Shown here: in pieces, positions 1-64,000 of the stretch
Layout of the letters: the number at the start of each line of letters is the position of its first letter
How positions within the stretch are numbered: position 1 is the stretch's first letter
Source: Lutjanus erythropterus
Lineage: Eukaryota; Chordata; Actinopteri; Lutjaniformes; Lutjanidae
DNA length: 64,000 bases
NCBI GenBank assembly: GCA_020091685.1
Contig: CM034603.1
Coordinates: 32,101,696-32,165,695, forward strand
Reading direction: 5' to 3'
Made by a program: the position numbers and the translations under genes
Notes under the pieces: model-generated
Seen by the model: the letters and a program-made list of their open reading frames with translations, nothing else
What the model was told of the DNA's origin: nothing
Database searches by the model: none

Positions 1-3000
1 TGGGAAGCTGCTGTAAAGCAACAGGTTCCAATTTTTGAGCTAATAAATTACGAGATATCTGATAAGCGCATGCATCGACTTGTTAACTCGCAGATTCTGC
101 ATTTTAGGTTGTGTTGGAGGCATTTCCAACACTAGTATCTAGGAGAGGGGAAAAAACAATTCTCAGATGCATTCAGATGCTCTCTTGAGAGTTTATGAAT
201 CGGTGCAGACAGTAATTGGACATTTAAAACCCTACACTCAACATTATGATCGCCTGTAACAATTTTGTAAGACCGGGCTACGTGTTCATCAATTTTGTCG
301 ATGTGTGTCGAGGTTATGGTCTAAAATAGGCTGCTTTTTTAAATTTTGGTTAGGATGCCTAAGCATGAGCAACTGCAGATGGGTCTAATCTGACCGGCAC
401 CCCCCTGGTTTAAAGGCTAACGTATAGAAGCATTTTGTTGTCTCTGAAACTGAAGAGAAAAGGGACCTGGACAAGAGGGGGTTGAGTGCGGGTCTACCTC
501 TTGGCCCGTGAGTTGTGACATGCTTAATCTTTTTATCTAACTCTCAGCAAAACAGCGAAAAAGTTCATCTCCCCAAATCTTTGGTGCATAAAGTGAGATA
601 AAGTGAGAGGGTTCCTCTTTTCTGCTTATGTCAGTATGAACCCACCCTTAATAACAGGTGTCTGTGTCCAAGCTTAATTCACAGAAAGTGTTCTGTCAAT
701 CTGCGTCTGACTGAGTCAAGACACGCGAGTCTAGAAGATCCATTGAGGAGAGACAGGTCATCTAAATCTCTTCTCGATTCTATCCGTCTTTTCCCTCCGT
801 CCCGCAGCCCCCCCCCCCTTCTACCTCTCTACGAATTTCAAACTTAAAATGGGAGAAGCGTTAAGGCGTCCATCCAATACTGCAGGGTCAGAGTTTTCGC
901 TGTGCGGCGTTCGGTATTCATCCGGACTTTGATGGATTTCCACTGAGGCAGCTGAGCCCGGCCAACAGCGCTGACAGGCAGCGGGAGCCGGGAGACGGAG
1001 AAGAGAGCGGCAGATAGATAGATGGCACTTCACATCTGCTGGAGGTTCAACGGAGTCAAGGGTCTCTCCTAAATCTAGTTGAGGAGGAACATCTTTCAGG
1101 CCTCAGGGACCACCCCGCAAACCTCCTCCTCTTTTCACGGAGAACAAACGGGGTGAGCAGGGTGGAGGTTTTCGAGAACATTTGTCACAAAGAGAATTTT
1201 GGCTGCTACTCTTCTTATTGCAAAGAGAAAAAAAAGTCAAGTTTTTTTCCCCCCTTTTTTAACGCCAACTGGCACCAACTGCATCCCTCTTTATGTCCAT
1301 CTCTCCGTCTTTCTCTCTCTCAGCGTCCCTTCTCTTCTCTTTGAATTATGGGTCTGTTTGTTATACAATTAGCCTGCTGGGATAGGCTTCATAAATAAAA
1401 CTGAGGGAGCACATCAGTGAGTCGCTCTCCCTTTTCTCTATTGGTCTCTGTCCATCTGCGTATGTGTGTGTGTGTGTGAGTGAGCGAACATGTTGTGTGT
1501 CTGTTGTCTATCTGACTGAATGGGGAGAGTGAGGAGGCCATGTTGTAAAAGTGTCTCCACCGTGTCTGTTGTCCCCCAGCCACCCCACTTTTCTCACACG
1601 AACACGCACATTTAGTAGTCCTCACTATCACAACACTCACGTCCAAACATTTACACGTCATCCACGCCACATGTATGTTGGTGAGAGAGGTGTGAACAGC
1701 TTGCATATTTGTTACCGTAAAGTTCAGGCCAGATTTGTAAGTGATAGAAAGACATTTTTGTCCAGATGGCTGTTGTTATGTCAGCACACCTCACACTGAG
1801 ACCTGCAAACTTCTACTAATAATCAGTGCAGGAATTAAAAAACTGTTTACATCTTGGTTTCATTAAAAGAGATCACATAAACTGCTTAGACTGAAGATAC
1901 TTCAGTTTCATGACATGATATATTCACACCCACTATAATAATATAATGTGATTACTCTCAGTTATTGGGGGTTACTTTCCAAAAGAAGCTCCGACTCTAG
2001 AGCCTCTAGAGAAAACATCTTCCTGGTTTTTGACTAAAAAATTTATGCTACAACCTTCACAGATGAATATTTTAAAGGAAGTTTGAGAAATAGGCATATT
2101 TGCATTCTTGCAAAAGAGTTAGTTGAGCAGGTTGATGCAGTTTTCATGACTTAAAAATCTGGATGCAGCCAGGAAACAGTTAGTATAGCTTAGCATAAAG
2201 ACTGTAAATAGGGAAACAGCTAGCCTGGGCCCGTCCAAAGTCAACAAAATCCACCTACTAGTCAACACATTACATGTCTTTGTTCAATCGATATTACAAT
2301 GCAGTGTAAATATGCCATATTACGGTTTTGCGGAGGTGCGTTGGAGTCTTTCTTGGGTACAGTAAATGTCTCTGGAGTCTTGTCATCATTGTGAGGTTGC
2401 CAGGCAACCCAAGGAGCATCCATGAGATAACATAAGTGACTCCTTAGCATAAGGTAATTAGTGAGCTTCAGAGGTGCTGGTAGGTGGATTCTGTTGCCTA
2501 TAGCCAGACCTATTTCCACAGCACTGTGTCAGCGCTGGAGAAAGGTCTGGCTCCACACATAATCATTCTGCTATGGGGGGAAAAAAATCACTTTCGTTTG
2601 TTTGTATTTCTTTAAACTAACACAGTCGTCTCAGGCAAAGCAAAGCTCAGGATGCAGCAACGGCACCCCTGCAAAACAGTGTCGGGGGATGGAACACTTT
2701 CAGCCTCAAAATGGCAGTAATAAGCTAACAATCCAGCCTACACCAGCCAGCATAACTTGCCTTGATTTGATTTGATTCATATACATGTGTATTTGAGTTG
2801 TATGTTGAAAAATTACTCAAATAAACTAAACTTAAAAAATAAAATTCGGAGAGGTGATGGCTAAAATCCCCGCAAAAGAAACAGTAACAGCTGCTAGCTT
2901 GTTTATGTTTGTCCATTAGTGACCCAGGTGTTAACTTGCCATTTTCAGCATGCAGGTTTCTAGCTTGGAGTTTGATGTTTACCATAGTGGCAATTTTGAA

Positions 3001-3958
3001 AATGACAATACACAAATAGAAGACGCTGCCTGAAATAAGCAGCCAATGGCAGGCTTATATCCACAGTGCACATCTGGTGAGTCACACTACCTTTGGACAG
3101 AAGCAGCCTAGCCGTTTCCCGCTGTTTGCAGTATTTGCGCTACGCTAAGCTAACAATTTTAAGGCTCAAAACATTCAACTGACAGATATGATGACAGTGG
3201 TACCAATCTTCTCATGTAAGTCTTGGCCAGAAAGTGAATAAGTGTATTTCCCAATATGTTGAACTGAGTTTTATGCTGCCAAATGCTGATTCCCTGCAAA
3301 TATTGTACCTGGAAAAAGAGGCTGTGCTTGGAATAATGGGATTCTCAGCTGAGTGGTTAACCCAAAATCCAGTGAACATATTCCAAAAAATTAAAAAGGT
3401 AGAACGTCAAAGAGGACAAAATACTCACATTTCACTTATTTATATGGATCAAATTGACAAACACTACCCACTTAAAGTGAAACGTGAGCACCCCCCCCCC
3501 TTTTTTTTTCTGGAATATGCTCCCCACAAATGTCTTTTCCTATTATACACAAAAGCATAAAAAATATGTAGCTAGCCAAAGTATGAAATGTCTGATACAA
3601 CTCACTATAATTCTGTGAAAGATGGAAAAATATCCACACTCATTCATTTGTTGTGGAACATACTGCACGCTTAAACTCTGACAATTCTAAACAAAATCCT
3701 TAAAAATAATTAAAACAATCCACAACAGGTGTTAATTACTACGCAAACCAAGTCTCTGCCACTATTTTGCATCATTAGCAAATGGCTTGTTAACTGGAGT
3801 ACTAATGTTTGTTACTCATAGAGACATGGGACACAGAAGTGGCAACACAAGGGGAGCTGGGAGCGTATAGAGTCCAATACGGATGAGTCAGAGCGTCACG
3901 AAAAACAAACAACAACATGTGACGGTACAGTAGCTCTGCTGCACCCAGCGTCACTTAC
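1..3958. other. EPHA4 intron (downstream of last visible exon); no other gene recognised
   Basis: This stretch follows the splice donor at 3958 on the minus strand, so it should be EPHA4 intron. It holds a long foldback repeat (about 2074-3265) and a moderately GC-rich patch at about 780-1150 with pyrimidine runs. No cysteine-rich, fibronectin III or kinase exon was recognised on the minus strand. Confidence 0.6.
2074..3265. repeat. Long foldback (inverted-terminal-repeat) element inside EPHA4 intron
   Basis: The segment about 2074-2250 and the reverse complement of about 3086-3265 are imperfect copies of each other. Shared landmarks are AGCTTAGC, GGGAAAC(A/G)GCTAG and TGTCCAAAG, in the same order. 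The arms are about 170 bp and enclose about 830 bp. Long-armed repeats of this kind are typical non-autonomous DNA transposons of fish. No transposase is present. Ends are approximate. Confidence 0.65.
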
Positions 3959-6900
3959 CTTTACACGAGCCACTCTTCTCTTGATATCCCGGGTTGCAGA
4001 GACATCCACCAATAGGAACCAACCACTCTCCGTCAGCACCGCAGTACATCTTAGGCTCCTCTCTCTCCTCTGATTGGTTGACACAAGACCCCCTGACCTC
4101 CACCAAAGAAGACGTGTCGGCCCCGGTGACGGTGTCAGGAAAGGTTGCCAGGTTGCGGACGGTGAGCGGGCAGGTTTTATAGAAAACTCTGACGGAAACC
4201 AAAGCGATGCAGGCGCCGACATCCTGAAAGGCCAGGTAGAAACCCTTCCGGGTCGTGACCTTTACGTCTCGCACCTCGGTGTTCAGTTTCATGATGCGGT
4301 CGCCAACATCCACCTGGATGGAAAGACAATGGAGACAAATGAAATCTGCAGTAAAGTGTGCTGGCCCTTATTAATTCAATTTGCTTGTTCAACCTAAAGT
4401 GGGAGTTGCTATTGAACCATGGCTGATCTTCACATTTTCAGCATTTGGCTCTCATCCAGATCGACTTCTATTGATTCCAAAGGTAAAACAAGCTGCATTG
4501 CCTACAATGCTAAAACCAGAAGTAATTTTAGTAAAGACTAAGCAGAAGCACTCCTGCCAACCTTCCTGGGACAGCAGAATGGACATCCACGATAAAAGTG
4601 CTAGTAAAACAAATAAAAAATCAGAGCTAAGTGCCGCAGGGGGTTTTATTTTCAAGATAAGAGCAAATTAAAGTGAGCGGAGGAGGAAGGATAAAGAACT
4701 CAAAGGCTGAGTCAGTTGTTTAGTGTTACCTGGGTGAAGCTCTCGTCTGCTGCCACCGTGTCCACCTTAATGAAGCTGCTCTCTTTGATGTAGCTCTCTC
4801 TGTCTTCGTTTGATTCGTGGTAGTACAGATTGAATGTCTCCTACAAGACAAAAGGGGGCAGGAAAAAAAAGTCAGACTGAGGCGTCTATTTATCATCATC
4901 AGCGTTCATCTTTTCTCTTAATATGATAATGAGTCAAAGGGGGGTTTGTGCTTGAATAACCAGCAGCTGTAATACATAATAAAGCTCCATTAGCAGCAGT
5001 CTGTCCATTAACTCATTAGCATAAAAGTTAACATGTTCAAAGTCCTTGTTGTCAACTAATTTCAATTGCGTCCAACCTATACAACGACCATCATGCTCTG
5101 TCAAGACATCGTGAGTATGTTTTCTTGTACCTTGCAGGTGCCGGTGACCCCTGGCAGGCTGTTACAGTCTCTCAGGGTGAACTTGACTTCAACGTAGACC
5201 CGCTGAGCTCCAGACCGAGGGATCCAGTCTGTCCTCAACCAGTTGTTTTGATTGGGTTCCAAGACATTGCACACCTGGTACGTTCTGATGGGGATGTTCT
5301 TCTCATCCATAATGCTCACCTCTTCCCACTGCAAACAAACACACGTGCAACTTCTATTAATACACCTGAGAGAGCGTCCTCTGATTACAGGCCACCCGTA
5401 AGAGCTCTGCAGGTACTTTTCTACACCTCATGTGGGACCGTCCGCTGGGTTCCACATTTTGGACTGACGTGGTTGGAACAGTTGAGGAGTGGTTGGATCT
5501 GCTCTCGTCGAGGACGTGTTTTTGTCTTGTTGGAGACGTGCAAAGGCACAGTTTGGTTAGCTCTTGCAGGCTTCCTAAATGCCGCCAGGACTGTACTACA
5601 GAACTAAGGACTGGATCGAGCTCATGACGGCTGCAGCCTCATATGAGTTAACGCTGGCCAGAGAAAGATTCTGTGTCGAAATTTACTGAAATGTGGGGTA
5701 TGTTTGGTACAATAATGGTGCAGGATGTTTGAGAAAAAAAATAAAAGCTCAAAAAATAACAGAAAAAGACCACCACTTTAAAATATATACCATAAATACT
5801 TCCAGGCACCCCCTTGTTTCAGCTCATGCCAACAGTATGAAAATCAATTTGTAGATTTTTTGAAACATCATCAAAAAAGATGCCCCATCAAAGTGATCAT
5901 TAATCAATGAACATTGATTGTTAATTAACTAACTTTGTAACTTTGACACCCAAAATTTAATAATTAGCTCCCAAGCAGCATTGCATTTACATGATGTTGT
6001 CAGAAAATGAAATACACAATATACACAGATGCTGTGGAAAGGATAAAGTGACTGTGGAAGATTCTTGCATGAGTCTCATTTCCAGGACACCAAATACCTA
6101 CATTTTGTGTTGAGAAAATAAGAAGGTATGGGCGGTTGTAGGCCCCGCCACACACTTCTGGTTGGTCTTACATGATGATTGAGAGGGATTATTTTTGTAC
6201 GAGTCCAGGCATTGTTTTTTGGGAAAATCCTGCATAGTTCGCATTTAACTTTCGGATGTCAGAAGTTTTCAAGCGTGCTTGAAAGCACCCACAAGTAAGG
6301 GTTTCCTAACAATCGGCTAGGGCAGCTACAATGATGACATCACTTTAACAAAAATAAATGAGACTAAATGTTTACTGTTGTGATTACAGGAAGGTCAAAG
6401 TCTCTGAAAGCTGATTCTTTTTTTTACTTTACTGGTACGAACTGAAACAAATGGTGTAAACGAAAGTTCAACTCCAAACTTCACCAGACTCAGAATAGTA
6501 GACACAAACTTTAACACAGATGCACTGACCAGAAAAACATGCTGACTGTGGAGAACTTATCTTGAATCTCTATCCACCTGAGGAAAATTTTTATCCACAT
6601 AAATACAGAAGAATCCAGATGAGATGCACTTCAGATGCCGGGGGACCTGTTTCTCGTCTAATTCGGTGCTGTCATTTGAAAGCTCACAGGCTAACATTCA
6701 TTCTTGCATCAATATTCTGCAGTGGACAGTGGTTCAGATTTGTTGCGACTCCAAGGTTTTTACAGGCACATTTCCATACAAGTGAAGCAGGCTCAACCTT
6801 CACTGCACCATCCATCTCAATAGAGCCGACTATTTGCCTTGTACTGTGACCCTTCAAATGACCGCTGAGCCTCCCAACTCCAAATTGGCTTTTTATTGCC

Positions 6901-6995
6901 ACTGAATAATAATCTGCTCTAGTGAGAGCTGTATACACACTAAATGCGCCGTGTCGAAAGAGAGAAAAAGAGAGGGAGAGTCAGAGAATGTCAGA

Positions 6996-7040
<45 letters not shown>

Positions 7041-8114
7041 TGTGTGTGTGTGCGTGTGTTGGGGGGTGTTCCTGTGTGTGTCTAATTGAGCTAGATCGAT
7101 TATGTCATCAGGGCCGATCTTATTGGCCAATGTTGGCCTATTACAGATATATTGATAAATAAATACTGGTGTATACGTTGGCAGATGTGGAAAAAAAGAA
7201 ACTGTGGTGCAGTAAATGTTTCACAGGCTTCATTTTCATTTTCATTTTCATTTTCAGGAACAACTACAACCATAGGCACAGGCACTAGGAAAATAACATA
7301 TGTTTACTAATATATAAGATAATAATAAATAAGATTTTAAAAAGTACATGCATTAAACTGTAACATTTGCAACTTACAAAAAGCTTAATGTGATCATTTT
7401 TCTATTATTCTCAAATATCAACATCAGCTGGGTTGAAGTATCGATACTTGACACCATAAAGCATCAACCAAAATAATTTAGTGGCAACTAGTATCAAACT
7501 CCCTCAGTCAAATAGTACCTTCATTTGACCATTTTTGTAATCAGATCTAGAAGAAAATGACTACTTGTTTGGTTTTAGCAGAGCTATATCAGTCTATATC
7601 GGTATTTTATCACAGAACATAACGCAGATTGTTTTATTTTTTTTATTTTTTAGGTTTTTTTTAGGTAGCATCTTATGCACATTTGATATTTTTTCTTAAT
7701 TCAAGTTGTTCTATTTGTGCTGTTTTATTTATAGTTATTCATGATTAATATTAAATCTACACGGGTCCTGATGTAAATTTGAATCTTTTGAACACCTGTG
7801 GCATCTGATAAAAATAAATGCATGAAATGTGGAAGATTTATTTCAGGAATTCTCCAGTTCACATGATGGGCAGCAAATGAAGAAAGGTAAAAAAGGCATT
7901 AAATTGAGAAAGCTATTGGCATCATCATCACTTTAAGGGAACTGATACTGGTACTGGTATTTTAATTTTTTTAAACGATACCAAGCCCTCATATCGGCCT
8001 CAAAAATCCAGCATCAGTCCGACTCCTCTACGTACAGTATGTGAAAAAAACAGCTTGTACGCATGAGCAAGAGTGTGAGCACATGACTGTGTCTCTGTGT
8101 GTGTTGTTGTATGT

Positions 8115-8168
<54 letters not shown>

Positions 8169-8318
8169 GGCAGGGCATGTATGTATTCGGGGAGAGAGCT
8201 GTCATGGGGTATGATGCCTCCTTGTCTGGTCTCTTTTGGAGTCTTTGTCAGCAGACAGAAATCACAGCTGTCAGAAGAAAAAAAGCATTGCACTTGCCCC
8301 AACTATACAGAGATAGTG

Positions 8319-8349
<31 letters not shown>

Positions 8350-8844
8350 GCTGATGCGGAAGGTGGGGGGTGCCTGTAATCAAAAGCTCAGTGCGTGCAG
8401 ACCAGGACCCCGTCAATCAAGCAGCATGCGAGAGAATGAGAGCATGGTGACTAAAGAAATACGAGTCAAGTTCACCAATAACTCTTAAACCAACAAAGAG
8501 GTGAGACAGAGACACTGGGCAAAATGGAGAAAAAAAGAGGAGGAAGAGGAAGGGCATTACACTGTAGATGGCAGATCACAATGTACCAACGACAAAAAGT
8601 ACAAAAGGATGAAGAGGACATGATATAAAATAGATATTTCCAAGACTCATCCTGGCAACTGCATGGTAGTAAAAATCCCTTAAAAAATGACACCCACCAC
8701 CAAGCTGGTTTATGCCTTCTCGCGTGCCAAACACGACGCCAGCAATCTCATATTAGCACTTAGGCTTGGTGAACAACAGCACATTTCAGAATCTGTGGGA
8801 CGATTCTTTACAGTTTCCAGACCAAGTGGTGTGTGCAATTGTGT

Positions 8845-8884
<40 letters not shown>

Positions 8885-10914
8885 GTGAGATGGAGTGAGT
8901 GTGTTTTTTCCAAAAGAGAACAGGTTGTAAACAGTGTATCTGTAAAAGAAAAATAAATAAATAAAGGTGAAGATGAAGAAGAAGAAGAAGAAGAGCTCCC
9001 ACTCACCCCTCCCTCTGAAGGACTGGCTGCCCATTTCAGCTCTCCTGGCACTGTCCTGGTATCCAGCAGGGTCACTGAAATGCACACAGACATGCAGGTG
9101 GTTTAAGGGCAAACAGCCTACACTGCTTCAATTAGACAAATAAATTAATTAAATCTTTACTGGTGAAAAATTAGTTTGATTTATGTTCTTGAAAGACTTA
9201 ATTAGTGCCCAACCGATACTGATATTAGGGAGTAAACCAAATCTGATGTTGCTATATTGGCCGATATCACAAGACATTCACAGTCGGTCACAAGAAGCCT
9301 GCAGGAAGCACTTGGCAGCTGGTTTGTGTTTTTGTGAGGCCAACTCTGCCAGGCCTGCAGCACGCTTGAATTTGGTGAGGATTGGTTGGTTCTGGCTATC
9401 TAGTTCTCCTCTTTGCCCTGCTTCTCTGGCGTGGATTCTGCTTTGTTGATGTAGCTCGACACGTGGGACCAGTTCTGGAGGTAAACACTAACTTCGATGA
9501 CATTCAGACACATGTTAATGCCCAACCGATACCGATGTTAGGGAGCAAACTAAATCTGATGTCGCCATATCGGCCGATATTGTGATGATCCCTCAAATGT
9601 GATTATCACACAAAGACAAAATATGCAACGGATGCAGGATATTTTACAGTTTAACAATAAACTCTACTGTCTGAACTGACAAACTAAATCAGAATTTTTT
9701 GAAAAAGGTAAAATGTGTGAGAAAACAGATTTATAATTAAGTACTGTACTGCTCCTAAGATGCCTTGGCCTAAAGATCTTGATCTTCAGATGAAAGAAAA
9801 TATATTTGTTTGACACAGACCCCAACACGTCGTGATTAATTTTGTTTTTAAGTAGAAATGAAAATTCTAATGAAATGATCACTCCTGCTAACCATATCGC
9901 ATATCACGATCGCAATTTTAGTCAAAATAATCATAACAAAACATTATAATTGATTAGTTGTTAGGTCCATAAAATGTCAGAAAATGGTGAAAAATGTTGA
10001 TGGCTGTTTCCAGAACCCTAAGGTATTCAGTTTATTGTCACAGAGGACTAAAGAAACCAGAAATATTCACATTTGAGAAGCTGATTAGAATATAATGAAT
10101 AGAAATATGTATAATATATATCAAATATACATTAAATGCTGTCCATAAAACTAAAGAATTAAAAGAAAGCAATCTGCATTATGTGAAAAAAAGCAGATAC
10201 AAATAGAGGTCGACAGGCCAATATCGGGTCAATAATATTGGCCAACCAATATATCGGTCGGGCTCTGGACTTGAGCACAAGATCACCACTAAATAAATGA
10301 CTACTGAGCTTGAATCAAATCAGCAGAACATTTAAATCTCACTTGACTTGTTGTAGTATTTAACTAATTTTAGTAATGATTGTCATTTCCATGACATTAT
10401 ATCAGCTAAATACTTAGAAAAGATAAAATTTCAAATTCTAGCATTGATTTAATAGAGTCAAACCTCAGAAAGAAAAAAACAGTATAAGTTTAACTGTTTA
10501 TGTTAAAACACAAATCGTTCCCACTCAACTGTGCACTACAGTGGACATATCATGGAGAAATATCCAAGAAACAAAAGACTTTCGGAACAGCACTGGAAAG
10601 AGAGAACACGCAACTCCTTGGGGGCACAACTCCGCGAGAAACCGGGAGAAATCACAGCAGTGAAATTTCCCCCCCAAAATCCAACTTTCTGGCTGCTCAA
10701 GTTTCATGCATATTCTCGCTGCTCCTTCGCCATCCTTCCCTCGGACGCGCACGGAGCGCACGCAGCGGTGTCTCCCAGCGTGAAAAAACCACGAACGTGT
10801 CGATTCCCCTCCGCACTCACCTTCGTTGGGCGGATAAATCCTCGTCCTCGAACTTGAAACAAGTGTAATTATCCAGATGAAGGTGGAAAATATTCGCCGT
10901 ACGTTCGCAGCCAT
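3959..10914 (-). CDS. epha4: EPHA4-type Eph receptor tyrosine kinase, 5' part (exons for signal peptide and ephrin-binding domain)
   Basis: Eph receptors are membrane tyrosine kinases that bind ephrins on neighbouring cells and control axon guidance and tissue boundaries. Five exons are visible: 10821-10914, 9007-9074, 5131-5328, 4730-4840 and 3959-4313, all with GT-AG borders. They join in one frame (phases 1, 0, 0, 0, 1) and give about 275 residues. Residues 1 to about 22 form a hydrophobic signal peptide. The ephrin-binding domain follows, with the family motifs [51 protein letters not shown] and CPLTVRNLA. The start of the cysteine-rich region includes [16 protein letters not shown]. Residue choices such as DRIMKLNTE and [14 protein letters not shown] match EPHA4 better than other EphAs. 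The start at 10914 was chosen because it gives the expected signal-peptide length; an in-frame ATG upstream (near 10978) has a better context but would add an unusual leader. The exons for the remaining ectodomain, membrane segment, kinase and SAM domains were not found between 1 and 3958 and should lie beyond the left edge. Which teleost paralogue this is cannot be told. Confidence 0.95.
5329..9006. other. EPHA4 intron 2, with four TG microsatellites
   Basis: This intron joins the exons at 9007-9074 and 5131-5328. It contains TG runs at about 6997-7060, 8121-8167, 8322-8349 and 8839-8882, a CATTTT hexamer run at about 7230-7256, a GAA run near 8976-8994, and AT-rich repeat sequence between about 7100 and 8030. 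Reading frames here made of Thr-His or Cys-Val runs are microsatellite translations, not genes. Confidence 0.75.
9205..9590. repeat. Two direct copies of a repeat with CCGATAC/CGGCCGATAT motifs in EPHA4 intron 1
   Basis: About 60 bp beginning with CCCAACCGATAC and ending with GGCCGATAT occurs at about 9208-9270 and again at about 9521-9584, with some 314 bp between starts. Related ATCGGCC-type sequence also occurs near 7105, 7990 and 10210. These look like fragments of a dispersed repeat family in the EPHA4 introns. No coding potential was seen. Confidence 0.55.
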
Positions 10915-11100
10915 GTGAAAGCGTGTGTGTCGTTCCCCGTTGGCCGTGCGCTGCGCTGCTGGCTGAAGCGGCTCCATCCCGGTGGGAAAAGTGTGTGTGA
11001 ATGAACCCAAGTGTGAAAGCGAGTTGGATGCAGCAGCGGAGACTGGGGCGGTCTCTCTCTTACACTCAGATGCTTCCCTTAATGGTGATTCAAATGACAT
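10500..11100 (-). promoter_or_regulatory. GC-rich 5' region of EPHA4 with likely promoter and 5' UTR
   Basis: The sequence around and upstream of the EPHA4 first exon is clearly richer in G+C and in CpG than the surrounding DNA, especially about 10730-11050. This fits a CpG-rich, TATA-less promoter of a developmental gene. No TATA box was seen in the expected position, and the exact transcription start cannot be set from sequence alone. Confidence 0.5.
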
Positions 11101-12419
11101 GAGCCAAATGACATACAGTAGTGTGGTCCTTACCAGCGTCTGTATATCATCCCTACTGTCTATTTATCTAAAACAGACAATTAAACAAGGACCAGCCTGA
11201 AATGGATCCTGGAAATAGTGGATATTATTTTTATTTTATTTTTATTTATTTGTAGGCTCTGTGGGTTGAAACAGAGGATCCTGGGAAGTAAAAACACACT
11301 TTCCTGCTTTTGAACTGACTCTTTAAATGTCTAAAATAATATTTCTTCTTAAATTTTCTTAAACACTCACTGAACAAGCACAGATAAGGTCAGTCCCGTG
11401 AAACCACTAATCTTTAAATAATAGAGGATAAAGTTAACAAATGCACAACTCCTTTCCGCACGTCATAAGTGACATTTTAGCAGAGATAACCCTGAAGGGT
11501 GCCAGCAGGCACGGGGTCATTAAACGTCACATCATCAGCCTGTCACATGAATACCAAAACATGAATGTGTCACAATTTCCTGATAAAGGGCTGAACTGCT
11601 TGAATTTTGAGGTTGTTGGAGCCTCTTTGTCCCGAGGAGCACAACGCCGAAGAGTGTGACTACAGCGCCACCTGTTGATGGCTGCCGGGAGGAGGAGGAG
11701 GAGAAACCAAATGAATGCTCGGGGATCTTTATTAGATGGATATTTTAAGGCTAATAAGACGAGGATAAGGAGCTTCAATCATCCCCCTGCCATCTGTTAA
11801 CCACACTTTTATCATTTTCATCAATAAACCCCCACGTTTATGGACATAATAAAGAAATAGGAGCAGATTTCTTTACAAAAAGGCAGTTTTAAACAAAAAG
11901 GCACAGGATTGTGGCCTCGTGTAGAAGCGTGGTGGAGCAAACAAAGAGCCGGCTCATGACCCGTCCTCCTACACTCTCCCGTCTCTCAAAGACTCTGGCG
12001 AACAATCACTCTGCTTGAAGAAGTAAATACTTTCATTTGCATTGATCCAGAGGGGTTTTCCCCTATCTGTCATACATTTTAAGCACCAAAGGTGAAACAG
12101 AGATATGCTCCACTTTGTTTACTCTGTGCTTAACATGCAGAAAGGCAAGGTCTCATAACCTCAAAGTGTCGAATCGCAAGTGTTTGGCTGATTTCAAGAG
12201 GGCTGTATGTGTGTTCGCCTGCATTTGCATGTATGTGCTTGTGCTGGTCTCCATCCCGCTTTGTGTCTTCACAGTTGCTACGCCGAAACCATCTCGATCC
12301 CCTGTAAGGCATCATAATGGACCCAGGAAGAGCATCTGGCGCTTTGAGACGCCAAAAAACGATCTCCCCGCTTCGACATGCCACTCTTCCCCCATCCACC
12401 ATAATACCGTTTTCACGTT

Positions 12420-12620
12420 TCATTCTCCCCCAGCGACACGACAGACTGCGCAATCACAAAGGCCCAATTAGCCGAGAGGGGGATCACGATTTCGCCCGGG
12501 GACCGACGGACCAATCGCATCGGGCGGCGTGCGGCGAGGGCCTATGGGGCCGCGGCGCAGGTGGGTGGGACATGGCCGTGGGGCGGAGGTGACACAGTTG
12601 ACATGGATGGAGAACGCTCC
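12420..12620. promoter_or_regulatory. GC-rich, CpG-rich block upstream of EPHA4; possible regulatory element
   Basis: About 200 bp stands out from its AT-rich surroundings by high G+C and many CpG dinucleotides. It contains a CCAAT box in GACCAATCGC and a TAGCC/TTAG cluster just before it. It lies about 1.5 kb upstream of the EPHA4 start. It may be a distal part of the promoter or an enhancer. Function is inferred only from composition and position. Confidence 0.3.
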
Positions 12621-13519
12621 GTTGTTTCTGGTCATTTGTGTCACCGAAGTTTTGATTGATGACCGTCGGGATGTTTTTCCCACTCTCCCCTGAGATTCCC
12701 AGCTCTCTGGAGGGGGCTTCCACAACGGGCCCCCAGCTTCAAACCTCTACTTTAAGTTTGGCCCTTAGCCTTACGCTGCGGCACAAACACACATCTACAC
12801 AAACAGAAACACACACACTTACTTTTTGTTCTATTTGGGGCCCCAGATGGCCACTGCCCACACATCTGTATTGTAAAGCACTAAATATAGGGCCTGTCTG
12901 TTTTTGTTTGTATGTGCACACATACGAACCTGCACACACACAAACACACACACACACACACAGCATCTCCAAGTGTCTACTAATGATAAAGAGAACGGAA
13001 AGGACAGGAAGAAATAAGGCAAAGTACATACGAAGTAGCCAAATGTAAATGTGTGCATGTGTGCGAGAGTGTAAAGAGAAAAGCCCGAGGGACGGTAGGT
13101 GTGTGGGCGGCTGAGAGAGAGATGAACAAAAGAAGCAGAGAAGAGAGATGAGGAGCAGCGTACTGCCAGTGAGGATTTGATTGGGTGGGTGGGTGGTGGT
13201 GAAGAGGGGGGGTTGGTGGTGGTGTTGGGTGTTGAAAAAGGATCTTCCCTCAAAGCCTCGCTAAGATATTCCTGGAGCGAGTTGGGGTTTCATTTGGCTC
13301 GCAGTCCTACACACAGTGCTTATATCGCACTGGGAACTAAAACCATTTAATATTCATACGACCAGACTGGTATTCTCCGGGTTCTACGACAGATAATAGT
13401 CAGATTTTCTAAATCTGTACGGTGTGAGTGTGTGCGCTTGAACTCCCCGGGTCGACAAAGCGTCATTAGCATGTCAGAGGCGTTTCGTTAGTACCCAGTT
13501 CTCTCCATAACAGCTGCTA

Positions 13520-14385
13520 CACTCTAAGAAATAAGGGTTCTTCCTGAAGGGCTGAGGTTGTAGCCGGAACCATTTGCTTCTGAAGAACCCTTTTTTGAAG
13601 AAAAGGTTCATCAAAGAGCTCAAGGACGCCTTTTCGGAAGACAGAACTCTTCAAGGTTTGTTCGAATCCTTGTACCATAAGAAAAAAAGTTCCCGGGTGG
13701 CTTGTAAAGAAAACCTCTGGAATATAAAAGGTTTCTCAGTAGAAGCTCCTGAGTGTGTTCTCAATAAAACCCCTGGGATATAAAAAGGTTCACAGTAGAA
13801 CCACTTCAGGCCCCCTTTCCACTAGTTTATCTCTGATTCTTGAACCAGTTCCATTCAAGATTCTTGGAACTTGGTGCTATCTAGAGAACAAACCCAAGTG
13901 TGCACCACCATTGTGTTCGAGGATATGATCCACAGAGGGTCCTGTACGATGTACAACGATCTGTAGAATATGAGATGGCAACTTTTAAAAACCTGCTATT
14001 TTTTGATTCCAGTTGGGAACCAATCTTTCTGGTTGCGAACCGGTTTATTTTTTGGCAGAAATGCTCACTACGGTTTAAGATTAGGGGTAGGAACCAGAAC
14101 AGGGCTTTTTCTATGTTGGTGGAAAATACCCACGAAGAGGGTTCTGGGTGGAACCATTGAAAGTTCTCTGTAGAATCTTCCATAGCCTTTCACGGATGGT
14201 TCAAGGTATAACCCTTTATGTTGGTTCTAGGAATTGCCATTTATGTTAGGCTCTAGGTAGAACTCTTTGAGAGAGTTACAATTTAAACCTTGATAAAAGG
14301 TTCTACCACGACAAAAAGGGGTTCCTAAGGGGACTAGGCGAGGAACCCCTTATGGTTCTAGTTAGGTTCTTAATTTCTAAGAGTG
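13520..14385. repeat. Composite element of iterated GGTTCT/AGAACC units, copy 1
   Basis: The element is bounded by inverted ends, CACTCTAAGAAAT at the left and ATTTCTAAGAGTG at the right. Between them lie many imperfect units of roughly 40-70 bp built around GGTTCT, AGAACC, ATAAAAGG and CCCTT. A second copy of the same architecture lies at 15022-16011. The matching inverted ends point to a mobile, non-autonomous DNA element whose interior has grown by tandem iteration. Confidence 0.65.
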
Positions 14386-14511
14386 CAGTCTGTTGAATTA
14401 ATCAATTTGTGTGTGTGCGTGTGGATATGCGGCCGTGTTCTTGCACGTGTGTTCAGTATAAACAAAGCAAGAAGCGAACAGAAGGTTTCATCAAAACCAC
14501 CAAAACACCAA

Positions 14512-14545
<34 letters not shown>

Positions 14546-14726
14546 ATCATGTGCTCACTTTGATGATTGAGGAAATCTCCATCAGCATCTTGCTTTCAGA
14601 GCGTATAGAGTGTGTTTGTGTGCGTGTTTGTGTGTGATTGCATAAACACGGTGTCAGAGTGATGAGATGTTCTCTACATCCATCTGTTCTGCTGGCATTT
14701 ACATCTTCAGAGGGCGACAATAGAGG

Positions 14727-14742
14727 AGAGATAGAGAGAGAC

Positions 14743-14776
<34 letters not shown>

Positions 14777-14812
14777 GGAGAGAGAGAGAGAGAGGGAGAG
14801 AGAGAGAGGACA
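14727..14812. repeat. GA-rich simple repeat
   Basis: An AGAGAG tract of roughly 85 bp, interrupted by a few GGAGAG and CAGAG variants, lies between the two GGTTCT elements. Its translation gives an Arg-Glu run, which is not evidence of a protein. Confidence 0.9.
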
Positions 14813-15021
14813 GAGATAAACAGTCAAGGGAAGAGATTCAAAAATAATGTTGTTGTTTTTTTTTATCAGTCAAAAGATCAGAACAGGTCACCCGTGGAGC
14901 ACCGAGGCTGCGTTCTGATGTGATCTTTTAACTTTGTCTGAGGGTTTCTAAATGTCTGTGAGAGGATGTGTGAGAATGAGGCTGCAGTGCGTCTTCCTGT
15001 GGATGTGGTTACAAGAACACT

Positions 15022-16011
15022 CACTCTATGAAATAAACGTTCTAAAACGGTGGGGTGGTGGTTGTACCCAGAACCATTTGCTCCTGAAGAGCCCTTTTTT
15101 GAGAGAAGGGTTTGTCAAGGGGTCTTTGTAAGACTAAGGTTTGCATTAAGAACATGCCATCCAAAAAACCCATTTTGGAAGAAAGCGTTCTTCAAGGATT
15201 GTTGAAATCCTTGAACCCTGGGAATATAAAAAGGTTCCCGCAGAACTTGGATTATGAAAATGAGTGTATTCTGGATAAAACCTGGATGGGGCCCAGTTCC
15301 ATGCCGGTGGAAAAGGCCCAAGAGAGGGTTTTAGGTGTAGCTATTACATCATAGAAGGGTTCTCTGTAGAACCTCCATTAGTGGGTTTTGGGTGAAAACT
15401 TTCACATATGGTTCTGGGCATAACCCTTTAAGCAGAACTCTCTACTCTGTGGGTTCTAGATAAAACTCTTGGAATACGAAAAGGTTCCCTGTCAAACCCC
15501 TTGACAGTGTTCTGGATAAAGCCCTTGAAATATAAAAAGGTTCTCAAAAGAACCCACAGAATGGGTCCTAGACAAAACCCTTGGATTATAAAAAGCTTCT
15601 TGGTGGAACCCCATCAGTGTGTTCCGGATAAAACTTGAAATGAGCCCGGTTCCATGTTAGTGGAAAAGGTCCATGAGAAAGTTTTAGATGGAACAATTAC
15701 ACCATAGACGGATTCTCTGTAGAACCCCCATTAGAGGGTTTTGGGTGAAACCTTTCTCAAATGCACCCCTAGAAGGTGGAGCGTTGCTGGATAGAACCCC
15801 CAGAGAGGGTTCTGGGTGGAACAATTACACCAGAGAAGGGTTTTCTATAGAACCTCTCATAGGGGGTTCTGGACGACACCTTACACCGATGGTACCAGGT
15901 ATTCGAAGTGGAACCTTTATGAAAGGTTCTACCGGGAACCAAAAGGGGTTGTCCTGGGACAAGCCAAAGAACCCTTTATGGTTCTAGTGAGCACTTCTAT
16001 TTCTAAGAGTG
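15022..16011. repeat. Composite element of iterated GGTTCT/AGAACC units, copy 2
   Basis: This is the second element of the same kind. The left end reads CACTCTATGAAATAAA and the right end TTTCTAAGAGTG. Internal units repeat GGTTCT, GTAGAACC, GATAAAACC and ATATAAAAAGG at irregular 50-75 bp spacing. It is about 1 kb, somewhat longer than copy 1 at 13520-14385, which suggests expansion or contraction of internal units. Confidence 0.65.
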
Positions 16012-17886
16012 CATCTAGTGTGCGTTTGAGAGACATGGAGAAATCTCATTGTTCTGTTCCTCCTTATCTGCCGTCTCAGCGGAGAGCTCGTGCTGTTTCC
16101 CCCCTCAGCGATGTGACCCGGCTGTGATACCACACGCCCTCGTCTCCGCAGATAACAGACCACCCTAAAAATACTCCTCTTTCTACCAGTCTAACGCTCT
16201 TCCCCTCTGTTCTCCTCACCTCTTCTGGCTCACTGTATCCTCCGGAGTCTCCCTGGCCAGGAGTGAGCTCTGCCAGACTAAAATACGCTCAGGGCGCTTC
16301 CTAATGTCACAGAGGTCCTTTAAGTCTATATTTTCCCCTCTTTTCTTCCTCTGCTGCTCATTCTGTTTGGAGGCCGAGGACGTTGCGGTGTCGGCTCGAA
16401 CGGCAGAAGTGCAACTCAGACTGTTACATCACAAGTTTTCTTATAATTTTCCACAATAAATTCCTCATCCCCCCCGCAGCTACTTCAGTCACCCACTCTC
16501 TGGACACACAGGGCAGATGGGATGTAGGAGGAGACGGTGAGGACAGAATCTGCCCGGCTCACATAATTATACATCAAGTAATTTACCATAACTCCTCAAT
16601 AAAATATCCAAGAGTGCATTGTTTTCCCTGCCTCACGGGTTTGACAGTCTGGAACAATTCTAATTATGATAAACCAGGTCTTTTTTTGAGATCATGCCAT
16701 AGCCAAGTGCTTTGAGAGCTTTTTCTTCTCTCTGCTGCCTCTCTCGCTGCTGAAACTCTCTTCTGTTAAGCTTTTAAGAATACTGACAATGACCCTTTCT
16801 GTAGTTTTGAGGAAGTTTCTTGCTAATTTAAAACGCTTTTATCCCAAGATCCTTTGCCACATTTGACGTTTGGGGTTAGAAAGCTGTCGTTTTTTTGTTC
16901 TTCTTCTTTTCCTCGCCTTTCTTCTGGCCCAAGCCCACGCAGGTGACCAGAGGGGGCCTTGTGTGGGTGGACAACTCAATGGTGACCCCCTCCCTTTACC
17001 CTCAGCCTCCCTCCTCAACACTCCCCTCCCCTCTTCTCTTGCCCTTCGTCCACCAGTATGAGTCCAAAAAGAAGGAGGAGAGGGGGGCCCAGGAGGAGAA
17101 AAAGTCTGTTTCACACCCACCTACCCTCAAGCAAACACACTGGCCAAAATGTTGCAGTCGCCAAAATAACAGCATAACAAGAAAATATTATTAAAATGCA
17201 TGCATGCCTTTGATCAAGTAGTAGCTTCTGTAAACATGAAAGACAAAGCATGAGAGGCTGAGAGGAGTCCTTCTGAAGTGCTGAGGACAATTAGTCAATG
17301 ATTAATCAGTGAGGGATTAGCAATAAAAAGCTTCACTTATCAATATGTTTATACTAACAAAGGGTCAAATGACTGTGTGATGTAAAGGAAGTCGCTTGTA
17401 GTGACAAAGCAACACAGAATTATCACCAAGTCTGCATTTCCCCTCAGCTCGAGGGACATTTTGAAGGAATGCTAATGAGGCTCAGTGTCTGCTGGATGTG
17501 TAACAGGCAAGTGTTTGCTCACACGTTAGTCAATCTAGTTGATAAGGTGATAATTTGTCAATGTTGTGTTTACAGCTTGTTAAAATGCCCAAAGTGGCCA
17601 AAAAAATATCAATTACTAAGTCATTTTCTGGACATGGCTTCTCAGATGGTGTGGACAAGCTGCTTTTTATAGTTGAATATCTGCAGGAAATCACTTTGGT
17701 GACTTGTGGTATGCATTTTAGGTATAAATTATTTTCAGACATTTTTGGATTGAATGATTTAGGGCTGCATCTAATTATTATTTTCAGCATTCACTAATCT
17801 GCCAATTATTGTCCCAGATGACATTTTCAAATAGCTTGTTTTGCCTGTTTGGACCAACAGTCAAGAAATATTTCATTTTCAGCGGC

Positions 17887-17922
<36 letters not shown>

Positions 17923-17934
17923 TTGTGAAAAGCA

Positions 17935-18990
17935 GTGAGCAAGCAGACTGTGACCGACTCCCCTCACTCCTCCCTTCCAAGCATGTAGGAGAACTTAAGG
18001 TGGCCGTGAAACTCATGCAAAATGCAAAAGGTCATATCTAGAGTCAGTGGTTGGTTTGTCCATTCTTGGTTACGAGAACAGTATTGAGTGGATGGGCTGA
18101 CTTCATCCAAATCCCCATGTATCACCTGCAACCCACCCGAACATGTTATTTTCTCCAATATAGAGACATGCATCCTCACCTCTACCTGCCTGTGTAGGCT
18201 AGACTACCTTTTAAATTGTGTCAAATCACTGTGAACTTCCCAGGTGATTTCTTTATTGTGCTGCTTTCAGTCATTTTAAACGTTAACCATGTGCACAGTA
18301 ATATCACTGCAGGAAATATTGTTAATATTTAAGCAGAAAATGAAGTTGTGCTGCTGTGCCTTGTGCGTAAATGCACATACAACATCTTTCTTACTGGGGA
18401 AATGTGCCTTATTGTCCCACCCGCTCAACTGGTCCCTGCAGTCTATATTACCTTTTAAATTGTATTGACCAGTGTGAGCTTTTCAGGCTGTATTCTTTAA
18501 CAGTTTAGTTTAATGATTTGAGAGGCTTCTTTCAGTTTCGTTTCCATGTCACTGCAGCAAATATGTGGGACATTTAAGTGGCAAAACTGAAAACTGTAGT
18601 TATACTTGACAGGATAGAGGAAACTCCCCAGAAGAGACACGGTTAAATAATCAATTAAGTTGCATGACCTTGTTCACAAATGTGCACATCACATCTCTTT
18701 TACTGGGGAGATACAACCCATTTTCCATTACTTTCAATTTTTGTGAACCAACCCACTGGATCTGTGTGTCCAGTTGTAACTGCAGGCTGTCCATCACAAT
18801 TGTAGAAACATGGCAGTGCAACATGGAGGCCTCAGTAAAAGAGGACCAACACCCTCTGTAGACACAAAAGGCTTATTGTAAGGTAACAAAAGCCATTCTT
18901 ATTTTCAGGTGATGCACTCATGAAAACAAACTTACTGCTATATTCTGCAAATAAATCCCTGTAAATCTTACACATTGGATCTTTAACAAG
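17935..18990. repeat. Interspersed foldback repeat interrupted by a tandemly duplicated insert
   Basis: The flanks, about 17935-18070 and 18799-18990, match parts of a repeat seen elsewhere in this window (48525-48740, 59490-59687, 63885 onward). Shared landmarks are CATGTAGGAGAAC, TCTAGAGCCAGTG, GTAGAAACATGGC and AATGAAAACA. Between them are about 730 bp that other copies lack. This insert contains two direct repeats, about 18203-18420 and 18450-18720, sharing ACCTTTTAAATTGT, CACTGCAG and TACTGGGGA. Confidence 0.5.
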
Positions 18991-20474
18991 CTGTAAAAGG
19001 TTTGGCATTGTGCTAAAAATTTACAACAGTTAATATGATTTCTGCGAACTTTTTGTTAATCAACTAATCAATTTATAAACAAATAAGCTTCAGTTCTAAA
19101 ACAATGTATCAAAGTAATCAGTAATGAGAATTATCATCTGGAGTAGGGTTGTAACCTCAGAGGAAAGTGTGTGTTTGTGTGTGTTTCATTGAGGACGACA
19201 GGATGATGATAAGAAATTGTGTTTTACTGAGGATTAGCAGGGATTAGACTGTCAAACAGATGATCGTCCAGTTTATCACGTTACCTCTGTCTTTATCAGC
19301 AGTTGCAGTAGGTCACACAAACATATGCAAATAATGCACGGAAACAGGATGGATTAGACGCCAGATTACAAACCGCCCCTCAATGTGTGAAAACACATTG
19401 TGTTCATGACATGATTCGACTTGAAAAGTATTCGCTGTGGGAGAGACTGTTTAGGTGATTCATTTCTTACTGTTCAATTCACTGTTTCTCTGCTGCTGGA
19501 TGACTTTAGAGCAGTGCTGAAACCATCGTATTCTACAGTAGTAAAATAAAAAAAAAAAGCCTGATTTGCATTTCACATTATGACAAGCAATCCCTTTTGT
19601 TGTTGTGACAGACATTCAGGTTGTGTGGGGCATTCACTTCACATCCATTTATCATGTCCTGCTTGACATCCATCAGTGGCTCGTACCAACACTGCCCCCC
19701 TATGGGTGCAGGCAGCAAAAGCTGCTGTTGGTCATCACTGAATGTGGCATGAGATTGTGTGGTGTGCTAAATTGAGATGTGTGGGCTGGACTGCCAAGTG
19801 GGAGGACAGAGGAGGTTTCAAGGAGGGTGCAAGTTGGGCAAGTCATCACGAGAGCATAATGAGTCATGATCTCTGAAACTGTCATGAAATGACAAACCTC
19901 AGAACAGTCACAACTAATTCAGGCTTCATAGATCAGACAGGGTGATGTTTAGGCTGTGACAGACAAAAACAACACTGACGTGTAATATTAAAGCTTATCT
20001 ATCAGCACAGGAAAGATGAACTTTTTTCCCACTGGCAAAATGACTAGTGAACACTGAAATTTTACCAGCCACTCAATAGATTATCATTGTTTTTTGGCTG
20101 ACAAGTACAGCAAATCTACACTGTTAAATCAACACTACTCAAATACTCTATCAGTATTTGAAGTAATGTGAGTAATGTGAGTTTCACTCAGCTTTCTGTT
20201 TTAGTGATGGCAGTTTTTCTGAATTATTCCAACTTCCCTTAACCTGCTAATTGTATTTCAGTAAAGGCGCATCCGTAAGGTTTCTCTTTGTATTGTGCGC
20301 CTGAAGTCCTGAAATCCACATCTTTTCCACATTTTTCCACCTGCAGTTGAGCCACCATTCTTTCAAATGCTAGACAAAATCCTATTTTGTGACCAAATGT
20401 ATTATGTTGTTTATGTTGGTGATGAGCTGTTTAAGTGTATCTAGAATCACTGAACTGAAATAGCTACTGTCTAG

Positions 20475-20502
20475 TTTTGTATATATGTGTATATATGTGT
20501 AT

Positions 20503-20552
<50 letters not shown>

Positions 20553-20560
20553 ATATATGA
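20475..20560. repeat. Palindromic (CA)n(TA)n(TG)n microsatellite
   Basis: A CA run (about 20503-20520) passes into a TA run and then a TG run (about 20538-20552). The whole is nearly self-complementary around a centre near 20529. Alternating purine-pyrimidine tracts like this can form cruciform or Z-type DNA. Confidence 0.8.
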
Positions 20561-22241
20561 AACACACTAAGGTTACTATCAAGCCTAATTTTCCTGAAAC
20601 CACATTATTTGATTGTTTAGGAGCCATACTTTTTTTGCTTTACTTCTGGTAAAGCAAATAATTTAGTTGCAAAATTGTGAACTTTTAACTTGACTTGCCT
20701 TAAACTCTGAATTTGAAGGAAATCAGATTATTAAATTTGGTCCAGCAATTTTTCTTTTTTCAGTATATCACCCTCTTTACTAGCATTTGGCTGATGGCTG
20801 GTGCTAATTTTGCGCTGTGTATCAGGATGTGTTTCCTTATGACTGTTACTCCCATAGAAAGATATACATTCTAAACTTTATTTACACAATAGCAGGAATA
20901 AACTGTCAATTCAGCTCATTTTTTTCCTGTTGAGTTAATTCTGGTGGATTCTTGTATTCTTAAACATGCATTCATTTTGAGTATGAAAAGTTACTATGAA
21001 GCTGAGTCGTGTCAGTTTGTGTCTGGGGGCGCAGGAGATGAAAAATCTACAAATTTCTGGCATATACACACTTATTAATCACAGCTACAGTTCATGTGGT
21101 GGTGCTTGGAAGACTCATTCGACTGGCAGTGCGGCCTCCGTGCTCGAACAGCAATCATCTGCGTTTCTGAGGTGCCCTTGAGCAAAACACACTCAATTCC
21201 CATCAGCTGCAGAGGCCTTAATCTGTTATTGACCTTCACACTCTTGATTTCCTTGTGAAAAGGGCAACAAAAAATAGATTTCTCCTTCAGGGATCAGCTG
21301 AATCTGGAGACCGTACAAAGCAAATCATTTGCCACCAGTTTAGTTTTAGTGTCTACGTATTGTCTCGCAAAATATCTACATGCAATCTCATGCTGCATGT
21401 AATTTCAATGACGTCACGGAAAACCCACAGTGCCCGTACAGCGCTCATGAATTCATTCATGAATGTTGCTTTCACAGTATTTTGCTGCGCAGGAGGTGTT
21501 GATTTTTAGTCATTTACAGCTTGTACATGTAGTTTTTGAGACGTACAGTACTCTATAGAGCGTTTACAAGTTGAAGACGTTGCGTCTATCTAGGTCAGCT
21601 GAGCTAGATTTGGAGTTGTCAGCTTTCTGCAAACTAAATAGGTCATGCTAACAAGGAGGTGGGGGTTTGACAAGCCTCTCATACTCCATCAGTTCTCACC
21701 ACAAAACATTCTCAAGAATGCTGATTATGTAAAACACCCTCACTCCAGCTTTAAGCTACAATGTCAAATTATGACAGTGGATATTACAGTCACTTCTGTC
21801 AAGCCTAGAATGTATATGAAGAAATATAAAGGCAATATTTTGTGTTACAATGTGTAATTATGCATGCATATGCACTGAGAGCTTAATATGAAGCAATATA
21901 CTGGGGAAATCTAAATGAAGCGGAGAGCGTGTGACGATTAGGATCTGCTGCGCTGTATATGAAGAACTTCACAGCATGATTATTAACCCAGAAAGCATAA
22001 ATTTAGATTAGAGCCAAAGGAGACAATATGAACATAATGCATCTGTGCATCAGTTCCACAGTGATCGTCTCACAGGCCCACGAGCCCACACAAAGAAATC
22101 TGGGTGTTGCATAATGGCACAGCAGAGGCTTAATTTGTGGTCAAAGTGCAATGTCTGCAAGTTTGGCAGCTATGATGCAACAGTGGGCTTCCTGTCCCCA
22201 ATTTAAGAGCCACAGGTAAGGAAAACAACCTGAGGGATAGG

Positions 22242-22252
22242 TATATATATAT
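22242..22252 (+). promoter_or_regulatory. Putative TATA box of the CCL20-like gene
   Basis: An alternating TATATATATAT run lies about 60 bp upstream of the start codon at 22304. This leaves room for a transcription start about 30 bp downstream and a short 5' UTR, the usual layout of inducible chemokine genes. Confidence 0.5.
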
Positions 22253-22303
22253 GTGGAGAGGTTATGTGTTTAGCAAGTTCTCCGCTGGTTCTTCACTATC
22301 AAC

Positions 22304-24794
22304 ATGGCTCCCAGAGGTATGATCAGGGTGGTGGCCGTTCTCTACTTCATACTGGCCCTGCTCAATCCAGTTCCAGCTGTCCGTAAGTTTGTTTTATCAC
22401 ATCCGACCGCTCATCAATCATATTGAAATACAGAAAATACTATATTTGGACTTTAAACTGAACTGATCAATCATTCATTTGGTATGTTTGTGTGTGTGTG
22501 GAGTAGGTGCCAACAGGGCCAGAGCCTGTTGCCCGGGCTACACTAAGAAGCCAGTACCCTTCCAGCGTATTAAGGGCTACAGAGAACAAAGCAACTTGGA
22601 AAACTGTCGCATCAAGGCGATCATGTAAGACTCTTTCCTATGAAACCATCAAAACTGACCATAATATATTAATATCACTGTCATGGCACATCGAACCTAC
22701 ACAAGAAGGTGCAAGAAGACTAAGTGATTACATGAATATAAGTATTAAAACAGACAGCTTCACTATTTACTGAATTTATCGATTTTTCAAATTACTGCAC
22801 AAATTAAATTACTGTATAACTGTCTAATTAAAATGCACTATAACCCAGTACTCAATAAAGGATATGGCTTACTGTAGTTTCGCTGCTGCATCTCGTTGGC
22901 TTGCTCTTGACATTTAGCGTAATCTTTGAAGACACTCAGTTTTCCACTGAGAGAAAATGACTTTCTTTTTCCGTCATGTTTTCAATGTGCAACAAACGGA
23001 GGCAGCAGCAAAAGCAGACAGGTTACAGCAAGGCATGGGAGTAAAGTACCAAACAGAATCAGCCAACAATTTTTTTTTCATGTGATTATAGATTTCATAG
23101 ATCAATATAAGCGGCTGATCACTCTGACCATGATCAATGTCAGCGGTTTCCACCCTATTTTTTTTTTTTAATACTCATAAGTCACTGGTGTTTGTTTTGT
23201 GGAATTGCGGCATATTGTTTGTCTAGAATTTCTTGCTGTTGGAAAAAAAAAGAAAAAATCCATTTGATCCGGTCTACCACAACATTCTGCTGTCAAAACT
23301 GTCTGAAATTCAAAACTCGCATCTGTTTGGTCTGCTCCATATTTCCATAAATTATGTTTATAAATTATTTGTACGCAAGCTGTCCAGTTTTAAAGATTGA
23401 AAAAAAGTCCAATTACACAATACAGCCTCGACTCTGCTTCTTGAGCACCGACAGAAAGTTGTGACTGAATAGTTGCTCAGAAGCCTAGTTTTGTTTGATT
23501 ATTTTTGGATCAGATATTTCACTATGTAAATTATTAATTTGTCCATCCCACCTTTATTTTAAATCGGAAATACACTGAGGTAGAGACTTCATTTATAATT
23601 CAGCTGAGTAAAAAATAAATAAAGGCTATTAGGCACAAAGAAACACCAATAAGAAACTTGTGACAGTAAAAGCCACAATAAAACCATGAGAATAAATTAA
23701 AACCTGAATGAAACAGTTAAAACAAGAACATCTGGAAGTAAAATGTGACACAGTTAAATTAAGTTAAATTTAAATTGACCTGATGATAAAAATGAGGTAA
23801 ACTTCAGATTGGATCACAAATCATCTAATTTTAAATTTTATTTTATTTAAAGCTACTACAAGCAGTTTTTAACTGGCTATGAAAAAGCCTCGATTTGTTT
23901 CTGATGCCTCTGTATGACCTACATGAGCAAACAAGGTCTTTCCAGAAGAGGATCGGCTATTTCTATGTAGTTATTCTCTGTGGCTGCCGCCGGGTCGGAG
24001 TCTCCTTGAAATCAGACGAGACCAGACCAGGCAAAGGTACAGTGAGTAGTGTGTTACAAGGAAGTGGGAGGAGATTTTCATTCAGATCATTTTATTTTTG
24101 ACGTGATATTTTGTGGTCACGGCCGTGGAAACACTACCGCTTCTGTCCACAGGGATCTCCAAAATCAACACAACATGAAAGGTCCTTGTAGTGGCTTTAA
24201 AGTTCCTGCACGGCTACACTTTTTACTGTAAGACAACATAAAACGCTGATGGCTTAGTTTGATTTTTGTAGAAAACTGTACAAATAAGTATTGTTTTATG
24301 ACTGGTAGTGGAACTAGTATGAAATAGGCACCATTATCAAAACATTATACTTAGATTATACAATTATACACTCAACAATATTAGTGTTTTCTGTGTGTGT
24401 CTGATTATGTGTCTCATTATTGCAGTTTCCTCACAGTTAAGAAGGCTGAGATATGTGCAAACCCGGACGATGCGTGGGTGAGGAAAACTCTAGATTTACT
24501 CAGGTATGAGACTCCTACTCACTCTTAAATACCAACCAGTTTCAGTTTAGACTTAAAATCAGGTCAAACTTTGTGTGTGAACAAGTTTTTTTTGTTTGCT
24601 TGTTTTGTTATTGGTGCATTGTGAGTAAAAACTCGCCTCTTCATAGTGCAAAACTGAAGAAGATGTCCAAGGCTGGCTCTGCTGCAGGTGACACTCAGAT
24701 CAGCAAAAGTGTGACTCCTTCACTTAATGGTGGAAGTGGATCTTTCTTCAGTACCGCAGAGATCTTCAGAAACAGCAGTGAAAGTTTCTATTAG
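22304..24794 (+). CDS. CC chemokine, CCL20-like, four exons
   Basis: This encodes a secreted CC chemokine, a small chemoattractant for leukocytes. Exons are 22304-22382, 22507-22624, 24426-24503 and 24647-24794, with GT-AG introns in phases 1, 2 and 2. Together they give 423 nt, 140 residues plus stop. Residues 1 to about 26 form a signal peptide. The paired cysteines are 34 and 35 (ACCPGYTKKPVPF), with the partners at 60 and 76. The stretch AIIF to KKM, with ICANP then W83, closely matches the core of CCL20 (AIIF, VCANP, W, LLSKK). Human CCL20 also has four exons and lies on the same chromosome arm as EPHA4. The Ser/Gly-rich tail of about 48 residues from exon 4 is longer than in mammalian CCL20. 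The start is the first ATG after the TATA box. Assignment to a particular fish CCL20 paralogue is uncertain. Confidence 0.85.
23849..24203. repeat. Small inverted-repeat transposon in intron 2 of the CCL20-like gene
   Basis: The ends read TTTAAAGCTACTACAAG at the left and CTTGTAGTGGCTTTAAA at the right, a clear inverted pair. Related copies lie in intron 2 of the long-tailed chemokine genes, at about 54492-54726 and 56694-56935, and share GAGATTTT(T/C)ATT and TTTTGTGG. It is a non-autonomous element with no open reading frame of note. Confidence 0.65.
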
Positions 24795-25197
24795 CAAAAA
24801 AAAAGAAAAAAACAGGCTTAAGAGATTTGGAGCTAAATAATTTGTGTTATAGAAATGCCAGTTTGGGGGAATGTTTGAGAGAAATTGAACCCGGTGCAAT
24901 CCAGTCATGTTGGGGATATTCTCTCTGAAAAAGCAAAGAAAAGCTAATTACTTTTACTTGCCTGAATATATGCAGCCTCAGCCATAATACTTAATTTAAT
25001 CATGAGTTAAGCGGAACCTAAGAACAACAGCTTTGAGAATACTGACATAGATTATGCACTTAGCCACTTAGCAAATATTTAGGTGAATATTTCTGTTTTT
25101 TAAATGTTTTTGTGACTATACTGTTTTATTCCTTGCTATGAAACTCATTTAATCAAGTTAATGTGCTAAAATATGCCAATAGCAATTCTCATAAACC

Positions 25198-25203
25198 AAT
25201 AAA
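25198..25203 (+). terminator. Polyadenylation signal for the CCL20-like gene
   Basis: AATAAA lies about 400 bp after the stop codon at 24794. It is the first canonical signal seen downstream on this strand. Confidence 0.5.
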
Positions 25204-25311
25204 TTTACTTCATACTACTCCAGCATTGTTGTCCACATTTATTTAATCAATCTACAGCACTGTCTCACCGAAGGGTCTCATGTAACGTTCAATGTGGTCA
25301 TGGCTAAGTTA

Positions 25312-26715
25312 CTATTAAAGGGACAGTCTGAATTATTTGATGTGGGGTTGAAAGTCAGTGTGTTATCTACAGTAGATGGCCGTCTGGATGCCCCCAGTTT
25401 GGAGGAGCAGAGAGGAGGACCAGCACTGAAACTAAGCAATAAACTCTTGTGGTCGAATTCAGCAACAAAATATATTTTAGCCACTTAAAAGGACAATTCT
25501 CCCCAAAATCAAAAATACATACTTTCCCCCTGCCGTCTATAGTTATTTATCCATCTAGATTGTTTTGCTGTGAGTTGCAGAGTTTTCAGATATCAGCTGC
25601 AGAGATGTCTGCATTCTCTCTAGATGTGGCGCTCAAAGGGACAAAAAATACATTAAAAAAAAACAAATAAAAACCAGCATCTCTTTCCAGAAATCATGAT
25701 CCGGATACCCAAGATTATCCACAGACCTTGTTGTGATCAGAGAAAGTAGTTCTGGTAGATTCTATTGTAGAAAGAAAGTAGTTTCTACATAAAGCTGCTC
25801 GGAACAGGGTCTGTGCTCTCTTGAGTAACTGGGCCATGATGATGTATTTTTTATTTTGGTGCTTTATGCACCACAAGCTGAGTGCCAGTTTGTCCCCTTG
25901 TATTTGAGAGAAGGCTGACATCTCGACAGCTGATATCTCCAAAACTTGGCAACTGATACCAAAATTAATTAGCTAGAAAAATAGTGCAGGCCAGCATATG
26001 TATGTTTGATTTTTGGGATGAATTGTGCCTTTAATTAAAAAAAAAAAAGGCCCAACTAAAAAGATATCTGTCACTTCAAGTGTACAAGAATATTTTCACT
26101 CCTTTACTTTGCCGTCAGACAGACTTTTCTGACGGGAAACTACTCTTATTTAAGCCAAATATTGCTCTCTCCAAAGCAACCAAACTCCATTGACAAAATC
26201 AGTCCTTTTGCTGCAGTCAGTTGCTCCTCTACCACTGCTTCAGTCTGTTAGTTCACATTATCATGTGACTGTAGTGACTCCAAACTGACCTTCTAAAACA
26301 CATAATAATACAAACAAGCTAACAGATCGAGGCAGCGGTAAACCAGCAACCCCAATGTTCTGTGACATAAAATTATCAATTTCACTTATGGACTTTGGCT
26401 GGTTTGGAGATAGTGATATTTGGCTTGTATAACAATGGTTTCCTGTTGGAAAAGGCTGTCTAATGGTAAAGTAAAATGGTGAAAATAGTCTAAATATACC
26501 ATACACTTAAACCTATAATGATTTCATAGGGAGGATATTTTTTAGGTGGCTAAAATATCTTTTTGTTGCTGACCCTGTCCACAGTAGGACATTGCTTAAC
26601 TTCTCCAAACTGAGAGCGTGTTGACCAGCATCTACTGTAGCTAATACACTGACTACTTATAAGTGCCTCATACAGCCCAACATCAAATAATCCAAACTAT
26701 TCCTTCACAATTATT
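25312..26715. repeat. Inverted-repeat transposon with a second element inserted in it
   Basis: About 25312-25488 and the reverse complement of about 26530-26715 match imperfectly along their length. Shared landmarks are ATTATTTGATGT, CTACAGTAGATG, CAGCAACAAAA and ATATTTTAGCCAC. Directly against the left arm lies a separate element, 25489-26034, with its own inverted ends (TTAAAAGGACAATTCTCCCC and GGATGAATTGTGCCTTTAA). The inner element therefore inserted into the outer one. Neither has a transposase. Confidence 0.65.
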
Positions 26716-27293
26716 TTTTAACACTGATTAAAGAGCAATTGGTGTTTCATACTGTATAACTTATATTTTCAAGTAGCATGTAAGAACTTTGGATGGGAAA
26801 GCCTCATAACATCATTAAAAAGGTATATTTTCTAAATTATAAACGACATGTGGACCACAACTTGTGCAAACTGAGTAGATTGTTGTTGTTTGTTTCAGTG
26901 GCGTGTTATGCGTGCCTGCCTGATGCACTTAGAAAAGGATGCTGACAGCACATCTGCTGGAAGGTGTTTGAAAACTTTTGGTTGAGCTGTCCTGCCCCCT
27001 CGAGCTCATGCAAATGCATGACATGACTGACAGGGAAGGCTGTCTCTCGTGCTATTTCAGATCAGCACCCCAAGGGGCTGGCTCTCCAGTCAGGCAAGGT
27101 GACTCCCTCAATGACACGCTCTTTCTTTTCAAACTGTCCTGACATAATTTCATATCCCCACTAGATGGCAGAATCGATCTGTGAAAAGCTGTGCCTCTGT
27201 CATGATGGTCATTTGATAAGGTTTGATGAGCAGAACTACCTTTGATTTCCAGTATAAACCAACAACAGCACATATGGATAAAAGACAAGAACA

Positions 27294-27299
27294 TTTATT
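27294..27299 (-). terminator. Polyadenylation signal of the 27.5-28.2 kb chemokine
   Basis: AATAAA on the minus strand lies about 200 bp after the stop codon at 27501. No nearer canonical signal was seen. Confidence 0.55.
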
Positions 27300-27500
27300 T
27301 TTGTTTACAGCAAACAATGGACACCATGAACACTTTTTGCATCTTTATCGCTTGTAAGCCACATGCAGGAATGTATGAGGAAAATAGAGCAACAAATAAA
27401 TAGTGCAAGCAATAAATATTAAATATCACATAAGAAAGCATTTTAAATACTTTAAATTAATGCAAGACAACTGGCTATAGATGGTGGTGAGGAGTGCTTT

Positions 27501-28187
27501 CTAAGGGCTGGAGGTTTGAGAGGTGGCGGTAGCAGGAGTAGTGGTGTTTGCTCTGCGGGCCTGCCTGTAAAACACACAAAAAAGAGAAAATAGTTAAAAA
27601 ACAGTTTGTCCATCATGTCTGATGCGACCAACAAAAATCATCAATACTGGAGACTGACTGAGGTGATAAAGGCATATACTCACTCTAGCTCCCTGATCTT
27701 CTCGAACACCCAGTCCTGCCTCCAGTGGCTGCAGACTTCTCCTTCTGTGGTCTCAAATCTGGGGTGGCAAAAAAGAAAAAAAAAAATCAACCACAAGCTC
27801 CAAACCACTTCTCATCAAGAACTTGGATTTTCAACATCATTGATCGTGGCTCGTGGTGTTTAATGAAATAAAGAGGTGATTCTTACACGACAGCGCGGAC
27901 GCATGGCAGCTGCCTCCTCTGGATCCTGTAGCCCAAGATGGGAGCAGTGATGTTCGTGATGCTGACTTCAGTGCAGCAGTTGGCGATCTTTATATCTGTT
28001 TTTCAGAAAAAAAAACAGACAAGCATTGAATAAATACATATACAAATACATATATTTGTAATCCTGGACTAGCAGAGTAATATGGTGCAGGATCTCTGAG
28101 AGGAGACTTACTAGGGCCCGATTCTGCCAGTACCAGAAGCCCTGCGAGGAGAGCCAGGCATGTCAGTCTTCTGATGCACAGCTGCAT
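27501..28187 (-). CDS. CC chemokine, four exons, 107 residues
   Basis: This is a secreted CC chemokine. Exons are 28112-28187, 27887-27995, 27684-27758 and 27501-27564, with GT-AG introns in phases 1, 2 and 2 and a total of 324 nt. Residues 1 to about 24 form a signal peptide. Cysteines are 32, 33, 57 and 71, in the contexts [16 protein letters not shown] and GEVCSHW; W74 and W78 follow in exon 3. Asn40 (NIT) and Asn93 (NTT) are possible N-glycosylation sites. Exon 4 adds a short Thr/Ser-rich tail. Reading through the exon 3 donor would end at once at TGA, giving a possible shorter form. The four-exon structure resembles the neighbouring CCL20-like gene, with which it is convergent. The YRIQR and ITAPI signature looks like a fish-specific CC lineage, so no mammalian name is assigned. 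Confidence 0.85.
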
Positions 28188-28286
28188 GGTTACCGCGTGA
28201 TGAGATGTTCCAGAGGTTCTTTGCAGAAGCTGATCGCCTGATCTGGCAGCTGGAGATGACTGATCTCTTTGGACCAGACCTCCAGG

Positions 28287-28293
28287 TTTTATA
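28287..28293 (-). promoter_or_regulatory. TATA box of the 27.5-28.2 kb chemokine
   Basis: TATAAAA on the minus strand lies 100 bp upstream of the start codon at 28187. This predicts transcription from about 28260 and a 5' UTR of roughly 70 bp. Confidence 0.65.
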
Positions 28294-30866
28294 GGATGAA
28301 AAGAGGAACCAGTGCAAACTGACCGGATGATGCGTCTCATCAGGCTTTCTACATTGTTGGTGTGGGTGTAGTTGGATGGGGGGAAAGTGCGCATTTGGAT
28401 GACACTGTAGTCTACAGTTTCCTTTTTTTGTGATTTCATCATGACATTGAATGAGCTGAAAAAGAAATTTGCTCAAACTGAGACTTTTATTACGTTTTAT
28501 CTCTGTCAGTAAAAAGTCACCATCAATTAAATTAAATGCATGAATGAATAAATAGCAAACTAACAAACCTGCTTTAATTTACTAATACGTTGATACAGAT
28601 TTTCATCAAGACAATCCTGTTTAACATTCTTAAATTAATTCGGTAGGACTTAAGTCTGGGTTGTCCGGTGATATACGTGAAAATCTCACGCTTCTCCTGA
28701 TAATCTCATAACATTAGCAGATGGAAATATGCACTGATTGGCGTTTTCTTTTGCAGATTTTCTCAAAAAATCAGTTTCATTTGGATGTGTCTATGTGTCT
28801 ATAAATGTTAGGGTTGACATCCTGCCCAGAATGTTCCTACCTAACATATAATAATGCAAACTGGGATACACTTCAACCCCCAAGGCTCTGAACAAGGTAA
28901 GCTAGGACAAACGCATACAATGAAAAGATAAATAGGCATTCATATTATTTTGTATTTATTGAAATTTACTGTATTAACCTGGTTAGTTAATCATAATGTC
29001 AATTTAATGTTGTTTAAAATGACTGCATTTGGGCAGAAATCCTGCTGATTTCAGCAATAATGTAAATGCAACATCATGTGCCGGTCACTCTACCCAATGT
29101 GTCATCTTTCTTTCCTTCTATCTCTCCTCTTTCTCTGCTGCTTGCTGTCATTGCCAGTGCAGGGCCGAGAAAAGGGGAAGGAAGGAGATCCTGAGGCTTT
29201 CCACCGCAAGACTTTCCGAGCATCCTCCACCCAAATTTGGTCATCCGCCCTTGCATGCTCGGCCATTTCAGTTACAAGTCTCGACTTGTTAGTCGGCACC
29301 GTTATGATTTAGACGATTCAGACTGCATAACAGATCAAAATTACTTTGCAAGTAGAAATGTGTTCCTTAATATATTGAATATCTGACTTACCACAAACTA
29401 AATGGGGAGGGTTTATTCACTTCTTTCTTCTTTCTCTTTCTTGCAGCTTTATAAAAAGCTGCCAAAAGCCAAAGAACTGCCAAAAAGAGTAAGAAGCAGG
29501 TTTCTTACTGCCAGTAAAACGAGCTGCCAGTCACGAGTTGGTTTATAAACCAAATTAATTTGCTCTGTCTGGCTTTTGTCTACTTTAAGGAGTTGCTGCA
29601 CACTCGAATGTGTTTTTTGGGCTGTAAGCTGAATCATATTACTGTATTGTGATGAAACACACTGATGCTGGCGTTAATGTTGACATTTCTTTATAAATTT
29701 AGAAAAATCAGCATTTCTCAGGTTGAAAATGGCTCACAACGCCATGTGCTGGTTTACATCACGCTGAACTCTGCGGGGCCAATGCTGAGATAGAGCCGAC
29801 CATTTGGGACTGCAGCTATCAATTATTTTAGTTCAGTCAGACAACTCACGTTTAAGAATGTTTATTGCAGCAGCAGAACATAGTTAGAGTTTGGAGGTAG
29901 AGATATTGAGGAGTGATGAACACATATCTTGGACCTCCTGTTGGCGCCTGCAGATGGATGCTGGGGTTTTGGTGGTGGGGCTGAATGAAAATATAAATTA
30001 ACAACCAGTTGTTTCCTTTTTTGAAAAATCATCATTTTTATAGCTAATATTATTGCTAACATATCGCTAATGTTACCTTGTTGTGTCTCTCTGACACAGT
30101 GTTTGCTTCCACTCAAATTTAAGAGTAAGACTAAGATTGCATGAGTCTATTTCCACACAAACAGTTCACGAAAACCACCAGACAGATAATCAAAACACCC
30201 ATGATAATTTCTCAGCTTTTTCAACAACTGATAAACAAAAATGTTTAAAAAATTAATCCAAAGGAATAAACAGAACCAAAATTATATTAGTCTGTGTTGC
30301 TGAGTTTCAATGGCAAATATTTTAGCAAAAAAAAAAAAAAAAAGAACTTCTAAAAAGCAGAACTTGTGATCTCAGAGTTTCTCGGTATGCTTTGATGATG
30401 CAAATTAAATTTCTAGAGAAAACCATGTCCTATTGCCCTCTTGGCAAGACACTACAGTATTTTTCCTTCATTTTGCAGACACTTGCAGGTTACAGCGGAT
30501 AAGGACAATATCCGTTGATAACTAAGAAAAGAGAAGTAAGACCTCATGGTTTAGTCACAATGGATTAATCTTGTGGAGTTTGTGCATGTAACAGAGACAA
30601 GCCTAGTTAAGACATGATATATGATGCTGAAAAACAGTCATAACATCTATAAATCTCAGCACCCAGAGAGGAAATCACTGTCAAATCATTGTTATCAATC
30701 AGCAATCCTTCTTCAAACAATACAGCTTGACAAAACTGGCACTGACCCCAACTCTGCACTTCTTCACCTTTGTGGTCTTTATTTCATTTTGTTTATATCT
30801 CCCCAAACTGCCATTTCAAATGTTGCATTTGTTACAGAAGGACTATGTTTAGTTTATGTGCTTGTG

Positions 30867-31355
30867 TTAAAGGGATAGTTTGCCCAAAAATGAAAATTCA
30901 GCCATTATATCTTCACCCTGATGGCGATTGAAGGTAGAGTTTAGATTTTTAGTCCACAAAACACAGCTGGAGTTGCCAAGTTGACTCAAAAATAAAAAGT
31001 TATTGAAGCCTGAATCTTCAGTGTAGATCCTTAGCTTGGTAAACGTTCATGTGCACATGCACACTGTCTGAACTCTGTGTGTGTGTGTGTGTGTGTGTGT
31101 TATGACTGTGTGTAAATGTCATGTCAGGACTTTTAGAGACTTGGATTATGCCAGACGAGCAGTATGGAGGCATTCTATGTTTTTGCTCCAGTTGTTTTTG
31201 ACGTTTGAAAACTGGTCACCATTCACTTCCATTGTTTGGGAGATTCTGCAACACTTTTTTTCCTGTGAAACTCCAGCAGTGATCTGACCTTCAATCAGCA
31301 TGAGGGCAAGTAGATAATGACTGAATTTTCATTTTTGGGTGAACTACCCCTTTAA
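30867..31355. repeat. Inverted-repeat transposon ending in TTAA
   Basis: The left end TTAAAGGGATAGTTTGCCC and the right end GGGTGAACTACCCCTTTAA are near-perfect inverted copies, and the match continues inward through CAAAAATGAAAATTCAG. The element is 489 bp, starts and ends in TTAA, and includes a TG run at about 31074-31101. TTAA ends are typical of piggyBac-like or related non-autonomous elements. Confidence 0.8.
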
Positions 31356-32598
31356 TGTGATTGATGATAACATTATCACATTTTGGATACAACCCACAGT
31401 AAATGCACATAGGGCTGGGAAATACAGCAATATCATACCATATATATGTTTTATTTTGACATGGCATAAATGTTGACTTGTCCTGGTTTTTAAAGGCTGC
31501 ATCACAGTAAAGTGATGCAATCATGTGAATTTACAGGACTGCTGCCTGTTCCATCATTTGCCTTTATGCATGTTATTAAATCCACATTTATGAGTATTTA
31601 TGAAAAATCTAACTGTATTAATATTCTGTGAAAACACCAACAGTCATCCCTACAAACAGTAAAAAAAAAACAAAAAAAAAAACAGCGTTCTACAAAGTAG
31701 ATTGTCAGCTAATACTGGATTACACAAATGTCTTTACTGGATTTTCTGTTCTTGATTGAAATGTTGAATTTCCTCACCAATGAAAAGGAGAAGTGACAAC
31801 TCAGAATGAGGAAGGAAGCATGAACAGTGTGATTGGGTTCACTAAAATGAATGAAATTGCAAAACATGGTATGCGCTTTCGGAATCATGAATTGGAAAAG
31901 AAAGTTCTCGTTTCGTTATGCCCCTCATTCATAAGTTTTTAATCCTCCATCGATGCTGTTAATCTAACAAATTTAGTCAGTTTGCTACACGGGGGTCATG
32001 ACTTCCTCTCAAATCATTATCTTTATGGGCTCCAGCCTGCTGCCAAATGACAGAAGAATACAGTACAATACTGTAGAACAATCTTACAATGAATCATTGC
32101 CCTGCAGACCTCAGCACTCTGCGCCACACCTAACAGATAAATTAGTACGTCATAATAACAGTCTGTCATTTTAAAGGCACAGGATAAAGTCAACTAAGCA
32201 TAATGGAAACATTTTTAAAACTTCCACTCATATTGTCATTTTAAAAGTGACAGAGCGACAGCTCCATCAGAGCTTATTGCCTATAAAAGACATGGTGGCT
32301 GCAGGAGAGTTGAATTCCTCATTTTAGTTTTGTGTTCACTTTTCTGTCTGTAGTATAATATAATCTTAGTACAGCACTGGTTTTCTTGGGTGATAATTCA
32401 CCTTATATACATCATAATGCAGAATATGATTTAAAATAGTTAATATTTTTCTAATAAATTAGTAATTTCCCAAGTTATTGATGTACTATTTATTAAGGAA
32501 TATGTTGGAGATGAATGTGAGTCTAAAAACAACTTCTGCACAAAAAAATGCAAATGTCTACTCCAAATTTAATGACAAAATACTCGAAAACATTCTAT

Positions 32599-33570
32599 CA
32601 GTGTTGGGCAAGCTACTTGCAAAATGTAGTGAGCTCAGCTACAAGTTATTCTACATTAAATGAAGCTTCACTAGACTGGAGATACCCACCAGAGAAATGT
32701 AGCAAGCTAAGCTACAATAAAATGACAAAAGTAGCTTAACTACATCAAAGCTATTTTTAAAGTAAATGTATCTGTCTGTCTGTGTTTAGTAGTATATTTA
32801 TTACCCCCCTTCTGTACTAGGAGCCATCTATTCAAATATAAAAGTATTTATTTAAATTGACCACAACAATTTGGTTTTGTAGACAAGTGTGTAAAAAAAA
32901 ACTGCACAAGTAATATTTCTGAGTAATATAACCCAAAGTTATACTTTTCAGCTTCTCCTGTCTTCTCATTTTTCCTACCTCTTCCTGCCTACAGTTTTAT
33001 TCTTTTGCTGCCAAAGGACATGTTGCTAGCTAGCGCCATGTTAGCTGTTGGTGTTTGCTGACTGAGTTGTGATGATTAGCTTAGCTAGCGATTGTTGTGT
33101 TAACTTCCGTAAATACCTGAATGTGTGTCCTTAAATCTGTGTTGGACGTCTTGGATGTTGACAGGAGCTTCCTTTTGGGGTTCCACAGTAAACACCGGAA
33201 CGTGTAACTGTTCTGTGAGGACTCGATGAGTAACATGAACTTGTTAAGGTTTTGTCCATGGAGAATCACGACACGTACACGTCTCCTGCTGCGCGCCTGC
33301 CATCCTGCCCCGCTGCGACAATTCGCGGCCATTTTTTTCTACACACTCTGTGGCGGCCATCAGCGTGAGGGCAGGTACGTGACGTCACATGGAAGAGACG
33401 CATTTAAGGCTTAGAAATGCGTGGGGAATTGTAGCTTCTGTGGACGCTACGGCGTTATTTGATCACTAAAGTGTTTGATGAAGAAAACAGCGACGTTAGG
33501 ACCACGTTACTGAGAAATGTAGTTAAACTAGTAACGCGGCTACTTGTAACGACGCTACTGCCCGACACTG
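32599..33570. mobile_element. Non-autonomous hAT-type DNA transposon
   Basis: The ends are CAGTGTTGGGCAAGC and the inverted match GCTACTGCCCGACACTG. The sequence just outside the left end is CATTCTAT and just outside the right end is CATCCTAT, an 8-bp flank pair with one mismatch, as expected for a hAT target-site duplication. The interior (972 bp overall) has no recognisable transposase. The one mismatch suggests a fairly old insertion. Confidence 0.8.
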
Positions 33571-33699
33571 CATCCTATATGAACTTTTTCTGATCTGATG
33601 CTCCTATCAGCAGGACGTAAACTGTCGTGTAAGTGTTGCTGTGGAAATTCAAACAGTTGCTTATTTATACAAGCAGGGCCACAATTATCATTCAGCTGG

Positions 33700-33870
33700 A
33701 GGATGTTTGCAAGTCCAGTATTAACTCCTTTCACTCTCTTTTGGTCTCCACTAACCCCTGAGATAAATATCTGGCTCTTTAGCTGCTAAATGCTCCTCTG
33801 TGTTCACCAGCTGGTCGCTAACTTTGTCTGTCTGCTGTTGAGCAGGTGGTGCACAGCGGGTTGTGAAAGG
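33700..33870. repeat. Interspersed repeat fragment shared with 51525-51690
   Basis: Both places contain TGTTCACCAGCTRG, CTTTGTCTGTCTGCTGT and a preceding CTCCT(C/G)A/ATATTC-type stretch in the same order and orientation. This marks them as two copies of one dispersed family. No coding potential. Confidence 0.5.
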
Positions 33871-34784
33871 TTTATCATGCCCCCATCACACATTGTCCCA
33901 CATTGTCATTTGATGTCTTGTTATTACAAAGTTATCAGTAAAGGCCACTTTAAGAATAGGAAATGCCTGCACTGATGGCAAAAGGAACTCTGACTGAGGT
34001 TTTGTGGTGACATGGTGACATGTTTCCACTTTGATCCTGACAGATAAGAGTCAAAATTCTCACAGCCACTAAAGGTAACCATGAACATGCTGCTGTGGTG
34101 TTTTGGGTCCTTTAGTAAATGCTGGCATTTTTCTTGTGACAGTCATAAGAAATTACTTTAATTAAACCACCTTTCACACACTCACTTAAAAAAAAAAATA
34201 GTAAAATAAACCTTAAAATTAACATGAAATTGCTCCTTTGGTCAGAGTCTTGTGAAACAAAATTTCAAACACCAAACTAGCTGAAAATATATTGTCCACC
34301 CTCTTATAATCCTAGCAGTTAAAAGTCTGTTGGGCCTTAATCTATTTCAGTTCAGTCAGCAGCTTTTACTTCAGTTTGTCACGTAATTGTGGATAATTTT
34401 ATCGGCCACACGCAGCTTTTAAAAGCTCACCTGGAATCGAAGTGAAGAATCCAGTGTGTCCAAATCCTGTGATGGCCCCTTGGGTCCTCCTTCATGCAGT
34501 GTTGCTCTGTCTTGCAGAGTCCGACCATGAAAAAAAAAAAAAACAACCTACACAAGGCACAATACACAGTATTTCAGTCAGTTTTTACTTTTCTGAATAT
34601 TAAATGGCAAAGAAAATGCAGCAGGAGCTATTCCAGTATAAAAAATGTCTATGACTAAACTAACAGGCCACTAAACAGCCGCTTCAGATTTCACAAATCA
34701 CGTTTCATTCTCTTAAAAATGAAAGGTTTTTGTCACATATAACACAACATTTCTTTCCCTCCATTACAGTCATGGAAATAAACT

Positions 34785-35494
34785 AGGGTCGCCACATTCA
34801 GTGTGGGGGGAAAAAAAAGGGACACCTTGCCAGTGACCTCTGATGCGTGAACGAAAAATCAAGCAAGGAGTCTGAGGAACCTCCCTCATGAGATTTTGAG
34901 GGTCAAACATTTTATTTCCTGCATTCTGTTGAATTTTTATGCACCAAATTGTGATTTTTCTGCATCAGTTTCAAAATTCTCTGCTACTCTAGGCTCAAAG
35001 GAAATAAAGAGTCAGGAAGATTAAAGCACAGTTAAATCAAGGATTCAAACATCAGATCACAGACATTGGAAAAAACGTCTGGTCTGTCAAAATAACTCCA
35101 CTCTGGACTGTACCGTTTACCTTATACTCACTCCGTCTGACGGGACTGATCTACTCGTGGTCTGTATTTGGACAGCTTTCCTCTTTTTACAGGTGGACTA
35201 GAGCACATCTGACCATCTAACACAGCAGTGACGTTGAGTGACAGACAACTTGCCTGTAATTCTGATTAAATATGTCTCCATTGTGTCTAAAGAAACTACT
35301 TTAGTTTTATTTATTTATTTATTTTTTCATTTCTTATGTCATTCCAAGCAAATGAAAACAGTGTTATGCATTAGAGTATCATGTGCATGAAAATAAGGGA
35401 CAAATTGTGAACTGTATTGATTCGATAAGGGACAGTGCATCTTATTTCTCAGTAAGGGACAGGCCCTGTATTATACAGGGCCAGTGGCAACCCT
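34785..35494. repeat. Inverted-repeat element with AGGGTYGCCAC ends
   Basis: The left end reads AGGGTCGCCAC and the right end GTGGCAACCCT, an inverted pair. GGGACA motifs lie just inside both ends. The element is about 710 bp and AT-rich inside, with no transposase. It looks like a non-autonomous DNA transposon. Confidence 0.6.
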
Positions 35495-35942
35495 ATAATA
35501 AACCTAACACCACCTAGCTAGCTGACATTGTCGTGAACTGATATTAGCACAGAAAAGACACTCCCAAGCTAAAAATAGCAACTTTTACAGTTACTTCTTT
35601 CTGCTAACTTACATCCTATTTGAATGTTTCCTTCCTCTTTATCTGGCAGGCATTGTTGCATGTGCTATTGCCCTCTGTTGGAAATACAGGAAGACTGAAA
35701 CCACTCCATGTATCAAACTGAATTCCTTCCTTGCCAAAATGTATGAAGGTTAAACAGTACTTGCATTTCAAAAAGACCTTCATATTTTGGTGTAAGGCTT
35801 AGATACAGTGGTTGGTCTACTGTGAAGGTCTCTCTCATAGCCATTATTTTACTGATGACACATACTGAGTTAAATAAGTATTAAGTCTTTATTCTAATAG
35901 TTCTTGTGTTTTTTTGAGGACCCTCTGGCTAAGCTGTCAAAT

Positions 35943-36170
35943 AAAATCAATTTTTTTTATATAGCCCCAAATCACGATTATTCTCAGCGAGTTTTACAAT
36001 CTGTACAGCGTATGATGCCCGCTGTCCCGACTTATACCCTCTATTCGAGTGAAGAAAAACTCCCCCAAAATCCCCTTTGACAAACAAAAAGTGAAAGGAA
36101 CCTGAAGAAGAGCCACAGACACAGACAGGACAGACAGACAAGCAATAGCTGATTAAGAAAACATTTTGAT
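35943..36170. repeat. Common teleost interspersed repeat (ATATAGCCC / AAAAACTCCCC type)
   Basis: The sequence runs through TTTTTTTTATATAGCCCC, TTTTACAATCTGTACAG, GAAGAAAAACTCCCCC and GGAACCTGAAGAAGAGCC. I recognise this series as a dispersed repeat found in very many fish genomes. Reading frames on the minus strand here come from that repeat. Ends are approximate. Confidence 0.55.
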
Positions 36171-36509
36171 GACAGACCTTCTGATAGATGTAAATTATAA
36201 AATATTTGAGAAGAATATGGATCCGGGATGACGGTGAAAGAATTCAGGTGTTGCCAAAGCGGGACCTGAGTCACGTCACCTCCTCACACGGAGAAGGAGA
36301 GAAAGAGGGAGGAGAAACAGCTCAGAGGTGTGTGGGAAGAAAAACAGAGCGTTAGAGAAACGCACCTCATCAGTAGGACAAATATGGACCAAAAGCACTA
36401 GGTTTAAAAAATTCACTGAGCCTGAGTGAGAAAGAGTCGTGGCCTGAGCTAATCGAAGAACAAGCACTAATTGAAAGTTGAGGCGAACAAATGAGTTTTA
36501 AGTTTGGAT

Positions 36510-36775
36510 TTGGAGGACGGGTGTGTAGGATTTACTGGCGTCGAGTGGCAAAATAGCAGATTTCAACCAACTGGCTGCAGGAGAAGCTACGGCATCCAAG
36601 AAACTTAAACAATAAACATGTAGAAACATGGCGTCTCCATGGAAGATGACCTGCAGTATATGTAGATAAAAAAAATGCTCATTCAAAGGTTACAAAAAAT
36701 GAAAACATTTATATGAATATTATATTACATTTCTACCAACAGATCCTCCTAAATGTCACACACCTTTAAAGGCCT
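36510..36775. repeat. Copy of the GTGTAGGATTTA...CCTTTAA foldback repeat
   Basis: The copy begins near GGGTGTGTAGGATTTACTGG, passes GTAGAAACATGGCG and ends at CACACCTTTAAA. It belongs to the family seen best at 59490-59687. The two ends are inverted relative to each other, as in that copy, but more diverged. Confidence 0.5.
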
Positions 36776-39650
36776 CAACATGGTCACAAGCTGTGTTTAG
36801 TGATTGAGTGCACACAAGAGTTAACATAACTCTGATCTAACTGTTACTGTATCTGTAATAACTAAAGTGCACAGCTGTACAGGCAGCTATTCCAAGTCAA
36901 AACCTTCACAGGATGGAGGAGTATCTGCTGCCATGTCTTTCCTCTCACGCGTGAAAGAACATGTGAGCATAAACCACGCGCTTTGTGTCGCCTTCTGTTT
37001 GTATGAAAAGTGCCATATAAATTAAGTCTGATTGATCGACTGAAGCAGTGGAAAAGAGCGGCGCGGTTCGGCGTATCCGTACGTGTATGAGCAATCCGTG
37101 TTCGTGTGTGCACAACCTCACGTGTGCCTGCAAAATGCCATGACACCAACAGAAGGATGTGTGTGTGTTTTTCCCCCTGTGTGCACTGAGGTTGCAGAGA
37201 CGAGTGCACAGTGTGTGTCAGCTCACCTCAAAAACCCAACAGTAGGAAGCTACCGTGTTAGACAGTGAGACTATCAGCCTACTGCTGAAATGAACCTTAA
37301 CCTTTCCAGTTACATAAAAAAAACGTTTCCTTTTGTGTGAATTTTGTTTGATTCCAACAAATTCTCAGGGGATCTATTCTTATTTGCACCAACCCTAACA
37401 AACAAAGAGGTTTTGTCATCCATGTGATGTTAATAACAAGTGAAAAGCTTTCTAGAAAACTGGTCAGTGTCGAAAAAAAAATGCTTTGATCCCTCTAAAA
37501 TGACTACAGCGAAGCAGAGAAACTGTTTTGTTGTTTGATACCCTGGTATAGGAGTGCCCTGCGCTGATAGACGGTTTCAAACATACCACATGAACATCCT
37601 CTCTGATGGCCAGCAGGGTGCGACTCCACTGGTTGCAAAAAAGAAGTCGGATTGTATGTAAGCTTATGAGAGAATGACCCTCCTTCTCACTGACTATATT
37701 CAGTTTCTGTTTCATTTAATTAAGTTTAGCAAGGCAGAATACAACACAGCAGCACATAAACATGGATTTTAAGCAGTGAGTCCTACAGTTCATGAGGGTG
37801 CTGATTATTTGTCTGATTTTTGTTTTTGGGAGGGACTTCAGCTCTCTGTTGTTGCTAACTAGTTTTACCCAAAGCAGTCCATGGATGTGATGATCAAAAA
37901 TGTCTTTGGGGTAAATGTTAAACCCTCTGCACCTAGCTGTAAGCCTTAAGGTATCAATAAACCACTGAAATGATCCTGCTGCCCCTACTGTTTGCACCTG
38001 GATCCTTTCTTTGATGACATTTTCCCGCACCGCAATGAAACTTTCAGACTCCACCTCAGAAGAAGGCCAAAGCCAAATATGATACATAAACAAACTTAGT
38101 TCAACCTATGACTGTAAAAAGTGTATGAGAATGTAGTGAACAGTTGAATAATAGAAATCTTTGACCTTGTCATTTTCCCCTTTGGTTCCTACTATTTGTG
38201 TTCAAGTTTATTTTGTAAAATGAAAGACGGCTGCTGGTAAAGGCCACTGGCTGCAACATTCCAGGTTTTTTACTAAAATGTGGTAAAGAGAGAGTTTCAT
38301 TTACAATATAGACTGCAGTCTGGTCCTCTCCTGTTTTATGATCATGGGTTTTTGTAAAAAAAAAAAGAAAAAATGCAAAGATTCATTACACACTGGGATT
38401 AATCTTGATAGAGATGTATAAAAAAAACAGAGGGTGAAACTTAAACTGCACCTGTAGATATGAAGTGTGCAGCATGTTCGTGTGAAAGCAAATCACACAT
38501 TGAGATCTGCTGTTGGTTTTGTGGTAATTGTGACACACACGTCAACACACTATTTTAAATCTTTGAAGGGTGAAGGCACATGTACAGCTTGCGCATTTTT
38601 TTTTTCATAGTCTCTTTTTCTAATTTCATATTTCAGTTTTTACATTCGGCCCATGGCATCAGTTCTCAATGATGCAATGCAAAGCACGCAAATGAAGCGC
38701 CCTGCAGAGCAGCAGCATCCGCACGTCTCTCTGACCTGCAGCCTCCACTGGTGACAGACGTGTCATGATAGTTTGCCTTAAGCATCGCATTGTTGGTCAC
38801 TGATGTTTAATTAAATCACTACTACACAACAGGTAGCTTTGACCAAGCAATCTGATTGGTCAGCTAGACATTTTGAATGTGCTCAGATCAGCAAGGCAGC
38901 ACACTGTGCTCATCACCACAGGTTGGCTGCTGACTCAACAGGGATTAGAAGTCGTCTCTGTTGCAAGGTTGGTACTACAGGTTGAGCTACTTGCTCGAGT
39001 AGTAACTGAGTTTCATTAGATAGGAGCTCTAAAGACATGGCTGATTGTTTTCCAGTTATTAGTCAAGCCCCATGTATTTGCAGGTAAATGGACATAACAC
39101 TAACAAAAAGTTTGGGACATTTTTTATTATATCTATTATTTTGTCGGTAACCTGTTTTCCATTGTCGTGTGAATTAATCATTTTGCAGAAATCTTTTGAG
39201 CATTAAACATTTGCATGAGTGGATATTGAAATAAACACACATAAATATGTAAGTAAGTAAAGATGTGCTTAAAGCTGCAATGATTAATCAATTATTAATT
39301 ATAAATGACCAAATTCTCTGATTTTATCTTCTCAAATGCTAATATTTTCTGATTTCTTTACTCCTCTATGACAATAAACTGAATATCTGTGGGCTGTGGA
39401 CAAAACAAGACATCTGAGGACGTCATCTTAGGCTTTGGAAAACAGCGATCCACCTTTTTTCACCATTTTCTGACAGGGCCAAATAATATTTTATAAATAG
39501 TCATGAGAGGAGTGGCCTTTTGTTTTGCTCGGGCACCTCCCCCCCCAAAATATCCGTGCACATCCCTGAAAAGGTGGCATCACACCACACAGATAACCAA
39601 ACAGCAGCTGATTTCATATCTGACAGAGTGAAGATACAGTGAACAGAAAC

Positions 39651-41848
39651 ATGCAGTGGATTGTTCAGGTCATCGTGGCTCTACTGAACATTGCATGGGT
39701 TGTCTTCTTTTTACAAGAAGATCCTTTTACAGGTAAAAGTGGTAGCTTTCCGCTTTGTTTTTTTGTTGGTTGATGGCTTTAAATGTCAAAAATGATTAAA
39801 TTAGCTAGCTAATTAACACTAACCCTTACTTCATAGCGTGGAAGTGGTATTTTACAAATTTGTGACTTGGTCATTGTGTTGATTTGCAGTGTCCGTACAG
39901 AGAAGAAGCTCTGACAGCTTTGATGAGGAGATGCTGTTTGGAGAGTTTTGTATTCAGCTTCAGTCTGACATGAACCGGACATCAACTTACATTCAGTCAA
40001 CATTACTTCAGTAATAAACCAACAACACCAACACAAGAGCTGAGGGTAAGTCTGTCTCTGCTGTTCAGGTCTTACTGGTAGTTTGGAATTTTTCAAGTTC
40101 ATTATTTTTTCTTTTCTCTGTTGGCAGATTTTGTTGTTGTTGTTGTTGTTATTGTTGTTGTTTTCACCAAGAGTCAAAATCTCTTTTACAAGACAGACTG
40201 ACATACTAGATGCATAGCAGAAAAGGCAGTTTTGGCCAAATCTGTTAAAAGGGTAGCATTAAACCAGCCACTGGGAGGAGCGTAGCTGGTGCAGATGAGG
40301 GCACAGAGGCAGGCTGAGGTTTGTCCAGTGTTGCTTTTAGTTGAAAATATACCAGTGTTGTTGTCTGGCAGTGAAAAGAATAATATTTGGATGGAACCCC
40401 TTTGGACATTTTGATTAGTAGCTGAAATTTAATTAAACTTTTCTCATTTTTTTATATCAGTACACATACAACTAGTTACTCCTCACCACTGGTAAACCTT
40501 GTTTTTGTTGATGACTTGTGGCCAAGAGCAGCCAGTTAAGTGGAGGAAGGTCAGTATATGTTATATATAGGTTTTGTTTATATAGGCTTTTCAAGATTTA
40601 TTTATTTTTTTATTAAATGTGAATCACCTCAGCTAGAGAGGTCGTTGAGCATAAAGTCATAAATGTGCACTTAAAGACTATTTTTTTATGGAGGAGCTTA
40701 ACATTATGATATCACAGTGAAGTTGACCTTTGACCTCTGGATATCCTCATCATTTTATCCATTAGATATTTCTGTGAATTTTTTAATCATATGAGTTATG
40801 GCCAAAAATGTTTCTTGTTTCTTGAGGTCACTGTTACCTTGATGTTTGACCACAAAAATCGAATCAGTTCAAGTGTGTTTTAGAATGACTCTAAGAGCAG
40901 TCCTGTTATCAAGTTATTAAGTTATTCTTCTGTCATGCAGATGCAGCTCTAGTGACCCCACCATCAGTCTCCCATAACTCCACACAACACTCAAAGAAAA
41001 GAGAAGAAGGTGAGTAGTATTTACTTATACTTATAACAGCTAGCTAGTTTTACTGCTACTATTAATACTTCAATGGCACAATAATAAGAAGTAGAAGAAG
41101 AAGAAGAAGAAGAATGTGTTAATATAGTCATCACATCCACAAGAACATTATGATGTCACAGCGTAAGTTGACCTTTGACTCTGATAAATGTAAGATCTCA
41201 TTGTCTATCTTTGCAGGTTGTGAATAACATGGTCATCATGATCAACTTTGAGTTGCAGCCAAAATAGTTGTGTTTTGAGGCTGCTGTGTTGTCTTATGTC
41301 ACCACAAAACTAATCAATAAGTTTAAAGAAATTCTTCTGCGTTTAGAACACTCAAGAGCAGTCTGTTATCAATTCTCTTTAAACAATCAATCATCAGTTC
41401 TTCCTCTGCAGATGCAGATGCAGCTCCAGTGACCTCACCATCAGTCTCCACTAACTCCACCCAACACTCAAAGAAAAGAGAAGGTGAGTAGTATTTTACT
41501 TATAGTAGCTAGTTGTGTTTTACTACTACTACTACCAATAATAATAATAATAATAGTAATAATAATAATGATGATGATGATGATCATGTAGCGAGGTAGA
41601 TTTTCCCGACTGGATAATCAAGGGTGCCACCAGAACGTAATGATGTCACAGTGAAGTTAACCTTTGACCTTTTGGATATGAAATGTCCAAAAATGTATCT
41701 AGATGACTCTAAGAGCAGTCCTGTTACTTAATATTAATACTTCCTTAAACAATAAATCATCAGTTTTTCCTCGCAGATGCAGATGCAGCTCCAGTGACCC
41801 CACCATCAGTCTCCACTAACTCCAGCCAACACTCAAAGAAAAGAGAAG
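39651..41848 (+). CDS. Candidate secreted protein of unknown family with triplicated exon cassette
   Basis: I do not recognise this gene. The exon at 39651-39732 starts with ATG and encodes a hydrophobic leader (MQWIVQVIVALLNIAWVVFF) and ends in phase 1. An exon at 39890-40045 (156 nt, phase 1 to 1) continues in frame for 41 residues but meets TAA at 40012-40014. Three further exons, 40941-41009, 41412-41483 and 41777-41848 (69, 72 and 72 nt, all phase 1 to 1), are near-identical. Each encodes a Ser/Thr/Pro-rich unit with SVSTNS and QHS and ends in KKRE. Joining the leader straight to these exons keeps the frame and gives a repeat protein with a basic site per unit. Including the 156-nt exon instead gives a 68-residue secreted protein. 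No final exon with a stop was found before the repeat at 41917. The splice sites are good, but expression is unproven. Confidence 0.4.
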
Positions 41849-41900
41849 GTGAGTAGTATTTACTTTTATAGTAGCTAGTTAGTTTACTACTACTGTCACC
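40690..41900. repeat. Tandem triplication of an intron-plus-exon unit
   Basis: Three successive units carry ATGATGTCACAGTGAAGTT-like sequence, GACCTTTGAC, AAGAGCAGTC, CATCAGTT, a conserved exon and then GTGAGTAGTATTTACTT with GTAGCTAGTTAGTTTTACT. Unit spacing is about 470 and then 365 bp. The exons are more alike than the introns. Simple repeats of AGA (about 41090-41114) and AAT/ATG (about 41540-41585) lie between them. Confidence 0.75.
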
Positions 41901-41916
41901 AATAATAATAATAATT

Positions 41917-43150
41917 AAAGCTGCAAGCAGTAGTTTACGGGCCACACCCCCTCACACACTGTCATGTCGCTGCCTTCTGGCCAGATTCACCCGGCAAAGA
42001 GTGCTTTGTGTGTTTGTCACGGCCTTTGACATCTCTCATGAACTTGATGTTGCTTCACTGTCGACCAGGTGGCTATGAGTATGTCTCCTGATTTTCATGT
42101 GGAGGTGTACAGACCAGGATTTCTATGAGACCTTGTTTGCAGATCGAATTATGTACACCCGTTATAGCAATTTTGCCTTCATGGAGCAGACATCCTCAAC
42201 ATGCCAGATTACGGCCACACCGCTTAACGCTGACAAAATCTTTTAATAAGTTTTGATTACACGCTTGTTCAGAGATGGTGCCAACAGTGATTTTGAACCC
42301 GTTCTGATCAATTCTGTAGGAGGAGTTCGTTAAAAATACGACACGCGAAAGAGGCCACAACTTGTCACAAATTCAAATGCTGACTTCCTGTTGGGTTTGG
42401 CCAATGGGTCCAAGAAGAGGCTTTTTTTGTACAAGGATGTGATACATATCTATACTAATGTTTCGCATGTCGGATGAAACGAGTCCGCAGGGGTTGAAAA
42501 GATTTACAGGGGTGTGAGCCAAGACCATTTGCTCACGCCCATCAAAGAAACTCATATCACATGTCCAGACCTGGAACATTAACACACATGTGAAGTTTCA
42601 GGCAGATATGACCAAGGACACTGAAGTTCAGACCACATTTCTGCATTTTGGCGAAACATCAGACTTCGGCCGCCCGCAATTTAATACGCCATTTGACTTA
42701 TTACGCCATGATGTTCATAATATAGCATTGCAAACATCTTAATGACTCCTTTTGACCAGGTTTGATTTGGATACAGCTCCACATTCTTGATGCAGGACCT
42801 AAAAGAGTAAAACATGTCATTTCGTGAACACCAGGGGGTGCCAGGACAATCATGGAATATTATGACACAGATGTGTTCAGGGCGACTATTATCCAACATG
42901 TGAAGTTTGAGGCAGATGGAGGACATTTATGCTAAAGTAATGGCAATTTGTGTTTTTTGGCGAAATATCAACCTTCGCCTTCCCGAAGCGGCCGCTGCTC
43001 AACGACACGTGAAGATCTTTTAATAACTTTTGATCACAAGTAGTCGAACTCGCATAAACCAAATTTCAGTCAATCTCGATGAATCTGTAGGAGGAAGATT
43101 GGAGGCTGAAACTCTTTTTTATGTGAAAATCTTCAAAAGGAGAAAGGAAA
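41917..43150. repeat. Dispersed teleost repeat with internal duplication (AAAGCTGCAAGCAG type)
   Basis: The sequence starts with ATTAAAGCTGCAAGCAG, a familiar opening of a common fish interspersed repeat. Internal blocks recur: ACATGTGAAGTTT(C/G)AGGCAGAT with TTGGCGAAA lies near 42590-42655 and 42898-42970. TCTTTTAATAA(G/C)TTTTGAT with CTGTAGGAGGA lies near 42238-42330 and 43015-43100. It begins just after the third cassette exon. No intact protein was found. Confidence 0.5.
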
Positions 43151-46140
43151 CAGGAGTTGGGAGTTATAAGTGTGTAATATAGATACAAGATTGACTTAAG
43201 AAAATTAATTATGTAAATTAATAAATTAATTAAAAATAATTATGTATAAATAACTTAGACCAGTGGTTCTAACTGGTGTGCTGTGAGGCAAGTCCAGGTG
43301 TGCACTGGCATTTCGTGACAACCATATATGATGATATTGCAATGTACGACTATACAAAAAGTTATGGATTAATTTTTAATTTACTACATCAATGCTTTGT
43401 ATGCACTCATTTTCCAATACTGAGTTAAATTCCACAAATTAAAATTGAAATAAATGAACCTCTTTTCATTTCATGTGTGACACATGAAAGGTCCCTACTG
43501 ATTGATGCCTAATTTTTTACACCGACACGCCAGCGCTCTGCCTCTGATTGGCTGTTAGGCTACTGGTAGCCTCGGTTGTTTAGGTGTCATTGGCTATTTT
43601 AAATGGATGTGAACACAGTTGTGCCTTTAGATTTTGTCTTGCCCTTTGGTGCGCCTTGGGCACAAAAAGTTAACTTAATCATCTGCAGAGGGAGAAATCA
43701 TAAGCTGCGGTGCTGCGACATGGCTCGTATTATATTTGGACAAATCTGCACCAAGAATACATGTGCAGTATGCAGTAGAACTACTACAATATGTGTGTCT
43801 GTATGTGATTTATATGCATGCATGTAAGCAGGGCCTTGCGCATCAGGGTTACACAGGGTTTAAGACCCCCCCCCTGCAATGACCCTGAATATAATACTAC
43901 ATGCAAAGACCACATCCTCCTGCAGTGGAAAAGGTATCGGCACTTTCACACCACAGTGATGAGTGAGGAGTGGGTGAGGACAGCACTGGAGAGCTGCTGT
44001 TGGAGGAAACGTACCCTAGTTTCCAGCACAGTGTGTGTATCTGTGGGTGCGGCATGCTCGACTTGCAAGCTCAAAATAACAGCATGTACCTACTGCAATT
44101 GCAATTGCAAAAATGTTGGGAGTTGGGGCGTTCAGAGTTGGAAAAACATATTTTTTTGATTTTAGGTGAACTGTCCCTTTAATGAGGCTCCAGCATCAAA
44201 GGGGATCAGGGAAGGCTGTGAAAGCAATGGAGAGGGCTGGGGAACAGAGAAAAAGGGGCAGGAGAGGGTACATATACACATACAATGCACTATTCAAAAG
44301 TGAAAGTAAACAAGATGTATCCCAGTTTATCAGCAATGTATAACAAATGTAAGATTCAAGATGGTACACTAACACTACAGTTCAGCACATGCCCCAGTGT
44401 TCACTCCTCTGGACTCCATCATCTGACAGTCAGTGGGAGCTTGACCCCCTTGTGGTCATTCTGGGTTCTACAAGTGACACTGCTCTGAACTCTGTGACAA
44501 ACGGTCAGCGTATCTGGGTTCTGTATATTGGCTAAAAATCTAATGTTTTTAATGGAAGTTTGATACTGTTCCTTCATTTGTGGCTGCGAGAGCTGAGCGA
44601 GATCCTCCCAGCTTAGATTCAAAACTCCAGGAAAGAGGAGGAAGTTTGATAAGGCGTGGGAACCAGTGTCTGTGGGAGGGTAGAGGTGTGGGAAGAATGA
44701 TCAACATTAATCCTGTAACAGTGGTGGCTCTATGTGTGTTCATTGTTTGTTTTGTACTTTTTTTCTTCCTTGTTTTTGCTCTCATCTAGCTTTTTATCAA
44801 AATTGCTGATTGGCTGTGGTTCAAAGAGTACTGAAAATCTGTACTCAAGTGCAAGTACTGTTAGATTGCTAAAATATTACTAAATAACAAGTAAAAGTAC
44901 TGGTGTTAGAAAAATATTGAAGTAAAAATACAAAGTATTCATCAAAAAAAAAAAAAAAACTACTCAGAGTGTTAGTTATTTTTAGCCAATGATGTCACCG
45001 TCCAAACTAGGGCTGCAGATTTTGTGTGTTTTGCTTTACCAGTAGTTAAAACATTAAAAATAATTTAATCATTAATAATCGATAAGATACAAAACAAGTG
45101 TTTTTCCCCTCATTTTGATTGAATGGGTTTTCTTTTTTATTTCCTTTTTCAGCAAATGTCTCCACGAGACAAAACAAAGTTAGATGAGGTGCAGTTACTG
45201 CCACGACTATTGATTAAATATCCATGAATACATTTTTAACTGGTCAAATTCTTAACACAAAATTAATTAAAGATCAATCTTTAAAATAATTTGGTTTTTT
45301 TTGGTTTGTTTTTTTGTCCATATGTCCTGGTTTTCACTGGCCAGTTTGTGATCAGGTCACCTTATAGGCAACAAAAATGCAGATAAAAGTTTTAGATATT
45401 AATTAAAATTGTACTCAGTACTAAACTATGATTTTAAAAGTAGATTACGTCATGTAATTAAAACTTAAGTACAAGTAAAAGTACAGACTAGAAAATCTAC
45501 TCATTAAAGTACAAGTACCCCCCCAAAAAAACTTAATTACAGTAATTTGAGTACTTGTATAATTACCACCCCTGCTAATTGGTGTGTATAAAATCTGCCA
45601 AATAATTATAATTGTATGTTTTTTTATGCTGTTATAATGTTGTTCTTGAAAGGAAAATGAAAGTAAGATTGCTTTTATTTACCTAGGAGGACTGTATCCT
45701 ACATTAACCTGCAACAACAATAATCTTTGAAAGAAAAAAGTTATCTGGTAAACTGATCTGTGTAGAAAAATGCTTTGCATTAAATGAAAGCAGTGAAGCA
45801 GAAAAAGCATTTCACTCACTGATATCATCATTTTACTGACCATAGCGATCAAGATCAAGAGTTTGACATCTTGGAATCACAGGCACAGGTATTACAGGTA
45901 TTTTCCATGTAATAATTTGAATTGTAAATTGTATATTACTACATGCAAAGACCACATCCGCCTGCAGTGGAAAATGTCATAACACCCTCCGACCACCAGC
46001 GATGACTGAGTGGAGGGGCTTAGGACCACACTGATGCTGCTGTAGGAGGAAATATGTTCTCTAGTTTCCAGCCGTGTGCGCATCTGTGGGTGCAGCTGTA
46101 TGTGCAAGCTGCTTAAATGAGTGTGTGACTGTGTCAAAGG
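43151..46140. other. Intergenic region; repeats and an orphan copy of a chemokine upstream sequence
   Basis: No gene recognised. A stretch near 43260-43330 starting CCAGTGGTTCTAACTGG resembles a common hAT-type repeat end. About 44800-45580 is a repeat rich in AAGTACTTG and AGTAAAAGTAC ending in TTACCACCCCTG, also of hAT type. A 178-bp segment at 43895-44072 duplicates the region upstream of the chemokine at 46202. Confidence 0.55.
43895..44072 (+). repeat. Orphan copy of the upstream region of the 46.2 kb chemokine
   Basis: This segment and 45936-46111 share, in order, ACTACATGCAAAGACCACA, CCTGCAGTGGAAAA, GGAGGAAA, CTAGTTTCCAGC and ATCTGTGGGTGC. The downstream copy ends about 90 bp before the chemokine start codon. 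No chemokine exon follows the upstream copy. It could be a remnant of a duplicated promoter or a member of a dispersed repeat. Confidence 0.6.
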
Positions 46141-46201
46141 CTTTAAAAAGGTGCTGCAGCACAGGTCTACACATCATATCTGTTTTAGCCGCAGACACGC
46201 A

Positions 46202-46732
46202 ATGACAAGCCTTGCCTTTGTCTCGCTCCTCCTCGTAGCTATCATGTCGTCCTCAGCCTCTGCCAAAGGTAAGAGCAAAATGAAGATTCTTATGCATTTG
46301 TTCATTTATGTGATTTATGTATTATTTCATGTTAGACTGTGGAAAAGACGATAATGATGATAATGGTCTCTTGTGTCTTTATTCAAAGGTGGGATAAGCA
46401 ATTGCTGTCGACATACTTCTTCCACTCAAATTCACCGAGACAGTCTGAGGAGTTACTACAGACAGGATCAGTCATCATGCCCAATAGACGCAGTGGTGTA
46501 AGTCTGTTTCACATTATATTTATGGGCATAGTTTCTGTTTCTGATGTCTTTTGATCTATTTATACTTGCATGTGTTCCTGAATATGTTCTCTCTCTGTTG
46601 TGATTTTTTAATAGATTCACCACTCTGAAGGGAAAGAGAATCTGCTCTGACCCCAACAGACTGTGGACACAGACCAGCGTGGCCTACTTGGACGGAAAGA
46701 ACTGGCAGCGCCAACACGCCATCCGTCACTGA
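46202..46732 (+). CDS. CC chemokine, three exons, 97 residues
   Basis: This is a compact secreted CC chemokine. Exons are 46202-46268, 46389-46497 and 46615-46732, with GT-AG introns in phases 1 and 2 and 294 nt in total. Residues 1 to about 21 form a signal peptide ending ASA. Cysteines are 28 and 29 (SNCCRHTS), 53 (SSCPIDAVVF) and 69 (GKRICSDP). W76 and a C-terminal YLDGKNWQR helix complete the normal chemokine fold. The pair YY and the motif CSDP are common in fish CC chemokines of the MIP/MCP-like group. The three-exon layout and length are standard. A TTTAAAAAG sequence at 46142-46150 may serve as a TATA element. The exact orthologue is not clear. Confidence 0.88.
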
Positions 46733-46982
46733 CACGATTTCCACCTTTACACGAAAAGACAGCACTGTTGGGACTAACATTAAAGGTCCCCTTAGACTGT
46801 TTGAGCTCCACAGACTTTGAATGTTTTTATATTATCTACAAATTCCTTACCTCATTGAAGTTACACATCTATCCCCTTTGCTTTTTTGTGTATAATTTTC
46901 AATTATATGATGCTTATGTGATATTCTATATGAATGTAAATATTTGAATCACTTTTATTTCACAATGATACTGAGTGATATT

Positions 46983-46988
46983 AATAAA
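46983..46988 (+). terminator. Polyadenylation signal of the 46.2 kb chemokine
   Basis: AATAAA lies 250 bp after the stop codon at 46732, giving a short 3' UTR typical of chemokine genes. Confidence 0.65.
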
Positions 46989-49900
46989 AAACTAATTGCA
47001 TTGCTAATCACTGATGGCTAAGTTCTGGTGATTTTGTCTTGCAGAATATATTTCTGTCTAAAAAGTGTGTGTATGGAGAAAAGCTATAATCTGTACCTCT
47101 GCATCTAGAAGTGCCCTCTGCTCTTTTCTCTCCTTATCTCATCTCTTTATACATTTCATCTCCACTAAACAAAAATACTGAAAACACGGGTATTCACCAT
47201 GGTAACATAGTTTATGTTATGTCTATGTCTTTATATCTATATGTCTATGAGCAGCGCCACTCTCAGAAGAGAAAAAGATAGGAGAGATTCTTGAGTTGAA
47301 GACGGTCCCAAAAAGTTCCAACAGGATTCTGAGAAATGTTGGAGAAAGTATTCAGAGCCTTCGCTAAAGTAAAAGTAGGAATACCAGACAGCAAGAGTGC
47401 AAAAAAATTGCTCTAAAAATGTTGCATAAAAATGAAAGTATGTGAGTATTTCCAGTAATATGTCCTCAAAGAATCAAAAGTAAAAGTACCCAATGCAGAA
47501 TAAGGTGTCCAGCGAGTGTCACACTATCACATCTCACCTTTTCAGATCATAAACATCTGCACAATTTACAGTTACTGAGGTGGAGCTTACTTTAACTACC
47601 TCATACATACTGTTCTAAAGTTTAATGTTACCAAAGTCCATGTAAAGTAAATAAATAATAAATGTAGTGGAATAAAATGAAAGATTTTTCCCCCTGTAAT
47701 ATAGTGACGTACAAGGTACAATGGAGATTTATTTATTATTATAAGACACAGGGTTTAACTAGATTAAACTGTAGTTCCCTTTTATGCTACTCACAATGCT
47801 AAAATTACATACAGCAGATTGGGAAAATAAATAAAAAGTTATAGAGATACAAATAAAACAAACTATTTTGCATGGTGGAGCACTCACAGCCCGACGGAAG
47901 AAGAGGCTCTGTACAGCAGTGGAAATTCTCCCGTCCTGAAATTTACTGTTTCTCTCACTACTCTCCATTCCTCTCCCCGTCTCTCGCTCGCTAAAGAGGA
48001 CGACGCACCAGCATGAATCGAAGAGAACTTTTAGAGCCTAGTGGCTCATACAAGGTCTAGTAACAGGCTGTGAGAGCGAAAAGATAAAAAAGGAGGGCAA
48101 GGACAGATGTGAGTCTCCTGGGAAAATTTTGAGTGTTGGCAAGTGAGAATAAAATAGGTCAGGAGTTGATTAATTCTGAAATATCAGCGCACGACTCGGA
48201 CATGTTTATATAAGCCTGGAAGAAAAAACAGACCTGATATAATCAAGCTGGCAATGTGGGCTGATGTTAATGTTAACTGTCTCGTCACCTGACCACAGGA
48301 ATGTCAGTAACATTTTGTGACATTATGCCCAGTGTCAGAAATTTTTCTGTGTACTGATAACATCCAGTTTTGTATATATATGAGAAATCTAAGATCTATC
48401 TTAAGATACCGCTAACCCTGCTCAGCTTGAGACAAGATACAGAAAGACCGTTGTTGTAAAAGCAGCCTATATATTCTTGAATGACCAGTATGGGCCAGTA
48501 CCAAGTTATGGATTGCAAACACCTCGTCTCGAAGCATGTAGGAGAACCACGAGATTTGTGAAACGCCGTATCTAGAGCCAGTGTTTGATTTTTCTGTTCT
48601 GGGCTACTGACCTCAAACAGCTCATTCTAAGGTAATGAACAATTCTTATTTTCATGTGATTGTAATGAAAACACACTTATGAATATTATATTCAATTTCT
48701 GCCAATAAATCCCAATAAATCGTACACATGGGACTCTTGTTAGTTGATGGATCTTTCTTTGCTTTATGTCTTTAATATAAAGCATCTCCAGTATTTACTA
48801 AAAAAAAAAAAAAAAAGCTTATAAGGTTTAATTTGTTTGAAAAATTGGTAATGTATGGTGAGGGCAGAGTTTGTAGAAGTCAGTTAAATGGTGTCCATTT
48901 TGTTTTCTCACCCCGGTACACAGAGGTGATGTAGTGCGATGTTGGGTATATATCTTAAAAAGACTTTTATGAGATTTCAAAACATATCTTTAAAAAAATA
49001 GACATTATATAACAGTCTCAGTTATTAGGTCAAGTCTGTGTCACTCAGAGCTGTCAGACCTGACCTCTAACCACACACAACCTTTAAATGGTACTAATGA
49101 AACACACATAAAGCCACTAAATGAAATACCAACCCAAATTCTCTTTAATCGACTGTCTATGCTCATCCGCAAGCCCATGGGTGAGTCATTCACAGCACTC
49201 AATAATTTTCACCTTCCGAGTGGCCATCATGTTCCATATGCCCTCGCTGCTATGCTGTGACTGGTGGGCTTCAAGCTGGACAAGTGGAAGCTTTGGGGGC
49301 TTTCAGTCATCGTGTTTCCATCGCTTGGTGGGGCTCACATTATGATGTGTGATTCTTTAAAAAAAAAAAAAGCCACGAAACAAACTGTTGTTTACTATGC
49401 GTGGGCGGAAAGAGAAAGTACAGCTCGGTCTCAGCGCGCTACAGCTGGGGGAGGTTGGAGGGGCTGAGAATGGGGACTGTTTGAGGTCGGTGCAACGCTC
49501 GCATGAACCGCAGTGCAATGGGTTTTCCCCGCCCCTCTCTCCTACGACGGTGGCCCACCATTGTTGCTACTTGTATGACTGAGCTGCTGAACCCATGAAT
49601 GCAAACGTAAATTACAACTCAGGGTTGTGATTAGAATAAGTGTAAGTATAAGTGTGAACATGCTATTGCGTGATTAAAAAAATCAATGGGTGTAAAAATG
49701 TGGGCGTTATAAGGCTTGTGTTCTGGTTTTGACAACACGTTTAGTCTCATTATTGTGTCTTGCTGGTGTATAACAATCAGACAGCTCCAGCCTTTGCTTG
49801 AGATGATAAATACTCAGATATAAAACATATAAACTCACTCTGTTAAATGTGCTTTATTGTTTTTGTAGCAGTGTTTGCAAAGGATTGTGGGCCTTCCTCA

Positions 49901-52880
49901 GCTCTGCTTTGAGTTGTATTTCTTCCATCCTCAGGTTCTTCATATGAATCATTATTTATACTTACACATGGGACTTGTGGGGTGGGAATTAGTGTGTGTG
50001 TGTGTGTGTGTGCGTGTGTGTATGAATGCAGTAGGAAGATGACAATGAATATCTTCCAAAGCCCCGGTGAGTTAGGTTCAGTCAGATGTTGTGCAGAGCT
50101 CAGAAAAGCAGTGTGGTATTGCACTTTCCTCCTGATAGGTTAACCACAGCGTGTCTCTCCAAGGCACAGACATGTACAACACAGACACACACACACACAC
50201 ACACACACACACCACAAAAATAAAATAAGAAGGAAAAGGTGAAAAAAACAAAACAAAACAAAACGCATACATTAGTGTTCTGAGCAAACTGTTACCCACT
50301 GACTCCAAAAACGTCTCTTCGTCATATGTTTTATGAGGCATATAGGTCACAAAGGGGTGGGGGGGGGGGGTAGAGGGTTTGGTCTGTCCACAATGAGTCA
50401 GCATGTTTCCTCAAACTTTCCATTCGTACCATCTTTCTTTGAATGTGACGAAATCCTTTAAAGACCCCTTTTGACTGACACAAAATGATAATGCAGATAT
50501 GTTTTTTCCATTTAAAGGAGTCAGTTTTTAAGGGCTCAGGAATCTCACAGGTGAGTCTTTAAACCTGCAATAATTGATCCTTTTTGGCAACTTGGGGGTA
50601 GTGCAACAAACTGTAAACACTACATCAACGTATCCGCTCTTTATTAAGCCTCTATGATGCAGTGCTGCCTCTAGGTAACATTGTGGGCCCTTTACACTCA
50701 CACAAAACATCCTCAATTATGGTGTGATACTTTAAAAAGAGGCAGAGGCAGGTAACTAATAGAGGTGTGTTTTTTTAATTTGTCACCTGACTCTCCGGAG
50801 GCCCATGTTGAATCCCTTTTTGCAGCCTTTCTCACATGGCTCAGCTTTATCATCTCTCCAAAAAAATGACCTTAAAATCCCTTTTTTTACAATCTGGAAA
50901 AAATAGATTCATATCAATGCAATTGTTTATTGGACTGATAATTAAGCAGGAAAGGTACTGTTACCTTGAGTAAATTGCAAATTTCTCTGCATTTTAAGAT
51001 TTTTGGAAACATTTAGAATAATGTAAGTACACAACTCAACAAACTATATGACATATGTCTCACATTTTTAGCCATTTTTTTTTTTTTTTTACATATTATC
51101 GCTTTGTGAAGCAATTTACATTTCTGTGTAAAGGACTCGGGACGAATTTTCCAGGAAAATCCAAAAGATGTGACATTCATGCGCTCCTGAGCACCGTGCC
51201 TCTCTTCAGCTCCCCTACAGCATCAACAATGTGCAACACTAGGCTAACATTAGCTTAGAAAGTCCATTAATGTCAACAAACAACTGGCACCTTTACTTTA
51301 CCTACATCGTGTGTCACCATGATGCTGATCACGTTCAGTTTTGTGTGCATCACGGCACTGTTGTGGCCGATTCCCAGGGCACTGCTTTGCAAGGATTTTC
51401 TGAAAATTCCATATAGTACCTTTAATTTGTGAAACAGGTTAGCTAGGAGTTTATTATTTAAATGTCCAACAGACATGGAGCAACATTTGCATTAATTTAG
51501 AGTCATGTTTTTGACCGCCTGATGAATCTAAGTGTAACATTCACTCTAGTTTTAGCTCTGTTTGGACCTTTTCTAACTCCTCAGGGATGTACGTTTCTTT
51601 AGCTACGATATTCTACAGTATGTTCACCAGCTAGCTGCTGTCTTTGTCTGTCTGCTGTAGTGTACATTATTGTGTTTTTATCAGAGCTTTTTTTTTTGCT
51701 GAAAACTGCTGATGCCTGATGCAGCTGAAAACAAGGTAGATAAGAACAGTAAGAGGGAAGCAAAACATTAAAGTTGTGGGCTGTACATCCAAAACATTGA
51801 GCTAGAAGATGCCAAAAGGAGGAGCTGGGTGATACGTATCTGTGGATTCATCACTACAAACAACAGCTTTTACAAAACAAACAGTGATTCATTACTAATA
51901 GAAACATTTTGATCAATATCTCCTTGTGTTTTTCCACTCACAGTGTGTGTGTTGGCCTATGTACATACAGCATGAAGCTGACGTTTCTGTCATGCATGTT
52001 GAGTATTACAGAACTGCTCAGACTTCTTGTCTCGCTGTGTTTAATTTTCTTAGAATAGAGGAAACAGCCTCGCTAATACTCTTCTGCAGAATTAGGCGAC
52101 CACAAACATGCACTGACACAGGCGTGCACACATGCTTGACTGAGCGTTCAGGATGTGGTGGTTGTGGTGGCATCACTGCCCCACAGTTTCAAATAAAACC
52201 AAACGTAACACTGAAACAGAAAGGCAATAATATCGCACATATGATACGCTCCATTTACTACTAGAAACCAGACACAAATATAAAGCCTTTTCTACTCTTA
52301 AACTGTTTGGGAACTTCAGCCTTCTAAAATGTTTTTTTTCTTTTGGCTACTATATTTTGTTCTGACGTTTACAAAGTCCAAATAGCTCATTTAGCAAATC
52401 ACCGATGACAAAAGTGTTTAACTCTTATGCTGATGATGTGTACATTTACAGTGACAGATATGTACTCGAGTGTGAGTAGGAAGTGATTTATTTACTATGA
52501 AATATAACAAATACTATATAATAATAATACATCTGGTAGCACACAGTCATATTAGTCTCAACCAACTTCAGTGCTCTCTTTGGTGAGATGTTCTCAACAT
52601 TCAGGGAGGTTTCTGTGGGGTTTCTTCTGTGCGTCACAGTACATTGAAAAGATGTTGTGATAAGTTTGCATAGCGCAGGGTAGATTCAGAAATAATTATA
52701 AGATCGTGGAACATTTAGTACACCTGTCCACCTGTTTTTTTTTTTTACTTGTCAGTCAGCGTTTGGTTTGGATTAGGGCATTGAAAGGTTGAAGGCAGGC
52801 CGTGACAGACTGCTCAGTTCCAGGATTTGTATACATACATATATACAATACTGCATGTTTGTTTGTTCAGCTGTCGGAAC
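46989..52880. other. Intergenic region between chemokine genes; no gene recognised
   Basis: Repeats occupy much of this span. About 47340-47720 is the AAGTAAAAGTA(C/G)-rich family common in fish. About 48525-48740 is a copy of the GTGTAGGATTTA foldback family. A TG run lies at about 49990-50013 and a CA run at about 50180-50212. About 51525-51690 matches 33700-33870. The GC-rich patch at 49380-49570 has no supportable gene. Confidence 0.55.
48525..48740. repeat. Partial copy of the CATGTAGGAGAAC / TCTAGAGCCAGTG repeat
   Basis: The copy runs from GAAGCATGTAGGAGAAC through ATCTAGAGCCAGTGTTTG and TAAGGTAATGAACAATTC to AAATCGTACACATGGGAC. Its end matches the right end of the copy at 59490-59687. 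The left terminus is missing or diverged. Confidence 0.55.
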
Positions 52881-53037
52881 TTATTGCTTATTTTCATGTT
52901 TATGCCTATTTGTAGCACATAACTGTATTTACGAGGTTCATGTCTCATTCATTATTGAGTGTGAACACATTGAGCATTTCTGTCAAATCTCTCGTATGTA
53001 TAAATCAACACACAACATGCCACATATACAAACAGAC

Positions 53038-53043
53038 TTTATT
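53038..53043 (-). terminator. Polyadenylation signal shared by the left duplicated chemokine unit
   Basis: AATAAAGTCTG on the minus strand lies about 110 bp after the stop at 53153. The right unit has the same AATAAAGTCT sequence at 55997-56002, so the signal predates the duplication. Confidence 0.7.
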
Positions 53044-53152
53044 GGTAGTTGACAGGAAAAGGTCAAATATTTTTGCCCTTTTGAACGACAACATGATATG
53101 GTTAACATACATTCTCATCAATAAAAAATATATATAAATGCCTGTATTTGTT

Positions 53153-53887
53153 TCAAGGTACTTTCTTGTTGATGCAGTACATTAGGACTCTGGGAGGAGG
53201 AGTGTTTGTTGACTGTGGTGAGTTCTTACACATTTCCTCTGCCTCTTCCTCCCTCTCCTGGATTTCTTCCGCCTCTGTCTCCTTCCATTTCTGCCTTTCT
53301 TCTGTGGTGAGTTTTTTGGTGGGCGCTGCTGGTGTGGTGTTGCTTGTTGTCCCGTCTTCATTCTGTCCCTGCTCTTGCAATGCTTTCTTTTTTGTCTCCT
53401 CGTCCACCTTTCGCACGGCTTCTATGACCCAGTCACTGTCTGGGTCGGAGCAAAGTGTCTTTCCCTGCGTTGTCTTCAACCTGCAATGCATTGAAATTTC
53501 ATTCACCCCTATTGTATTGTTGTGGTGGAAATCTCACAGACAAATACTGTATCCATCTACATGAAAACCCGGGTGAACAAAACCAAAACTGCATGTCTAC
53601 ATACCACTAGAGGTGAATAAGGAAATATGTTTGTTTGGGTTTTTTTCTTCTAATTTGGGTGAACCCACCCTTTAAAAATATAATATTTATTAAGGAGTAC
53701 ATCTGGATATTTGTTCTCAGTTGAGATCTGAACTCATTCTGTACAGTGTGAAATTGCAGGATCACTTACAGTGTGGCTTTGATCGGACAGACGTCTTCAG
53801 ACTGAATGGTGTAATTCACAATTTGTTGAAGTGGGACTCTGGTGGTCGACCACTGCGAGCAACAACAGTTTCCCACCGGTCCATGGG
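53153..53887 (-). CDS. CC chemokine exon 2 and exon 3 set lacking its own first exon
   Basis: Two exons, 53770-53887 and 53153-53480, have intact splice sites and frame (118 and 328 nt). They encode a chemokine core with NCCC, C56 in DVCPIK and LCSDPDSDW, then an acidic tail of about 80 residues (KWKETEAEEIQEREEE, then PPPRVLMYC). No signal-peptide exon lies between 53887 and the end of the preceding exon 3 at 53971. The first exon at 55333-55399 has the right phase and would give a 170-residue protein if spliced here. The acceptor is preceded by a strong pyrimidine tract. The three adjacent cysteines are unusual; the matching position in the right unit is Arg. Exon 2 resembles that of the right unit, while exon 3 resembles the neighbouring exon at 53971. 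It is either an alternative exon set or a partial, silent duplicate. Confidence 0.65.
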
Positions 53888-53970
53888 CTAAACAAGACAG
53901 ACATAGAGAAAGAAAGATTATTATATTTAATTCTCATCAGTAGAATAATATATAAATGCCTGTATTTGTT

Positions 53971-55399
53971 TCAAGGTTCTTTCTTGTTGATGCAGTACAT
54001 TAGGACTCTGGGAGGAGGAGTGTTTGTTGACTGTGGTGAGTCCTTACACATTTCCTCTGCCTCTTCCTCCCTCTCCTGGATTTCTTCTGCCTCTGTCTCC
54101 TTCCATTTCTGCCTTTCTTCTGTGGTGAGTTTTGTGGTGGGCGCTGCAGGTGTGGTGTTGCTTGTTGACCCGTCTTCATTCTGTCCCTGCTCTTGCAATA
54201 CTTTCTTTTTTTTCTCCTCATGCACCTTTCGCATGGCTTCTTTGACCCAAGCATGGTGTGGCCTGGAGCAAATAACACTTCCCTCCACTGTGAGAAACCT
54301 GCAATGCATTGTGAATGGTTAATGGCATTGTACTGCTGTTTTAACATTGTTTTCAATTAAGTCTGAGAAATCACGTCTTAAAGGGGTAAGTTCATTCATG
54401 TTAAAACAAATCAGTTTTCTCACTGACCTTTAAGGGAATGTTGCCATGCAGATAGTTTGGCTACAATTTGGCTACACTGAAAATTGGTATTTAAAGCCTC
54501 AGTTTGTGTAATTTTGTTACTTTGGCGTTTAAACACGGGTCAGAAATCAGATTAAACAAGCCTGTGTTTACATTTTCTCAATGTTAGCCAGTTAAAAAGA
54601 AGCAGGAGGAGATTTTTATTTAGATAATTGTATTTTTAATGTCATATTTTGTGGAAACACTACCACTCTTGTCCACATGGACCTTCAAAATCAAAATATG
54701 AATGCTTCTTGTAGTAGCTTTAAAAAAAGCTTTAAAAACAATCAATAGCAGCGTCTCTTTTGCAGAAAGGGTCCTTATTACTTTGAATAATCCACAGTTC
54801 TCACTGTGAAATGTTTTCTAAGGTACTTTTTTCCAGTAAAAAGTACTTCCAATCAAAACGGCTGACAGTCAGGTTTTTGGATTGATTGATGGAGGAACTT
54901 TCTGAAATGTTGCTGTTGCGTGTTGTAATATACGCTCTGAACAGCAAAGATGAAATTTCATTCACCCCCATTGTATTGTTGTGGTGGAAATCTCACAGAC
55001 AAATACTGTATGTAAATATAATATTTATTCAGGAGTATATGTAGATATTTGTTCTCAATTGAGATCTGTTTGAATTCTGTACAGTGTGAAATCGGAGGAC
55101 CACTTACAGTACGGCTGTGATTGGACAGCCTCTTTTAGTCTGAATGAAGTAATTCACAATTTGATCAGATGGGATTGTCTCGGTCGACCACTTCAAGCAA
55201 CAATAGGATCTACGCGGTCCAGGGACTAAATAAGACAGACAGGGAAAGAAAGATGAAGTATCCTTCATTTTACCCTGCCAAACATTTAGACCATACAGTC
55301 AACTGAAAATCAGATATTTTTACTGTACTCACTTGCGTGGACAACGCTCATCCATCTGGCGAAACAGAGAATGGCGGCTAACAGCGGGCTGGACCTCAT
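53971..55399 (-). CDS. CC chemokine with long acidic tail, three exons, 170 residues
   Basis: This is a secreted CC chemokine of MCP-like core with an extended tail. Exons are 55333-55399, 55108-55225 and 53971-54298 (67, 118 and 328 nt), with GT-AG introns in phases 1 and 2. Residues 1 to about 22 form the signal peptide. Cysteines are 31, 32 (SYCCLKW), 56 (RGCPI) and 72 (VICSRP), with W79 in the final helix. From about residue 90 the protein becomes a charged, Glu/Lys-rich tail with predicted helix (TEERQKWKETEAEEIQER) and ends in a Pro-rich segment with one more Cys. The 3' UTR is cut short: the conserved AATAAAGTCT of the sister units is absent, and only ATTAAA at 53926-53931 remains before the next exon 2. 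The transcript may therefore run on to 53038. Confidence 0.85.
54492..54726. repeat. Inverted-repeat transposon copy in chemokine intron 2 (left unit)
   Basis: The copy runs from TTTAAAGCCTCAG to CTTGTAGTAGCTTTAAA. It matches the copies at 23849-24203 and 56694-56935 in its right part (GAGATTTTTATT, TTTTGTGG, TTGTCCACA). The copy at the same place in the right unit shows that insertion came before the tandem duplication. Confidence 0.6.
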
Positions 55400-55996
55400 C
55401 TTCAAAATAACCCCTTCGTCTTTGTCGTTTGACGTCTGACTGTAATGTCCCTCTGCACAAACTTACAGGATGCGCCTCGCTCACAGATTATAACTTGCTA
55501 ATTGCTGGAGTCATTATCAGCGCTGATACAGGCCAGTCTTGCTGACACAGCAGGCAGGATGTGTATCTTCATGGTTTTTACAAACCCCTTTGCCTCTTCC
55601 CCGTTCACACTTCTGGCCCGTCACCATGGAGAGTAGTCACTGTGGTCACACACAGATACTCAAAACTCTTCTTCACACGCTCTCTGAAAGCCACACATTG
55701 CCACTGCTTTTACACTGAGTGATAGCATGAGACATTTGGTGGCTGACAGGAAATTTGGATTTTAGTAAATGTTAGATTAGGTCATAGATCAGGGTTTATA
55801 TTCATGTTTATGCCTATTTGTGGCACATAACAGCTGTGTTTAGGATGTTCACGCCTAGATTGTTATCTTTGTTTAGCTGTATGTCTATGTTGGTTTCCTG
55901 TGCAGTGTAAACAAATAATATACCAGTTCTGATTCAATTCTATGTTCCATTTGTTCATAACAAAAACACACAATTTGATGATTTGATCAGAAAGAC

Positions 55997-56002
55997 TTTA
56001 TT
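55997..56002 (-). terminator. Polyadenylation signal of the right duplicated chemokine
   Basis: AATAAAGTCTT on the minus strand lies about 225 bp after the stop at 56228. It corresponds to the signal at 53038-53043 in the left unit. Confidence 0.7.
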
Positions 56003-56227
56003 GGCTGGAAAAGGTACAATATTTGCTCTTTTGAGTGGCACACACATCTTTATGACAACATGGTTTGGTTAACATATATTTAAATACACATTGCATGTAT
56101 ATAATGATACATAAGAGCCTGTTTTTGTTTTAAGTTTGATTACAGTTGATGTAGTACAGCAGGAGAAGCACAATTGGAAGAAGGAATGTCTGCTGACTGC
56201 GGTGAGTTTTGTTTGTTTCGTGATTCC

Positions 56228-57874
56228 TCAGACACGTTTTCTCTGACCCTTCCTCCCTCTCCTGAACTTCCTCCCCTTCCGTCTCCTTCCACTTCTGCCT
56301 TTCCTCCGTGGTGCCTTTTTTGACGCGGTGGACGCTGCTGGTGTGACGTCACTTGTTGACCCGTCTTCATTCTGTCCCTGCTCCTGCAGGGCTTTTTTTT
56401 TTGTCTCCTCGTCCACCTTTCTCATGGCTTTTACGGCCCAGGCGCTGTTTGGGTCGGAGCAGAGTGTCTTTCCCTTCACTGTCATAAACCTGCAATGGAT
56501 TGTGATTTGTTAATGGCATCATAATGCTGTTTGTAATATTTGTTATTAATTAAATATTTTCTTAAAGTGGCAGGTCATCCATGTTAGAACAAAAACTTTT
56601 TTTTTTTACAAAAACAGTTTATTTACCTTCAGTGGAATCTAGCCATGCTGACAGTTTGATTACATGAATTATCAACACACTAACATTTGGTATTTAAAGT
56701 TACTACAAGGAGTCACTGGGTCAGATTCTTCTTGAAATCCTATCAAACAAGCGTGTTTACATCTTCCAAGTCAAAGTTATAGTGAATAGCAAGTTAGCCA
56801 GTTAAAAGGAAGCAGGGGGAGATTTTTATTCAGATCATTTTACTTTTCCCGTTACATTTTGTGGTTATGGCGGTGACAACACTGCAGCTTTTGTCCACAG
56901 GGGTCTCCAATCAACAACACTTGTAGCGTTAAAAAAATTCAACAGCAGCAATCACTGTTGCCGAAAAGGACCCTGTCGCTCTGAATAATCCACAGTTCTC
57001 ACTGTGAACTGCTCTTTTTTTCCAGTGGGAAGTTGTTTCACTTAAAACTGTCGACAGTTTTTTGATTCTCCAGAATTATTGGGACACTTTCTGAAAAGAG
57101 ATGCTGCTGAAATTTCAGCCACCCCTAATAAAACCAAAACTGCATGGCTACATACCACTCAAGGTAAATGAGGAAATATGTTTTTTTGTTTTGTTTTTTT
57201 TCTTCTAATTTGGGTGAACCCACCCTTTCAAATTACAGTATTTGTTCAGGAGTAAACGTTGATATTTGTTCTCAATTGAGATCTGTTTGAATTCTGTACG
57301 GTGTGAAAATCGCAGGACCACTTACATTGTGGCTTTGATTGGACAGACTCCTTCAGACTGAATGGTGTAATTCATAATTCGCTGAAGTGGGACTCTGGTG
57401 GTCGACCACTGCAAGCAACAACGGTTTCCCACGGGTCCATGGGCTAAACAAGACAGAAATAGAGAAAAAAAGGTTAAGTACCCTTCATTTTACCCCACCA
57501 AACATTCAGACCGTACAGTCAATCAATAATCTGCAGAAGTATCTTGCATTCACTCTAGAAAAAAGTTTTTCTAAATTACCAATATCATTTTTTATCTCCA
57601 AAAAAAAAAAAAAGAAAAAGAATCAACTCTGCTTTTATGAATTAATGAGATACCTCCAGCAGGACAGAGAGTCCTGGGCATGGGGGAGCCTGCTGGAAGT
57701 ATCTCATTAATTCAGAAAAAAAAATACTTTTTTTAGAACATTAATTCAGAAAAAGTGAATGCAATATGCTTTTGTAAAAATCTGGTATTTTTTTTAAAAG
57801 CACTCACTTGCATGGACAATGCTCATCCATGTGGTGAAGCAGAGAAGAGCAGCTAACACCAGGTCGGACCTCAT
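56228..57874 (-). CDS. CC chemokine with Arg/Lys-rich tail, three exons, 148 residues
   Basis: This is a secreted CC chemokine, sister of the gene at 53971-55399. Exons are 57808-57874, 57326-57443 and 56228-56489 (67, 118 and 262 nt; 447 in total), with GT-AG introns in phases 1 and 2. Residues 1 to about 22 form the signal peptide. Cysteines are 31, 32 (NRCCLQW), 56 (GVCPIK) and 72 (TLCSDP), with W79 following. Asn47 (NYT) is a possible glycosylation site. Up to about residue 119 it follows its sisters (EETKKKALQEQGQNEDGST). A 5-bp insertion at 56322-56326 then shifts the frame. The acidic tail is replaced by a short, strongly basic one (KKAPRRKGRSGRRRKGRKF and so on) that stops early. The sister reading frame persists downstream in another frame, so the change looks recent. 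Confidence 0.85.
56694..56935. repeat. Inverted-repeat transposon copy in chemokine intron 2 (right unit)
   Basis: The copy runs from TTTAAAGTTACTACAAGGAG to ACTTGTAGCGTTAAA, the same end motifs as the copy at 23849-24203. It sits at the position matching the copy in the left duplicated unit. Confidence 0.65.
57639..57715. repeat. Near-perfect hairpin palindrome in intron 1 of the right chemokine
   Basis: The left arm TGAATTAATGAGATACCTCC plus AGCAGG pairs with the right arm CCTGCTGGAAGTATCTCATTAATTCA, about 26 bp per arm with one mismatch. A loop of some 25 bp separates the arms. Outer sequences (GCATTCACTCTAGAAAA and CAGAAAAAGTGAATGC) also pair, so the full foldback spans about 57547-57770. 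The left unit has no counterpart, so it arrived after the duplication. Confidence 0.75.
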
Positions 57875-58066
57875 CTTCGAAATATCCCCTTGGTCTTTGT
57901 CCTTCGACTGTAATGTCCCGCAGAACAAACTTAAATGATCTGAATCGCTCACAGATAATTTGCTGCCGCAGTCTCGCTCACACAGGCGTGGCGCATACGG
58001 CCACGAATTTACCAATTAGAGGAGTTTGCTCTGCCTTTCTGATAGTTCAGGTTTTGATCTCAGCTC

Positions 58067-58073
58067 TTTTATA
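58067..58073 (-). promoter_or_regulatory. Possible TATA box of the right duplicated chemokine
   Basis: TATAAAA on the minus strand lies about 195 bp upstream of the start codon at 57874. It would give a 5' UTR longer than in the other chemokines here. The left unit has no clear TATA at the equivalent place, so the call is tentative. Confidence 0.4.
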
Positions 58074-59489
58074 AAACACAAACCCTTCCGCTCCTCGCCC
58101 TTCACACCCCTAACTCGTCAGCGTGGAGAGTTGTCACTGCGGCCGCACAGTGGGGAGAGGAAAGAGTGAGTTCATCTCTCACAAACCAAAAATGACAAAT
58201 AGACCATTCACCACAGTCCTGCCCACAGTATACAAGGTATAACTGTAGCATCACTCAAAAGCATATAGTTGTGTACACACACACACACACACACACATAC
58301 ACACAAAGAAACTCACTTTCCTTTACGCTCGCTCTGAAAGCCACAAGCTATCTCTAGTTTGGTGACTGAAAGAGGCTTTGAATTTTGACAACTGTTAAAT
58401 TAGACATAGCAGATTAGAATTAGTAGGCATATGGGGAAATTTCTTGCGGTTAATCTGTTATAATGAATAATCGCTAAATGACATTTTATTATCAGAAAGT
58501 CAAAAATAACAGCCATAATACACCCACACAGGTATCTGATGTTATTTTTGGCTCTTTCTAAAGACTGCATGTGTTTGTAGAGACCATTTAAATGACATCT
58601 GTCTGATGTTAGACTTCACCGAACGACAGTTTGATGACTGTAAACCCTGTGCTGACCTTTGACCTTAGTATAAACTGCTCCACAGCACCAACACTATGTG
58701 TAAGTGACAGAGAGAGAATGAAAACAGCCTCTTTATGGATTGGGAAGTCTTCTTAAAAAAAAGAGAGAGAAGTCAATTGATTTAAAAAAAAACACAAAAA
58801 GTGTGATGCAGACTCGCAGCACAGAAAGAGAGAGAGGGAAAGAGAGGGATGAGTGAAAGAGAGGGAGCACATGAATATGAACAGAAGCGCCAACGAGATC
58901 TTTCATTGATGACAAAGCCGAATGTTTCTCCAAAATTATGTGGCCAATCAGTGAAGTGTGTGAACTACACTGCAGACTGGAGTCTCTGTTAACAGTGATA
59001 AAAACAAATCGATCCATTACGCGCATTATACACTCATGTCCTCTGTGAAACATCTGTATCCTATAGAAACCCATTTCTGCCGGTGTGAAGACCATAAAAA
59101 AGATCCTGTAGGTCATTATAATTAGAAACTACCTTGATATAATAAGATAGTATCTCAATAAATTAGTTAAAATTTCAAAATGAGAAACCTCAGAATATTG
59201 ATTTACATACCAAGCCATTATATTTTGAGATATTTAATTCTAACTCATTATTTAGAGACACTGCTTTTGAGATAAATTGTTGGTAATAAACAGTGTTTGG
59301 CAGTAATGCATTACTCAGTAATATATTACTGTAATATTATTACTTTACCCAATAATGAGTGGTCTACAGGAACATTAATGTTATTAGTTACTAATCCATG
59401 TAACTTGGAGTTACTGAATTACTTTTTGACAAAGGTAGGTTATCTTTTCAACTGCATCTGTGTAAACTCACTCACTCACTCAGTATATC

Positions 59490-59687
59490 TTTAAAGGACC
59501 AGTGCGTAGGATTTAGTGGCATCTCTAGAGCCAGCGTTTGTCCGTTTTGGGCTACTGTAGAAACATGGCACACTCTTCTGGTGATTATACATTAATGAAA
59601 ACAAACTACTGAAAATTTTATTCTGTTCCTGCCAGATTCTACCAATAAATTCCACTAAATCCTACACGTCGGACCTTTAACCTGAGC
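59490..59687. repeat. Best-preserved copy of the GTAGGATTTAGTGG inverted-repeat family
   Basis: The left end AAAGGACCAGTGCGTAGGAT continues with TTAGTGG. The right end CCACTAAATCCTACACG continues with TCGGACCTTTAA. The two are near-perfect inverted copies of about 27 bp. The element is about 200 bp and flanked by TTTAA/TTAA. Other copies lie near 17935-18990, 36510-36775, 48525-48740 and 63885-64000. Confidence 0.8.
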
Positions 59688-61811
59688 AGCCTTTGATGAA
59701 ATTTGTTCAGGAATTTTCCAATTTTAGGTATCATACGAAGGTTTTGGGGGCCTGCACCAATTCTGAACAGACATACTGTCTTTCTTCTGGACAGATGCAG
59801 CTGTCTTCTCCTCTCAGATAAACAAGGGAACAATTTGACAGTGTTGCTAAGGTGGTTAAGGTCGCAGCTGTGTTCGTCTTTGTCTTCATCATGTCACTGA
59901 CCCTGTGAGGAACGGGAGAAGCTTAGCTGCGGTCTCAGACCTTGTGCATTCATACTTCCCGTATTTGGATTTGCAGACTAATTCTATATGCTGTAGATAT
60001 GTTGGGTCTGACTTCATTTGGGTATAGGTTCATAATGACGTAATCTGTGAATGTTTAAAAACTATCCTGGAGAACCAAAACTCCAGGGTTGAAGGGAACA
60101 TCAGGACAAAGCATGTGCTGATTACTTCCTTAGCCAAGTATTATTAAACCAGTTTCAGCGTTAGACATATTAGACTCCTGTGTAAAATCTATGACAAGGT
60201 AGTTTTTGAATGGAAAAAAGCCGGTTTTATTTATCACCCTGCTCGAATCACCAAGAATCAAATTGGGTCAAAAATATATGGAGCAGGAGGGATAAAAACA
60301 GTACTGAAAAGTGCATTTATAAAGTAGTTTAAGGGCACATAGAGGAAAGAGGGGGCATCAATGGTGTATTTAGAAGGAGGCATCAGACAATCCTCAAGTT
60401 TCAACACGGCATTTAACCAACCGTAAAGTCGGAGCAACCGACAATGTGATGGACTCAATTTAAAGCTTAAAATGAAAGAGAGGATGGATTAAGTGAGAGA
60501 CTGAAAGGGAGAGAAAGGGATATAGAAGAAGGTGAGGGGATGGAGAGGCATAGAGATGCCCAGCAACACAAAGAAGAAAGTGTTAAAGACAGACAACAGG
60601 TGTGAATCAGACAAAAACAGAGAAAATGAAATGGTAGAGAAAACTACAGCATGTATCTGGGCCCTGTGGTACATCTCAGACAGCACATCATTATCCCAGC
60701 ACAACAATGACAGCAAAAATAACCCTCTGATTGGCCGTCCACCTGCTGTCAGGATGGAAAGCAAATGTTAGCTTCCTGCCCTCGACTCCCTCAGTCAACA
60801 ACAGCAAATCCCAAGGCACACAAACGCCCATCGTCCCAAGTGTGCAGTCATTAAAAATCAGTGGAAACCCGTCTGGCGTATGCCATCACCAAGCACAAAA
60901 TGCATACAAACACACACTCCTGAGATTGCTACATGCACAAACAAACCCACAACAGTCCACAAGCAAGCCCACACACAGTGACCTGCCTGCGCTGATGCAC
61001 TTGGCACTCATATATACACATATACACGTTCCTCCACACCCAATATCCCAGTCTCATCATTATCATCCCTGTGGCAACCTGTTTGTGAGAGGAGAAATGC
61101 CTCGCCGTATTATTCGTTCCTCTCGTATTCATTAGTTGTTGTCCTGGGCAGCAGCCTGAGCTGCTGGTTGGCCGACAGCGTAGCTGATAGGAATTAGTCT
61201 CCTGATAAAGCAAGAGAGTGGAACGTAGCGTCGCAGGAAATTACAATCAATACTGACTCTCATATCCTCATCCGATATCGACCACAAATGGGAACGAGAA
61301 GCACACTGCCGAGCCACATGGACACAAGGGCATGCTTAAAAACATATTTACATACGTGTTAGACGTGTTAGACACATGTTAGTGCACACATAGACACAAA
61401 CAAACACATTTTAAGGCAGCATTAAACATGGTTATTGTTTGACAGAGGCCCACCTTATCGCCGCGCACAGAGCACACGTGAGAAAACGGATAATGAAACC
61501 AAACTCCTCTGACTCAAGCCACAACTTTCTCATCATACTGTATTCCCACACAACCCACTCATGCATGTTTCACACACCCTCGCATAGCGGCAGCCTCAGG
61601 CTAGGAGGGGCAGAGACAAAAAACAATGTACCAGCTGTATGGTGAAACACTTTCAGTCCCTAGTTTAGAAACTGTTTTATTATGTCACTTAAAGTACAGT
61701 GAGTCTGACATCTCTGTGATAAAAACACACAGGGAACTATTTACTATTTAACCATTTAGAGACTCATGGAGACCAACTCATTTTCTAGCTGCACTGCACT
61801 GTATTTTCTCT

Positions 61812-62060
61812 GCAAGAAGGGCACCCTAGACTGCACTTCAGCATGCTTTCTCCACTGAAGGGGCACCCCCTAGAGGGCACTTAAGCGTGTTTTACCCAGT
61901 GGAAGGGCACCTCATAGGACACAGAAACAAATTTTCTCTGCTGGAAGGGGATCCCAGAGTGCCTTTATCATGTTTTCCCTGGAAGAGGCCACTTTTTCAT
62001 GTTCTATCTACAGTAGGGGCATCCAGGAGAGCAGTTTTACAGCATTGTTTCAAACATAAG
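61812..62060. repeat. Degenerate minisatellite with GAAGGGCACC units
   Basis: About six imperfect direct units of 35-45 bp follow one another. Each has a GGGCAC(C/T) or GGGCATC start, a GCACTT/GCAGTTT-like middle and a CATG(T/C)TTTCTC(C/T)ACTG-like end. An open frame of 176 codons across this region is a by-product of the repeat. Confidence 0.7.
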
Positions 62061-62947
62061 GGCATCAGGAAGCACTGTATACTCTCCACACAAATCTATT
62101 ACAGCAGATATGTGGTTTTTAGGATCAGGCTGAGGCAGAGAGGAGCATTTCCTGATAGGAAACGCAACACTGGTTGGTGCACAGCTCAAAGCAAACACAA
62201 TCGTACCTGCAGGCAAAGACACAATATGAATGGCATGTTGCAAATGAGACCAGTAATTAAAGAAATGTCTCATCAGATGGATATATTTGGCGATGTCTGC
62301 TCTCTCTGTTTAATAAAGAATCCAGACAGATCAAGGTTTAATTTTGTCCTTCATCCGCCGCCAAGGAATTTTATTGGTTCATTTCGGAAGATAAAGATAC
62401 GTGTGTTCTTTTTTTGAAGAAGAAGAATTATCACGATCAGACAAGCTGATTAACTCCCTTCCACTCCTTTCTGTCTGTGTACACATGCTGATAAGTTCAT
62501 CTCGCGTGGGAAGAAAAAGCCAGAAAACTTCTACAAAGGCCAGGTATGCTGTAACAAAGAACTATGTGTCTGCGTTTGAGTCTGAGAGACGCTGGTGCCT
62601 CGCCGTGACAGGCCAAACGGCCGTCTGGGGATGGACTGCTGTAAAGAGCACTGCACTTGAGGTCATTTTTAGAGCTAGAGAAGTGTTGGGAAGAGCAGAG
62701 ATGTTTTTGATATGTAACAGCGGAGCCATACACGCCGATCAATACGCCGACCTTTCTCAGACTGATTGCATGATGTTCTGCTTTGCCCCCAGCACCAGCA
62801 CCCACCAGAGGTCCATCAACCATCAAGCATTGTTATTCTCTGTTTCAGCAGGCGAGGCCAGCTCTCTTCTTGGGCCTTGCTCTTTCATTTTATTCCAGCA
62901 CTTTTATTATTATGTTATGCTCTTTTCATTTTCATCTCCATCTTTTT

Positions 62948-62949
<2 letters not shown>

Positions 62950-62995
<46 letters not shown>

Positions 62996-63000
62996 ACACA
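62950..63000. repeat. CA microsatellite
   Basis: An uninterrupted CA run of about 40 bp is followed by GA and a shorter CA run. It accounts for the Thr-His repeats in overlapping reading frames. Confidence 0.95.
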
Positions 63001-63339
63001 CATAGCTTGTGCAAACACATAAAGAAAGATAAAAATGCCTAAATGAAACCAGTGAGAGGTTGATCCTCAACAAATAAGGGTCTCTGACCTATTCCCCGGG
63101 GCCTACATAGATGGATTTTGTATATTTCTGCTCGATACCAGGAGATGAACAGAAATCCCACTTGGAGTTGAGAAATGTCATTTACTTTCCAATTAATATT
63201 TCAATTAACTAAGTCATTCCCAATTCATTCCCTGAAACCGGTGGAGTTGAAATGAAACTGACCTCCTGCCCCGGTATCAATCTCGTTGCTATTGACCCCT
63301 CCACACAAAGCTTCAATTGTGGATCAACCGTCCATTTAG

Positions 63340-63660
63340 GAAAGCGTCAATAATCGACTTAAACCGGCGGGCTATATTACCATAGACATTAGCATAGTGA
63401 GAGTGCCTCCGGCTCACGGTCCAGAGGACGCAGGAGCGCGTAAAGTTTAATCAATAAGCGCTTTAATTATAGCGGCGCTCGGCCCGCGGTTCTTCACGGT
63501 TGGGAGACGCGCAATGCCACAGCTGATCCAACATGATCATTGCAGACGGAGTGGGTTTTCACCGCCTCAGTAACCTGTCTCTTTCAGCCAGTGCTATTAT
63601 AGACAGCAAATTGTCCACTCCTCTCCTTAGATTTGGTAAAATGGGCCGATTAGTAAAGAG
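63340..63660. promoter_or_regulatory. GC-rich non-coding block with homeodomain-like sites; possible enhancer
   Basis: This block is richer in G+C and CpG than the flanks and has no open frame or repeat signature. It contains AATCAATAAGCGC, TTAATTATAGCGG and ATGATCATTGC, which hold TAAT/ATTA cores of the kind bound by homeodomain proteins. Regulatory function is a guess from composition alone. Confidence 0.25.
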
Positions 63661-63884
63661 GTGATGGCCTTTTTATCTGTTGTGTTGCTGCTTTGTGCTC
63701 TTTCTTTTGTTAAGTACAAAAAAAGTGCTACAGGTCATTTTAATCTATATTGTATTTAAACTTTATAAGGTGTAACAGAGGAGATTAATGTTATCTTTAA
63801 CTTCCTATTGCAGAAATGTGGGTGTTTATATTAATTTGTAAAATTTGAGTAATAAGTAATAAATAATTTTATATGAGTGCTTTA

Positions 63885-64000
63885 AAGGACCAGTCTGCAG
63901 GATTCAGTGCCAAGTAGTGGTTGTCTCACTCTCTCCATTCCATGTAGGAGAACCTACGGTGGCCATGAGGCTGCATCTAGAGCCAGTGTTTGGTTTGTCC
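63885..64000. repeat. Copy of the foldback repeat cut by the window end
   Basis: TTAAAGGACCAGTCTGCAGG opens the copy. CATGTAGGAGAACC, TCTAGAGCCAGTGTTTGG and TTTGTCC follow as in the other copies. Its right part lies beyond the window. Confidence 0.7.

Follow-up and report, generated by a model that had tools for sequence, protein, structure and literature searches.

The locus described here raises the question of whether one signal-peptide exon can serve more than one chemokine. It lies in the window, the whole stretch of 64,000 nucleotides of Lutjanus erythropterus DNA that was analyzed (contig CM034603.1 of assembly GCA_020091685.1, positions 32,101,696 to 32,165,695). A preliminary description had placed a single leader exon in front of two successive exon 2/exon 3 sets there, and all five exons were found exactly at the positions it had assigned, with the same lengths, splice sites, phases, and translations (Table 1). 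In the order 1, 2a, 3a, 2b, 3b, the exons measured 67, 118, 328, 118, and 328 nt. Their acceptors are AG and their donors GT, and the first intron interrupts the frame in phase 1 and the second in phase 2. Upon translation, exon 1 could be joined in frame to set a (exons 2a and 3a) or to set b (exons 2b and 3b), as had been claimed, and each combination yielded 170 amino acids followed by a stop codon. The distance between 3a and 2b, previously given as about 83 bp, was measured at 83 nt from the stop codon of 3a to exon 2b.

Table 1. Positions of the features of the chemokine locus within the window
Feature	Position	Strand	Remarks
Exon 1	55333..55399	-	signal peptide MRSSPLLAAILCFARWMSVVHA including the start codon; phase-1 donor GTGAGT
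Exon 2a	55108..55225	-	CC motif and first part of the chemokine core
Exon 3a	53971..54298	-	remaining core, long acidic tail, stop
Exon 2b	53770..53887	-	homologue of exon 2a
Exon 3b	53153..53480	-	core similar to gene c, tail near-identical to 3a
Gene c exon 1	57808..57874	-	MRSDLVLAALLCFTTWMSIVHA; intact paralogue
Gene c exon 2	57326..57443	-
Gene c exon 3	56228..56489	-	148-aa protein; tail basic, as is common in the family
Upstream block	55400..55491	-	5'UTR/promoter-proximal; putative promoter role
Fusion stretch	53888..53970	-	83 nt: about 41 nt of the set a 3'UTR and the last 33-42 nt or so of the former intron 1 of set b
ATTAAA	53926..53931	-	sole polyA-like hexamer from the 3a stop to exon 2b; putative function
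AATAAA	53686..53691	-	within intron 2b; putative third 3' end
AATAAA	53038..53043	-	3' of the set b stop

Both predicted proteins scored above the curated cut-off of the PF00048 profile (21.3), with 54.2 bits for a and 46.9 bits for b. The cysteines of a follow the pattern CC-C-C, and b shows the same pattern with one additional cysteine directly before the CC. The layout of CC chemokine genes, with three coding exons, introns in phase 1 and phase 2, and the leader in exon 1, is present in set a, and in set b only if the leader of a is borrowed. By sequence, the closest relatives of protein a with a solved structure were chemokines (an XCL1 ancestor, eotaxin-2, and CCL19). Among database proteins, none was closely related, and the best identities were 65% for b, 45% for a, and 69% for the product of gene c, an intact paralogue directly upstream of a on the same strand (15, 1, and 105 matches for b, a, and c at E limits of 10, 10, and 1e-6, respectively). 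The similarity to the eotaxin-like/regakine-1-like clade of percomorph fish extends over the core and the linker. The two sets are homologous to each other, stand in tandem, and agree in their phases, as in clusters of mutually exclusive exons. They are not a chance pattern, because both exon 2s and both exon 3s are homologous to those of gene c.

The number of leaders does not match the number of sets. The interval 55306-55491, which runs from the upstream block through exon 1 into the beginning of intron 1, is 77% identical to the equivalent of gene c, and no third copy of this leader block was found in the window at an E value below 1. The leader block hence occurs twice in the window and exons 2 and 3 of this kind occur three times, so that the locus consists of three cassettes with two leaders. 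The fusion stretch holds the trace of what is missing. The 3'UTRs of 3a and 3b are homologous for about 41 nt past the stop codon, up to the start of the intron-1 remnant of set b, and 29 of 32 bases in this remnant are identical to intron 1 of gene c, compared with 21 of 32 to that of a. Set b is thus a third tandem copy that has no promoter, no leader, and only the end of its intron 1. The locus has the anatomy of two tandem CC chemokine genes, of the eotaxin-like/regakine-1-like clade of spiny-rayed fish, that have become fused. The absence of the polyA end of a, together with that of the promoter, the leader, and most of intron 1 of b, points to a fusion of the two genes, brought about by a deletion or an unequal crossover. 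Such an event would have taken the 3' end of a along with the promoter, the leader exon, and the bulk of the first intron of b, and would have left both sets behind the leader of a.

Two patches of 96-98% identity are shared between a and b, namely 53130-53429 with 53948-54247 and 53492-53552 with 54951-55011. These patches bear on whether the arrangement is a product of the assembly, in which a tandem array was collapsed and the leader region of b was lost. Patches of this kind could mislead an assembler, but the join lies between non-homologous sequences (3'UTR and intron 1) and outside any long identical patch, and such an artefact was regarded as very improbable. The second patch, of 61 nt, lies in intron 2 of both genes, where it is 98% identical within sequence that is otherwise about 85% similar, and intron 2 of b lacks the approximately 640 nt that come after it in the intron of a. 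It is best read as a product of recent gene conversion between a and b. A recent simple tandem duplication of set a was also considered and rejected. The cores differ at 57 of 204 nt, and the core and intron-1 end of b resemble gene c, while its tail and 61-nt patch resemble a. Patchy gene conversion appears to fit this mosaic better than a simple duplication. The tails of 3b and 3a differ at only 4 of 177 nt and, like the 61-nt patch, are much closer to each other than are the cores or the start of intron 2 (13 of 85).

The shared tails of a and b differ in character from the tail of gene c. At 53153-53320 and 53971-54140 (minus strand), the tails of b and a use a reading frame other than the one found in the family. 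Their alignment to gene c contains a 5-nt gap, and another frame still encodes a K/R-rich basic sequence. The net charge from residue 93 onward is -6 in a and -3 in b, compared with +17 in c, and both acidic tails contain two extra cysteines. The basic C-terminal tail, a frequent and non-defining feature of the clade, is therefore kept by c and absent from a and b. A protein of Sparus aurata (P0032, LOC115573086) ends in ...LLLYCINSKHM, which resembles the end ...LMYCINKKEP of a and b, and may possibly represent the same alternative-frame tail in another fish.

Exon 2a has changed quickly. Between exon 2a and either exon 2b or exon 2 of gene c, dN was 0.42-0.44 and dS about 0.10 (Fisher p of 0.030 for a-b and 0.012 for a-c, each for a single test). 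Exon 2 of a and c differed at 33 of 120 positions, compared with 21 of 170 in the flanking introns (p of 0.0013, single test). Since dN exceeds dS in exon 2 and the rate of exon 2 is above that of the flanking introns, accelerated amino-acid change in exon 2a is suggested by these comparisons. When the exon-3 core was added to exon 2, p was 0.009 for a-b and 0.19 for a-c (single tests), the latter failing to reject neutrality. Among changes private to a at codons where b and c agree, about 30 were nonsynonymous and 4 synonymous, a ratio that by itself does not reject neutrality (binomial p of 0.10). In a family tree of 40 rows, b and c grouped together (98/93), and a stood apart on the longest branch (1.48; next 1.26, median 0.32). 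This separation counts against a fused pair of a and b, though owing to the long branch the placement of a in the tree is unsure.

Set b, in comparison, has remained close to gene c. Of the 120 nt in codons 23-62 of exon 2b, 10 differ from gene c and 32 from set a. The comparison of set b with c gave a dN of.119 and a dS of.160, showing no departure from neutrality (Fisher p of 0.79), and purifying selection on set b was not detected in it. These values are compatible with neutrality and appear neither to support nor to oppose constraint. The open frames and good splice sites of both sets had been taken to argue against simple decay. The splice sites, the frame, and the four cysteines of b are all intact. 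However, a neutral b would be free of stops with a probability of 0.64, 0.34, and 0.20 at 2, 5, and 7.5% divergence, counting substitutions only, so that the open frames are a weak argument against decay.

Set b may accordingly be a stranded relic, a reading that was considered a serious contender if somewhat less than an even chance. The mRNA 1-2a-3a would then end at one of three hexamers (the ATTAAA, the AATAAA of intron 2b, or the one that follows 3b), and set b would be 3'UTR or decaying DNA. Its frames would be open because the leader was lost recently and because gene conversion made its tail near-identical to 3a; the low divergence of the tails relative to the cores and to the start of intron 2 is in keeping with this, as are the stop-free probabilities and the neutral comparison of b with c. 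The donors of 2a and 2b are identical and score 3.0, compared with 5.2 for the exon 2 donor of c. The pyrimidine fraction is 0.81 at the acceptor of 2a, 0.75 at that of 2b, and 0.50 at that of 3b, the poorest of the four. The identity of the two donors and the similar pyrimidine content at the acceptors of 2a and 2b were counted for a working cassette, and the donor scores and the acceptor of 3b against it. Additionally, a zebrafish survey notes exons of chemokine type that lie close to intact genes or inside them, with the remark that most 'may be pseudogenes' (part of PMC2416438). As in the present locus, these are extra chemokine exons beside or inside an intact gene of a tandem cluster. 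Unlike here, where a complete in-frame two-exon set stands 83 nt downstream, the exons are 'not shown' in that part of the survey. The intact splice sites, frame, and cysteines of b speak against the relic, as do database models of relatives that splice across adjacent cassettes.

A consensus scan for leaders (an ATG with 46-118 nt of open frame and a donor GT[AG]NG in phase 1), which recovered the leaders of a and c in two control stretches, found no second leader for set b in the 83-nt gap, 3a, intron 2a, or intron 1. The earlier view that no second leader stands between 3a and 2b was thus upheld. Between the leaders of c and a, the scan returned one candidate, which is non-hydrophobic (maximum KD of 0.97, compared with 2.5-2.8 in the two real leaders). 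Upstream of c it returned 13 candidates, five of which lie in CV-coding simple repeats and six of which have a maximum KD of 0.06-1.35. The remaining two overlap at 61011 and are moderately hydrophobic (maximum KD of 2.0-2.3). Set b might be served by an unrecognised first exon, for which these two candidates leave some room, or by the leader of gene c (57874-57808, phase 1) through read-through. The leader of c matches in phase and in its donor GTGAGT, and two-gene models with an inner second leader occur in Parambassis ranga, Odontesthes, and Leuresthes. However, gene c has its own complete set with an AATAAA behind it, the leader of a is closer to b, and no leader was detected between 3a and 2b or in intron 2a. 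Service by another leader was hence judged improbable.

The possible products of the leader of a were derived by path enumeration, proceeding forward from exon 1 through three donors and four acceptors to two assumed polyA ends (after 3a and after 3b). Five of the 24 paths gave 170 residues, and these encoded three distinct proteins: a, b, and a hybrid of 2a with 3b. The five paths are 1-2a-3a with either polyA end, 1-2a-3a with a downstream junction of 2b to 3b, 1-2a-3b, and 1-2b-3b. The version of 1-2a-3a in which 3a and 2b are retained as a single 529-nt exon and 2b is spliced to 3b is a predicted target of NMD, a point counted against a working cassette. The original claim of two chemokines from one leader therefore stood as far as both in-frame sets are concerned and fell short in number, as the hybrid is a third full-length product. 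The idea of mutually exclusive sets likewise held in part. The path 1-2a-2b-3b encodes 91 residues, so that joint inclusion of 2a and 2b is unproductive, yet a plain pair of internal exons is too simple a picture and a choice of 3' ends is likely involved.

The hexamers ATTAAA and AATAAA were scanned over 52980-55440. Besides those in Table 1, an AATAAA was found in intron 2 of a, at 55029-55024. As 3a is followed by only a variant hexamer before exon 2b, the choice of set would probably be coupled to 3'-end formation. The T/GT-rich tract behind the ATTAAA doubles as the polypyrimidine tract for the acceptor of exon 2b, and cleavage and splicing would therefore be expected to compete. The AATAAA in intron 2b is another candidate 3' end for gene a and favours neither a working set b nor a relic.

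The reading preferred here, with a probability of about one half, is that the fused gene is processed as a gene with alternative terminal exons, in which set b, the hybrid, or both may be spliced from the leader of a. The product 1-2a-3a would be fixed when the transcript is polyadenylated at the weak ATTAAA behind 3a or at the AATAAA of intron 2b. Read-through to the AATAAA after 3b would open the acceptor of 2b or that of 3b, leading to 1-2b-3b, to the hybrid 1-2a-3b, or to both, with cleavage and splicing competing at the tract downstream of the ATTAAA. One promoter would then control a fast-evolving ligand a and a more conserved ligand b that resembles c. A working multi-ligand gene was weighted somewhat above a stranded cassette. 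The fullest form of the proposal is more tentative: a, b, and the hybrid 2a-3b might all be secreted chemokines that arise from one promoter and one leader through a weak proximal polyA site opposed to downstream acceptors. The exchange of a two-exon cassette would replace the receptor-binding domain; diversifying selection would act on one cassette, the other would retain the ancestral state, and both would carry a new acidic tail derived from a frameshift.

Mixed cassettes were also found among relatives. Same-species comparisons covered 35 pairs from 39 of the 105 proteins, the others having no second protein of their species among the matches; exon boundaries were inferred from the alignment to c, and the entries are database models. 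In two of the 35 pairs, exons 1 and 2 were identical and the exon-3 core differed at at least 6 of 28 positions: Plectropomus leopardus X2/X3 (22/22 and 41/41 identical in exons 1 and 2, 19/28 in the exon-3 core) and Lates japonicus P0007/P0008 (22/22, 39/39, and 22/28). One further pair, P. leopardus X3/X4, had an identical exon 3 (86/86) and different exons 1 and 2 (14/22 and 29/39). None of the 35 pairs demonstrated a single gene in which two different exon 2s share a leader, and this was counted against the preferred reading. Two pairs resemble such a case, Sebastes umbrosus P0019/P0028 and Siniperca chuatsi P0022/P0025, with identical leaders (22/22 in each) and exon 2 matches of 23/41 and 36/39, respectively; they were not counted, as they may be separate genes. 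Cassette mixing thus has a precedent at the level of annotation, and one leader with two exon 2s is without precedent among these 35 pairs. The eotaxin-like/lymphotactin-like models of percomorphs, including those of P. leopardus and L. japonicus as well as Epinephelus moara LOC126408893 X3/X5, belong to the same clade and, as proposed here, join neighbouring cassettes to a common exon 1-2 or exon 3. They differ in that the alternative part is exon 3 or exons 1 and 2, and their status as single genes is suggested by isoform labels and identical stretches. Exon-3 modules are chained within one protein in P0021, P0023, and P0037 of Epinephelus and in P0016, P0019, P0020, and P0024 of Sebastes. 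The isoforms of E. moara vary in their exon-3 modules, and tandem duplication of exon 3 recurs in the clade. Additionally, the database models P0001, P0017, and P0018 each fuse two domains and contain a leader between them.

Several known systems share parts of this design. In the calcitonin/CGRP gene, polyadenylation of a proximal terminal exon stands in competition with splicing to more distal exons, and its alternative exons, unlike those here, are not known to be a pair of homologous two-exon sets. Genes of this type have two polyA sites, one of them within the proximal terminal exon. The present locus is a candidate for such competition, and its putative polyA hexamers are the ATTAAA after 3a, the AATAAA in intron 2b, and the AATAAA after 3b. 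In the human CCL15-CCL14 fusion, adjacent chemokine genes are joined in one read-through transcript, a likeness that here concerns the sequence layout. Both human genes keep their own leaders, whereas the second leader is gone here. The isoforms of CXCL12 combine one leader and core with alternative C-terminal exons. Their receptor-binding core is constant, whereas nearly the whole mature protein would change here. Excerpts of published work touch on each of these systems: terminal exon selection in CT/CGRP (PMC4227790), CCL14/CCL15 as one of a number of validated fusions, called a chemokine receptor in that excerpt (PMC6764479), and the CXCL12 and Ccl27 variants named in a review of chemokine splicing (PMC10189238). 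The strings 'splic' and 'exon' are absent from the text of PMC3568907. Two exon-2/3 sets behind one chemokine leader were not found among the matches listed in a search of the open literature, which covered titles and the starts of abstracts and left subscription journals mostly outside.

Expression of b or the hybrid would mean that a stimulus could alter which ligand is made, beyond its amount, by changing how 3' ends are formed in activated leukocytes, and that one regulated gene had emerged from a tandem array of chemokines. A leaderless copy would then persist as an alternative cassette, offering fused tandem duplicates a route of escape from pseudogenisation. The mixed cassettes in relatives suggest that this process is recurrent in the clade.

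The remainder of the window contains further chemokine exons on the plus strand, at 22509-22625, 24427-24510, 46376-46498, and 46607-46714 (PF00048; the last slightly under the cut-off). These exons probably represent two further chemokine genes, and the window is a chemokine cluster. The second introns of a (54591-54724) and c (56801-56916) share a repeat that is 75% and 82% identical, respectively, to 24053-24201, a segment located between two exons of another chemokine gene. The repeat common to these three places is perhaps a dispersed one. At 3954-4367 on the minus strand, an open frame encodes the end of an ephrin-receptor ligand-binding domain and an ephrin cysteine-rich domain (PF01404 and PF25599).
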